64,000 bases of DNA. It comes from Anadara kagoshimensis. Its lineage: Eukaryota > Mollusca > Bivalvia > Arcoida > Arcidae. This document shows, piece after piece, positions 1-64,000 of this stretch. The notes under the pieces were generated by a model, which saw nothing but the letters and a program-made list of their open reading frames with translations, was not told the origin of the DNA and searched no databases. Each line of letters opens with the position of its first letter. Within the stretch, counting starts at the first letter, position 1. Made by a program: the position numbers and the translations under genes. The stretch is taken from NCBI GenBank assembly GCA_021292105.1, contig CM037864.1, positions 45,429,109-45,493,108 on the forward strand, written 5' to 3'.

Positions 1-2085
1 CTATACATCATTCCTGTAATGTTTGGTTCAATTTGCTTCAGTCATTTCTGAGGACATAGTCAAAAATGCGTTTTTCCCATAGGGTCCAATGTTAAACTAT
101 CTTTTGCACTGGCAACCATGTTTTTTGGCCAATCAGAAAAAATTTGGCAATCTATGTAAAGGTTCTTCTATACATCATTCCTGTAAAGTTTGATTCAATT
201 TACTTCACTAGCTTCAGAGGAGATAGCATATATATGCTTTTCCCATAGGGTCCAATATTAAACTATCTTCTGCGTTGGCGGCCATGTTTTTTGGCGGATC
301 AGAAAAATTTTGTCAATCTATGTAAAGGACCTTCTATACATCATTTCTGTAAAGTTTACTTAAATTTGCTTCAGTCATTTCTGAGGACATAGTCAAAAAT
401 GCGTTTTTTCCCATAGGGTCCAATGTTAAACTATCTTTTGCACTGGCAACCATGTTTTTTGGCCAATCAGAAAAAATTTGGCAATCTATGTAAAGGTTCT
501 TCTATACATCATTCCTGTAAAGTTTGATTCAATTTACTTCACTAGCTTCAGAGGAGATAGCATATATATGCTTTTCCCATAGGGTCCAATGTTAAACTAT
601 CTTCTGTGCTGGCGGCCATGTTTTTAGGCGGATCAGAAAAATTTTGGCAATCTTTGTGAAGGACCTCCAATACATCATTTCTCTAAAGTTTGGGTAAGTT
701 TGCTTCAGCAGTTTCAGAGGAGATAGCCAAAATGTGTTTTCCCATAGAGTCCAATGTTAAACTATGTTCCCCGCTGGCAGCCATGTTTTTAGACGGATCA
801 GAAAAATTTCGGCAATCTTTGCAAAAGACCTTCCATACATCATTCCTGTAAAGTTTAATTGAATTCGCTTCAGTCGTTTCAGATGAGATAGCCAAAATGT
901 GTGTTTTCCCATAGGGCCCAATGTTAAACTTTGTTTGGCCCTGGCGGCCATTTTTTTTGGCGGATCAGAAAAATTTGGGCAATCTTAGTAAATGACCTTA
1001 CATACATTATTCCTGTAAAGTTTGGTTCAAATTAGCTCAGCGGTTTCAAAGAAGATAGAAAATATATGCTTTTCCCATAGGGTCCAATGTTAAACTATCT
1101 TCTGCGCTGGCGGCCATGTTTTTTGACGGATCAGAAAAATTTTGGCAATCCAAATAAAGGACCTTCCTTACACCATTCCTGTAAAATTTGATTAAATTTG
1201 CTTCAGTCATCTCTGAGGAAATCGTTAAAAATGCATTTTTCCCATAGGGTCCAATGTTAAACTATCTTCTGTGCTGGCAGCCATGTTTTTTGGCGGATCA
1301 AAAAAATTTCGGCAATCTAAGTAAAGGACCTTCCATACATCATTCCTGTAAAGTTTGGTTAAAATTGCTCCAGTGGTGTCAGAGGAGATAGTCAAAATGT
1401 GAAAAGTTTACGGACGGACGACGGACGACGACGGACGCCAAGTGATGGCAAAAGCTCACATGGCCTTTGGCCAGGTGAGCTGAAAATGGGGTCCCATGTT
1501 AAACTATCTTCTGCGCTGGCAGCCATGTTTTTTGGCGGATCAAAACAATTTCGGCAATCTAAGTAAAGGACCTTCTATACATTATTCCTCTAAAGTTTGG
1601 TTTGAATTGGCTGAGTGGTTTCAAAGAAGATAGCAAATATATGCTTTTCTCATAGGGTCTAATGTTAAACTATCTTCTGTGCTGGCGGCCATGTTTTTTG
1701 ATGGATCAGAAAAATTTTGGCAATCTAAGTAAAGGACCTTCCTTACACCATTCCTGTAAAGTTTGGTTAAATTTGCTTCAGTCACTTCTGAGGAAATAGT
1801 CAAAAATGCATTTTTCCCATAAGGTCCCATGTTAAACTATCTTCTGCGCTGGCAGCCATGTTTTTTGGCAGATCAAAAAAAATTCGGCAATCTAAGTAAA
1901 GGACCTTCCATACATCATTCCTGTAAAGTTTGGTTAAAATTGGTTCAGGGGTGCCAGAGGAGATAGCCAAAATGTGAAAAGTTTACAGACGGACTGACTG
2001 ACAGACTGACGGACTGACGGACGACGGACGCCGAGTGATGGCAAAAGCTCACATGGCCTTTAGGCCAGGTGAGCTAAAAACAATA
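1..2085. repeat. ~167-bp tandem array with Helitron/pearl-like hairpin ends
   Basis: About 12 units of 165-169 bp, each with TACATCATTCCTGTAAAG, CCCATAGGGTCCAATGTTAA and GGCGGCCATG blocks. Two units form a 332-bp dimer repeated nearly unchanged at 1-332 and 333-664. Two runs end in the same terminus (about 1402-1482 and 1978-2080): GACGGACGACGG steps, then AGCTCAC...GGTGAGCT hairpin, then CTGA or CTAA. Tandem units of about 160 bp with such ends are known from bivalve pearl/Helitron-like elements; assignment here is by pattern. The first part may extend left of the window. Confidence 0.8.
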
Positions 2086-2410
2086 TTACATGTTACCAAG
2101 GGATATGTCACCCAGCCTAAGACTATTATTACAAGGTGGCCATTAAAACCAGGTAGCCACTGATAAAGTTTATACTATATGTGGTTTTCATATGGCTTTT
2201 ACCCATCAGAGTTTGACTATCTGTTTGTAGTGTGGAAAGTGAATAACTTCTGCAGTAAAATATAATTCTACTTTCAATTGTCCCATGAAAATTACACCAA
2301 CACAAAATGTCCAATTTGGGATTTCGCAGAATTTTCACCCAGCAAATATTGTTTATAAATCTCCTTTTCAGCATTCCTTAATGTTAACCCCATACTGTAT
2401 TATTTCCAAT

Positions 2411-2885
2411 ACACCCCTGTCACACTCAAACAATGTCACCTCTGTCACACTTAAACAATGTCACTCCTGTCACACTTAAACAATGTCACCCCCATCACAC
2501 TTAAACAATGTCACCCCTGTCACACTAAAACAATGTCATCCCTGTCACACTTAAACAATGTCACCCCTGTCACACTTAAACAATGTCATCCCTGTCACAC
2601 TTAAACAATGTCACCCCTATCACACTTAAACAATGTCATCCCTGTCACACTTAAACAATGTCACCCCTGTCACTCTAAAACAATGTCACCCCTGTCACAC
2701 TTAAACAATGTCACCCCTATCACACTTAAACAATGTCACCCCTGTCGCACTTAAACAATGTCACCACTGTCACACTAAAACAATGTCACCCCTGTCACAC
2801 TTAAACAATGTCACCCCTTTCACAATAAAACAATGTCACCCCTGTCACATAAAACAATGTCACCCCTGTCACACTTAAACAATGT
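2411..2885. repeat. 25-bp minisatellite
   Basis: About 19 head-to-tail copies of a 25-bp unit (core CAATGTCACCCCTGTCACAC plus TTAAA), with point variants and a slightly shorter copy near the right end. Confidence 0.95.
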
Positions 2886-4183
2886 TTCTAAATCAACTTA
2901 AGCAGGGATATCCTTCCAACTTCCACTTTAACAAATACGTTTCTTACGTCAGTTTTCATTAAAACTTTAAGTGATTTTTCTGATACTTTTAAGACTAAAT
3001 AAAGCATTTATTAATGAATATTAGATCTTAGCAGAATGTTTTTCTTTTCAATTAACTATAATATATGACTTTATTTTGTCAATTCTGAATCTAACCAACA
3101 AAACAGGCTATTAGTAAAGCTGTTATTTGGTCAATTTGTGACATCATATATTGTCTTGTTTACCAAATCTAAGTGAAATTAGGTAATATTTGCAAATTAA
3201 CAAATTGAATGTTGTGTGTTAAATAAATAACTATGTACTTTGAAGAGTCACACTGACAAAAATCTAATTAAGCGCTCTCCCATTAGTTTAAATGTATGGT
3301 GTATATTGAAATTAAGGTTTGGTATGGTGAATATTGGTATATTGTAACAAGAACAATAAGTAAGCACTGACAAATGCCCCCCCTCCCCTGGTCACACCAA
3401 GATAACTTCCTTATAAGGTATGACTTTTATTAGCATTTATCAATATGGATACAATATAGAATGTTCATCTTGAGTAGTAATAATTTGTATGTAATGTTTA
3501 TGCTTTAATTCATAAGCAGTAAACAAATCACACAAAAACCAAAGTGGTATATGGCTTTGAGTTTGGATATCCTTGAGACTATAAAGTTTATCTTACCATA
3601 AATTACTAGAAAATTGGATTATTAAACTTATATACAGTCAACCACAGAATCTTTACATAAACCATGAACTTCATTTAATCAAGCCCACTGCTGTGTAAAA
3701 TTCTACTGAATTCAATGGTTAACAAAGTACAAATTTAAGAATTACGGTGTAATAACACCATAATCATCATAACAAACAAGGCCCTACAGCTATAAAGAGA
3801 TGTGTTGTTTCTACTGTATCAAAACAGGACATGAGCAACATGTCTTGAAGAGAATGAGTAATCCATCAAAAAACTCACATATCCATCATCAAGTACACAA
3901 ATGTTAAAGTTTAAGTCTCCTGATCATTGAGCTTAAGAAAACATTATATCAGGGAATATCAGGGAATTTTTAATTAATTTTAAGTTTAATGAACAAATGT
4001 TAGAATTTAAGTCTCCTGTGGATTCAGCTTAAGAAAACATTGCATCATGGAATTCATAATTAATTTTAAGTTTCATGAACAACATATTTAAGTTTACAGC
4101 AAAACACAATATCTAAAATAAAAAAAAAAAATACAGTATTTTTTTCAGAATAATAAAAAATATATTAAGTTTTATTGTGTTAC
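2886..4183. other. AT-rich intron sequence, nothing recognised
   Basis: AT-rich, with a short direct repeat (blocks around AAGTCTCCTG and AACATT near 3915-3950 and 4012-4040). No exon with splice sites and no clear transposon ends. Confidence 0.5.
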
Positions 4184-4279
4184 CTTTCCATATACATCCA
4201 GCGTCCTAGCATCATACAACATTTTTTGTATCTCTACTGTGTTCCTTAACTTCATATAATCAGCTGGTAGTTGTCCATC
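4184..4279 (-). CDS. Exon 23: last exon visible in the window
   Basis: 32 codons, phase 0, acceptor ATCAG, donor GTAACA, so at least one more exon lies left of the window. DGQLPADYMKLRNTVEIQKM then LYDARTLDVYGK continues exon 22 as an ankyrin-type unit. Confidence 0.85.
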
Positions 4280-7200
4280 CTGATAATAATATAGAAAATA
4301 TACACATAATTATTCAAATAGTAACAGTAACATCTAAAATTTACACAAAGACTAATGTAAAATTTATAATTTTGTATTGTCTAGGATGAAATCATCAGCT
4401 GACAAAATGCAGTAAAACCTGTATTTCAAGAACTTCCACATAACTTAAGTATAAACACCACTTACATCACATATGAAATAAAGTCAAACCTGTGTATATA
4501 GACCATCCCAGCACCTAAGAAATACATCAGAACCTGGCCCACTGTTTCACAATCATTCCTAAATTTAGATTTTCTAAATTTAAATTTCGCAAATTTTGAC
4601 AATCAGAACAACAAATTAACATTTTTTGAAAAAACTGAATACAAATTTTATAAGCTTGAAATTATCTTCAAAATGAAACCTTAAATAACTCATTCTCATA
4701 AAAATTAACAAAATTATTAAGATTAGAAATTTGACAAATTTAAGTTAAGGAATGATAGATGTTTGTAGTAACAAAAATAGTGGAAGACATTAGAATATAA
4801 TTCTTGTTAGTAAGCTTGGCCCCGGTTTAACAATCATTCTTTAACTAAGATTTTACTTAACTTAAATTTAGCAAACTTTTTGGAACTACGAATAAATATT
4901 TTTGTCAAAACTAAATGCAGATGTCATAAGCTTGATATAATCTTTAAAATGACACATTAAATTCCCTAATATCTTAACAGTTAACAAAATTATAAAGGAA
5001 ATGAAGGAAAATCTTAAGTTAAGAAATGATTGTGAAACCATGGCCTGGATATATAGATCAAATTTCACTTGTAACTGTCCACATTAACAGTTTGGCTATA
5101 AGATGGAATTTCATGAGTGACTTTTGAATTCCCGTTATTATGGCAGAGTATAGATCAAATAACACTTTAACCCATGAGTCCACATTAACAGTTTGACTAT
5201 AAAATGGAATTTCATGAGTGACTTTTAAATTCCCGTTATCATGGCAAAGTATACCGGTAGATCAAATATCACTTTAACCCATGAGTCCACATTAACAGTT
5301 TGGCTATAAGATGGATTTCATGAGGGACTTTTGAATTCCCGTTATTATGGCAGAGTATAGATCAAATAACACTTTAACCCATGAGTCCACATTAACAGTT
5401 TGGCTATAAGATGGAATTTCATGAGGGACTTTTCAATTCCCGTTTTCATGGCAGAGTATAGATCAAATATCACTTGTAACTTAAGAGTCTACATTGACAG
5501 TTAGGCTATAAGATGGAATTTCATGAAGGACTTTTGAATTCCCATTATCATGTTATCATGGAAGAGTATAGATCAAATTTCATTTGTATCTCATGAGTCC
5601 ACATTGATAGTTGTGCTATAAGATGGAATTCCATCAGGGACTTCTGATTTCCCATTATCATGGCAGAGTATAGATCAAATTTCACTTGTAACTTTCAACA
5701 TTGACATTTAGGCTATAAGATGGAATTTCATGAAGGACTTCTGAATTCCCATTATCATGTTATTATGGCAGAGTATAGATCAAATTTCACTTGTAACTCA
5801 TGAGTCCACATTGACAGTTAGGCTATTAGATGGAACTTCATGAGGGACTCTTGAGTTCCAATTATCATGGCAGAGTATAGATCAAATATTACTTGTAACT
5901 TAAGAGTCCACATTGACAGCTGGGCTATAAGATGGAATTTCATGAGGGACTTTTGAATTCCCATTATCATGGCAGAGTATAGATCAAATATCACTTGTAT
6001 CTCATGAGTCCAGATTGACAGTTGGGCTATAAGATGGAATTTTCATGAGGGACTTCCGAATTCCCATTATCATGGCAGAGTTTAGATCAAATATCACTTG
6101 TAACTTAAGAGTTCTCATTAACAGTTTGACTATAAGATGGAATTTCATGAGTGACTTTTGAATTCCCATTATTATGGCAGAGTATAGATCAAATAACACT
6201 TTAACCCATGAGTCCACATTAACAGTTTGGCTATAAGATGGAATTTCATGAGGGACTTTTGAATTCCCGTTATAATGGCAAAGTATAGATCAAATATCAC
6301 TTTAACCCATGAGTCCACATTGACAGTTAGGCTATAAGATGGAATTTCATGAGGGACTTTTGAATTCTCATTATCATGGCAGAGTATAGATCAAATATCA
6401 CTTGTAACTTTCAACATTGACATTTAGGCTATAAGATGGAATTTTATGAGGGACTCTTGAGGTCCCATTATCATGGCAGAGTATAGATCAAATATCACTT
6501 GTAACTGTCCACATTAACAGTTTGGCTATAAGATGGAATTTTATGAGGGACTTCTGAATTCCCATTATCATGGCAAAGTATAGATCAAATATCACTTTAA
6601 CCCATGAGTCCACATTGACAGTTAGGCTATAAGATGGAATTTCATGAGGGACTTTTGAATTCCCATTATCATGACAGAGTATAGATCAAATATCACTTGT
6701 AACTTTCAACATTGACATTTAGGCTATAAAATGGAATTTTATGAGGGACTCTTGAGTTCCCATTATCATGGCAGAGTATAGATCAAATATCACTTGTAAC
6801 TCAAGAGTCCACATTGACAGTTGCGCCATAAGATGGAATTTCATGAGGGACTTCTGAATTTCCATTATCATGGCAGAGTATAGATCAAATATCACTTGAA
6901 ACTTAAGAGTCCACATTGACAGTTAGGCTGTAAGATGGAATTTCATGATGGACTCTTGAATTCCCATTACTATGGCAGAGTATAGATCAAATATCACTTG
7001 TAACTTATAAGTTCACATTGACAGTTAGACTATAAGATGAAATTTCATGAGGGACTTCTGAATTCCCATTATCATGACAGAGTATAGATCAAATATCACT
7101 TGTAACTTAAGAGTTCACATTGACAGTTAGACTATAAGATGGAATTTCATGAAGGATTCTTGAATTTCCATTATCATGGCAGAGTATAGATCAAATTTCA

Positions 7201-10200
7201 CTTGAAACTTAAGAGTTCACATCGACAGTTAGGCTATAAGATGGAATTTCATGAGGGATTCTTGAATTCCCATTATCATGGCAAAGTATAGATCAAATAT
7301 CACTTGTAACTCATGAGTCCATATTGACAGTTAGGCTATAAGATGGAATTTCATGAGGGACTTTTGAATTCCCAATATCATGGCAGAGTATAGATAAAAT
7401 TTCACTTTAACTCATGAGTCCACATTGACAGTTAGGCTATAAGATGGAATTTCACCGGGAAATTAAAAAATTCCCATTATCATGGCAAGGTATAAATCAA
7501 ATTCAGCTTGGTACTTATGATTCCCCATCATGATGATAGAAAAATATTAATATAAAGATCATATTATACTTGGACCTTATGTCTGATGTCAAACGATCCA
7601 GGGTTTAAGTATCAGATAAATAAATTATTATTACATGGATATTATATTTTCCTCAAAACTCATCAACAAAAACCATACAAGTGATGTTTATTAATAACAT
7701 TCCTTTAGTTTCAAATGAAATCAATAATATGTTACTGTATACTAGTCTATAAAAAATTCAATTAATTTAAATATGATAAGCAATTTATTATCAATCAGGT
7801 TCACCATTGTACCACATGATACACTTTAACATTTGTGCGGAACACTTATTTCCGAGAAATATGGAATAACATAAGATGATGTTTTACCCTAAAACTGACA
7901 TTATTTCAGGAATTTGCCATTTTAAGATTTTCCAAAATGTTCCACATAAATATTAAGATGTACTGATTCCTGCTACAGTAACGGACCTCATTGTTCAGAA
8001 ATAAACTACCCTTCATTTTCAGATCAAAACAACAAGAACATCATATGGATAAAAGCCTATTTCATACAGTTTTTGTGTTATGCTTCTGACAAAATTTTAA
8101 GTATGAAAAATAACAAAGGGCAATAACTCCTAAATTATGGAAAATAGAGCTATAGTGCTTGTACACTGCACTTCTCCTTATCAAGGTCTACCTAGCAATG
8201 AAGTGTTTCATGTTGACATCTCTAACAGTTTTTGTGTTGAGCTACGGACTACGGTAAATATTTTATGACGGCGGTCAAACGAACGAACTAATGCTTCATA
8301 TCAACAATTGTGAACTTTTTTTTATTTTTTATAATCAAGAATAGTAATCTCTGATCCAATCAGGATTTTACAGAGAAAAGTGAAATTAATGGCTGAGTTG
8401 TCAGACAGACATGTAATTGTAATGTGCAGGCTGTTGCAATATTCTTCTCATCATTGTGTTCTATTTAATGTCATATTATCATTAATTGATTTATTGCACT
8501 TTGGATTACATCTGATAAATTCTTGACAAATTCCATTGGTTAAAAGGTGTTAAATTCTCAATACTGAATTGCTTTTTGCACTCATGAAACAAAAATTCTG
8601 AATTCATTCAAAATATGTGATAATCATTCAACTTATGCTGGCATTTAGACAAAATTTAGAATAAGTTCAGAACTTCAGACAAAATTCTGACAACTTTTTT
8701 TCATAAGGCTAAACCACATGTATTTATGTAAAATGTTGATGATGTCATCAAGGATAATGAGGTCATCCTTATGTTACTATGGCATATAGTGCATTTAAAA
8801 TAGTTTTGGCATTTATCTCTGAATAGGTGAAAGCTGTCACCCCCACCCCCATTTTAAAATTTAGAAAAATTATTTTTCACAGAAAATTTCATTAGCAAAA
8901 CAAAGTGCACCTTATGCCATGTGGATTCTTGATATTTTGTTAAATATAACATTGAAAAAAAAACATTGTATCGATCAAGCTTAATTTTTTTTATTTCAAA
9001 ACCTGACAGTAACACAAATTGCTTCAAATTATACCTTCATAACATTCATGTTTGGCACTCAAGTAGTTTAAATCTTTGAGGATTAACGATTCTTCGGTTA
9101 TGACAGCCTATTAAATTGGACAAATTACTATGTGTGGCTTTTCAGCACACAGCATAATGATTGCAAGTCTAATGTCAGTCAAATGAGTAAAATTTGAGTG
9201 AAAGCCTGGATCAATATGGTTTTAAATTGGAATGGAGTTAGCTTAAAATGCTTGATTTTATTGACATCTTCATCAAAATGTTTGTCAGACTACTAATCCA
9301 TTTTCATTATTATGTCATACAATTGTTAAATTTATCCCTTAGTTTTCAAAAAAAAAAAAATAATAAAAAATAAAAAAAAAATTGATGTGTGCAATTAAAA
9401 AAACCAAATGAGAATTGATAGTAGAAAAACAACACAACCTGAACTGTGGTATTAGCTTGTCCTTATACACCATACAGTGACTAAAAATTATACATTGATG
9501 ACATATCAGGCTATATAAATTTTTATATCGCCTTTGAAAATTAATAAAATTAAAGCTCTAATGAAATCAATGATGTAAAGCTCAGGTACACATTACTGTA
9601 CAAAAAAACCAAACTTTATAAAAAATTAATACCAGTGCACATAAACATCTGTGTCAGACATTACTGCTGGACATCAGTGTTTAAGAGGAACGAGCTGTTT
9701 TCTTGACGGGCCCAGTCGCAATTACTGACGAGTTTCAAATGACAAACAATGCCAAGTTTCCCAAATTTTATGTGGAATTGATCATTTTGTCAACATCGAG
9801 GAAATGCATATGTTGGCATCATACACAAAAATCACACATTCTGCATTTAAATTCATATTTAATTTTTACCCCTAAAGTGTCTCTTGAGAGCCAAATACCA
9901 CCCCTCTTGCCCACAACATGTACAAGGGTTTAATGTTTTCCTGCAACCTTGACCTTTCCAATATGATCTTGGTTCAAAATGGACAATGAAGATTATTCAT
10001 GTGAAGTTTGATGGCAGTTGTCCAAAGCAATTATGAGATATGGCTGGGAAATGATTTTTCTGATATACTAGTACTTTCCCCATGACTGTGACCTTTCTTA
10101 TATGACCTTGTGGTTCAAGGCTATGACATACCTTTGGACTATGAAGATTATTCATGTGAAGTTTCATGACAGTCGTCCAAAGCAGCTATGAGATATGGCA

Positions 10201-13200
10201 TGGACGCAATTTTAGATGGACGGACAGACAGACAGCCACCCAGACACACAAACTGACTGATGGACAGGACAGACAGACAGACATGGTGATTTCTATAAAC
10301 TTCTCCTCGAACTAGTTTGCGGGGGGTATAAAAATGCCTATTATTTGGAGTGACAGTGATTTGAATAAATACATGTTGTTCTTGCCATTTTAATTTTCAA
10401 GCCAGGATGTGAAGTACTACTGCAGACCAGTTCTAATCGGTTTCGTTGAACTGTAGCACTAAAATTTTAAATTTAACATGGGTTCCATATTAAGTAATGT
10501 TAAATATGAATTTTACTTGATGAATGATTTAAACAAAATCATAATTAAATAAATCTTAGTATACTAAAGTAGATTTTGCTTTTAAGTTTATTTTTTTGAA
10601 TGTGTCTCAATTTTTCGTGGTTATGAAGCAGTTCTCAACCTATTGATACACCTCTGATTTCATTGATAATCTTTGTGGTAAAAAAGACTGTGAAGGCTAT
10701 CTTGCACACGGGTTGCATGATTAAAATTTCTTCCATATCTGCTCATGTAAGATAGGGTTTTCCCCAGGTGAGACACCAAATATTGGCACTAAAATGGAAG
10801 AAAAATAATCTATTTTAAGTTTATCCATGTAGAATAGGGGTTGAACATTTCTGGTCAGAGACTTGGCAAGCCTCGTCTCTGACTGAAATATTCAACCCCT
10901 CAGGTGAGATTTCCCTATCCTACATGGATACTCATAATGGATATTTATAATCTTACACTGCTCTTTTCATGGTTTTTTTTATCTGGGGTGAAAGAATGCA
11001 CCAATGTATGACTTTATGCAGCTTTATATATCCTATCTGTATAAATACATAATTACAGGACAAAATCAGGTCTAACTGCAGATAACTCTCTCACTAACCT
11101 TCTGGATAGTAAGGTATGATGTGTAGAACAAAGACTTTTTAATATTATAGAGATGACGGTGTTGAAGCAGCAATACAAGATATGACACCCTAAACAAAGG
11201 ACATTGTCCATGTGGACTTTGAATCTAATGGTGCCAAAGATTACTGGTATATACCGGTAAAGATTTACTGTCAGTCTCAGTTACTGTGTTTATGGCAGTA
11301 GAAATATCAGAAAATTTTCATAGAAAATTCAATGAATTAATGTGGTTCCCCACTGTATATGATGTGATCAACACTCTGTAACGTTTGTGTGCATGACATT
11401 TTGGATTATGTCACAAATTACAGCAGTAATGTTGTTTTCTTTGGAAAGCATGAACCAATATGATTCCTTATCTAATGGAAATAATTATTTCCCAAAAACA
11501 TTAGGGGGCTAACTTGGTACAGTGGCAAACTCATTAAATCAAGTTTGGTATTTTTTCATTACTTAATCTAATCAAAAACACACGTACTAATCCATTTCCG
11601 AATCACAATTCAGAAGCAAAGTAAAAACTTTGGAACCGACAAGTTAGGTTAGACACGTGAACTAAGTGATAATGAAAATTGTTATGTTCAGCATCATTTA
11701 CTATAAAATATATCTATACAGAATAAAAAATTGCCAGTATAGGGATTTAACATGCTAAAATTCAGGGCCAATGTTTGCATAATCATGATCCTTTTGGGGG
11801 TACAAAGTTAAATATCACATATAGCATCATTTCTGGTGTAAACCACCATTTTTTGACAAGAAAAAATACCCATTACATCAACACTTTGTACAGAAATATT
11901 TTGTACTAATCTATGATATGCATAGTAATTTCAAGTTACAACTAGACTCAGGTAAATAAACAATAACAAACTTCATTCAATTTATTAATTTGAGCCGTTG
12001 TGCTGCCGAGTGCTAGTTTGAACCCTTTCGGTTCCAGTTACATATTTTAAATTTCCATGAGAATTTTGCATATTTTGTTGTCACAAACACAGTGACATGG
12101 ACAGTATAATTTCATATTTCACTGTCACAAACACAGTGACATGGACAATATAATTTATGTGCTTTATTACTACTCACTTTATCCATTCTCCTCTCAACAT
12201 CTTCTGGATTTTTTTCCAGCAATATACGTACAAATTTGTTACTAATTTCTTCAGGTAATGAATACGCATAATGTAGCGGATATCGATTACTCTACAAGTA
12301 TAAAGGTATACAAAAAATTAAAAATCTTTAAAATGGATTTTATGTACCATATATTATTATTATACCACTTATAATGTACTATTGTGCCTACAGAAAACTC
12401 TTCGATGTACAGCATGCGAAAACCCAAAAATTACAAGGATAATAATGATTTTAATCAAATAAAGTATGATCACAGCTGGTCACCGATTGCTCATCAAATT
12501 TCCGTACAAAAAGAAAACAATACATACTTTTATACTTTAGATTTCTATATGTATCCCCTCATTTCCAAATTCAATCAAATATATGGTAAAGTGGAGGATT
12601 GTTATTATGACATAGACAAATCAAAAAGCAATAATTCTGGGATAATGTCTATAAAAATAACAATCAGTTATCAATGTTGTTCATCCACTAGAAATAATAC
12701 TGGTAATAATAATAAAATAATGCATTTATAACATTATATACCATTTTTCAAATGTTAAACCATGCAGTGCATAATTCTGTTATAGGAATCACTTTTATTT
12801 TAAAAATGTGAAAATAGCCTATAGGAATTTCTGAATCCCTTTTAAATTGCTCTTTATTTAAATAAACCAAATTTGATTTAATGCTTGTTTTAGAAAATTG
12901 TCATGAAATTGAATTAAAATAGCCAAAGGGTTGTTTAAAATCATGGTATTATTTATGCTGAAGTTCTTATGGAACACTGAACAAAAAAACATGTATTCAA
13001 ATGTCATGGCCACATAAAACAGTTTTCAGGTAAGAAAACAAATGACAATTAGTTGAGATCTTTATGAAAAAGAAATGGTACACCTGTTACTTTTATCTGA
13101 GGACAGGCCTCGGTTTGTCTTGTTATAAAGACAAGACTTTACTTGTCCTTTATTTACTGACATACATTCTCAATGCTAAAATACTTTTTCCACAAATAGA

Positions 13201-16200
13201 GAAAAAATTCCAAAAAGATTTACTTTTTTCATCGTTGTTTGTAGAAGTGAAAATGTCTTGTCTACTAACCTGAATGTATTCTCTCCTACTTTTGGCATAA
13301 TCAGCCAGACCTTTTACTCTCATTTTGAAACTAGCATTCTGTCAAGCACACAGATGATTTGCAATAGCACATGGTAAAGTTACCATGACAACAGCCCAAT
13401 TGAATCATCAACAATGTCTCACAACAGCAACCATTGTGATACATTGATTTTTTTCCTAATTCAGCCTTTTTTTAAATTTCGGATGTATGTAAGAAAGTCC
13501 CTGAAAAAGAAACTGGCTGAAAACTCATTAGAACTCAATATACTTACATTATCAGCTACAGACTTGAGCCCAGGTCTGGTTGTACAAAGGTAGATACAGA
13601 CTTCCTCTTGCTGGAATACAACAGCTCTTATCAATGCTGTGTATCCATTCTAAAATAGAAAACAACGGGTTTAAACATAACAAACATAATAATTCTGTCT
13701 CGAACAAGCAACAACAAGAGCTGTAACAAAAACAGAAAGAAGGCAATCACAATGTTTGTGTTTTATTTACAATGTTGAATGGTTGAATGGATAGCGGGTT
13801 AGTGCCAGTTTTATCACTACAATAGTATGTAATATTCTAAAGGAAAACTAGATAAACTGTCATCCCATCAAATGTAATGTAGTAAATAACAGATGCCCAA
13901 TCCAAACTCCAATGGCACGAAATAAACAGTACAAAAATTTATTCCTAGTGGGAACATTAAGTGCCAGAACACTCTACCAGAGATGTCATAAGCACAAAAA
14001 CAGCACAGGGAATTAGATCTTCTTTGATGCTATGATGTAGAAATACAAACACATAACAGTACATGTATAGACAGCCCTCAAAGTGGGTTTCAAAACTAAG
14101 TGGCCAGCTGGCCACCAATTTAAATTTTCAGGTGGCCAGTGGAAATTCCAAGTGGCCAGGCAACCTTTCTTCCAAATGAAGGAAAATTAAGGCATCTTTT
14201 AGGTACGGAGAACAAAAATGCACATTTTTGAAAAATCACTTACATACATTAGTGTTAATAATAAAAACAATGATGAAAGTGTCCATTATATTGCCCAAAA
14301 TGGCAACCGTATCATGAAAATTCTGTTAAGCAGAAACAAATTTAAAGTGGACAAGCTGGCCACCATGTACATGAACACATTTTAGGTCACCAGACACAAT
14401 TCCAGGTCGATTTGGCCACCATTTTAAAAGATAAAATTGAGAGCTGATAGGCCATCTTCAGTTATCTTGTCCATCAACAAGAGCAATGTAAATCACCTGA
14501 TCAATATTCCGATTTTTGGACAGTCTGTTGCAGTAAAGAAGAATTGGTTCATGTGAATTTGGCATTAATATACAGCAAATGGTCAACAAATGATATTATT
14601 TGTGTTTTTATAGGAAGAGTATTTCAGATTATTTTTAATGAAAAACTGTGACACAGTCATGTCTCTGATGTAGTCTAAAATAAGTAATACTGACACAATA
14701 TGAAACTAGAACTGTCTCTGCAGGAGACTAATACCCCTGCTCCCACTTGGTGGAAAAATTAGATCATGGGTAATTGGTTCTTATGATGTTTGTCATCTGT
14801 GACAAATAACTCAGAATAACTGTATCAAAGTTAAATGAGTAAAACTCCAGTTAAAATCCAATGTCTGGAAATAATTCATGCTGTTTCTACAGTTTCCTCT
14901 ACCACCCCAGGATGGCACATAAAATACAACATTTCACACACACACACACACACTCTCTCTCTCTCTCTCTTTCTCTCACAACATAAAATTTAAGTTTTTT
15001 TAATATTCAGTTTTTAAATAAAAGATTAGCTTGATTAAAACCACTCAAAATGAGATTTAAACTTTGGTATTAATTAAAACCTGAGCTGTCACAAGAATTT
15101 ATCTTGTACTTTATGTAAGATGTCTACAAGTTTTGAAAATAATTGATGTAAAAACTATGGGATTCTGTATTCCAATTTCAAGTGAAAATGTTAAATATCT
15201 AAAAACAAAATTCTTTAATATAGTGTTTTTTCTCGTTATAAATTTTTTGTTTATTTTTTTAATTTTTCGATTTTTATAAAACGGATAAAATTGGGTTGCA
15301 CTTTATTCAAACAGCATCCATGAAAATTGTGAATAATAGTAAAATTACACGGTAATGGAAATTTTATTTTAATTATGATTAAACTAAAATCATCCATCAT
15401 ATATTTAGAGTTCAAAAAATTACTGTTTATCTATGTAATTTCTTTTAAATTGTTGAAATATTGAATTCTCATGAAAAAATGTTGTAAATTGAAACTAACA
15501 GAATACCATTGACATTTCTGGATGTGATTAGTTGATAATTCTGTGAAATTCACCATCCCTATTTGAAGTGAAAAATGTGAAATTTAAAACCAAAGTCCAT
15601 ATAAATCTTTATTAGATACTTTAACGACAGATTTATTATAATCAATGTTTTCTGGTAACTTTTTATTCAAATTTGTGCTTATCTAAATTTTTTATGGTGC
15701 TTATTGCCATGGTAACCAATAGTTTATTGAAAACATCTTTATTCAGTATAGAAAGGTTAAAATTATATATGATTTCATTATTACAATATTTCTAGAATAG
15801 TTCAAATATTAAAGTTGACATATCATGATGTATTTGAATGTCAAAATATACAATTTAGTATAATTATGAAGTATGTTTATTTGTATTTATTTGACAGAAA
15901 TTACACAATTATGATATAACATTTTACTATAATTCACAGGGACGGACTTTTCTAGTAAAGCCAGATCGATAGACATGTTTATGTATAAGCCATTAATTTT
16001 GAAAAAAAAATCAAAATTGTCCATATTTTATCATATATTTTTGTAATGATGGTTATGTTGCCATGGTAACAGATATTTGGATTTAACATACCTAAAAGTG
16101 AAGTGATAATAAATACAGTAGATTTTCGATCTCCATTAGATCTAATATTCAGGCTGCTATTTCAATTAAGAGTTATAAAATCATAAAAATTGAAAAATGT

Positions 16201-19200
16201 CATAGAAAATTAAATGTACCTTAAAAAAATACTAAATTCAAAATGATATCTCAAAGTTTTCAAACTTCATTTGAAAATTAAATGTTGAACTTCGAACTGC
16301 AAATCTGTCGATATCGACAATTCATTTGAATTAAAAATTTTGGTGGAAAGTAAAAGTAAATAACAATAGCTGAAGATATAAAATAAACTTACTTTTTTAT
16401 CGTTATAATACAGAGCACATATATTGCTGGTTATTAATAATCGGCAATACGCATTGCCATGCTCATTCCAATGAAATGTAAATAACAGAATCTGAAATTC
16501 TTTGATGAGGTAAAAAGTCAGTCATCTGGCGTGGACTCAGGTGTTTTACCAATCAAGCACCTGCAGGTCGAAATTGGATGAAGAGATTACTTAACTGATC
16601 GTTGATTACTGATCTTGTAACATTTTGCGTTCCAGAAGAGTTGTTTCGTTTCGCTCTATTATAGGTCGTGCACGATAAATTGGCACATCCGGGTTTTTTC
16701 ACATTGTAAATAAACATTGCAGCTCGTCCAGTAAATGTTTTGTTATGGCCCATAGTTCATTACCGGGATGGAGGTTGCAAGTTCGATGCTGCTTTATTAC
16801 ATATATTTTTTCTTCCAAAAAGTAGTTTCAAATGCGTTTGATGACGACCTCATTTGAAATAAATAATCAAATATATATTCATTTTACTTTTTTTTTTTTA
16901 AATCTATTTATATCATACTATGAAACGAATGCTGAAAATGTTAAATAGCTATGCAAGAATTATAATTTTATTTATTTTTTGATAATTGTATTTATTTATT
17001 ATTTTACTTAAATTATTTTATAGCCAAAATTCATATTTTTCAAGTTCCGAGTTGGTTGGTTACAGTAAAAATTTCATCAGCTGTATACGTGGTCTCTTCT
17101 TCTGTCATAGTTGTTTCTTCTTCAGCTGTTACTGTCGATGCTTCTTCTTCTTCTTTGTGGGTTTCATCATCACTTGAATCTGTATCTTCCATGTTTATAA
17201 CAATTTTTTCGATCTCTTCGTCGACGGCAATGTCATTTTTCCAATATTCCAGTTCTATTTTATGCACATGTTCCACATAGTCAGGGGGCAGATCTAAAAA
17301 AGAAGCTTATTTATTGACCCCCCTTAACTTTTTTGTTAAAAGCAGGAACCATGGTGGATCTTATTGCCCTATATGTACTTAGTTAGGCTAGGTATGTTTC
17401 CACCTTGACTTTGTCCGTTTAATGAAAATATGGCTGCCAATCCAAGATGGCCGCCAAAAAAGATAATTTAAGTATAAAAATTCAATATCAAATCAACCAC
17501 TAAACCATTTAAGTTGAAATTTGGTATTTTATCAATTAAATATTTATACTAATTTTCTGTGAATAATAATTGGTTGTAAAATCAATATGGCTGCCATTTA
17601 CAAGATGGCCGACGTATGATCATTGTGCTGCTTTTTAAATCAAATACAACAAAGGATGTCATTATTTTATGACATAAAACCAATGTATTGCATTTAATAT
17701 ATATGTACTTAGTTTGGCTAAGTATGTTTTCATCTTGACTTTTTTCGTTCAATGAAAATATGGCTGCCAAATCCAAGATGGCCACCAAAAAAGATAATTT
17801 CAAAATTAAAATTCAATAACAAATCAACCGCTTAACCTTTTGAGTTGAAATTTGATATTTGATCAATTAAATATTTATATTAATTTCTCATGAACACACT
17901 GCCGTTGTAAAATTCAATATGGCCACCATTTCTTAAGATGACCGACTAATAATCACCGCGCTGCATTGTTTTAATAAACCAATATATTGAATTTGTTAAT
18001 ATATATACTAGTTAACTGACTCCTTCAAAAGCGTTTTACACCGGCATGATTCACATCCACAAACAACTGTGCAGTAGAATGTGTTTTTCACAATAATGAA
18101 ACTGCACAAACATCACAAAGATTCAACAATTCCACATTCATAAATATTGTAGGTCAATTTCCCAACTGCTCATAAGAGTTAATGGTAGTTTTTACTAGTA
18201 AATAAACACAGATTCCAAACCATTTCCTGATAATTAATGTGTTTAATGTGCATGACCGGAACACATCTTGTAACGTGGCAATGACGGAACATATGACAGT
18301 GAAGTTCATGAAGGATTTTGCTGAGGGTTGGTAGTTTGAAATAGATAACAAACAAAGGAACCTACAATTGATAACAACATTGCCGACTTTATCGTATATT
18401 CATAAGCTTTTAGTTCAGAGTTTCAGCTCTGTAATTTGTTTGAACACTTCCCATGCTGGAAGCTCAATCACTGTCTGTGATCAAATACCAACGGATCTAA
18501 ATGTTTTTTCATCTGATATTTCTTATAGACTCCTGGTATCTTATTTGTTCTAGTACTCACTTAAACCTTACTGTTTAGTTGTGACACAAGAGAATACAAA
18601 CATCTGATCATTAATCCGTTATTCTATCCATCTCACTCTAAATAAGCAACAAGTCTTGAGTCTGTGTAATTATAGTTTGCACAAGAACCTGATGTATCTC
18701 GCCCTGAACTCAAGTATTTGGATCCGCGACCCCCAAATAACCACTGACTCCTTGCCAAGTACTTCCTTGTTCAACTCATTTGATATAACACTAGTCAGTT
18801 AAGTCTTATTCTCCCCCATATTTATAAAATTGTTCAAATTTTCAGGCAACATGGAATTACATCTCTCTTCTGCATTCTTTAAATCTGTTTATACAACGAT
18901 GCAAACTGCCAACAAATGAATTGTTGGTGCAGGGATAGCGAAGCCTTGGCTTATTAAGGCCCTCATAAAGTCTTATGGCTGTCATCACAATATAGTATGG
19001 TGACTCTGTATCCGAAAATACTAGGGATATGTGGCGTCCCAAAGTTCCATGTTCCTTTCTTTCTAAAAAGTGTGGGTTGCTCAATTATCCTTCCAGGTCA
19101 CCTTGTTCTCACTTCCCTGGTGGATGTTCCTGTGTTAAACTTCATTTGAAGGTTTCAAGATTTTTACTTTGCTTCATAATTGTGATTTTGACATGGATTG

Positions 19201-22200
19201 GTATGTTTGTTTTGAATTTATTCATTTCGTCTGGTTCAAGCCTTTATAAAAGCAAACCATCCTCTCTTACACTATTTTCTAAAACGACACTTTGTGGTTG
19301 CTGCGAGACAATCTTCAAAGTGCATATTGTGGTTTTCCAATGCTGTCAACCAATGTCGTACCATATATTATCGTACAGGTCTTTATATTTTTTGGTAGCA
19401 TTATGGAGTTTCAAAAATCAAAACAATAATAGCTAAATAATATCATTGTGACAATGAAAGGAGGTAAGGGTGATAGTGATATACTGGACAAACAGATGTA
19501 ACTGTAGTCTAAGTAACATCATCAGGTAGTTTACGACCAATCAACAAACATCTGATGTAGACACAGGTCATCCAGAAATGTTTAGAAAAAGGTATAAAGA
19601 TTTGTACAATAATAGAGAATATGACATTGGTTAACAGCATTTGGAAAACACCAATGCACAAACCTTTGACAACTTTGCAGATTTGCAGATAGCACAAAAT
19701 GTCATTTCAGGAATAGCGATAGAGTAGCTGTTTTGTGATGTTATGTTTGATTGATATTTTGAACATTCTATAAAGTCTTAACAAGAAATAAATCAAAACC
19801 AAACACAACAATCCATCCACAAATCATAATCATAGAGCATTAAAATCAGTAAGAACTGGTAAGAATAATTCGATTTAAAGAATAATACATGTACTACAGA
19901 ATAGAGATGGAAAGTTCAAATTTGAAATAATTCAATATACGGTACATATTGACGAGGATAAAGAACTAATCTGATTTTTTTTAGTTTAATATCAAATGAG
20001 ATAAACCAAAAGGGTGTATGGCAAACAGTTGATGGTTTGGTTAGGGTTTTTTGGATGCGAATACTACATTCTCGAGTACAGGGTGAGGTAAATCAGGTCT
20101 TTGAGCAAATCATAAAGAGGCAGACATAAGATTTGTTCTTTGTGCGAGAGAAGCCAAAGAAACAGATAATGATCAGACGCTTATCCATTGTAGCGATGCA
20201 GATTTTTTTGTTATGGTCTTGGTTTTTGTTTTACAATTAATGTTTTGGAAATAAAGATTGTTACTCAATCCTATATTTATAGCTGTTAAATTGTTGAACC
20301 GGGGAAATATGTTATATTCTGATGATACTTATATAATAAATATAAGGGATATACGTACAGAATATATTGCTGCAAGGTGCTTGTGGATGTTAATCATGTT
20401 GCTGTTGGACCTGTTTGAATGTTTGAATAAGCGAGAGGACAATTTTTTTTATTGCAGACATCAAAAGTCATAGCTATTAAATTAATTCAAATGATATTTA
20501 TTGAAAACTTGAAAAATGATTCGGCTTCGTTATTTAAATTATTTATTTTACATAAAATAAGTTTAAAGAGCAGAACTGATAATATTTTCACATAATATTT
20601 AACATACACACATTAGTTTTATGTCATAAAATAATGACATCCTTTGTTGTATTGGATTTAAAATGCAGCGCGATGATTATCAGTTGGCCATGTTGAAAAT
20701 GGCGGCCATATTGAATTTTGCAACCAATATTTATTCATGGAAAATTAGTATAAATATTTAATTGATCAAATACCAAATTTCAACTGTAAAGGTTAAGTGG
20801 TTGATTTGATATAGAATTTTTATACTTAAATAATCTTTTTGGGTAGCCATCTTGGATTTGGCAGCCATATTTTCATTAAACGGAAAAAGTCAAGGTGGAA
20901 ACAAACCTAGCTTAACGAAGTGCATATATATTAAATGCATACATTGGTTTTATGTCATAAAATAATGACATCCTTTGTTGTATTTCATTTAAAATGCAGC
21001 GCAATGATTATAAGTCGGCCATCTTGCAAATGGCAGCCATATTAATTTTTCAACCAATATTTATCCATGGAAAATTAGTATAAATATTTAATTGATAAAA
21101 TACCAAATTTCAACTAAAAAGGTTTAGTGGTTGATTTGATATTGAATTTTTATACTTAAATGATTTTTTTGGCGGCCATCTTGGATTGGCAGCCATATTT
21201 TCATTAAACAGAAAAAGTCAAGGTGGAAACATACCTAGCCTAATTAGGTACATATAGGGCAATAAGATCCACCATGTTTCCTGCTTTTAACAAAAAAGTT
21301 TAGGGGGTGCCACATTTTTGAGATCTGCCCCTGACTAACACATTTTTTCCATTTCTCAGTTGATATTTCTTTCAGGTGTTTTTCCATAAGCTGCTGTACT
21401 TCAGATAATTTAAATTTAAAATTTTTGGAACCAACATATGATTTTAGATCAGCCCAAATTAATTCAATAGGATTTAATGCATGATAGGGTGGTAATCTTA
21501 AAATTTTCCATGTCCATGTTCTTTTAATATCTGATCATTTTGTAAGATGGTGGAACAATTTGCTGTTTGCATATCGTAAGCAGCTTTGGGCATACCATGT
21601 CTTCTGTAAATTGTACGTTGTGTTTCCTGAGCCATTCTTGGATGTCTTTTTTCTTCCATGATGTTGTTAGTTTTTTGTCTTCTTGAACGTTATGATATGA
21701 TGCGTTGTCAACCACAAGTACAGAATTTGGTTCTAGATTTGGAATTAATTTTTCGCGAATCCATTTTATGAAGTTTTCAGCATTCATTTTATGGTGATAA
21801 GCCCCAGATGATGACTTAGCTTTATATATGAGGCTAGCATTAGGAACAAATCCCTTTTTCTGAACCAGCATCAACCACAATTAAACGATCGCCTGCTCCA
21901 ATTGGAATGCTTAAACCGTTCCCATCCAGCTGCCAACACTTGGATACAGTATGCGATGAGTTTATATATGTTTCATCCATGTAAACAATTTTGTAACCAG
22001 TTTCTCTAAGTTTCTTTATTTCGCGAAGGTAGTTTATTCTTTTCGAAATAATATCTGGTTTTTCCATAAGAATTTTTCTGTTAGTGCTACATTTTTCCAA
22101 TTAAAGCCCATTTATTTTAATAATTTTCTAAGAATTGTTTGACCCTCCTTAAAGTCAATTTTGTTAGTTATTTCCGAATGAATAGAACTTATGGTTGGAA

Positions 22201-22935
22201 GTACGCGTTTATTCAAATACATATTAATTATTGTTCTTCTAATTACACAAATATCAAAATCATCTATAAATATTTTGTCTGATCTCTGTTTTCGGTCATG
22301 TTTGGTTTCTATTCCAAGTGATTTTAGCCTTGACAGAGTTCTCCTTGACAGACCCGTCATAGCACTTGCTCTCTGCAAGGGGCAGCTGATTGGATTGACA
22401 AGGCGTTTTTGTTTTGCCTCATCAAAACAATAATTTACGACATTCATGGCTATTTGGTTGCCTGTTAACTTTATATAATCTTTCTTTTTTTCAGACATCT
22501 TTACTATTTTCTACAAAAATCACACGTGTTGCCTCGTTTTTGCTTTAAGTATATATCTATTATACTGTTCAAACTCATTCTCACATTAACTGAACTAATC
22601 AACTCATCCGCTTGTTCTAATTAATCAGCTAATTAACATCTCGTCCTTTTTGAAGTTTCAAACGCACTCATTGAATGTATGGTGTATTGCATTTAAAAGG
22701 AAAAGGTTATCATTTGTCGAAAATTTCAATTTCAAAGCAATTCCAAAATTTTAATAATTATTTTGATTTAAATTAATTATCATATAGGAAAGCATTTCTT
22801 ATGGTTTTATGGGCACAAATTTATTACTACAATTGTAATAAACACTGATAAACTATATAAATCATTTTAAATCTACTCTGACATTATTACTGCACCTGTG
22901 TAATATCCGACATTTCACTTTTTTGGCTAAAGCAT

Positions 22936-22970
<35 letters not shown>

Positions 22971-24720
22971 TTTTAACTGTTAATTGTTGAATGCTACGTA
23001 AAGTTTATAATAACAGGGGGGGGGGTTGCCAATTTATTTTAAAAAATTATTAAGTTGACTAAGTTGATACGCTGCATTCGTAAATATTTATTGCAAACCT
23101 ATTATTTAAGTTTATAATCATTATCATTATTTTTTAAACAAAAGGAATGATCATTAATTCGATTTGAAAAAGTTAAAAAAGAAAAAAATGGACCTCGAAC
23201 CCCCTTGTACCAAAACTATACTGTCGACTTATGACTGACAGGCATTACCACTTAACCAAGGATAAGTATGACCTATCTTGTCAAATATAAAGTTGTTAAT
23301 GAGAAGCACCTTCTTGCGTTTTAAGACAAATTGTTCCACAATTACATGTAATATCAAAAATATTACACAACATTAAAATCAAATTATTAGAAGATTTAGA
23401 AACTGCCACATAAAATACTGTGGTTGAAAATTACGCGTATAAATTTTAGTGTATTAAAGTGTTCATTTCAACAAATTTTAAGGTGTAAGTGCAACATGCA
23501 TATTGTCGAGTTGTCCAAGGTCCGTGTTTTTTTGGGTCCAAGTTACAATGTTTATTTACAAAATGAATAAGCCCGGATGTGCCAATTTATCGTGCGCGAC
23601 CTATACATTCAGCGAAATCTGTATCATGGCTTCAGCTTGTGTTTTGTTTACAATGACTGGCCACAAAACATTCTATAAATTGTATTGAAGCAAAAGAAGT
23701 TGAATTTTCATCAAATTTACACCTTCGAGAAGTATTTATTGTTTGAGCCAGCGGAGGTATTCGAGCTATCGTAGTTCGATCAATTGAGATTTATTTACAT
23801 ATGATTTAATAGGAATTTGGTCGGGACCGGCAGATGCCTTAGAGTTATCTGGGGTATTCCAGGCATCGGCGTTCAAGTTCTACTGTATATATAGGGGTTG
23901 TCGGTGATAAAAAATTTTGCATTAAAATCATACAGTTTTGACATTGTACAGTTTTTGTAAATCTCTTCCAACTAAAGGGTTAAGCTCTTCTTTCATTTAC
24001 TATAATAACAGACTAAAAGGAAGTTTTATAAATAATATTTAACATTTGAAACTGAAGTACCTGATTTTCCACTTTTAATTACAGAAAGCAGAATCTATTT
24101 AATGAAATGCCAGGTAGAAAATGATGACCAGGTGTAACTTTAATTAATTTACTAATAAGTAAAGTCAGGTAACAGCATACCTGTATCACATTCTAAGGTA
24201 ACTTAGAGAATTGAGAATTTTATCAAAGTGAATGAAGAAAAGGAACAAAGATATATATATATATATACTATTGACAAGGATTCCACAATAATCAAAGAAT
24301 TTCCCAATTAACAGAAAAAGTCATACAAAATTTACAATATAACACAACTGTGATAGATGATTAATAATTTCTATAATTAATTACCCCGGTAGTTGTATCA
24401 GGTGTCTCTAAATTATAATAGGAAATTGGTAAAAAGACAGAAAATACTATCATTTTAAAGTCATGATTAATTCTGAAGCTATTTCAATGGAACAGTGACT
24501 AATATATCTATATAGAACTAGAAAACAACAGGTAAACAAATCAACAATCTCAAAGTTTAAATCACCAGGGATAGGTACCATAGTCATTTAGAATAAGAGA
24601 GTCTTAATAAGCAAGCTCATACCCAACAGCTCACATATAGGGTCAATTATTTCTGTGAAAGTTTCAAAGGGCATATCCAAACACCTTAAATCTTCTCTAA
24701 TGTGTGTGTGTGTGTGTGTG

Positions 24721-24773
<53 letters not shown>

Positions 24774-27700
24774 TGAACAATGATGTTTATGCTGGTGGGA
24801 TGGTGAAGGAAACCAGAAAGTCCCAAAATGCATTAAATTTCTGCATGTGAAAAACTTTCACACACTAGGAGGATTTGTCCCAAGTGTTGTTCGCGTACAG
24901 GCAGTGAGAGGTGCAGTTATCTGTGTGTGCTTTAAACCACTTGGCCACTGAGTCTCACAAGAGAGACAGAGAGAGAGAAGGACTGTTCTAATAATTTTCA
25001 TAGTTTATAGTTTATTGTCTTATGAGGCACTTGTATGTCTTTAAACAGAGCAATGGAACTAAATAATTCAATTCTCATTTGTTAAAAGCATTTTGATTGG
25101 TCATATTTTTCTGTTACGTTTGCATGAATGGATTGGCGCTCAGTTATGTCATCTTATTATGGATGACACACAGAGGTATTTGAATTCCTAAGCTCATAGC
25201 GATGCTATCTTTTACTGGCTACTGTAATATTGTTATTTAAATTGTTGATTTGTTGTTGAAAAAAAATATTCTATACATTGAATTATAAGAAATGAAGTAA
25301 ATTTTTCTTTTTGTTATGAAAGCATGAAAGAATTGGACATTGCACACGTAACATAATTCACTACGCGAATTATTCATACTTCTATAACAAAAAGAAAAAA
25401 TAAACTTCATTCCTATAGTAAATAAAATATTTTTGTTTCATTTTGCGTAACATTTCTCATCACGAAACTTAATCATTAGGCAATAAAAAGGAATTCAGAT
25501 ATGATGAAAACAGGAAGTATATTATGTGTATTCACTTTATGTTGGGGAAGCCTCAAAGTTTACAATCATTAAAACTACAAAAATACTTTAACTTAATTTT
25601 AAAGAATAAAACACGACAATTATCTTCCTCCAGCCTGAAAACAGCCTGTCCAGAATATTCATACAACATGAAATACCACATTCACCCTTCATCTACACAC
25701 AATAAAACCATTTTGGTAACCGTAGGTAAACATTCTTATTTTGCTGATTAATGATCCTGGAATCAACCTGGATTTACACAGTATTCAGAGATACAACAGT
25801 AGTGTTGTGTGTAGTTATTAATCAGTGTAATGATAAAGGCTGGCATATACTTGTAGTTTTTAACTTTAAGATAATTATCTTTTGTTCTGTGAAAACACCA
25901 GATGAGACAGCCATATAATTATCTACATCACAAAGCTTGTTGTTAATTGAGTATCTTTCCTAGAGCTGCAGATGACCAACAGACTTACTCAGACCATCCT
26001 AGCTAACAGCGTAGACGGACGTTAGATTACAGACCATCCTAGCTAACAGTGTACACAGACATTAGATTACTGACCATCCTAGCTAACAGCGTAGATGGAA
26101 GTTAGTTAGTTGGTCGAATGTTGTTTTATGTCACATCAGCAATTTTTTAGCTACTTATGATAAGGGAATTTTATTAACCTCAAGGGGTTACGTTCATGTG
26201 GTGCATGAGTTTGTGAATATGTTTCAGATCATTGTGCTTTGTACTGATGTACACTTGTGATGACCTTGAGAAGTTAAAGTCTGTCCCGAGCCATTAGGCC
26301 CATCAGGCCGGAGCTTATCCCGGTTTCGGTGGCGTTAAGTGACTGAGAGTACAAGACTCTCCCCTGAATGGGACGCCGGTCCATCGCAGGGTTAACCCCC
26401 AGCATTTTGCTGGTACTCATTTATTTTTCAGCTGAGTGAACTGGAACAACATGAAATTAATTAAGTGTCTTGCTCAAGGACACAACACATCGCCCGGTCC
26501 AGGGATCGAACCCACGACCTTCGAATCATGAGTCCAACGCCTTAACCACTAGGCCACGCACTTCCAGATGACCTTGAGAGTGCTAGTACTATTGCCTGCT
26601 TTCACTTTAGGGTGTAGGTGGATCATTCAGTGTATAAGGAAATGAAGTGGTTGAAGGGGTGTCAATGAGACATCTGAGTGACAGTAAAGGAAGGTGGATG
26701 GTAGTTTTTGGTGGACCATGTTATGGTTGTCATAATACTTGTTAAGGAATGGTAGATATGGTTGTACTATATAATGATCCTTACTAAAGGGGTAAAAATT
26801 GGTGTTAGTGACCACGGTATGGTCCTCATTAAGTCAGAAGGATGAATAGAGGTTTGGGTAGAATATACACATATGATAGTCCTTGATAAAGAAGTTAAGG
26901 GGTACAAAGAGGTGTTTCTAAACCATGTAATTGTCCTCATTATGTTTATGTCACACTATTGAAGCTTGAAGAAGTTTGCCAAGATTTACTGTCACACAGA
27001 TCCAGTTTGGCAGGATTTGCTGCCAGCAAGCTTTGTCTCTTAAATGTTCAACCCCTCGGGTGAGATTTCCCTGTCCTACATGAATACATGGATACACTTA
27101 GTGGATTCTGATAATCCTACTGGAAACAAGGTCTGTATTTTGTCTATGATAAAATTCTAAAATAAAGTGTTTTATTTTCCTACCCTGATAATTAACCTTC
27201 CTTTTATCTAAAAGTCAGACAAAAGATCACCTTTAAGATAAACAACATTTGTAATTATGAAATGTACTATGTGCAGCGAGTACACAAAGAGTGTGTATTT
27301 TTGTATACTGTTAATGCAGGGTAATATAATATACAACAACCCTCTGACATTATCACAAACAGTTAGCTTAAAATGTCAGAATTATGTCATAACTTGTCTG
27401 CAATATAATCCATCAAATTACCACCTAGATCAATGCTTGCTGATGCTGCTGCTTGTTACATTTTAATAGCTTATGACATACACTTTTCTGCACTTTATGC
27501 AGACCTAAGTTCCCAGGTTTTATAATCATTTCTAAACTAAGATTTTTCTTTAACTTAAAACTTAAAATTTGACATCTAAATAATTTTTTTAGTTTTCAAG
27601 ATTTTTATTAATTTAAGGCCTTATATCAAGGATCACTCTAAGATTATAACATCTATATATATATTTTTTTAAATGTGGACATTTTTTATTTGCAGTACAT

Positions 27701-30700
27701 AAATTTTTTCTAAAATATGCCAGAATTAAGTTCAGGAATATCATAGTTAAGAAAAGATTGTGAGACTGGAGCCTGCAGTTCATTCTGGTAAAGGGCTATT
27801 GGCTATTAATCCTTTATGTTGCCAAATGACCCAATTGTGGTGGCCATAGTGGGCCATAATTCACATAAATGCAAAAATATTGATGATATGTTGTTTTTGA
27901 GGGAAGTTTTTAAAAAAAAAATGGTCCTTTCTGAAAAATCCCAGATTGAACACTAAGATAACTAAATTAAATACATGTACTAACCTTGTCTTTAAAATTC
28001 CCATAATGCTTTTCTATGTCTTTGTTCTTGCAACCATGTGCCGCAGCTTCAAACAACTGAACACCTTTATTCTGTAAAAATAAAACAATACACAAGCTAC
28101 AGACTTGACCTCTAGATCTGGCTGTACTTGTAAATGCCATGCGTTTATAACATTCACCTGCACAAACTCATAAATTGCCAATTAAGTCAAAAGAAAAGAA
28201 ATTTCAATGTTTCTAAAAGAAATTAACGGAGTAACGGAGGCCATGTCTTAAAAATAGAACATGCAATTGATCATAATTAACCCCAGCCTACTTTTCAGTT
28301 TTATGTCAATCATGTCAGTCTACCAGGAGAAACAAAATAAGTCATCCATCAGGTACAAATAATATATCAATTAAATTTTATTTCAATAACTTTTAAAAAT
28401 TATTTGCTCATACTTGTCATCTGTTGACTACTTTTGAAGTCTCTATGTAGTTTTGTATGATAAAAATGAGTTCCAGTGAAGGGTGGTGGTAATCCAAAGG
28501 TTGTATTCTTAGGCAACATAAAAAAACCCAGGTTCATCGGAAATTGAACCAACAGGGTTAGACACAGAAATTATATGTCTATTGTACATATTGAAGTCTG
28601 ACTGTTTATACTGATCATGAAGTGGAGTGGAGTCATAAGATATGATCTACAACAAATGTACCTGTAGTTTATGACATACCTAGTATAGGTAAACAACAAT
28701 GACCTGTCTGCTTGACCTTTAATTTATATATTTATTATGTTACAGTGCATTTATGTACAGAGAACATGGGTATTTATCTTATCTACATCATAGAAAATCT
28801 GCAAAGTTATGTATTTATTGAGAATCCTAATGCTACCCATGCATTGAAAATCCTACTATATGAAGATTCCTAATGAAAGGTCAAGCAGACAGGTCCATGT
28901 TGCTTACCCATAATCATTTTAAACAATCTATCAGCCATGACAGAAAATCCGAGACCTCATCCTAAACAACTAATTAATAAATTACCAGGTTTTAGACTAA
29001 GTGCATGTAAACATGAATTTTACCTCTTCCTCTTGGAGATTTAGCCATTTTTTCAGGTCTGATCTATCTTGTTCTTGTACAATCTCAATCAAATTTTTAC
29101 CCGATGTCTAAAAAAAGACAAAATAAATACTTCAAGTTAAAAGTTATGAGCGCTGCGGAGAGGGAGAAATTATTTAAGTTTTGCGATTTATTGATATCCA
29201 TAAATCGATTTATTGATATCAATAATTCGTCCTTATTTTTGGATATCAATAAATTGAATTAGTGATATAAATAAATGCAAATGAATTATTGATATCTATA
29301 AATCGAATTATAGATATCACTAATTCGATTTATTGATATCCAAAAATCGATTTATAGATATCAATTAATCGAATTATTAATATCAATAAATTTTTATTGA
29401 TATCATTAAATATTAATGGATATCAATAAATCGAATTATTGATATCCATAAATGATTTATGGATATCAATAAATAGTGAATAAATAGTAAAACGGCGCCC
29501 CATACAAGATCAGCATTTTTCTAAACAGGTAGTTTATGTACTGATGGTAAAAAATAGGGTGGAAATATTGACTATGCAGCCTTTGAGTAGAAAATTACTT
29601 ATAAAACAAGCAAATTTGGTGAATTAGGATCCCCACCAGCCGGTTCTTTTTTTTCGGATTGACACTTATGTTTAAAGGCAATAACTCCCAGGAAAATGAG
29701 TTAACCAAGTCTGGTTAACAATATGTGCATCTCCTACCAATGTTGATACTTTGCACCTAGTATCATGAAACAGTGCTTCATAGTTTTTAAGAATTTGTAC
29801 AGACAAGAATTTGGAACAGACAGATGGAAGGCAGCTGGACTGAAACTGAAATTTAATATCCCCCTTTCTTTGAAAGGTGGGGAATAATAGAGTTGTAAAT
29901 ATAGTAAAACTTGATTTATTGCTGTCTTTTGTTCAGTCAGCTTTCAGTGTTAAAAAGTGTTTTGGCAAAAAATCAAGTAAGACTTACAGTGTGGCGATAA
30001 ACAATGTGGATAAATTATTAAGGGGCATTATAACACAGTGTTACTGTACTATTTATTAAACAAAATATGATTATCAGTATTAAAGAAAGAAAACCTTAAC
30101 AAACATAAGAATCTCAAGAAAACTATTGATATAGATTATAATTGGAAAAACCAATTCAATAAATATGACCTTGACACTAAATTGTTTACTACAGAAAATA
30201 ACACAGACAGCTGTCAAATACAGTTTTCTATTTGTTTTATGTATTTCAATTATGAAAAAGTTTAAAAAGTAAAGATTTGTTTACAATTTCCCTTTTGGGA
30301 TCTTTAATTCAAGCTTTATTTGTGAATGTCTATTACTTTAAATTCATTTAGGCTTTTCAGTTCATCACAGAAGATGTTAAATGGTTTTGGCTTTAAACAG
30401 AGATACCGATACCCTTCTGACTGTTTGATTAAAAGCTGACAAGTAATTCTGAAGAAGTTGAAAAAACTGCACCCACACACAAAGTAGTATAAATAAAAAT
30501 AATGGCGAGCGGAATAACTATTTTTGTTATCGTTTATCTATGTGAATGCTGCCATTTTTCTGACGGTGGGTGTCAAGGCAGAATTAGAAATAAATGTTCC
30601 AAAATACACACAGAGTATTGCATATTTTGCAAATTTTTAAATTAAAGATTGTAAATATAAGAAATGACTTTTTTTTGTTATCGATGCAAGTATGAATAAC

Positions 30701-33700
30701 AATGGCCAGTCCAAATTATACATGAACAGCTTTGCCGTCATCCAATTTGGAATGGCCATTGTTGTTCATACTTGCATCAATAACGAAAAAAAGGATGTCA
30801 TTTCTTAAATGAAAAATTAAATAAACGATTCATGTCAACAACTAAAATCAATATTATTTAAAAGTTTAAAATTCCAACAGAAAATCTGTATCATCAGTTA
30901 ATAAAGAAAAGTGATTGTTTTTACTGATTGGTAACAGTTTTTTTGTGTATACGGATCATTTTGTCACTGATTACTCATAAGTTGTTACGGCTTTCAATTT
31001 GTTTGAAATCTGTTGCTAATTAATTGATGTTTGTATGATGATGATGATGATGATACAGCTATGTTATAAATGATATACAAACCTCATCTTTGATGTTGAG
31101 AAGATCATTCTCTCTGTAGAAATGACAAACAAACTGTGGTAGACACTGTAGGTTCTGTATAATATACTGAAACAAAAAACACCATCAAATCAAAACTAGT
31201 CTTAATATCAGTTTAATATACTGAAAACATCAACAACACCAAAATCATCCACACAAGTGAACTCTATCATGCTTCAGGAGTAAGAACAGAAAAACCTATA
31301 TATAAAGTCCATCCATTGGACCTAAGCAAACTTGTATAAAAAGACCAACTTATGGAACCCAGGTGTAGTAAAACCTGTATAAAAAGACCACCCAATGGGA
31401 CCCAGGTGTAGTAAAACCTGTATATAAACCCCTTATGGGACCCAGGTGTAGTAAAACCTGTATATAAACACCTTATGGGACCCAGGTGTAGTAAAACCTG
31501 TATATAAACACCTTATGGGACCCAGGTGTAGTAAAACCTGTATATAAACACCTTATGGGACCCAGGTGCAGTAAAACCTGTATATAAACACCTTATGGGA
31601 CCCAGGTGCAGTAAAACCTGTATATAAACACCTTATGGGACCCAGGTGTAGTAAAACCGGTATATAAACACCTTATGGGACCCAGGTACAGTGAAACCTG
31701 TATATAAACACCTTATGGGACCCAGGTACAGTAAAACCTGTATATAAACACCTTATGGGACCCAGGTGCTGTAAAACCTGTAAATAAACACCTTATGGGA
31801 CCCATGTACAGTGAAACCTGTATATAAACACCTTATGGGACCCAGGTGTAGTAAAACATGTATATAAACACCTTATGGGACCCAGGTGTAGTAAAACCTG
31901 TATATAAACACCTTATGGGACCCAGGTGCTGTAAAACCTGTATATAAACACCTTATGGGACCCAGGTGCAGTAAAACCTGTATATAAACACCTTATGGGA
32001 ACCAGGTGTAGTAAAACCTGTATATAAACACCTTATGGGACCCAGGTGCTGTAAAACCTGTATATAAACACCTTATGGGACCCAGATGCTGTAAAACCTG
32101 TATATAAACACCTTATGGGACCCTGGTGCAGTAAAACCTTATATAAGCACCTTATGGGACCCAGGTGCTGTAAAACCTGTATATAAACACCTTATGGGAC
32201 CCAGGTGTAGTAAAACTTGTATATAAACACCTTATGGGACCCAGGTACAGTGAAACCTGTATTTAAACACCTTATGGGACCCAGGTGCTGTAAAACCTGT
32301 ATATAAACACCTTATGGGACCCAGGTGCTGTAAAACCTGTATAAATAGACACCCCATGGGACCCAGGTAAGTTAAACCTGAGTAAAAAGACCACTCCATG
32401 GGACCCAGGTGCAGTAAAACCTGTATATAAAGACCACCCATGGGACCCAGGTACAGTAAAACCTGAGTAAAAAGACCACTCCATGGGACCCAAGTGCAGT
32501 AAAACCTGAATATAAAGACTACCCATGGGACCTAGATGCAGTTAACCTGTATATAAAGACCTAATGAAACCCAGGTGCAGTAAACCTGTATTAAAAGACC
32601 TAATGGAACCCAGGTGCAGTACACCTGTATATAAAGACCTAATGGAACCCAGGTGCAGTGAAACCTGTATATAAAGACCTAATGGGACCCAGGTGCAGTA
32701 AAACCTGTATATAAAGACTACCAATAGGACCCAGGTACAGTAAAACCTGTATAAAAAGACCACCAATGGGGCCCAGGTGCAGTAAGACCTGTATATAAAG
32801 AGCACCTACAGGACCTTAGTACAGTATATACTGTATGCAAAAGCAAGCCATGGGTCTAATTACAGTTGAACCTGTATAAAGACAAATTATGAGGCTTTTG
32901 TATATTGTAGTCAGGTGGTCTTTATATATAGCAGTACCTTTTTCGTTAAAACACGAAACAAAGGGACCATAAGCCATTGGTATTAATGGATATTAGTGGT
33001 CTTTATATAGAGGTAGCTGTTGTAACATGTTTTAATGTATATATGTATTTTAATTTTTGATGATAATTATTATCTCTGAACTCGTATAATAAATCATTAT
33101 GGCTGATGTTATTACCACGTATTTTTATATACCTGTATTATACTTCCTACATTGATCGATTAGGATTAAATAGACAAATTTAGAATTAAATCCAATTTAA
33201 GTGAGATTTGTAAAAATAGCCTTCCAAAAAAAGCTGTCTTAAATGATGGACAATCTTACTGTATGGTGAAAACAAAACGGCGGATCTAAAAATGTATTTA
33301 TGTTTTTGATCAAAATTATGTATTATTTGACCCAATATGACATATTCCTTTAATTATCACTAAATTGCAGTAAGTATTCAAGTCATTTATAACATTATAA
33401 AGCCCATATATATAAACGTAATAAGAAAATATGTGGCAATAACACATTTGTTATTGCCACATACGGGGGCAATAACCATTTCGAATCATTATAGATGCTT
33501 TTTAAAGAAAATATCTGATCTAAAATTGTACCATATATGACATATGCATTACTCTACCAATATCTTATATTAAATGTGACAAGAAACCATACAAATTTTG
33601 TTATGTGTTTACGGCCTTTGTTACTAGATTGTGTGACCTATAGATTTAACTAGGTGTTTAAGGAAGGGAGATAACTTCTGTATCAATATCAAATTGGATC

Positions 33701-36700
33701 CAGAGGTCTCACATTAAGAACATTGTTTTAAAGCTGCATCATAAAGTAATGCTAAATGAATATTCAGTTGTTTCTTCCTGCAACCTGTTATGTTATACCT
33801 CTTCCTATGAGTAAATTTTACTTCTTTTAATATGTTATATATCTCTCTATCTCTCAAAACATTTTTGCCCAATCCTGAGAACAAAATTTACTATCTTTTG
33901 ATATAGTCATCACATAACAACTTAAATCTTATTCCTGACAAAGGTCATGTCATTTCAATATGAGCTAGATACAGCAATTTAACATTTTTTTATGAATTTT
34001 TAAACAAATATGCAACCCCCCAAACTTATTTTTGAATGGAATTTAATGAAGTTAGCAAAAAAACCCATGCAACCCCCCCCCCAAACTTATTTTTGAATGT
34101 AATTTAATGAAGTTAATGCTTTAGACCTTAGAGAATCTGTACATCACATCAGGTTTTTCCTGCAATTAGATTTTTGAGTCACTGTGACCTACAGTAGTGG
34201 CCTACTTAAGGTTGCTATTGTGACACCATGAACAAACTTAAATTACACAGACCCGGCTTCATTGAAAACTCTACATTTATTTTGAGGGGAAGGTGACAAT
34301 TAATAGTTGATCATGATAAACACATGCATACACTCAAACACACACCTCATAAGATCAAATGACCTTTGCAGCTAGATCATTGATGAGCTAAATATATAAC
34401 TCATGAATAAAACACTTCCATGTTAACCATACTTGTATTGTGTAAAATATTAACAGAGTAAATATAATTATTGAATGTCTAAATTTAGGTTTAAAAGATT
34501 AAATATTGACAAGATGCTAAAAATTTGTAAAAAACCAATTGTTTATGCAGAACTTTTATTTCCACTGGATACGAAATAATATCAGTTCAGGTTGTAAAAA
34601 TGATGTTATTCCGAGAATTTGAAGCGTAAACATTTTCCGAAACATCCCACAAAAACATGAAGGGGTGTTGATCACGTAGCAAAGTGGCAAACTCCATTCA
34701 TGATCATTATGAGAAAGGAAATTCTTACATGCAAAATAATAACGAATATTGAATGTCTAAATTTAGGTTTAAAAGACTGAATATTGACAAGATGCTAAAA
34801 ATTTGTTTAACTTTAGCATAAAACAGTTAAGATTTTATTTGACAATACAAGACAGACAGCATGAAAGTAATTTACCCCTATTTGAACACAGTCATACACT
34901 AGTCTCGGACATTATAAGACAGATAGTGACGGTATTCTTACACTCATTTGAATATAATTGTGTATTAGTCTTAGAGAATTAGTTCTAGGGTTATAAAGAA
35001 TTACAGTTTAAATAGAAAAGGAAATGCAATTCTAAAACATGAACTTTAGTTTTAATTAAAGGGAAAATAAAAGTGTCAGTTCCAATTGGACGTTTTAGTT
35101 TCAGTAAGGCCGCTACATTAGTGTTCTGTAAACGTTGTCAATACACATTACATATCCTATAAATCTCTATTACTTTCTGTAACGCTTATAACAATAATCT
35201 CCTTGCAAAGTGATTTTATAGAAAATAAAAACTGAAAGCCATCCAATGATCCGATCAACAATTAGTCCATGAGGGTTTCAATCAAAAATTAAAAATAAAC
35301 AAACCATGTAAAATTTTACTGTTAAAATCAAATTGCTGGTATTTTAATCTAATAGACCAATTAGTTTTTAGTTAGCCCATAAAGGTTTAAAGGAAAAATT
35401 AAAAATTAAACACACCATGTAAAATTTTACTGTTAAAATCAAATTGTTGGTATTTTAACCTGATAGACCAATTACATTTAAGATAGTCCTTAAGGGGTTA
35501 AAGGAAAATTAGATTCTGATGATTTGTTATACTGAAAGCAATAATTACAACAGCAACTAGTAACATATTGAGAAGTAAAGGAACAAAATTGTCTGAAGAA
35601 CATAATTGTAAGAAGCAAAGAACTTCAGATCATGGAGCTCAATGAAATGAAAACTAAAATCAATTGTGTATGCAGAACTTTTATTTCTATTGGATATGAA
35701 ATCGTATCTGTGCACATTTAGCTGTAAAAATGACGTTATTTCATGAATTCAGGGCATAAACAATATTGATTACGTAGCACAGTGGCAAACCCCATTCATG
35801 GTCATCATGAGAAAAGAAATTCTTGCATGCAAAAAAATTAATGAATGAAAGTTCTTTAAGACAAGTGAAGAGTTTTAACTATCTTGGGACAACAACAACT
35901 AACTATAGAATTCTAAGGAGGACAAAGAATGTAATTTAAATTTTCCCTAAAATAAAGTCAATTTTCAATTAATCAAGTCAGTTGCTTGCATTAAGAATAT
36001 CTATCATCTGTTCCACCAGATACAGTCTTAAAATGCTACATTAATCCTGGTTTTATAAACAACTTAGAAACATGGAAAATTTACAAGAGGAGAGTAAACT
36101 CTGTGTCAATAAGACATATATAAACACTTGTCATTTGAAATTTGACAATAAAATTTGAAAAATCAATTTCAAAAGTGGCACCTGATGCTTGAAACCAAGT
36201 TTGTCATTCCAAAAAGACATTGGAACTAAGATAACTTTACTAAAAGTGTATCTGGAGTTCTATAGTCATGGCTTATGGCATAGCAAAGCATGTGTTTGTG
36301 TGTGCATACAGCATTGTGAAGAGTACAAGGAAGTTTGTCCTATGAGGCATTTCACACCATACCACTTCATATAATATATATGATATTTTGTGCCATACCT
36401 TGGACTTTTTGTTCCATAAAATATCATACCATGCCATTTTGTACCATATACCCGGTACAAGACATTTTGTACCATGCCTTGTAGTCTTTGCATTTTGGAC
36501 TTTTTGCCCAATACATTGGGACATTTCATGTCATACTTACCTCAAAGTGAATCAGAGATAGATTTTATTTCACTTTAATATTATAGAGAGTGCAAGTCAT
36601 TCTATACCATATATTGGAGTTTTATTCCTTTTACATGTCATACTATTAAGATTCTTATCAATTTGTAATTAAAGTTTGTTTGTGGCATTACTATAGCATC

Positions 36701-39700
36701 CAAATACAGATCACTTGGATATTTATATAAGTTAAAAAATCTTCTTTGTACACAATAAATGGAACAAAATCTGATATAATACTTGGATTCTCTGCAAGTC
36801 TAAGCTAACAGTTGATTTGGTGAAATTTCATCCAAAAATGATGTTATGTGTAAATTTGGGTTACATTTTCATAATTTCAAAGAATACCATAGTTTTAAAT
36901 TCCTGTATCTCTACTATGATATTTATATAAAGACAATGATGTAGGGTTTTCAGTTATTCAGATATTCCCTTCAATAATGTAGCAAAATACAAAGCCACAA
37001 ACTACATAAGTGTTGATCTTAGTGATTTTGCCATTTCATTTGAAGTTGTGATATCTGCTTCCAATGGCAAGGCAGTTGTTGTCATCAAAATAAGGTCAAT
37101 TTGATGTTCATGGAGGGTTTCTACTAATATTGATTAATATTATCAGTGTTTAACTAATGTTACATTCCCAAGAAACAGTTGTTAACTGAAAATCTACAAA
37201 AAATCATTAAAACAGAAATCTAAAATATTAAATCTCTTAAAATAATTCTTATAAATTAAAGCTAAGAAACCATGTAAAACCTTTCAGTTTAAGCAAGGAA
37301 TGATATTAATCCAATAATTGAATTATTTTGCTCGTGCAAATACAAAAATAATTTGATGGAAATTAATTACAACTTATAAGGGCATTTACAGATTTCAACA
37401 AAATGTCAAGTATTAAGAGAAATGGAATTACGATAGAAGTTCTTAATGAACACGCTGCATAACGCTCAAAATATATCATCATCCTTACTATTTGTAATTT
37501 AATGATGACGGCTTTCTCAACTAATGAATCAATATTTAAATTATTTTTAAAATGAACTTGATATGAAATTAACATCTCTCTCTCTCTCTCTCTCTCATGC
37601 TTTTAATCTCCTAATTTATTTCTCATTCTCATTGTGTCTTGAATTTGTGATTTAAAGGCCAAGGAGTTAATTTTAGGTTGCATGGTTATTTCATTTTTCC
37701 ATATAAGCAATATACAGTGAAACCTTGATTTATTGGTGCCATTTGTTTGGTGGGGTTTTGGCATTATAAAAGGGTTTCTTGATAGATCTGAGAAGAAATA
37801 TATGAAACAGATTTTTGGAATTCAAAAAGCTATGACAAAAACCAAGGACCTAATTGCTAAAAGTTTAATTAGTTTAATCAATTGATTAGTCAAAATTAGG
37901 ATCTTTGCTTAGTTTCAAAAATTTGTTTTTAAATTAATATTGAAAATGTTGAAAGTGAATAGAATTTCATTAAACTGAAGCATATCATTCATTAATCAGT
38001 CTTGGTGGCAAAGTCAGCAAAAATATTATAATAATTAGGTTTTACTGTATCTTAGTATGGTAAATATATTTTGGTTTAAGGTAAAACTGTATTGTTGTCT
38101 ATAGAAAAGCTATTGCTGAATTTTATGTCTGGAACATGTTATAACAGAAACTGGTTAAGGCCTGACTAGCATCAATGAACATTATAAATAATTCAAAATA
38201 GTCTCAAATATGACCTTCAAAATAAGGAAAATTTGATTTTGGGTTATTTTAGCAAACAACAGACATGGCCTACATTCACCAATTATCAGAGAGAATATTT
38301 GTTGGGACAGGGTTTTTTACAATGTTATAACAGTGTAAGATAGTGCCTGAATTGGTCGTTAAATAAAGTAAACAACTTAAATTCACTTTTTTACTACACA
38401 AAATGTATACTTAACAGAGGTGCCAACCCTATTTTGTGCATCCGTCCGAGATCCATCCAATGTGCGTTGCACACTGATAAGCTGGCTGCACCACACAAAC
38501 CTGGCGTGGTGGGGGCCCAAAAAACAAAACAAATGGTTTGCTGTTGTGTAATATCAAATTTCACAGAGAAATGGATAAAGATACAGTATATGCATGTCAC
38601 GATTTTGTGATTTTTTTACCCGCTACCAGCACACCCAATTGTATACATACACTTCAGTCCACCCATGTAATAACTCAAATACATACACCGCCGCAATTGC
38701 ATGTGGATTTGAGCGATAATGAATGAATACTGCAAGTCCTCAAAATGTATGCTTAATTGTGGGTCAGTCCACTTCTTTGCGGGTCAGTGGGAATTCAAGT
38801 GTAAATGCGGGATGGACCCGCAGATTGCTGGTCTGTTGGCAGCTCTGACTTTAATAGGAGTTCTATCTTTGACTGAATACTAGTGCCAATACAGTAGGTC
38901 AAAAGCAACCAGCTTTGCTAATTAATTTGCTAATATTTCATGATCTGATACTATACATGTATATGCAGTTTCAAGCTTCTAGGTATTTCAGTTCAAGACA
39001 AGATGTTGTTTGAAGGTTTTACTATTTAAAGTCAATGTGACCTTGAATGACTGACCAGGTCAACCCAGTTTGGAAACTTGACAGGTCTTCATGTACTGAT
39101 GCCAATTGTATATAACAAGTTTTAAGCTTCTAGGCTTTTCCATTCAAGATAAGGTGATTTTAAAGGTTTTACTATTTTAAGTCACTGTGACCTTGATTTA
39201 CAGACAAGGTCAACTCGGCCTGGAAACTTGACAGGTCTTCATGTACTGATGCTACTGGTATATATAAAGTTTCAAGCTTCTGGGCTTTACCATTTAAGAC
39301 AAGAATATTTTAAAGGTTTTACTATTTCAGGAAACTGTGACACTTGCAAAAAGGTTAAAGTCAAACAGCTTTCAAACCTTCAGATGGTGAACAAGTGAAT
39401 TTTCATGATCTTTAGTTAACTGATTCTGGAGAAGTAGTCTTATAAGGCCTAAAAAAAATATGTGTGTTTCCGCTAACCTGACCGACCCAACTAAAAAAAG
39501 ACCGACTCCAGGTTTTTTTTCCAGATTTTCAAAAATCTGTTTTCGTTTTTCGATTAAAACTCTATTGTATCAAAAACAAGTCAGCAAAACGTTTGATTTG
39601 TACATGTTTTTGATATGTAATCATTATAACTGTTTCAACCAACTTAAACAACACATTTATAATATAATTTCAACATAATACATTATATACACATGCATAA

Positions 39701-42700
39701 CATATGCTATTAAAAAAAAAAAAAAATTGACCAACCGACCCTTTAAAATAGCTCTATGTTAGCGGAAACACACATATTTTTTTTAGGCCTAAGTGAAAAG
39801 TTTACAGGCCTTCAACGGCCTTACATATGACACATTGTGGGTGATATACCATAGCAATAGCTAGTCGTAACCTTAATAGTAAGTAAGTGTTAATGGGACG
39901 TTGTAAAGGAAATAGTGGTGATAATGATGTTAGGTGTTAATGCTAGTTTGTTAATAATTACATATGACATTATAAAAGGAAGCAGTCTGGTTCTATAAAT
40001 ATGGCAAAGGTTTTCCTGTTTCCATTATATCAGCCCTAAGTAATTATTCCATAATATCTTTATAAGCACCTCATACAAAGTTACATCATCTTTTTATCAA
40101 CCTATCTTTATATCGAGAGCTATCAGAAGATTTATACAGACCATCAAAGTCAGTATAACTAACACCTTTACCACCTGAATCACATCACAACAGTGTCACA
40201 CATTCACACCTCATGCCATGCAATGCCAGTGTATGAGAGTCATTCTAGGATTTTTAAGAGTAGGGCCATTTTTAATAAAATTCATGTAAAACACAATAAT
40301 GGTAACATTTAACATTTAAATATGTCCCGCTAAGGCCTTAACAATGGGGTCATTTGGTTAAATAATTGATCGCTGGCCCCATGTCCCCTTCTAGAATGAA
40401 CAATGGCTTATGATAAAAGCTCTTTCTACTTTATATGGGGAAACTGTCAATGTGTGTGTTTACAGTGGAACCTGTATTAACCATACATCTTCACTGATGA
40501 TTATTATACGAGACAAGATTTTGGTTTACACAGGTTATATTGTATGTTTTGGACAGATTTAGCGTTTACACTGGGTTTAATTCAATTCAATCGTTATTTC
40601 CTCTTGATAGAAATATGTACATTATATCAGATAAGGCCATAATAATTTAATATCTAGATTTTCATCCCCACCTGCCCCCTATTTTAACACCCCCCCCCCC
40701 CCCCCCAATTATTATTTTTTTTTTTTTCAGATTTTGAACTCATGTCTGGTTTCGATTCCTGTTTTATAACAAATCTGCTCGCTCTATGAGACATAAAGTG
40801 ATACAAAGAAGTTAACTGATTTCCGGTTTCTATTCTGACTTTGCTCCATGAGCTTTAAAGTAATATGAAGAAGTTAACCAGTTAACTAGTTTCCAAATGA
40901 GTTGTGCATCAATAAAGATGAAAATTGAAAATAAAAGTGGAGTATTTGGTGCTCCATGAGCCATAAGACTATATGCAGAAGTTGATTAATTCCTCGTGTT
41001 GTTAGTATGGTATTCATATTAGCCTCTGTGAAATCAAGCTTACAAATGATCAAAAACTGACATAGTTGCCAAGGTCCAGACACCATAACATTGATGGAAT
41101 TACCTACAACATATTTGTAGGTGGAAAACTCAACCATCAGTAAATCAGATGCCTGTTGCTAAGGTAATAAATTCAAGGATGGTCACATAAAACACAAGTT
41201 GACATTGTAATCTTAATACCAAAGTTGGAGATGTTGTTTCATTTTTTGGTATCGTATATTGAAAAATAAAATTAAAAAAATAAAATCTGTCCTCCCACTC
41301 CCATTTTGGAAAAATATAGGATGAAATTCTAGGTGTTAATTAATATAAGCCTAAACATATACATAAACATATGAGAACAATTAAATGCAAAGAAAATCTT
41401 AATTAATTAATGTAAAAACCTGGGCTTCAGAAGGAAAAAGAAAGAGAGGAAGACCAAGAGAGACCTGGCAAAGAACAACAGAGAAAGAAAGAAATGATAT
41501 GGGCTGGCCAAGTTGGAGAACAGCAGAGAACGAAGCCTCAAATAGGACGAAGTGGAGAGATCTGTGCCTCGCCTTATGCTCCACTAGGAGCGAAGAGGAT
41601 AAGTAGGTACAAAATGTATATACATTATAAGATATTAAGATATTATAAGACAGTTATGTGGTAATTATTGTATATGGTCTAACTAAGTGTATTTGGTAGA
41701 GTTGATAATATGAATTTGATTTGATAAAACTGATACACAGTGTTATTATCACCTGAAAACACCAGTGCTAACAAGCAATTTGGTTTATTCGTACCGAAAG
41801 ATGTGTATAGGTTTTAATTTTTAAGCCCCCATACCTTGAATGAAAGTGAAAGTTAACCAACTTCCTTTATAAAATGGGGCTCACAAGCAGACCTTGTAAT
41901 ATGTAAAAAAGGGGTCATTCTGAGAGTATGCAACACAAACATGATAAATGTATTAAGTATCTAAGGAAAATAAAATGGTAAGCTGATGAACCCCTTTAAA
42001 AAAGGAATACAACTATGCTAATCTATGTATATATAAGTGTACTCACATTATCAATGACTTTTACAATGGCATCATTATGTAAGGCAACAGCTAACTCCCT
42101 TGGTGATAAACCAACCTATACAGAAAATAAAAATGTGTTAATATTTAAATTATACATAACTCAAAATCTCACTACACATTATCATAAAATCTGCATAATA
42201 AAATTCTAATAAGTGTCAGAAATATGTAAAAAGTAAATAAGACAGAAAATTGAAAAATGCTTCAACTTAGTTTAAAAGACTATAATGCAGCTTGCCACTG
42301 TACCACGTGATACCCTTTAACATTTATGCGAAACACTTATTTCTAATGGATATGGAACCGCGTGAGATGACGTTTTCCTGCGAAAAGGACGTCATTCCGG
42401 GAATCTGTGATGTTGACGTTTTTCAAAACGTTCCACACAAACGTTAAGAGATATTGATCATGTGGTACAGTAGCGAACCCCATTAATTTTTAATTTGACT
42501 TTCCAAAAAAAAACTTAATGCTTTTGCAAAGACTGTTTCTCAATATTAACATGAAGGAAAAAAATTAAAGTTCTGAAACGGAATATAAGCAAAATAGGGA
42601 AATACAAGATGTTTCATCCAAATTCCCTTGGATGAACTTTACTGACCCTAAACTGTAACAGGAAGGCGAAAAATGCAGGGTCAGACCAGGGATTGAGCAC

Positions 42701-45700
42701 AGGACCTCTTGCACTATAGGTGAGTGATCTATCAGATCTACCATCTGAGCTCCCCAGACTCCTGCACAATATCCATGATAAAGGGTTTATACTTACAGCA
42801 TTTCTGTCAAACACAGCTCTGCCGTCTGTGACCTTTATTAACCAGTGGATCAGTTTTGGGGAACATCCCTCTTCTATTGCTCGTAGAATTGCAGTATTAC
42901 CATCCTAAATAAAATAGGGAATAAAATAGCTTGATTTAATCAACATGATCAAACCGATCATAAATTATTTGTATAAAGACAAAGTGCATTATAAACTCTA
43001 TTTTTTAAATTATTTATCTTTGACACACAATTCCTTTGCCACAGGTGTCATGCTGTATTAATCCATGTACACTGTAATTTAAGGTTAAGTGTTTTGTCAA
43101 ATTCGTAGTTGAATCCTGTGCATAATAATAACTGTTGTTATAGCTATAAACAAGATTGTTATATGTTTAATGTTAGCACACTAAATTGAAAACTGAAATT
43201 GTAATGAAATTATTAAACAAGTTTAATAAAATCGATACCTTATATTGTATAAACATGGGATGGGTGGGAATGGGTGGGGTATCATTACTTTTTTGGAGGG
43301 GCAGTAAACTCAATATGGCACTTATTTATTCAAAATCCCATTTAATAAAAACACAATTTCTTTAATTTTGTAATATATTCTTAAAAAGGCATTCATTTTC
43401 ACTATGTTTACCAATTACATATTTTATGACCAAATACAGACACTTATGGCATCTACTCCATCCTTAAATGGTTTTGACTGAAGATATAGCACATATTTTA
43501 TTTTGTTTCATAACAAGACAGTCCATCCTATGTAGGATTAGTTTCATTTTTTCATTTTCGTTATTTCAGTTTATGACGGACGTATGTGCGACAGAGTCTA
43601 TGATTACTAAATCACATAAATATGTCACATTACACTTAATATCAGTTGATTTATCTCCTACTTTACTTAACCTTTAGTCTCGACTTATCTATCACATCTC
43701 ACTAACAATCCACAGTGAAATTATCACCTTAAGTCAACTTTAGACTGAAGATGTATTACGTAACCATGACAACAAAGTTACAGATCAACCGACATATGTC
43801 TGAGTTTGGAGGAATGTTTTTACACTGGAGGTAAAAATGATGTTATTATGTGACCTTATGTAAGGCAATACTTGTCGGTCATGCATTACGATTTGTCAGA
43901 AAAGTCATTAACACATCCATGTCAAAAAATAGATGGAAATATATCCATTTGGTCAATCTCTTGAATTGTTTTTATTGCAAAAGAACACGACTAACCTTTC
44001 AATTCAGCGGACAGAGTAATCAGTGACGGTAAAGTCACCATATAAAGATGTACTTGTTTACTGAATTGTTTTGCATAAATGATAATAAACAATTATAAGT
44101 CCCTTCTTGTCTAGGATGTCCCAAAATTGTCACAGGTCAAAATCTGTCCAATCAGGACAATCAAAATCCTGTAATTTTTACCCTCCCCAAAATTTTATTT
44201 GATTTGGTACTTCACTTGGCATTAATTGTTAAAATACACTAATTTTTGTTTCTGATAAAAATGACTTCCTGGTGTGGTAACAAATGATCCCTTTTTTAAT
44301 CTAAAACCATGGATTACTTTTTCTAATATTTGTCCCTGATTTCCATTTTTGACTCAATAAACAAGTTTGCCATGAAAAGTTTCAATCTCATTTGTTCTCT
44401 TTCTGACCTTTGTATGCCTATTTTCTTTTTTATTCCCTTTTTCTCCATATCAATGTTACATTTGTTATACATAAAGTACATGACATACCATATTTCTAAC
44501 AAATAATATTTAAGAAATGACATCTCTGCTCATGGTATTTCTAGAGGTAATGCAAGACATTGTGGTGCATACCAACATTCAATGAAGGACCCTTCATTTT
44601 GAATTTGGCAGGCATCACACTATCTTGTATTACCTCTAGAAATACCATGAGCAGAGATGTCATTTCCTTTATTTACAATTTATTCTTATAAATATTTTGT
44701 ACCCATATTTGTTTCAACTCTTGGCATTATTTCTTCCATACCTGCTAATGTGAGATAGGGTTTTTTTGCCATGCGAGATCTGACCTTTAGTGACGTCATA
44801 ATCAAAAGACAATCACATAACGTAACCCTGTGGGGAACATGAAATCATCTTGCAGGAAAATTCATACGCATCAAGGGTAATAACCCCTATTGTCTTTCAA
44901 CAAGAACTGCAATACAATTGCTTCTGCATGTTTCGTCAAAGAGAGATACAGTCATATTGTAAATATATTGTAGTTAGACAGCATCCAGAGAACTTGAAAT
45001 CAAATATGAAAATCTTTTTTGTTCATTAACTTGATTTGATTTACAATGTTAAAGGAAAAAAAAAAAATAAAATAAAAATTAACAAAACTTACTGAGCTTA
45101 ATTATGTGATGGAAAGGCTTAAATTATATAACAATTTGAGGTTTACAGAGAATCTCAGAAAACTTAACTTATGCAGGTATTATTATTCACCATATTTAAC
45201 ACAAGATAAAACATCAATGATACTGTTTGGTCTGAAACTTTGAAATTATATTTCATTTTTCTTAATGTTCATTCTGAATTATTCTGCATAAACTATCAGA
45301 ATTTAGACATCCAACTTTATGCTGCTTCAAAGCTCTACTCACAATTTTCAGGGTTGGGTGCAACAACACATGGTGGTCCTATCCAAGGCCAATAAATTTG
45401 TCGTTACATTTTAAATGTAATTTGTTGTCATAACTTATATTAATTTACAATAAGACATCATATTTTGCCATATTCCTGGAGTGATAGAGTGACAGTTAAA
45501 TAGTTGAATTTCATAACTTTGGATTAATTTAACATGACATTTCAATTTTATCCGGAAAAAAATATAAAAGAAATTGTGAGAATAATGAATATTGATTTAT
45601 TTATAATTAAATAAACTAATTTAATCCGTAGTTTTGTTTTAACTGAATTTACTGATAATCTTGACAACAGATAGAACTTTATCAGGAAATAAAGTCAAAA

Positions 45701-48700
45701 GATGATTAGAATGATTAATAAATATGTCTTATTTATGACAGAATCACAAATTTTTTAATTTTGAAAAATCAACTAGTAAAATACATTTTTATCTCTATAG
45801 TGGAAGGGAAAGAAGATAAAAATTGACCGCTTGGTTGATGGATTCAATGGGGTTTACATCCTAGTTAATAATATTACACTAATATTGGGGCATAAAGACA
45901 TAGGTGAAGTGCAAGAAATTTTTTCAGTGTGTTCAGGGAAGCTTCTTAAGCAAGGCTACACTGACGATGCCACATGGCATAGGTTTTAAGGTCTCCACTG
46001 AAAGACTAATGACTTTATTTCTAAAAGCTGAGTGCTTGGTGAAACAAGAGTCACTAGTACATTGTAGTAGTACTCACTACCTATTTTAAGTCTTGGTCAG
46101 ACTCAGCCAAGTCTAGAACCCTTGTCTCATACATGGAGCAAGTACTGTACAAACTGAGATACTGTGGTGGTATGAAAAAGAAGGACAATGGTAAAACTAA
46201 TATGGAGACATCTATATATATATTATTGTCTATATATAATTGTGCTCCCTTCTGGAGCACCGGCCTCACTTTCCTGGTGGAAGTTCATGTGTCTAACCTA
46301 ACTTGTCAGTTTCAAAGTTTTTACTTTGCATCTGGATTGTGATTAGGACATGGATTAGTATGTTTGTTTTTGACTATATACCTCACTTCCCTGGTGGAAG
46401 TTCACGTGCAACTTGTCAGTTTCAAAGTTTTTATTTTGCATCTGGATTGTGATTCGGACATGGATTAGTATGTGTGTTTTTGACTATATACCTCACTTCC
46501 CTGGTGGAAGTTCACGTGTCTAACCTAACTTGTCAGTTTCAAAGTTTTTACTTTGCATCTGGATTGCGATTAGGACATGGATTAGTATGTTTGTTTTTGA
46601 CTACCGGTATATACAGTCATACTGATCAAAGTTCATCTAAATATGATCTGCATTACAGTTAGTTACCAGGTGCATGGAGGTTAGTACTTACGGTAAAGGT
46701 ATCGGAGTCAGTATCCTATCTAATTAGGTAGCGCAAATTGAGTTATACCGAGACACCAACATCATTGTTTTGATTATAATGATGACCTTTGTGTACTTAC
46801 ACAGTCTTTTTCTGAGTGTTCTGATATGTCCATTTTGGTGTGAAGATGTTTGGCTATTTCTTGATCAATGTGTGGTTGTAAAGCTTTATGAAATAATGGC
46901 ACAGTGACATCAGACTGAAACAAACAATAACAAACATATCATTATACAGGGTCGTCTTCAGTGAAGTAGTGTCAGATCAAAATGTACACATTAAAACACA
47001 TAAAATTATACAGGGCTGTCTGCAGTTATAGCACATGTGGCAGTGTCAAATGTAAAAGTTCACAATAACATTCAAGATCATTTTAATACTAGTAAACAAA
47101 AATCAGACTTCGGGCTCTGTAAAATAGGTCTCAAAAAGTTAATAAATTGGAGTCCTAAATACCAAGTCTGAAATACTGAAGAAATTTTAAGACAAAGAAG
47201 GATAACTCCTATAAAACTACACTTATCTAGTGTATTTTTTTCTAATACCAATAACATGTACTTTAAATTCTTATTCGATTATAAAGGGACATGTTTACAT
47301 CAAAATCTGTCTATAAGCTATCTACTGTATGTCAAACAATATATATATGGGACCTTTGTGAACAGGTGGCCTTTTAAATATTTGTATAAAGAAAAAGGAG
47401 GGTCAAACTTATTTAGTCAGGTGATCTTTGTAAAGTAGGAAGTTTTGTTTGAGTATAACCACCAGCCATCATAAAATGGTCAACGTTCTATAATTAGATA
47501 ATCTATGGTATCTTTAGATAATATAGTAACTTACTGTCTCCTCTTCCCGAACTCGTATATGGTTTATTTTGGCATCGTGTGCAAGTAACAAGTTTACAAT
47601 CTCTAAATTATTGGCTTCAACAGCATGTGATAGTAAAGTTTCTCCCTTCATATCCTAAAATAAACAAAAAAGAATTCCACAAGTGGTTGTAATACAAGTT
47701 AAACCTTTGTGCATCCAACAATATAGGAAAAATGCAGCGGCCAAACTGGGACTTGAACCCTGGACCTTCCTATACTAACTGTATATGCTTTACTGACTGA
47801 AATACCAACCAAGTTTGAAGCTGGTCCACCACATTTTCTAATTCAACTTCTTTAAATTGAAACCACTGGGTTCCACTCTGGTTGGCCACTTTCCAGATTC
47901 AGACAAGTCCACAAACTGTAACAGGAAAGGGAAAAATGCAAAGACCAAATTTGAGCTTAAACCTGGGACTGTCCAAATACTGGCAGGATTCTCTATCAAC
48001 TGAGCTACTATATCACCTATTGAGTCTGGCCTGCAACATACCGGTATATAAATATAACCCAACTTAACTTAGTTCTTATGACATCATAGTTGTTAGCCAA
48101 TATTGACAACAACTTGTAGGTGTTGATAAAACCAGCTGAGTAAGATCAGAAAAGAATCTAGTCTATACCAGAATTGAAGAATTATTTTAACCCACTAGAA
48201 AAGTTGTCACAAAATTGAATCTTACCCTAAATCTAACATTTATTGTAAATCCTCGTTGTGTTTGTAGAATCCTTCTTGTTGTCTGGACATCTTCACATAA
48301 CACTGCATGAATTAATTGCTGTTGAAAACAAATATTTAGAAAAAAAAAATTAATAAATTTTAATGGTAAAATAAGTTTTAAAAATACAATTTTTTGAAAT
48401 CTTTTAAAATTCAAAATTTAATTTGTGCAAGCTAAATTGGGTCTAAAAATCTTTCATGTTGGGACATACCAATTTGCTGTAGCATGCAGAATAATTTATG
48501 ATTTACTGGTGTCATAATCTGACCAATTAAGCAAAATAATGGTGTCAATATTGGGCCCAAAAATGAACTAAAGGGGCATGGGTTAAACAGTTCTCCATTT
48601 TGTAAAGTTACTTTTTGCATGTAAATCAAGAGAATGTATGATTTAATATTATTCTTCCCACTTGGGTCCAAACTGGGAGCAAAAATAAATCTAAGGTCTG

Positions 48701-51700
48701 CAGTCTGAAAAATAAATCTAAGGTCTGCAGTCCGAAAAATAAATCTAAGGTCTGCAATCCAAAAAATAAATCTAAGGTTTGCAGTCCAAAAAGTCACCAT
48801 TTTTTAAGAACTCTGACTATGGTATATATAGTGTTTATCTTTCCATTTAAACCTATAAGCATACATACACTAGTTTTTTCATACTGTTGAAGTATTCTCA
48901 GACAACTTGAAGCTGATTTACTATTCTCAGCTAATGATGCTGCCAACTCTAATACTGTTTTACCCTCCTGTAATTTGTAATTATACTCATTATTACATAA
49001 ATACCCATAAAAATTACAATGATTTAAATCCAATTATAATATCAATTTTTAAAATGAATATTTTCAGAAAAAAGAAACAATTGACCAAAAGTTTCCAAAC
49101 TTGTTGCACTGAAACAATATCAATATTATCAATTACCAGTATATAAACAACAAAAAATTCATTTTTAAAATTCTGAAAATATCAATAAAATGAAAAAATT
49201 AGAATTATTAATGATATGCTGCAATAATGCTTAGTTAAAACTGTTCATTAAGGCTCTTAAACTTTAAAAAATATGATACAGAAATATTGTTTGATGTATG
49301 TAAGACAAGACAGTTGGTCTTATATAAACCAAAACAACCTTTATTACATATGATGACTAAGCTGTCTTCTTCTGGGTAGAACAGAACTGTCGAGATTTCA
49401 GTATTACAATGATTGCATCACGCTAATTTACCTGAATGTGGACTTGACTTAAAATGAATACACTTTAAGACAAAATTATTAGAATTTTTAGTTAATTCAC
49501 ATAAACAGTATCATTCAACATGTAAAATAAAACAAACAAGTGCAAATGTGAGCATGATGTGTAGACAGAGGTCTCAAACATAAATAATACAAAGTCTCTA
49601 CATTCATTCATTTAAAAAGAACTTTTATTTCCCAATTTTTTTTCATTTTTTAAAATTAGTATTGCAGTTATTGAAAAGTATATAAATTATATATATATAT
49701 ATTGATTGAAAGGCCTTAGTTCCATATTACATATGTTTCTTTTGCAAAATATTAATATCCATTTCTTTAGGTTTGTCAACATATAAAGTTATCCATTCAT
49801 TTAAACTCTAGTGTAAATATTAACAGAAACATCGAAGTATTATAAATATATAAAATTGATTAGCATTACCTTGACAATACTATCAAAACTGCACCAAGAA
49901 TATGTAAGGATTCGTCCTAAAGCGTGGGATTTCTGTCGGTATACTGCCCCAACAACACCTAGCTGACAATGAATAATTTATAATGGTTCTAGCTATAACT
50001 AACATTACACTTTAGTTTACTTATCTGATATAGCCTACTCTACTGTACAAAACACAAACAAAATCTAGAAGTACTTGATGAACTTCATTCTGATAATTAT
50101 ATATACATGTACTTACCTTTGAAACACTGATTGATATCACAATTTATTTCGCATCTTACGTTTCAAAAAACTGACTGCTTAGTTGCACAATACGATGAGG
50201 GGCACCAATAAGAATGGGATTTCAGGTTTTTTGGGGGTTTTTTTGGCCCAAGGGATAATTGATCAGCATGTTATTTTTGTTTACTACCTGATATTGTTTT
50301 TGTTTTTGCTTAAATAAGGTGTATGTTGATTGTGGTAGATATGAGGCACTGATCAGCATGATGTTTGGGATGGGGTTGAGATGGTTTAAAGGGGCAATTT
50401 GATATTTTACTGTTTTTAATGTTTTCAAATTTTGCTTTAAAATAAGGGGCATGTTGATTAGGGTTGATAAGGTCCATTGATCAACACAATATTTCATGAA
50501 AACAAATTTTCAAAAAGAAAGTGGGGGCAAGCATAATCCAAGTTGCTTTCCTATTTAGCTATCATCTAACACAATATACTGAGGGGTGGGGGGTTCAAAA
50601 CTTTCATCTTTTCATTTTTTCACTTTCCACAAAGGTCCTAAGGTCTTTTTAGAACACAAAATGATTGAAAATATTTAAAACAATCAAATGAAAACAAAAC
50701 TATTATCCAAACAATACAAGAAAACATTAAATTCAAATAAAAAGGATATAATTTCAAATAAACAATACACAAGACCTATGGTATATATACTGATCAAGTA
50801 TCGGGCTAGCTGAAAACATAACTTATTATATACAGTATATGTATACAGTGGATGTTAATTCTCAATATGTGTCCTGCCCATCTCCAAACACCAGACATGA
50901 CTATTATAATTATATGGTTACAGAATAAAACAAATCCTGAAACATAACCAGATATCTGCAGTTTTAACTAAATAATGTTGTTTTATATTGTAGTTTAGAG
51001 CAAAAATTTTGATAATGTTACCTAATTCTAAAATTTTAGGACTAATTTAAAATTTTGCTCTCACTGTCAATCCCTTCCCCAGTTTATTGACAGTAAATTT
51101 TGGACATCCTCAACACTTGAAAGTCCAATACAAACATGTGTACTTCAATGCTCCTGCAATATGTATACACACAGACTGACTGAATGAGGTGTCAAATAAT
51201 ATAAAAGTGTAGCCTCTATAGAAATAGACCTCTGAAATAAAAGTCTAACAATCTAGCTAACCTGCCACTAAGTCTCTATAGTTAGACAGCAAACTAACTT
51301 AACTTTAATTGACATTTTGTTTTTAAATGTTCATGATGGTATATGGCATATACAGTACAGACCTGTCAAAAATTTAACACTACTGTAAGTTAATGAATCA
51401 AGTGCCCAAAAGGCAGCTCATTTTGGTCCCTTGTTAGCTCAGCTGCTTTTTCAGCAGTTGCTATCTATCTCTATATAGCTTTTCAGCCACTGGCTATCCA
51501 TATCTCTGATGCTGGACGGCCGAGCTTTGATTCCGTTTTGTCACCATGGTGATAAATTTTTGACAGGTATGTACTGTATGTACCTTATACAGGTGAGCTA
51601 AACATAAGCTTACTGCATCTAGAAAAAGTAGTTAATTCTGTAACCATACAATTATAGAGCACCTGCCCCTAGTGTCACCAACAGACCCATGGTGGATATA

Positions 51701-54700
51701 TGTATAAACACTGCAAACTACCAGTATAAAACAAAACAATGACATCCAGTAAGCAAAGAGGGCTCTTAGAATAATCCAATCATATTGAAGAAAACAGAAA
51801 ATAAAGAAAATATATATATAGTCAGTTATGAAAACATAGTTTTGTGTTTAATGACAATTTCTCCGCAATTTCTAGGGTGATTTTACTTTTTTTTTTATTG
51901 TTTTCATATAACCCAATGTTGGTAATTCAAAGATATAACAAAAAGTAAAATCTCAAAGTTTCTACCTAAGAGCCCTTTTTGCATATGGATGCATGGTCAT
52001 ATACAACATAGAATAAACTACATGTACGTCAAAACTTAATGTACCAAATTATAACTCAAATATTTCTGTAGAAAATTTTACTTCTGAAGTTATTTTTGAA
52101 TTATTATAATTTTAGCAAAAAGAAAAAAAATTATGACAGAAATGTTATAAGAAAATATTTCATTTGCTAATTATCTAATATTTTTGGAATTCATTTGATA
52201 ACATGGTATGATTATTATTACAATTAAAGCAATATTGATCAAAATTAATTATATAGCTACCATAATGACAAGATTGACAACATTCTTCAATCAAACTTTG
52301 ATCAACACATTAAACTTATAAATAGAGACATAGTGGAAAAATATATAAAGTCAAAATTTGGTACAATAATGAAACATGTGTTGTTAGCTAATTCACATTA
52401 ACATGTACAGTATTTCAGATTGTTTTATTGTGTTCTGTATATATATGTCATGTTTGTCCATTCAAGTGAAAAAAAAATATAACTAATTCAGGCAAAATGG
52501 TCTCTCAGGAAAAATATCTTAAAAATATTTTTTTGTGAAATAGTGAAAGAATGCATTAAAAATATAAATGTCATACTCATACAGTAAAATGCTAAGTCAA
52601 GAAAACTAAAGAAAAAACTTTGTAAAAAAGACAAGTGTCAAGATTACTCTAAAACCCTCGGACCAGTTTTCAGTTATTAAGAATTAAAGGTCAAACCAAC
52701 AATCTGAATTACTGTTAAATAACATGCAGATTGAACACAAAAGACAACTACAGACTGTGATGCCACACAAGTCATTCCCGGGTACCTTGTTAGTTACCGC
52801 TCCAGTGTGGCACCAATTATAAGTATATTTTGCCACTGTGTGGGTATCCCCTTTATAAATGGCTGCCACCAAACCCGGCTAATAATAAGATATTAATACT
52901 AAATATAAAGCGCCTGACATACTAATACAATATAACAAAAAAATTACAATATTTATGAATGGGGTTCACCAGCATAACAAGTGATTTCCTCTAACGCTCA
53001 TGTAGAACAATTTTTTCCATTGAACATGATTTAAATTCAGTTAACAATTTCCCATAAAAACAACATTATTCCTGGAAATTTCAATGTAAAATGTTTTCCA
53101 AACATTCCACAGATGTTAAAGGGTATTAATCACATGGTACAATGCCGACTGGTGAGCCCCATTCAGAACTGCTAATCAAAAACTTGATCCATTATGAAGG
53201 ATTTCCCAAATGTCTCATGCAAAGGAAACAATGAATTATTACAGATTTTATTATGGGTGACATTTAGTACCACCTTCACTTGACGTATCACCGGCCATGC
53301 CTATTTTGTTCCGACACTGGCCGCCATCACGGTACCAAAGCAGTGTCGCAGCAACTAATGACGTACTAGTGTCAGCAACGTCAGAAATCGTCACAATTCA
53401 GGCCAAGTTTTCATTCTTTTTGTGTGTAAATCAAGCATGCCGGCCCTTCGTCGTAACATTGTGGGTGTGGCCGGCGATCCGTCAATTGTCACTTTATGTG
53501 ATGTTAATCATATCTGCACTATAGTTTCGGCTTTTTTTAATGTTAATTAACCCTAGTTCTTATCACCTATGCTAACATTTGTGTTTATTGCTGAATACTC
53601 AATTAAGAGCAAATAACTGGAACTTTATGTTTCCAACAAGTTTAAAATGATTTGTGTTGCTATAGCAATGAAATTTTCAGTTAAATAAGTGGGTTGAGCT
53701 CAAGTTTATACAAAAAACAATAAATATACCTTGCACATACATGTACCACTTTAAGTACAAAACTTGTAAAATCTGATCACAGTCTTGTTTTCTGTTTTAA
53801 TGACTTTATTGTATAATTTATAAGTAAATTTTGTTCTTAAACACAGTTATTAACAATAAATTACTCTATTTCTATTTAATTTATTTTCTTCCTGGGTCTG
53901 TAGAAACTTTGTAATATGTTCTCCTTGAAAAGGTAATATTGATCATTTAAATTTATTTGTATTTTGAGTGCCAAATACTTAAATACTCCTTGAATTTGTC
54001 TTTTTTTATTTAAAAAAACAACTTGAATCTGAGAGCAAATAGTACAAACTTCCAAGTACTTGAGTTGTCACAGAATGTCTTGAAAGTGAACTAAACATTA
54101 ACCAATTGTTTAGATTCATAAGGGGAAACAGGATTATTAGCCCAAGTTGTCATAATGAAAATATTATTGGTATATGTTTATATTAACATAGGAAGTTCAG
54201 TTTGAAGTTTTTGATTAGCAGTTAGTAAACTGTCAAATAAAATACTAAATACAAAATTAAAACTATTCTAAACACAATAACAGAAAAATGGATCCATTAA
54301 AATGGTTCAAATTTTACAGACATTTTGTTCTGTCTGTTATCATTAATATAATAATTTAACAATGGAGTTGTTACTGACAATAAAATGTACCGTTACTAAA
54401 ACGACATCACCACTTGATAACAAGATGTCACCTGGCACAGATGTGTCACCTATACATGTCCCTGTAGTCTGATCATTATTATATACTCAACAAAAACATT
54501 TAGGACCACATCAAAGATATTTTGAAATTTTTAGAATGTACCAGTAAATATAATATCATTTTAAAGATACTTCTCAAAATTTCAAAGAGATTTAATTTTA
54601 TGCACAAAAAATTTACTTCATTACATCAACATAAACAATAAAAAGAACAAGAACAAAATACAGATGGATTATATATTTGTCAGGTTTTTGGATTTTTATG

Positions 54701-57700
54701 TTGATTTTACTTTTTTTGTTGAGTATACATTTACTTTGAGTGAGGGAGACATGAACATTTGTCCACCTGCAACAAGTCATATTTCCCATGGTTGAAACTC
54801 AAAATTGACCAATTCTCTATCATTGATGTCATTTGACTGCAACATTACATTAGTGTTCGGATGCAAGATGTATTACAGGGAAACCAATTGTGTGAAGGAA
54901 ATACGATATTTCCATCTTGGTCACTCCACTAACTATACATATGATGTTTTATTTTTTGCAAAGCATTGTTAAATTTTCAGTTTGATGATCTTTGATACAT
55001 CCCCATTGTTTCATTTTCAAAATACTGAATACAGAATATGGTACTATTGTTTAATATAAAGACTATATTTTGCTGCAGTTTTATTTTCAAAAAATATACT
55101 AGACCATGAGTAAAGCCAAAATAAAACCACTGTGAATTATAACAATCTACCATATATACAATATATCAACGTGTCTCCAGCTCTAGGTGACATGGCAAAC
55201 ATTAAGGTGTCCGCTGTTTTTGAGGAGGGAGATGGGGGGGAGGGGGGGGGGCGGAGGGAGGGAGGGGGGGGGGAAGCAGGGTGTTAAGGTAAGTAGATTG
55301 TAGATTGTGTTAGGTTTTGACCATTATGACTCATAACAGGAACTTTTACTTATCAATCATATTATATCATACTATATTTCAATGCCTAATCTTAGTGACT
55401 ATATTCAACATCAACAAATTATTATCATCTTGAACAACATTAACACAATAATGATATTAATTAACAACAAGTCATAGAAGAATAAAATTTCAGTTCTATT
55501 TAATGACAATGACATAAAATTAATTATATTTACCTGAAAATATTCCAATAAGGATTTAATGCCCCCTTCAGCTTCATCAAAGGGTGTCTGGCCCATCTAA
55601 AATATCAATATAAAAAGGCAAGTCAAAACGACAGCATATATATATATCGACTTATTGGTACATAGTGTAACTGAGATATTTGTACTGTTGTATAAATTAG
55701 ATATAAAAGAGTAATTTACTGTCAGACTTTCTGATTCACAACTTTTAGCCTTGCAGTAGAACACTCACTTTTCACATATCAATCAGTTCAGATTCTTGTT
55801 GTTATTCAAAGTTATTTTACTTAGTTGATTTTAAATTCACTATTTACCATACATAAACTGTATTATGTACAATGTGCCAAAATAAAGTCAAATGCCTTGA
55901 ATTTATTGGCACTAATGTTAACACAATTAATATTTATCAACCTACCAGATTTCTAGAGGTAAGATCAGCACCACATTGGATTAAAGCCTGGACTGTTTCT
56001 GGTAATTGTTTTCTAACTGCTAGGTGAAGTGCTGTATCACCCATCTGAAATATATATATAGATAACATGTCAATAATACACCAATAAATCACATATTATA
56101 AGGATTGTTTCACAATTTAAATCCTCAAATTCATAGTATTCTACAACTGATACATATACCAATAATAGTCATGAGTTTTCCATAAACAAATTTAAATTAC
56201 ACAAGTTGCCTGCTTTTGAATTTTTATGGATCAAGTTTTGTTTAAAGCTCCCATACTTTTTTTTATTAACAAGGGTAATAGCCATATCTTTTTTAATTTT
56301 TAGAAATCACATTAACTTAAATATTGATTTTATGGCAAAATCAGCAGTTCACATTAATATCATGACCAAAAAATTTCTTGATGTACAAAACACTGAGCCT
56401 GGTCAGACCAGGTATATTATATAAATATTACATTTCTGATAGGGTGACAGTCCATATTGTCACCCCGAGAAATTTCATTGTAAAACGAGGCGAATACAGA
56501 TTGTTGATGTTAATTATACTGTGCAACCAAAGTATACTGGATTGAAAATCATGACAGTCAGCTGTCATCCGTAAGCAACTTGTGAGACGCTTGTAGCATT
56601 TATCTATCATATTTCACATTACTTTAGAAAAGCGTTTTACTGATTTAGAAGATGAATGCGATCGAACCGCATACACAGTTTTTCTGCGCATGTGACATTT
56701 TTCGTAATGTCAACCGTTCACGTAATGTCACCCTGTGACGTCAGATTTTCTGAAATCCGAGGGTGACATTAAATTTACCCAAACGCTTATTAACCAATCA
56801 GATTTCGAGAAATTTACAAAAGGTATAATAACCAACATTACACACTACCCAGTACTTACGTTATTCTGTATATTAACAGGTATCCCAGCATTAGCAAACA
56901 GGTACATATAAACCTTGGGTTTGTCTATATACAAATGAAACAGTGTATCACCAGTCTACAACAGAAATCATTGTAATACATTACTTAACATGCACATGTT
57001 TATAATTTTTAAAAGAATTCAATATAAGAGGTGACTGTTAATACTCCCTCCGCTCTATTCACAACATGTAGCCTATTAATCAAGTGGACCATCAAAACTC
57101 CCTTCTGTCTATCCACCCAATAAATGTTACAGTAGATAGCCAAATACACTACAGTAAAACCTCGATTTATTGCCACCATTTGTTCAGTCATATTTTGGCG
57201 TTATAAAGGGGTTTGGAGATAAATTGAGGGAGGCTCATAAAGAAAAACATAAACAAAATGGATTTTGGGACTTCAAAATAGTGTGGCGATAAGCGAGGTG
57301 ACAAAGGGGCATTATAACGAGGTTTTACTGTATATAGAATCAATTTGAGTGAATATTTTTCCATGAACAAGTTCATATTATGTCACTTATATTAAGGCTT
57401 CACCAGCATTAAGTGAAATTGCAGAAATTCATAATTATGCAACAAGTACTATAACAGGAAAGGTACATTCAAATTCAGTGGCCAAACTGGGACTCAAACA
57501 TGGGACCTACAAAATGCAAAAAGGAGGCTCTACTGACTGAGCTACCCAGCTACCTATCAAGCCAGTTCAGACTGTCTGCCACATTCATCCCTTTCCTATA
57601 ATTCAACTTCCCTGGTTTTGACAAAAAAGGTGGAAAAATGCAGTGGCTAAGCCAGGACTTGATTCCGGAACCTTCTCATTAAATATAATAGCTAGATACT

Positions 57701-60700
57701 CCAACAACTTAGCCAGCTACTCACCTATGAAGCCCATTCTGCCACACTAGTTCATCTTAACCAACACCAACATAAATAAAGGTGTTTTGTTTGGGGTTTC
57801 AACACATTGAAAACTGTGCATATTTTTTATTGTTGATTGCTTGGGAAAAGAAAATTACTACACACTCTAGATAATGTCTGGTCTGTCTGAACCAGTCAGA
57901 ATTCAAACCCTGATATCCCTACACCACTATAACAGAGTCACCATGACCTACTTATTATACAGCTTCTTACCTTACTGACATATATTTTTCCATCAGGCTG
58001 ATATTTTTGTATACATTCTCTGGCTTCATCAGCAAATGTTTTCTTTTTCATGTCTCCATTTACTTGTGGAGGCTAAATTCATAACAAAATTTCCACAATT
58101 TATGAATGAATATACATGTATTGCTTTATTTCAAAATAATCAGATAAGTTGTTAACAATGTGACAGCTGATACTACTGCTGTCATCACTTTGTGAAAATG
58201 TATTTTGGGAAATTTTCATAGAAAATCTAATTAATTTGATTGAAGATTGATATTGTTCAGTTACAGTAGTGAGTACTTGAGACTAGCTGTACCAGATCAC
58301 TGAAATTTTACTCCTTAGATTGCAAATTTGTACAAAATAACTCTGTTTACAAAACATTGCAGATGTGATAAAGTGCAACATTGTAAACACATTCATTTGT
58401 AATATTAATTCAATTGAGAAAAAATGGTGTTTTATGCCATAGCTAATATTATGTCAGTTGCACATTTTGTCCATCAAAAATTGTTTAACCCAACATTTAA
58501 TATTGTACATCAACACTAACATGCATACTCATGCTGTGGGTACAATCAATATTTTCTCTTCAGATTAGGAAAAGAGCTGAAAAATAAAATAACTACAGCT
58601 TAATTACCAGTAACTGATATAGGATCTAACTAACCTTTTCTAGTTTCTGTCTTTTGGAGTGATATTTTGGAGTCCGTGGAGGTCGAGGAACGTGATCTTG
58701 CATCTGAACTGGTAATCCATCTCCTGGTTTACGTTTTCCCTGCTTGATCAAGTCCATTAAATTCTTAAGTCTGTATAAATTCTTCTTCTCTGCATTTTCC
58801 ACTGCATCATACTCTGCTGGGCATCGGTCAGAGCCATGATCATAATAACACCACTGGTCACAATGCTGGTCTATCCACTAAATATAACATATACTTTCAT
58901 TATAACAAGAGGCCCATGGACATTATCCCTCACCTGAATGATTGAATGATGTCTCTTCTATCAAAGATAAGTTTTCAAAAAAAAGAAGAAATTGTTTCAT
59001 GCCTAAAATTTCCCTTAATGGGCCCTACATCCCAAAATTCAATAGAATTACTACAGCATATACTACATTGTACTTGGGTATTACCAGTAAACCATTTTCT
59101 ATGAGGATTCCTCATTGAGTGTGGTCAAAATGTAATACGGTAATTAAAAAGAAATGACCCTAGTTTAAAATATCAATTTTCATATGTTTAGAATAGTGGA
59201 AGATCATCAACATGATCAATGATAATGCATCCTCCTACAAAAGTAAGGCTATGCATATTGAAATGGTGTAACTTTGGCATTACCCTTATTCAATCACCTG
59301 CAGATTTGAGATTATTTTAGTTTTTTCACTACCAAAACATGTTTTCTAATATATCTGAACATTACCTGGTACAGATAGTCGGTGGAAAATCCTTTTTCTA
59401 CTAAATATGCTGCAATATTTTCTTCTCTGTAGTCTATAGCAAGATTAACTGGGTCTCTGCCTGCTTCATTCAAGAACTGAAAATATGAAAAGTATTATGT
59501 GCAAATGTATCATTCAAATAGCACCTTGCTGTGGTGCTCAACTGTTGTATTTATTGCAATTCTGACTTCATAATAAATACAACATCGAAACCTTAAATGG
59601 CTCAGAAAATGTGTATCAGACAACAAATTCAGCTATATTGACTTTAGTTTCAGGAAAGCAGACTTTCAAAAAATTGACTTAACGGCATTAGAACAAACTA
59701 AAATTGTCAGTGAAACCTACTTATATTCCCAGCATAGGTTTTGTCATTGGGTCATCATCCTTAACCTATGCACTAAAATTTAGTATGTGACACATTGTCT
59801 TATGTTGGTTCACATTTGTTCCAAGTTTGATCAAAATTCATACATAGACATGTCTAGGTTTCCATAAATTTAAAATAATTAGTAGCCAAATTTCCAAAAT
59901 TTGTGAAAATATAGTCCTTTTTAAAGTATTTTTCCACAAATTTGCTAAAATAGGTTACTTTTTGAAGGAATTCCTCAGAAATTAGTAGCCAATGGCGATT
60001 TTTGCTACCAGGAATGGATACATAGCATGTGTACACGAAATTGGGACATACAGACAGATGAGATGGACAGGGTGATTCATGTATACCTATTTAAACTATT
60101 TGTTAACAGGGATATAATGAGATAATCAGAATGTGCCACAAAAACATCAATATAAACCTTTATCATCTCCAGTTTGATTGGAGATGTTCATTAACATACA
60201 TCGTCAATCATAAAGCATAATATAATTAAACATTTTAGTTATGTATTATATATCTGCATGAAGTTATATAAAGAATTAAATTTGTGTATTTTCTAGTATG
60301 ACTTACTTTAGCCTCTATTTCCTTTACAGTTTTTGTATCATTAATGTCACTTAGTAGATCTTCTATATGTTTGAAGTCACCATTTTCTATAGAAAGTCGT
60401 AACTACAACAAAACGAATCATATATATAAATCCATTCAGTATACATTATAATGATATATTCTACAGTGTGATCAGTACATAAAGTAACATCTGTCAGTGG
60501 CAGATTCAGCGGGGGGTGTAGGGGGCGTACGCCCCCTTTATGTCGCTAATAATACATTTGTTCACACTTTTCTTATACTATGATGCAGGCATTTTGAATG
60601 AAAGATTTTTTCCTCTTTGATGCAGCTCCGATTGCACCAGAACGCAGGATTTTTGCGCCATTTTTTCAAAATTTTCTAGGGGAGCATACCCCCCTAGAAG

Positions 60701-61534
60701 GTCCTAGCTTTCGGCTCTCACATTATATGCCCCCCCCCCTTTCTAAAATTCTGGATCCGCCTCTGCCTGTCTCTATGGAATGGCACATCTACATTATATC
60801 TGATGTCACATAGCTTCATGTTCTTTTCATTCTCAATTTTGATTTCACATGTGGCGGGTGTAGCTAGCTACACAGGAAGTGCTTGCCCTTCCGGAGCACC
60901 TGGCCTCACTTCCCCTGGTGAAGGTTCACATGATTTTACTTAATTGCTTTTGAGATTATGATTTGAAACTGAATCAGTATTATTGTGCTTTATTATATCT
61001 AGACAATAAATTAAATCAATAACTTATTCAGCAGGGTTAGCTATTAGCTTTGTCAAATTATTGTCATCTTCTTAAAACACTAGCCATTAAATTTTGCTTC
61101 TTGCAATTTTGGTGACAGGAAATATTTTAATTGGAGCAGGAATGAGTCTAAGGATTGATTTTAGAATCAGTATACAAACTGCAACAAAATTTGGGTTTGG
61201 AGGGTATTACTGCATGACCACAAAATATTTCAGATTAGAGTTCACCTTATATGGTAAATTAAGGCTATACCTTAGTTCTCTGTGTGGTTTATAAATTGGT
61301 CATTGTGTAATAGCCTAATCATAAATCTATGTCAAATAAAACTATGCCAAACATTTTCAGTTTTGATGTGGTTTATTTCACATACATGTACTTCTTATTT
61401 ATAAGAATTGAATGAAATAGCTGGTTTCATTGCAAATATTTCCAAAAAGTTTTAAAAACACAAAAAATTCTGACAAAATTTTTTTTTGTCAAATATTTCC
61501 ATACCTTATTTGCTAGTACTTCTGTAGCCGCCAT
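4184..61534 (-). CDS. Ankyrin-repeat protein gene, 23 coding exons, 3' end outside the window
   Basis: Minus-strand gene assembled from 23 exons, each open throughout and bounded by AG/GT splice sites: 755 codons from ATG at 61534 to 4184, with no stop reached, so the protein continues off the left edge. The clearest ankyrin units are exons 6-8 (TGDTLFHLYIDKP, MGDTALHLAVRK, MGQTPFDEA), exon 13 (DMKGETLLSHAVEANNLEIV), exon 15 (DGNTAILRAIEEG), exon 20 (NGYTALIRAV) and exon 22 (SNRYPLHYAYSLPEE). The others are diverged ankyrin-like helices. Residues 1-79 are helical, 80-160 hold a Trp/Cys/His-rich stretch followed by a basic linker, and repeats begin near 195. There is no signal peptide or membrane segment, so a cytoplasmic scaffold or sensor is likely (inference). 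Every intron is phase 0. The introns of 7.9, 14.3 and 10.9 kb could hide further phase-0 exons without breaking the frame. I do not recognise the orthologue. A different C-terminal domain may lie beyond the window. Confidence 0.85.
4533..4760. mobile_element. MITE, family with CACAATCATT ends, copy 1
   Basis: Left end GTTTCACAATCATTCCTAAA; right end GTTAAGGAATGAT as its inverted partner. The interior is AT-rich with AAGCTTGAAATTATCTTCAAA, shared with copy 2. Confidence 0.6.
4816..5048. mobile_element. MITE, CACAATCATT family, copy 2
   Basis: Left GGCCCCGGTTTAACAATCATT; right AAGAAATGATTGTGAAACCA is inverted to it. The interior aligns with copy 1 (AAGCTTGATATAATCTTTAAA). It abuts the start of the 101-bp array. 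Confidence 0.65.
5048..7512. repeat. ~101-bp tandem array, about 24 copies
   Basis: Unit blocks in order: AGTATAGATCAAATATCACT, ATGAGTCCACATTGACAGTT, GGCTATAAGATGGAATTTCA, GAGGGACTTTTGAATTCCCA, TTATCATGGC. Some units lack 6-7 bases after the TCACTTGTAAC block. It lies in the intron between exons 22 and 23. Small open frames within it are by-products of the repeat. Confidence 0.95.
7796..7998. mobile_element. Palindromic MITE (CCACTGTACCACGTGAT family), copy 1
   Basis: CACCATTGTACCACATGATA, then TTTAACATTTGTGCGGAACA; the right half carries the inverted AATGTTCCACATAAATATTAA. Decayed copy of the family best preserved at 42286-42490. Confidence 0.6.
8040..8300. repeat. Dispersed mollusc-type repeat fragment
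   Basis: Contains GGGCAATAACTCC, a block also present at 29680, and ends with CGGTCAAACGAACGAACTAA. Probably a transposon fragment; family not identified. Confidence 0.35.
8301..9920. other. Intron sequence, nothing firmly recognised
   Basis: AT-rich with poly-A stretches near 9349-9380. A 76-codon plus-strand open frame at 9703-9933 has no family signature and no splice context. Confidence 0.4.
9930..10335. repeat. Two-unit ~155-bp repeat with GGACAGACAGAC tail
   Basis: Two tandem units, anchored by GAAGATTATTCATGTGAAG at about 9988 and 10143, followed by GACGGACAGACAGACAGCC and a GCGGGGGGTATAAAAA end. The layout matches the array at 1-2085 (tandem units, then a GACGGAC tail), but the sequence is different. 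Confidence 0.6.
10826..10930. mobile_element. Fold-back repeat, TATCCATGTAG ends
   Basis: Inverted ends TTATCCATGTAGAATAGGGG and CCCTATCCTACATGGATA, with further pairing inward (GTCAGAGAC with GTCTCTGAC; GAACATTT with AAATATTC). A one-armed relative lies at 27040-27090. Confidence 0.6.
10931..12177. other. Intron sequence
   Basis: No exon accepted. A direct repeat of about 35 bp (CACAAACACAGTGACATGGACA) occurs twice at about 12083-12150, close to exon 22. Confidence 0.4.
12178..12291 (-). CDS. Exon 22: ankyrin unit
   Basis: 38 codons, phase 0, acceptor TTGTAG, donor GTGAGT. SNRYPLHYAYSLPEEISNKF then VRILLEKNPEDVERRMDK. P-L-H-Y-A is the ankyrin TPLHxA equivalent. Confidence 0.88.
13270..13338 (-). 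CDS. Exon 21 of the ankyrin-repeat gene
   Basis: 23 codons, phase 0, acceptor TTGACAG, donor GTTAGT. NASFKMRVKGLADYAKSRRE then YIQ. A short basic helix closing the preceding unit. Confidence 0.82.
13548..13649 (-). CDS. Exon 20: ankyrin unit
   Basis: 34 codons, phase 0, acceptor TTTTAG, donor GTAAGT. NGYTALIRAVVFQQEEVCIY then LCTTRPGLKSVADN. Good ankyrin start (G-Y-T-A-L-x-x-A-V). Confidence 0.88.
13750..16660. other. Intron sequence left of the nested transposon
   Basis: A patch at 14100-14420 repeats GTGGCCAGCTGGCCACC-type blocks several times and may be a decayed repeat. The rest is AT-rich with no exon, RNA or transposon ends that I can support. Confidence 0.4.
14937..14982. repeat. (CA)n(CT)n microsatellite
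   Basis: A run of CA dinucleotides passing directly into CT dinucleotides. Confidence 0.9.
17040..17274 (-). pseudogene. DDE transposase pseudogene, displaced C-terminal part
   Basis: Encodes EHVHKIELEYWKNDIAVDEE, then an acidic Glu/Asp/Ser/Thr tail ending in FTVTNQLGT and a stop. This is the usual C-terminal end of this transposase group (Trp...Cys-Val-x-His-Val-x-Lys-Ile-Glu). Removing 17278-21337 and one ACA copy joins K-W-K-K-C-V to E-H-V-H-K-I-E in frame. Confidence 0.85.
17278..21337. mobile_element. Inserted element with long inverted arms, 3-bp ACA duplication
   Basis: Ends TAGTCAGGGGGCAGATCT (left) and AGATCTGCCCCTGACTA (right). ACA flanks both sides (17275-17277 and 21338-21340), which is a 3-bp target duplication. 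Arms of about 730 bp (17278 to about 18005, and about 20605-21337) are inverted copies, and each is made of two tandem ~325-bp units carrying GCTAGGTATGTTTCCACC, ATATGGCTGCCAA and AAGATGGCCGCC. The 2.6-kb centre has no recognisable transposase. Three-base duplications occur in PIF/Harbinger- and CACTA-type elements, but neither family's ends match. Class unassigned. Confidence 0.85.
18006..20604. other. Central region of the inserted element, no recognised gene
   Basis: Holds a 135-codon plus-strand open frame (19029-19436) and a 75-codon minus frame (18857-19084), neither with a recognisable motif. Part of 19090-19210 matches the repeat at 46264-46612 (CTTCCCTGGTGGA, TTTTTACTTTGC, ACATGGATTGGTATGTTTG). 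It may be captured or nested repeat DNA. Confidence 0.45.
21338..22498 (-). pseudogene. DDE transposase pseudogene, N-terminal and catalytic part
   Basis: From MSEKKKDYIKLTGNQ. Helix-turn-helix region: SAMTGLSRRTLSRLKSLG. First catalytic Asp in YMDETYINSSHTVSKCW (about 21972), second in VLVVDNASYHNVQ (about 21700), Glu in LRLPPYHALNPIELIWADLK (about 21470). The second Asp and the Glu are about 81-82 residues apart, as in the DD82E ('Sailor') group of the IS630-Tc1-mariner superfamily, as I recall it. Not functional: an in-frame TAA at 22112-22114, a one-base frameshift near 21853 (GAAAAAGGGATTT), and two more near 21540 and 21505. The transposase would catalyse cut-and-paste at TA sites. The C-terminus is cut off at 21338 by an insertion and resumes at 17274. 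Confidence 0.88.
22935..22974. repeat. (TTTA)n microsatellite
   Basis: About ten TTTA repeats inside the DD82E-like transposon, upstream of its transposase. A poly-G run follows at about 23017. Confidence 0.9.
23190..23265 (-). repeat. tRNA-like SINE head or tRNA pseudogene
   Basis: On the minus strand: CCTTGGTTAAGTGGTAATGCC (A-box-like) and, about 45 bases on, GGGGGTTCGAGGTCC (B-box-like), over about 75 nt. The arms do not fold as a proper tRNA, so I do not call it a functional tRNA. It lies inside the DD82E-like element's right half. Confidence 0.5.
23700..24700. other. Intron sequence with (TA)n
   Basis: No exon accepted. A short (TA)n run lies near 24250. Confidence 0.4.
24703..24771. 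repeat. (TG)n(GA)n microsatellite
   Basis: TG repeats directly followed by a long GA run, ending AGCGATGAAC. Confidence 0.95.
24850..24975 (-). repeat. Possible tRNA-derived SINE fragment
   Basis: Minus strand ACTCAGTGGCCAAGTGGTTT followed by AAAGC resembles the tRNA-Ser/Leu A box. The B box is weak (TACGCGAACAAC). Ends with a short GA-rich tail. Confidence 0.3.
25989..26108. repeat. Three tandem ~40-bp units
   Basis: AGACCATCCTAGCTAACAGC, then GTAGACGGACGTTAGATTAC, repeated three times with substitutions. Confidence 0.85.
26272..26566 (-). mobile_element. tRNA-derived SINE with 13-bp target duplication
   Basis: GATGACCTTGAGA on both sides (26259-26271 and 26567-26579) marks the insertion. 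Minus-strand 5' end: GTGGCCTAGTGGTTAAGGCG (A box) and GTGGGTTCGATCCCTGG (B box), followed by a body with GTGTCCTTGAGCAAGACACT, a block shared by SINEs of many marine animals (from memory). The tail is short. Apparently full length, about 295 bp. Confidence 0.85.
27040..27095. repeat. One-armed relative of the 10826 fold-back repeat
   Basis: TTCAACCCCTCGGGTGAGAT followed by TTCCCTGTCCTACATG matches the right arm of 10826-10930. Confidence 0.5.
27505..27776. mobile_element. MITE, CACAATCATT family, copy 3
   Basis: Left CAGGTTTTATAATCATTTCT; right AAGAAAAGATTGTGAGACTGG is inverted to it. AT-rich interior resembles copies at 4533 and 4816 but is more diverged. Confidence 0.5.
27985..28071 (-). 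CDS. Exon 19 of the ankyrin-repeat gene
   Basis: 29 codons, phase 0, acceptor TTACAG, donor GTTAGT. NKGVQLFEAAAHGCKNKDIE then KHYGNFKDK. A-A-A-H-G-C-K is ankyrin-like. It is followed by the longest intron (14.3 kb). Confidence 0.83.
29024..29107 (-). CDS. Exon 18 of the ankyrin-repeat gene
   Basis: 28 codons, phase 0, acceptor TTTTTAG, donor GTAAAA. TSGKNLIEIVQEQDRSDLKK then WLNLQEEE. A diverged ankyrin unit with an acidic end. Confidence 0.82.
29175..29475. repeat. Palindromic ~18-20-bp array (GATATC and AATCGATT)
   Basis: About 15 short units alternate TTATTGATATCCATAAATCG-type blocks. Both the GATATC and AATCGATT/GAATTA parts read nearly the same on both strands, so the array can fold on itself in many registers. 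It lies 67 bases upstream of the exon 18 acceptor. Confidence 0.85.
29680..29885. repeat. Dispersed repeat ending in CCCCCTTTCTTTG...GGTGGGGA
   Basis: GGCAATAACTCCCAGG at left, then GACAGACAGATGGAAGGCAG and a small hairpin (CCCCCTTTCTTTGAAAGGTGGGG). Typical mollusc dispersed repeat; class not assigned. Confidence 0.45.
29893..30052. mobile_element. TA-MITE (CAGTAAAACC family), copy 1
   Basis: TATAGTAAAACTTGATTTAT at left and GGGGCATTATAACACAGTGT then TACTGTA at right. GTGTGGCGATAAAC in the right half matches the copy at 57150. Confidence 0.6.
30659..30807. mobile_element. Fold-back MITE, GAAATGACATC ends, copy 1
   Basis: Arms of about 60 bp pair almost fully (AAGAAATGAC with GTCATTTCTT; GATGCAAGTATGAATAACAA with TTGTTGTTCATACTTGCATC; ATGGCC central), around a 25-base loop. 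Confidence 0.85.
31083..31166 (-). CDS. Exon 17 of the ankyrin-repeat gene
   Basis: 28 codons, phase 0, acceptor TTTCAG, donor GTTTGT. YIIQNLQCLPQFVCHFYREN then DLLNIKDE. A 40-bp minisatellite lies about 150 bases upstream of its acceptor. Confidence 0.8.
31313..32895. repeat. 40-bp minisatellite, about 36-39 copies
   Basis: Unit: GTAAAACCTG TATATAAACA then CCTTATGGGACCCAGGTGCA, exactly 40 bp over the central 24 copies (about 31370-32340). Copies toward both edges are diverged and 41-44 bp long (AAAGACCACCCATGGGACC). Because 40 is not a multiple of 3, minus-strand frames cycle through three peptide forms; those open frames are not genes. Confidence 0.95.
32896..33020. repeat. Probable MITE remnant beside the 40-bp array
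   Basis: GTGGTCTTTATATAGAG at about 32995-33010 and GGTGGTCTTTATATATAG at about 32913 are inverted to the array's ACCTGTATAAAAAGACCACC form, as expected for the opposite end of a short inverted-repeat transposon. Confidence 0.45.
33433..33470. repeat. Perfect small palindrome
   Basis: TATGTGGCAATAAC, six-base spacer, GTTATTGCCACATA. A 14-base perfect stem within an intron; likely a transposon tip. Confidence 0.7.
33471..34470. other. Intron sequence
   Basis: A 35-60 bp direct repeat around CCCCCAAACTTATTTTTGAA (about 34015 and 34076). Otherwise nothing recognised. Confidence 0.4.
34471..34806. repeat. 58-bp direct repeats flanking MITE copy 2
   Basis: 34471-34528 and 34749-34806 are nearly identical (TTGAATGTCTAAATTTAGGT, then GACAAGATGCTAAAAATTTG). 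Too long for a target duplication. Confidence 0.85.
34536..34733. mobile_element. Palindromic MITE (CCACTGTACCACGTGAT family), copy 2
   Basis: Right half GTTGATCACGTAGCAAAGTG then GCAAACTCCATTCATGATCA. Left half GCAGAACTTTTATTTCCACT and GATGTTATTCCGAGAATTTG match the copies at 35661 and 42286. Flanked by 58-bp direct repeats. Confidence 0.65.
35275..35515. repeat. ~111-bp tandem duplication, about 2 copies
   Basis: TTACTGTTAAAATCAAATTG recurs at 35316 and 35427, with GGTATTTTAA and ATAGACCAATTA after each. Confidence 0.85.
35661..35830. mobile_element. Palindromic MITE (CCACTGTACCACGTGAT family), copy 3
   Basis: GCAGAACTTTTATTTCTATT, TGACGTTATTTCATGAATTC, GATTACGTAGCACAGTGGCA, then CCCATTCATGGTCATCATGA. 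Shorter than the other copies. Confidence 0.65.
36360..36540. repeat. Degenerate CCATACC/TTGGAC short repeat
   Basis: CATTTTGTACCAT and TTGGACTTTTTG blocks recur irregularly. The minus-strand open frames here follow from the repeat. Confidence 0.5.
37573..37597. repeat. (CT)n microsatellite
   Basis: About twelve CT repeats. Confidence 0.9.
37712..38049. mobile_element. TA-MITE (CAGTAAAACC family), copy 2, expanded
   Basis: TACAGTGAAACCTTGATTTA, then GGCATTATAAAAGGG at left; TAGGTTTTACTGTA at right. About 150 bp longer than the copy at 57150, so it has probably taken up other sequence. Confidence 0.5.
38930..39420. repeat. ~151-bp tandem repeat, three copies
   Basis: Anchors AAGCTTCTAGG at about 38973, 39124 and 39275. 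Each unit holds AAAGGTTTTACTATTT, GTCACTGTGACCTTGA-type and CTTGACAGGTCTTCATGTAC blocks. Confidence 0.9.
39445..39791. mobile_element. MITE with 33-bp inverted ends
   Basis: AGGCCTAAAAAAAATATGTG then TGTTTCCGCTAAC at left, with its exact inverse at right (GTTAGCGGAAACACACATAT then TTTTTTTTAGGCCT). About 345 bp, placed directly after the 151-bp repeat. A 72-codon open frame inside has no known motif. Confidence 0.88.
40680..40735. repeat. Poly-C then poly-T tract
   Basis: A run of about 20 C followed by AATTATTA and T runs. Confidence 0.9.
40770..41010. repeat. Degenerate tandem repeat, three units of 70-115 bp
   Basis: GCTCTATGAG/GCTCCATGAG, TAAAGT, GAAGTTAA and TTTCC blocks recur in order three times. 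Confidence 0.55.
41433..41606 (+). pseudogene. LINE (non-LTR retrotransposon) 3' end, 5'-truncated
   Basis: 57 codons and a stop encode the typical C-terminal end of a LINE reverse-transcriptase protein: GKRKRGRPRETWQRTTEKER, NDMGWPSWRTAENEA, then RTKWRDLCLALCS (compare the family pattern GKRxRGRPxxTWRR...W...A..R..WR.lv.aLC). Only this tail is present and everything upstream is missing, the usual result of incomplete target-primed reverse transcription. No intact poly-A or target duplication was identified. The subfamily cannot be settled from 57 residues. Confidence 0.8.
42047..42115 (-). CDS. Exon 16: ankyrin-like unit
   Basis: 23 codons, phase 0, acceptor TATAG, donor GTGAGT. VGLSPRELAVALHNDAIVKV then IDN. 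S-P-R-E-L-A-V-A matches an ankyrin first helix. The next exon is 10.9 kb away. Confidence 0.85.
42286..42490. mobile_element. Palindromic MITE (CCACTGTACCACGTGAT family), copy 4, best preserved
   Basis: Left TTGCCACTGTACCACGTGAT, then CCTTTAACATTTATGCG. Right AACGTTCCACACAAACGTTA, then GATCATGTGGTACAGTAGCG. Central GACGTTTTCCTGCGAAAAGG and GACGTC-type halves also pair. Lies in the intron between exons 15 and 16. Confidence 0.85.
42610..42775 (-). mobile_element. tRNA-derived SINE (GTAACAGGAAAGG family), copy 1
   Basis: Minus strand: GGGGAGCTCAGATGGTAGAT (A box) and CCTGTGCTCAATCCCTGG (B box), followed by a body ending CTTCCTGTTACAG. About 20 bases separate it from the exon 15 donor. Confidence 0.65.
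42797..42904 (-). CDS. Exon 15: ankyrin unit
   Basis: 36 codons, phase 0, acceptor TTTAG, donor GTAAGT. DGNTAILRAIEEGCSPKLIH then WLIKVTDGRAVFDRNA. A SINE sits only about 30 bases beyond its donor. Confidence 0.9.
44514..44666. mobile_element. Fold-back MITE, GAAATGACATC ends, copy 2
   Basis: A 38-base perfect stem: GAAATGACATCTCTGCTCAT, then GGTATTTCTAGAGGTAAT, inverted at 44629-44666. The centre also pairs imperfectly (TGGTGC with GCATCA). The tip matches the copy at 30659. Confidence 0.9.
46264..46612. repeat. Three tandem ~110-117-bp units
   Basis: CCTCACTTCCCTGGTGGAAG starts at 46264 (variant), 46381 and 46491. Each continues with CAGTTTCAAAGTTTTTACTT and GACATGGATTAGTATGT. Single relatives lie at 19093-19210 and 60885-60990. 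Confidence 0.88.
46801..46914 (-). CDS. Exon 14 of the ankyrin-repeat gene
   Basis: 38 codons, phase 0, acceptor TTTCAG, donor GTAAGT. SDVTVPLFHKALQPHIDQEI then AKHLHTKMDISEHSEKDC. The P-L-F-H-K-A-L run fits a diverged ankyrin first helix. Confidence 0.85.
47535..47654 (-). CDS. Exon 13: ankyrin unit
   Basis: 40 codons, phase 0, acceptor TTTTAG, donor GTAAGT. DMKGETLLSHAVEANNLEIV then NLLLAHDAKINH is a clear ankyrin unit, extended by a charged tail (RVREEET). Confidence 0.9.
47725..47860 (-). mobile_element. tRNA-derived SINE, copy 2
   Basis: Minus strand: GGTCCAGGGTTCAAGTCCCA (B box), preceded by TTGGTATTTCAGTCAGTAAA (decayed A box). The next copy follows directly. Confidence 0.6.
47875..48040 (-). 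mobile_element. tRNA-derived SINE, copy 3
   Basis: Minus strand: TAGTAGCTCAGTTGATAGAG (A box, very tRNA-like), B box AGGTTTAAGCTC, body ending CCTTTCCTGTTACAG. Confidence 0.7.
48226..48318 (-). CDS. Exon 12 of the ankyrin-repeat gene
   Basis: 31 codons, phase 0, acceptor CAACAG, donor GTAAGA. QLIHAVLCEDVQTTRRILQT then QRGFTINVRFR. The second half of an ankyrin-like pair, the same length as exons 9 and 10. Confidence 0.83.
48682..48791. repeat. 27-bp minisatellite, four copies
   Basis: AAATAAATCTAAGGTCTGCA then GTCTGAA, repeated four times. Because 27 is a multiple of 3, the minus strand reads a 9-residue repeat (ADLRFIFRT). It lies inside the intron between exons 11 and 12, so it is not part of the protein. 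Confidence 0.92.
48869..48967 (-). CDS. Exon 11: ankyrin-like unit
   Basis: 33 codons, phase 0, acceptor TTACAG, donor GTATGT. EGKTVLELAASLAENSKSAS begins like an ankyrin unit (G-K-T-x-L-x-L-A) and continues SCLRILQQYEKTS. Confidence 0.85.
49870..49962 (-). CDS. Exon 10 of the ankyrin-repeat gene (resembles exon 9)
   Basis: 31 codons, phase 0, acceptor TTGTCAG, donor GTAATG. LGVVGAVYRQKSHALGRILT then YSWCSFDSIVK, homologous in pattern to exon 9 with a one-residue offset at the WC motif. Confidence 0.82.
50100..52780. other. Intron between exons 9 and 10, left part
   Basis: A T/G-rich tract repeating GATCAGCATGNTGTTTG-like and ATGTTGATT blocks (50250-50480) gives a 91-codon minus open frame that I do not accept as coding. 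Otherwise AT-rich, no further exon seen. Confidence 0.4.
52786..52878 (-). CDS. Exon 9 of the ankyrin-repeat gene (resembles exon 10)
   Basis: 31 codons, phase 0, acceptor TATTAG, donor GTACCC (weaker than the others). PGLVAAIYKGDTHTVAKYTY then NWCHTGAVTNK. It shares its length and the pattern G-V/L-V-x-A-V/I-Y...YxWC with exon 10, suggesting exon duplication. The flanking introns are 2.7 and 2.8 kb. Confidence 0.75.
52958..53180. mobile_element. Palindromic MITE (CCACTGTACCACGTGAT family), copy 5
   Basis: TGAATGGGGTTCACCAGCAT at left; TTAATCACATGGTACAATGC then GAGCCCCATTCA at right, so the outermost TGAATGGGG/CCCCATTCA ends are visible in this copy. Confidence 0.7.
53280..53530. other. GC-rich island in an AT-rich intron
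   Basis: CCGGCCATGCC, GGCCGCCATCACGGTACC and GCCGGCGATCCG contrast with the surroundings. The 75-codon plus frame has no motif. Possibly a foreign repeat or internal promoter; undecided. Confidence 0.35.
53531..55530. other. Intron sequence between exons 8 and 9
   Basis: AT-rich. Contains a G-rich tract at 55220-55275 (runs of GGGAGGGGGG). No exon seen. Confidence 0.45.
55534..55596 (-). CDS. Exon 8: short ankyrin unit
   Basis: 21 codons, phase 0, acceptor TTTTAG, donor GTAAAT. MGQTPFDEAEGGIKSLLEYF is a shortened ankyrin start and first helix, completed by exon 9. Confidence 0.85.
55946..56044 (-). CDS. Exon 7: ankyrin unit
   Basis: 33 codons, phase 0, acceptor TTTCAG, donor GTAGGT. MGDTALHLAVRKQLPETVQA followed by LIQCGADLTSRNL is the best ankyrin match in the gene: exactly one 33-residue repeat per exon. 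Confidence 0.92.
56436..56775. mobile_element. Possible decayed inverted-repeat element
   Basis: ATTGTCACCCCGAGAAATTT at left and GAAATCCGAGGGTGACATTA at right are inverted, with extra TGTCACCC copies near each end. Middle has CGTAATGTCAACCG. Ends uncertain. Confidence 0.4.
56860..56955 (-). CDS. Exon 6: ankyrin unit
   Basis: 32 codons, phase 0, acceptor TTGTAG, donor GTAAGT. TGDTLFHLYIDKPKVYMYLF is a canonical ankyrin start (GDTxLH). The unit closes with ANAGIPVNIQNN (consensus G-A-D-V-N-x-x-N). Confidence 0.9.
57150..57332. mobile_element. TA-MITE (CAGTAAAACC family), copy 3, best preserved
   Basis: CAGTAAAACCTCG at left and CGAGGTTTTACTG at right, both bordered by TA, as in Tc1/mariner-type elements. 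Further pairing: CGATTTATTGCC with GGCGATAAGCG. About 180 bp. Confidence 0.85.
57440..57595 (-). mobile_element. tRNA-derived SINE, copy 4
   Basis: Minus strand: GGTAGCTCAGTCAGTAGAGC (A box, near-perfect) and CATGTTTGAGTCCCAG (B box), then body ending TTCCTGTTATAG. Confidence 0.75.
57596..57760 (-). mobile_element. tRNA-derived SINE, copy 5
   Basis: Minus strand: TAGCTGGCTAAGTTGTTGGA (A box, decayed) and GGTTCCGGAATCAAGTCC (B box). Abuts copy 4 in the same orientation. Confidence 0.65.
57971..58072 (-). CDS. Exon 5 of the ankyrin-repeat gene
   Basis: 34 codons, phase 0, acceptor TTTAG, donor GTAAG. Encodes PPQVNGDMKKKTFADEAREC and then IQKYQPDGKIYVSK, which leads directly into the first canonical ankyrin unit in exon 6. 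Confidence 0.85.
58635..58877 (-). CDS. Exon 4: Trp/Cys/His-rich segment and basic linker
   Basis: 81 codons, the longest exon, phase 0, acceptor TTTAG, donor GTTAGT. It opens with WIDQHCDQWCYYDHGSDRCP, which has Cys, His and aromatic residues close together. Next comes a Lys-rich helix (NAEKKNLYRLKNLMDLIKQG) and a Pro/Lys/Arg tail (HVPRPPRTPKYHSKRQKLEK). The tail could be a flexible linker or basic nuclear-localisation-like patch (inference). It is not an ankyrin unit. Confidence 0.85.
58900..59360. other. Intron between exons 3 and 4
   Basis: Contains an AACAAGAGGCCCATGGACAT-type start and CATCACCTGAATG blocks of the sort seen in mollusc dispersed repeats. No clear ends. Confidence 0.3.
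59366..59476 (-). CDS. Exon 3 of the ankyrin-repeat gene
   Basis: 37 codons, phase 0, acceptor TTTCAG, donor GTAATG. GRDPVNLAIDYREENIAAYL is ankyrin-like (G-x-x-P-x-x-L-A-x-x-x-x-x-x-x-I). The exon ends in VEKGFSTDYLYQ. Confidence 0.85.
60307..60402 (-). CDS. Exon 2 of the ankyrin-repeat gene
   Basis: 32 codons, phase 0 at both ends, acceptor TTGTAG, donor GTAAGT. The segment LRLSIENGDFKHIEDLLSDI has the A/S-x-x-G-D/N pattern of an ankyrin helix pair (compare A..G.....LL). Confidence 0.85.
60497..60767. mobile_element. hAT-like MITE with CAGTGGC ends
   Basis: Left CAGTGGCAGATTCAGCGGGG; right AATTCTGGATCCGCCTCTG. GGGGGCGTACGCCCCC follows the left end. The CAGTGGCGGATCC tip is common to hAT-type short elements. 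No clean 8-bp duplication was found. Confidence 0.65.
60870..60995. repeat. Single relative of the 46264 repeat
   Basis: CCTTCCGGAGCACCTGGCCT, then CACTTCCCCTGGTGAAGGTT, matching the start of 46245-46300 (TTCTGGAGCACCGGCCTCAC). Confidence 0.6.
61505..61534 (-). CDS. Exon 1 (start codon) of the ankyrin-repeat gene
   Basis: Encodes MAATEVLANK and ends at AAG before a GTAT donor. The start context is ACA-ATG-G (A at -3, G at +4), a good match to the Kozak rule. ATAACAG about 15 bases upstream can act as acceptor from a leader exon. Only 10 codons are coding. The frame runs directly into exon 2. Confidence 0.8.
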
Positions 61535-62484
61535 TGTCCCCACATATAACTGTTATAAAGTCTGTAACTGGTTACTTCATTGAGGTATACATGTACGGAA
61601 TTCCACAACCTGTCTATTATATAAAAATACAAATAACTTTAATGGTATACTGCAAATATATTATAATAAACTTGGAACAATACAAATATATTATGAATAT
61701 ATATTATTATAGAAAAAGCAAAACAAATACAACCTTTGAAATGTCTTTCAGTTTAGACAAACATAATGTTTGAATGTATATGTATCAAAGGCACTTTTAA
61801 CTGTTTAACTGCTCAGATTTAATGGTGAGGGGTAAAACCATTAGACAACATTAAAATAATGCTAACAAGCTAAACAATTCGATAAAAATGTATCCGTTTT
61901 TGACGGTTTTGTATCATAAAACGGATAAACGGACGGATAAAATGAAAAGGTCAAATTAGACAGATTTTTCCTGTTTTGGCTGGGTTTTTTTTAATTAAAA
62001 GTACTAAAAATCCAGACTTTTTGTATGAAAATTGTACCAAATTTAAATTAAACACTCAATAATAAATAATGGCAAACTTGCACACTAAAAATGTACCAAT
62101 CTGGACAAATAAATTTGATTAGCCTTAAATAATATATCTAGGGATGCCACTAAATGTGAGGCCAGACAGTCAAGTTTGACGATAAAATAGTTTTTTACAG
62201 CAAAAAAGAAATTGATGAAAATATATTACCCAAATCAAAGAAAAATAATTAAGGTTGGCTAAATGCCCATTTAATATGAAATAGATGAAACAAGTTTGCA
62301 TACATTCTATGTACAGCCAGTTTACAATGCACAATAAATACAATTTCATTATGGTTTTGAATTTAATTTGACTGCTATGATCAATTATTGTAATATTGTA
62401 TCAATGCAATAAAGTATTGAATTACTGAACTGTAAAGATTCAGTGTCATTACAGACAGATATATACATACTACACATATAATGT

Positions 62485-62655
62485 AACAAAAGGTAAAAAT
62501 GCAATTGACAAACATCAAACTGAGGCTTAAACCTGGAACCTTCCTAATACAAGCACCTTGTGCTCCAAATTGATCAGGCTAATCTTCTACCTGTCTAATC
62601 TGGGTCTACCACACATGCACAGGCATCTCTCAATCGAATTCAACTCCAACACCAA
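62485..62655 (-). mobile_element. tRNA-derived SINE, copy 6, decayed
   Basis: Minus strand: AGGTTCCAGGTTTAAGCCTC (B box). The A box is poorly kept. TGTAACAAAAGG at left corresponds to the family's tail end. Confidence 0.5.
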
Positions 62656-62970
62656 AGTTTGAAATCCAGTTGTATAGATTTAGCTACCGGAGTTTACTTA
62701 CCAACTTAGTTATGTTGATTAGGTTTGTAAGATTTAAATCAAATCCATAATATATAAAAGTCACACCTGTCATTATCTTACCTTTTTACAGGTATTGTAC
62801 ATAACACACCATTAAGGTAAAATCCACCTTATATTTTAGTTAGATAAGCCATGTTTTTGTCAGTTAGTTATACCTATACTAGTAATACAATTATGTTACA
62901 AGTACCCCGGTACAAAAAGTTGTCATTCAGACCCACACACATGGTAGATATATACCTAATTAACACTTAC

Positions 62971-63200
62971 CTGTTCAGGTGTTGTAGACTATATAATTTT
63001 ATATGCAAGATGTAATAAAAATGATCATCCAATTCACAATGTGTTGTCTACATAACATATCAAATCTCAAAATCAATAAATGTTCCAATTATCATGTAAA
63101 TAGCTGTCACGCTTCACTAGGTCAGTCTTTACCGTTAAATATAACTGTACATTGCCATAGCGAATGTAAACAAATGGCGCTATGTCACGTGGTCTAACCT
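62971..63200 (-). other. Probable untranslated first exon of the ankyrin-repeat gene
   Basis: On the minus strand, sequence downstream of the candidate promoter ends at CACCTGAACAG followed by a strong GTAAGT donor at 62970-62965. Exon 1 has a plausible acceptor (ATAACAG) about 15 bases upstream of its ATG, so a spliced 5' UTR is likely. The right edge (start of transcription) is a guess. Several short upstream ATGs occur within it. A second donor-like site (GTTG followed by GTAAGT) near 62700 could mark an alternative leader exon. Confidence 0.35.
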
Positions 63201-63218
63201 GTACCCGGTGGCGGGAAA
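63186..63218 (-). promoter_or_regulatory. Candidate promoter: E-box and E2F-like site
   Basis: A CACGTG palindrome (63186-63191) and GGCGGGAAA (63210-63218; minus strand TTTCCCGCC, matching the E2F consensus TTTSSCGC) lie in the most GC-rich patch upstream of the gene. They are about 1.65 kb from the start codon and just upstream of the likely first-exon donor. No TATA box is obvious. The motifs are seen directly; a promoter role is inferred. Confidence 0.3.
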
Positions 63219-63870
63219 TTTGTAGTTGTTAGGATGGTTAAGTTTCACCAGGGGAATGGTTCTCTTCGTAATAAATCTACTATAAAATATATTCATACGT
63301 GTATATTTAAATTACTTTACTGGGGAGTTGATATTGAATAATAATTCTATAGATCTAACTTAATTAGCTTTAATAAGTAGCTGGCCGGGTAGACTCTACT
63401 TGAACTGAGAAAAGTTGGTCCTAATTTAAGTTCTACATGATAAATGTGCATTAAATGCCCCTGTAAGTAGCTATAGTTACTTCAAGTCTTGTGAGAGAAA
63501 AACTAGTTGCCAACTGTAACCATTAATTTTGAACTCCATGGTGGCTACTGCATTGCCGCGATTTGTAGAGCTATTTAGTAATCAACTTTAAAGCTCTACC
63601 GATCACCAGATCACCTATAATAGTAACCAGTTGTGGCTAGATTCCGTCACTTGGCGAAATATACCCCACCCCTAACTGGGAAAAAGAAAGTGTATACCGT
63701 GTGTGTATTGGGATTTAGATATACAAACATTTAGCATCATAAGTTTACCCTGGGAATATTCCCCCTAATGATTCACGGCGGGGACTTCGTTCCCTCAATT
63801 TACTCTTCGGGCCTGAACAACAAATTCGGCAAACGTTAAGCATATACACTGATTTTTTTCAACAATCCCA
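63219..63870. other. Upstream flank of the ankyrin-repeat gene
   Basis: No exon, RNA gene or repeat that I can support. Slightly richer in GC than the introns. Confidence 0.4.
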
Positions 63871-63872
63871 AT

Positions 63873-64000
63873 CAGTGGCGGATTCAGCGGGGGCGTACCC
63901 CCCCCTTTATGTCGTTAATAATACAATCATATTGTTTATTTTTATTTTTCGATACCAGTCCCGAAATACATATTGCTTATAACAAACTCTTCACGAAAGT
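63873..64000. mobile_element. hAT-like MITE, second copy, cut by the window edge
   Basis: CAGTGGCGGATTCAGCGGGG, then GGCGTACCCCCCCCTTTATG and TCGTTAATAATACA, match the left end of the element at 60497. Confidence 0.65.

Follow-up and report, generated by a model that had tools for sequence, protein, structure and literature searches.

A long-armed transposon nested in the transposase gene of a putative Sailor (DD82E) element of Anadara kagoshimensis

Sailor is the DD82E superfamily of IS630-Tc1-mariner transposons (PMC8533490). In the parts of its description drawn on here, target duplications are mostly TATA, the D-E spacing ranges from DD78E to DD111E, and the ends usually start with GT or CC, a usual trait that is no requirement (PMC8533490). 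The same source gives the protein motifs YLDET, MDNA and LNPIEL (section 4.2) and counts molluscs among the hosts with many Sailor copies (section 3.2).

The window, namely the whole stretch of 64,000 nucleotides that was analysed (G000:C8:45429109-45493108, in a searched assembly of 1.115 Gb and 36 contigs), carries an element that fits this superfamily and is interrupted by a second transposon. Almost certainly, a Sailor copy settled first at a TATA site and a long-arm element, presumably mobilised in trans, later entered its transposase gene. One transposon inside another is here a matter of ordinary nested transposition. Nested insertions abound in repeat-rich genomes, so no view is changed by this one. 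The locus provides a clean, base-exact case in which the pre-insertion site is verified by uninterrupted sister copies.

The interrupted Sailor element and its relatives

The host element, a putative Sailor (DD82E) ITm transposon, extends from 16664 to 23601 on the minus strand and measures 2,875 bp after subtraction of the insert and of one ACA. Its left terminal inverted repeat (16664–16724, plus strand) is 89% complementary to the right one (23541–23601, minus strand), as defined by inverted-repeat pairing; the pairing amounts to 65 bp at 89% when the flanking TATA is counted in. The target duplication delimited by the end scan is TATA at 16660–16663 and at 23602–23605. The first-pass annotation had presented the host as a TA-flanked element with inverted ends: the outer element and its ends stand, but the duplication is TATA. 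TATA is also found on both sides in 21 of the 23 other Sailor loci that have both ends of one element (36 scanned), with L027 and L038 deviating from it on the left side. The first bases in the end scan are GGTCG at the window Sailor end and at most other loci. In locus L019 (positions 775–795) two Sailor ends lie back to back with TATATA alone in between, as if the TATA duplication of one Sailor copy had served as target site for a second.

The window transposase gene was delimited by tblastn with the protein of L018, an intact relative from the same genome whose ORF codes for 483 aa as listed, with GTG as first codon. The N-terminal and catalytic part is found at 21341–22498 (minus strand, frames -1 and -2), where it is broken by a stop and by frame shifts, and the C-terminal part, severed by the insert, at 17040–17276 (minus strand, frame -3). 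Relative to the L018 protein, the lesions besides the insert are an in-frame stop after TILRKLLK, a segment shifted in frame and a further frame change between 21536 and 21507. These lesions may predate the insertion or postdate it.

L018 (1236–2687, minus strand) belongs to a Sailor family, loci L016–L038, that shares about 85% identity with the window copy. At least 16 matches to the 483-aa query, among the 94 protein matches listed (88 of 882 candidates scored), cover it in full length without a stop at 97–100% identity, one of them starting at residue 2. On account of these whole-query, stop-free matches, the L016–L038 family looks young and recently active.

The L018 protein features a DDE_3 domain (Pfam E 1.5e-15), 81 residues separating the second D from the E, and the catalytic motifs YMDET, VVDNA and HADLNPIEL. 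Judged by eye, its YMDET, VVDNA and LNPIEL are close to the published Sailor motifs. The family in this genome is thus like Sailor in its TATA duplication, its ends of about 60 bp and the DDE_3 domain (L018), and the 81-residue spacing lies inside DD78E-DD111E, the range given in the consulted parts of the Sailor description (PMC8533490). It is unlike the usual Sailor in that the window end starts with GG rather than GT or CC, a trait not taken here as defining, since the source calls it usual. The window copy differs furthermore from an intact Sailor by its interruption and by being broken at several points. The domain, the spacing and the duplication make the host element fit Sailor/DD82E. 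The earlier reading of the host as DD82E-like is consistent with these features, with the precision that the L018 spacing is 81 residues, which the consulted parts of the description still accommodate.

Sister loci and the order of insertion

The site occupied by the insert was compared in 36 non-window Sailor loci (L002–L008 and L010–L038), taken from 8 of the 46 matches of one search and 30 of the 41 matches of another, the window being one of each. The insert is absent in 33 of the 36, and these 33 all span the joint. The other three are L007, which ends 19 bases past the joint, L012, which begins beyond it, and L014, which has no match at the joint and adjoins L003, being probably the same copy.

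The predicted empty site reads TTCCACA-CATTTTTT. In the ten nearest spanning copies, TTCCACACATTTTTT is found exactly in three (L010, L006 and L011) and with a one-base difference in seven. The window flanks, once joined, read EKWKKCVEHVHKIELEYWKN in a single frame; L010 encodes EKWKKCVEHVHKIELEYWKND uninterrupted across the joint and L018 has there the related reading EKWKRCVEHVKKIETDYWKND. The alignment of same-genome copies across the junction, put forward as a check with the first-pass annotation, therefore returned the joint foreseen, exactly or with one base changed, and the protein continues in L010 as had been predicted, and similarly in L018. The claim that removal of the insert restores the frame holds at the joint, where L010 gives the reading, but not elsewhere in the gene, where the stop and frame shifts remain by comparison with L018.

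Since the sister copies show an uninterrupted site, with TTCCACACATTTTTT in the nearest ones and EKWKKCVEHVHKIELEYWKND in L010, the order is established: Sailor first, long-arm element second, as had been proposed. The reverse order, in which the long-arm element would have been there first and the Sailor sequence would have come later around it, has a probability close to nil. The two Sailor halves combine into a single continuous element that has one pair of ends and a single TATA duplication, and the site lacks the insert in 33 sister copies. What speaks for the reverse order is the greater divergence of the insert from its relatives, compared with that of the host copy. The window terminal branch measures 0.021 in the Sailor tree, built on 1,815 bp with 13 other rows, and 0.036 in the insert tree, built on 1,660 bp with 29 other rows, while strictly private window sites number 22 of 1,808 in the host and 24 of 1,659 in the insert; shorter first trees had given 0.041 for the insert versus 0.019 and 0.026 for the host. 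At face value a naive clock counts against the Sailor-first order. Cut-and-paste elements take their old private mutations with them, which is a likely cause, in addition to the presence of only 29 insert relatives in the tree. Dating by divergence was set aside as evidence on the order owing to these carried-along mutations and to the unequal sampling (13 versus 29 rows), and the empty sites in the sister copies override its signal. A bold reading of the insert being more privately diverged than the host copy is that old, diverged copies could stay mobile long after their birth.

It may also be considered that Sailor and insert arrived here together, as a single composite unit, the nesting having occurred elsewhere. 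The intact outer TATA duplication and Sailor ends are equally expected from such a movement. However, among the non-window Sailor loci cut out, all 33 that cover the site lack the insert, and a composite about 7 kb long whose transposase is broken would depend on help in trans. A joint movement is accordingly held very unlikely, and insertion of the long-arm element into a Sailor copy already resident at this site is preferred.

The long-arm insert and its 3-bp target duplication

The insert is a long-arm DNA transposon with TAGTCAGGGG ends and no evident transposase gene. It spans 17278–21337, and the 4,060-bp insertion announced for these positions proved right to the base. The ACA announced on its two sides is present at 17275–17277 and 21338–21340, the left and right copies of a 3-bp target duplication. 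The outermost bases of the element are TAGTCAGGGG at the left and CCCCTGACTA at the right; more extensively, it starts with TAGTCAGGGGGCAGATCT and finishes with AGATCTGCCCCTGACTA, which are a near-perfect inverse of each other. The left arm of 690 bp (17278–17967, plus strand) has 88% identity to the inverted right arm of 676 bp (20662–21337, minus strand). A unit of about 330 bp recurs in direct copies in the left arm (17370–17886, plus strand) and in the right arm (20595–21256, minus strand). No coding gene is evident in the insert, whose longest ORF, the only one scanned, has 135 aa and a best Pfam E of 0.092. Exact matches to the 18-bp end number 323 in the genome (155 forward and 168 reverse), while the control of the same 18 bp read backward occurs 0 + 0 times.

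A repeat of about 106 bp lies inside the insert (19108–19213) and is also present three times in tandem at 46265–46597 and once inverted at 11575–11662. Satellite-like tandem arrays in the window are found at 3–1948, 2412–2885, 5052–7528 and 31349–32799, with periods of about 166/333, 25, 102 and 40 bp.

Flanks were compared in 22 insert copies, window included, of which 17 had both ends located and five lacked one end. Of the 17 two-ended copies, 13 show a 3-bp direct match, versus 20 of 272 wrong-partner comparisons, while a 4-bp match was seen in 0 of the 17. One of the 13 duplicated copies (L083/L084) depends on an end with five edits. The duplicated triplets are ACA, ATA (four times), TCA, TAT, TTA, TAA, TTT, AAG, GTT and CTA; they are A/T-rich without a single pattern. 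The four two-ended copies that have no 3-bp match may have decayed or recombined. Taken alone, the ACA match at the window insert is weak evidence, because 20 of the 272 wrong-partner comparisons also give 3-bp agreement. What makes it decisive is that 33 of the 36 non-window Sailor loci run through the site and that the insert family duplicates 3 bp elsewhere.

These duplications also bear on whether the joint might be an assembly chimera. Both joints coincide with the exact termini of a family with 3-bp duplications at other places, and the Sailor halves rejoin to the base, which is not expected of a chimera; this origin is extremely improbable. In the account retained, a Sailor/DD82E transposon inserted at a TATA site, and a 4-kb transposon with long terminal inverted repeats later entered the Sailor transposase gene in its 3' part. 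The insert, which shows no transposase gene, would have been moved in trans by a DDE-type transposase from elsewhere. A 3-bp staggered cut at ACA, followed by gap repair, would have doubled the ACA.

Comparison of the insert with described transposons

Several known groups were confronted with the insert. Transposons of the hAT type have CAGGGG ends and an 8-bp duplication. Assignment to hAT was rejected, as TAGT/ACTA is part of the element and there is no 8-bp duplication beside CAGGGG in the window. PIF/Harbinger elements have a 3-bp duplication of sequence TWA and a PF13359 transposase between their ends; the insert-family duplications include ACA, TCA, TTT, AAG, GTT and CTA. No PF13359 match was seen between insert-family ends in a comparison of low power (69 of at least 70 hits on C1–C6, with 150 listed in all, against 100 of the 323 ends). 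Three PF13359 hits lie at most 25 kb from an insert-family end, all on its outer side (69 hits, 100 listed ends).

The search for an autonomous partner of the insert took out one widely spaced pair of ends, on C5, and found no such partner. The two exact ends of this pair, at a distance of 13.4 kb, were rejected because they belong to two long-arm copies side by side with no ORF of at least 200 aa. The adjoining long-arm copies L089 and L090 are found at G000:C5:28634900-28648500, the second being internally rearranged.

Foldback-type transposons such as Galileo and Tetris have long, internally repeated arms. The insert is unlike them in its 3-bp duplication and its TAGTCAGGGG ends, and no transposase is linked to it here; it is like them in its long arms with tandem units and its non-coding interior. 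That the 4-kb family with TAGTCAGGGGGCAGATCT ends, 3-bp duplications and 330-bp arm units is moved by the transposase of an undescribed superfamily is improbable, if conceivable. Note that this genome houses both a Sailor family with open genes and a long-arm family, a coexistence that could be of use in classifying the long-arm family.

In the consulted parts of a published survey, IS3EU has TA..TA ends and usually a 6-bp duplication (PMC10045372); this assignment was rejected, as 6-bp flank matches number 0 of 17. The same parts give a 3-bp target duplication for Zator, 3 or 4 bp for AcademX and 0 to 4 bp for the PHIS group (PMC10045372). No transposase is tied to the insert ends, and the insert is like all three in the length of its target duplication as given there. 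According to the portion consulted of a second report, bivalves are nearly the sole hosts of Academ and Zator among the molluscs studied (PMC10294476). Within what the consulted parts of the survey describe, AcademX, Zator and the PHIS group are all compatible with the 3-bp duplication of the insert family.
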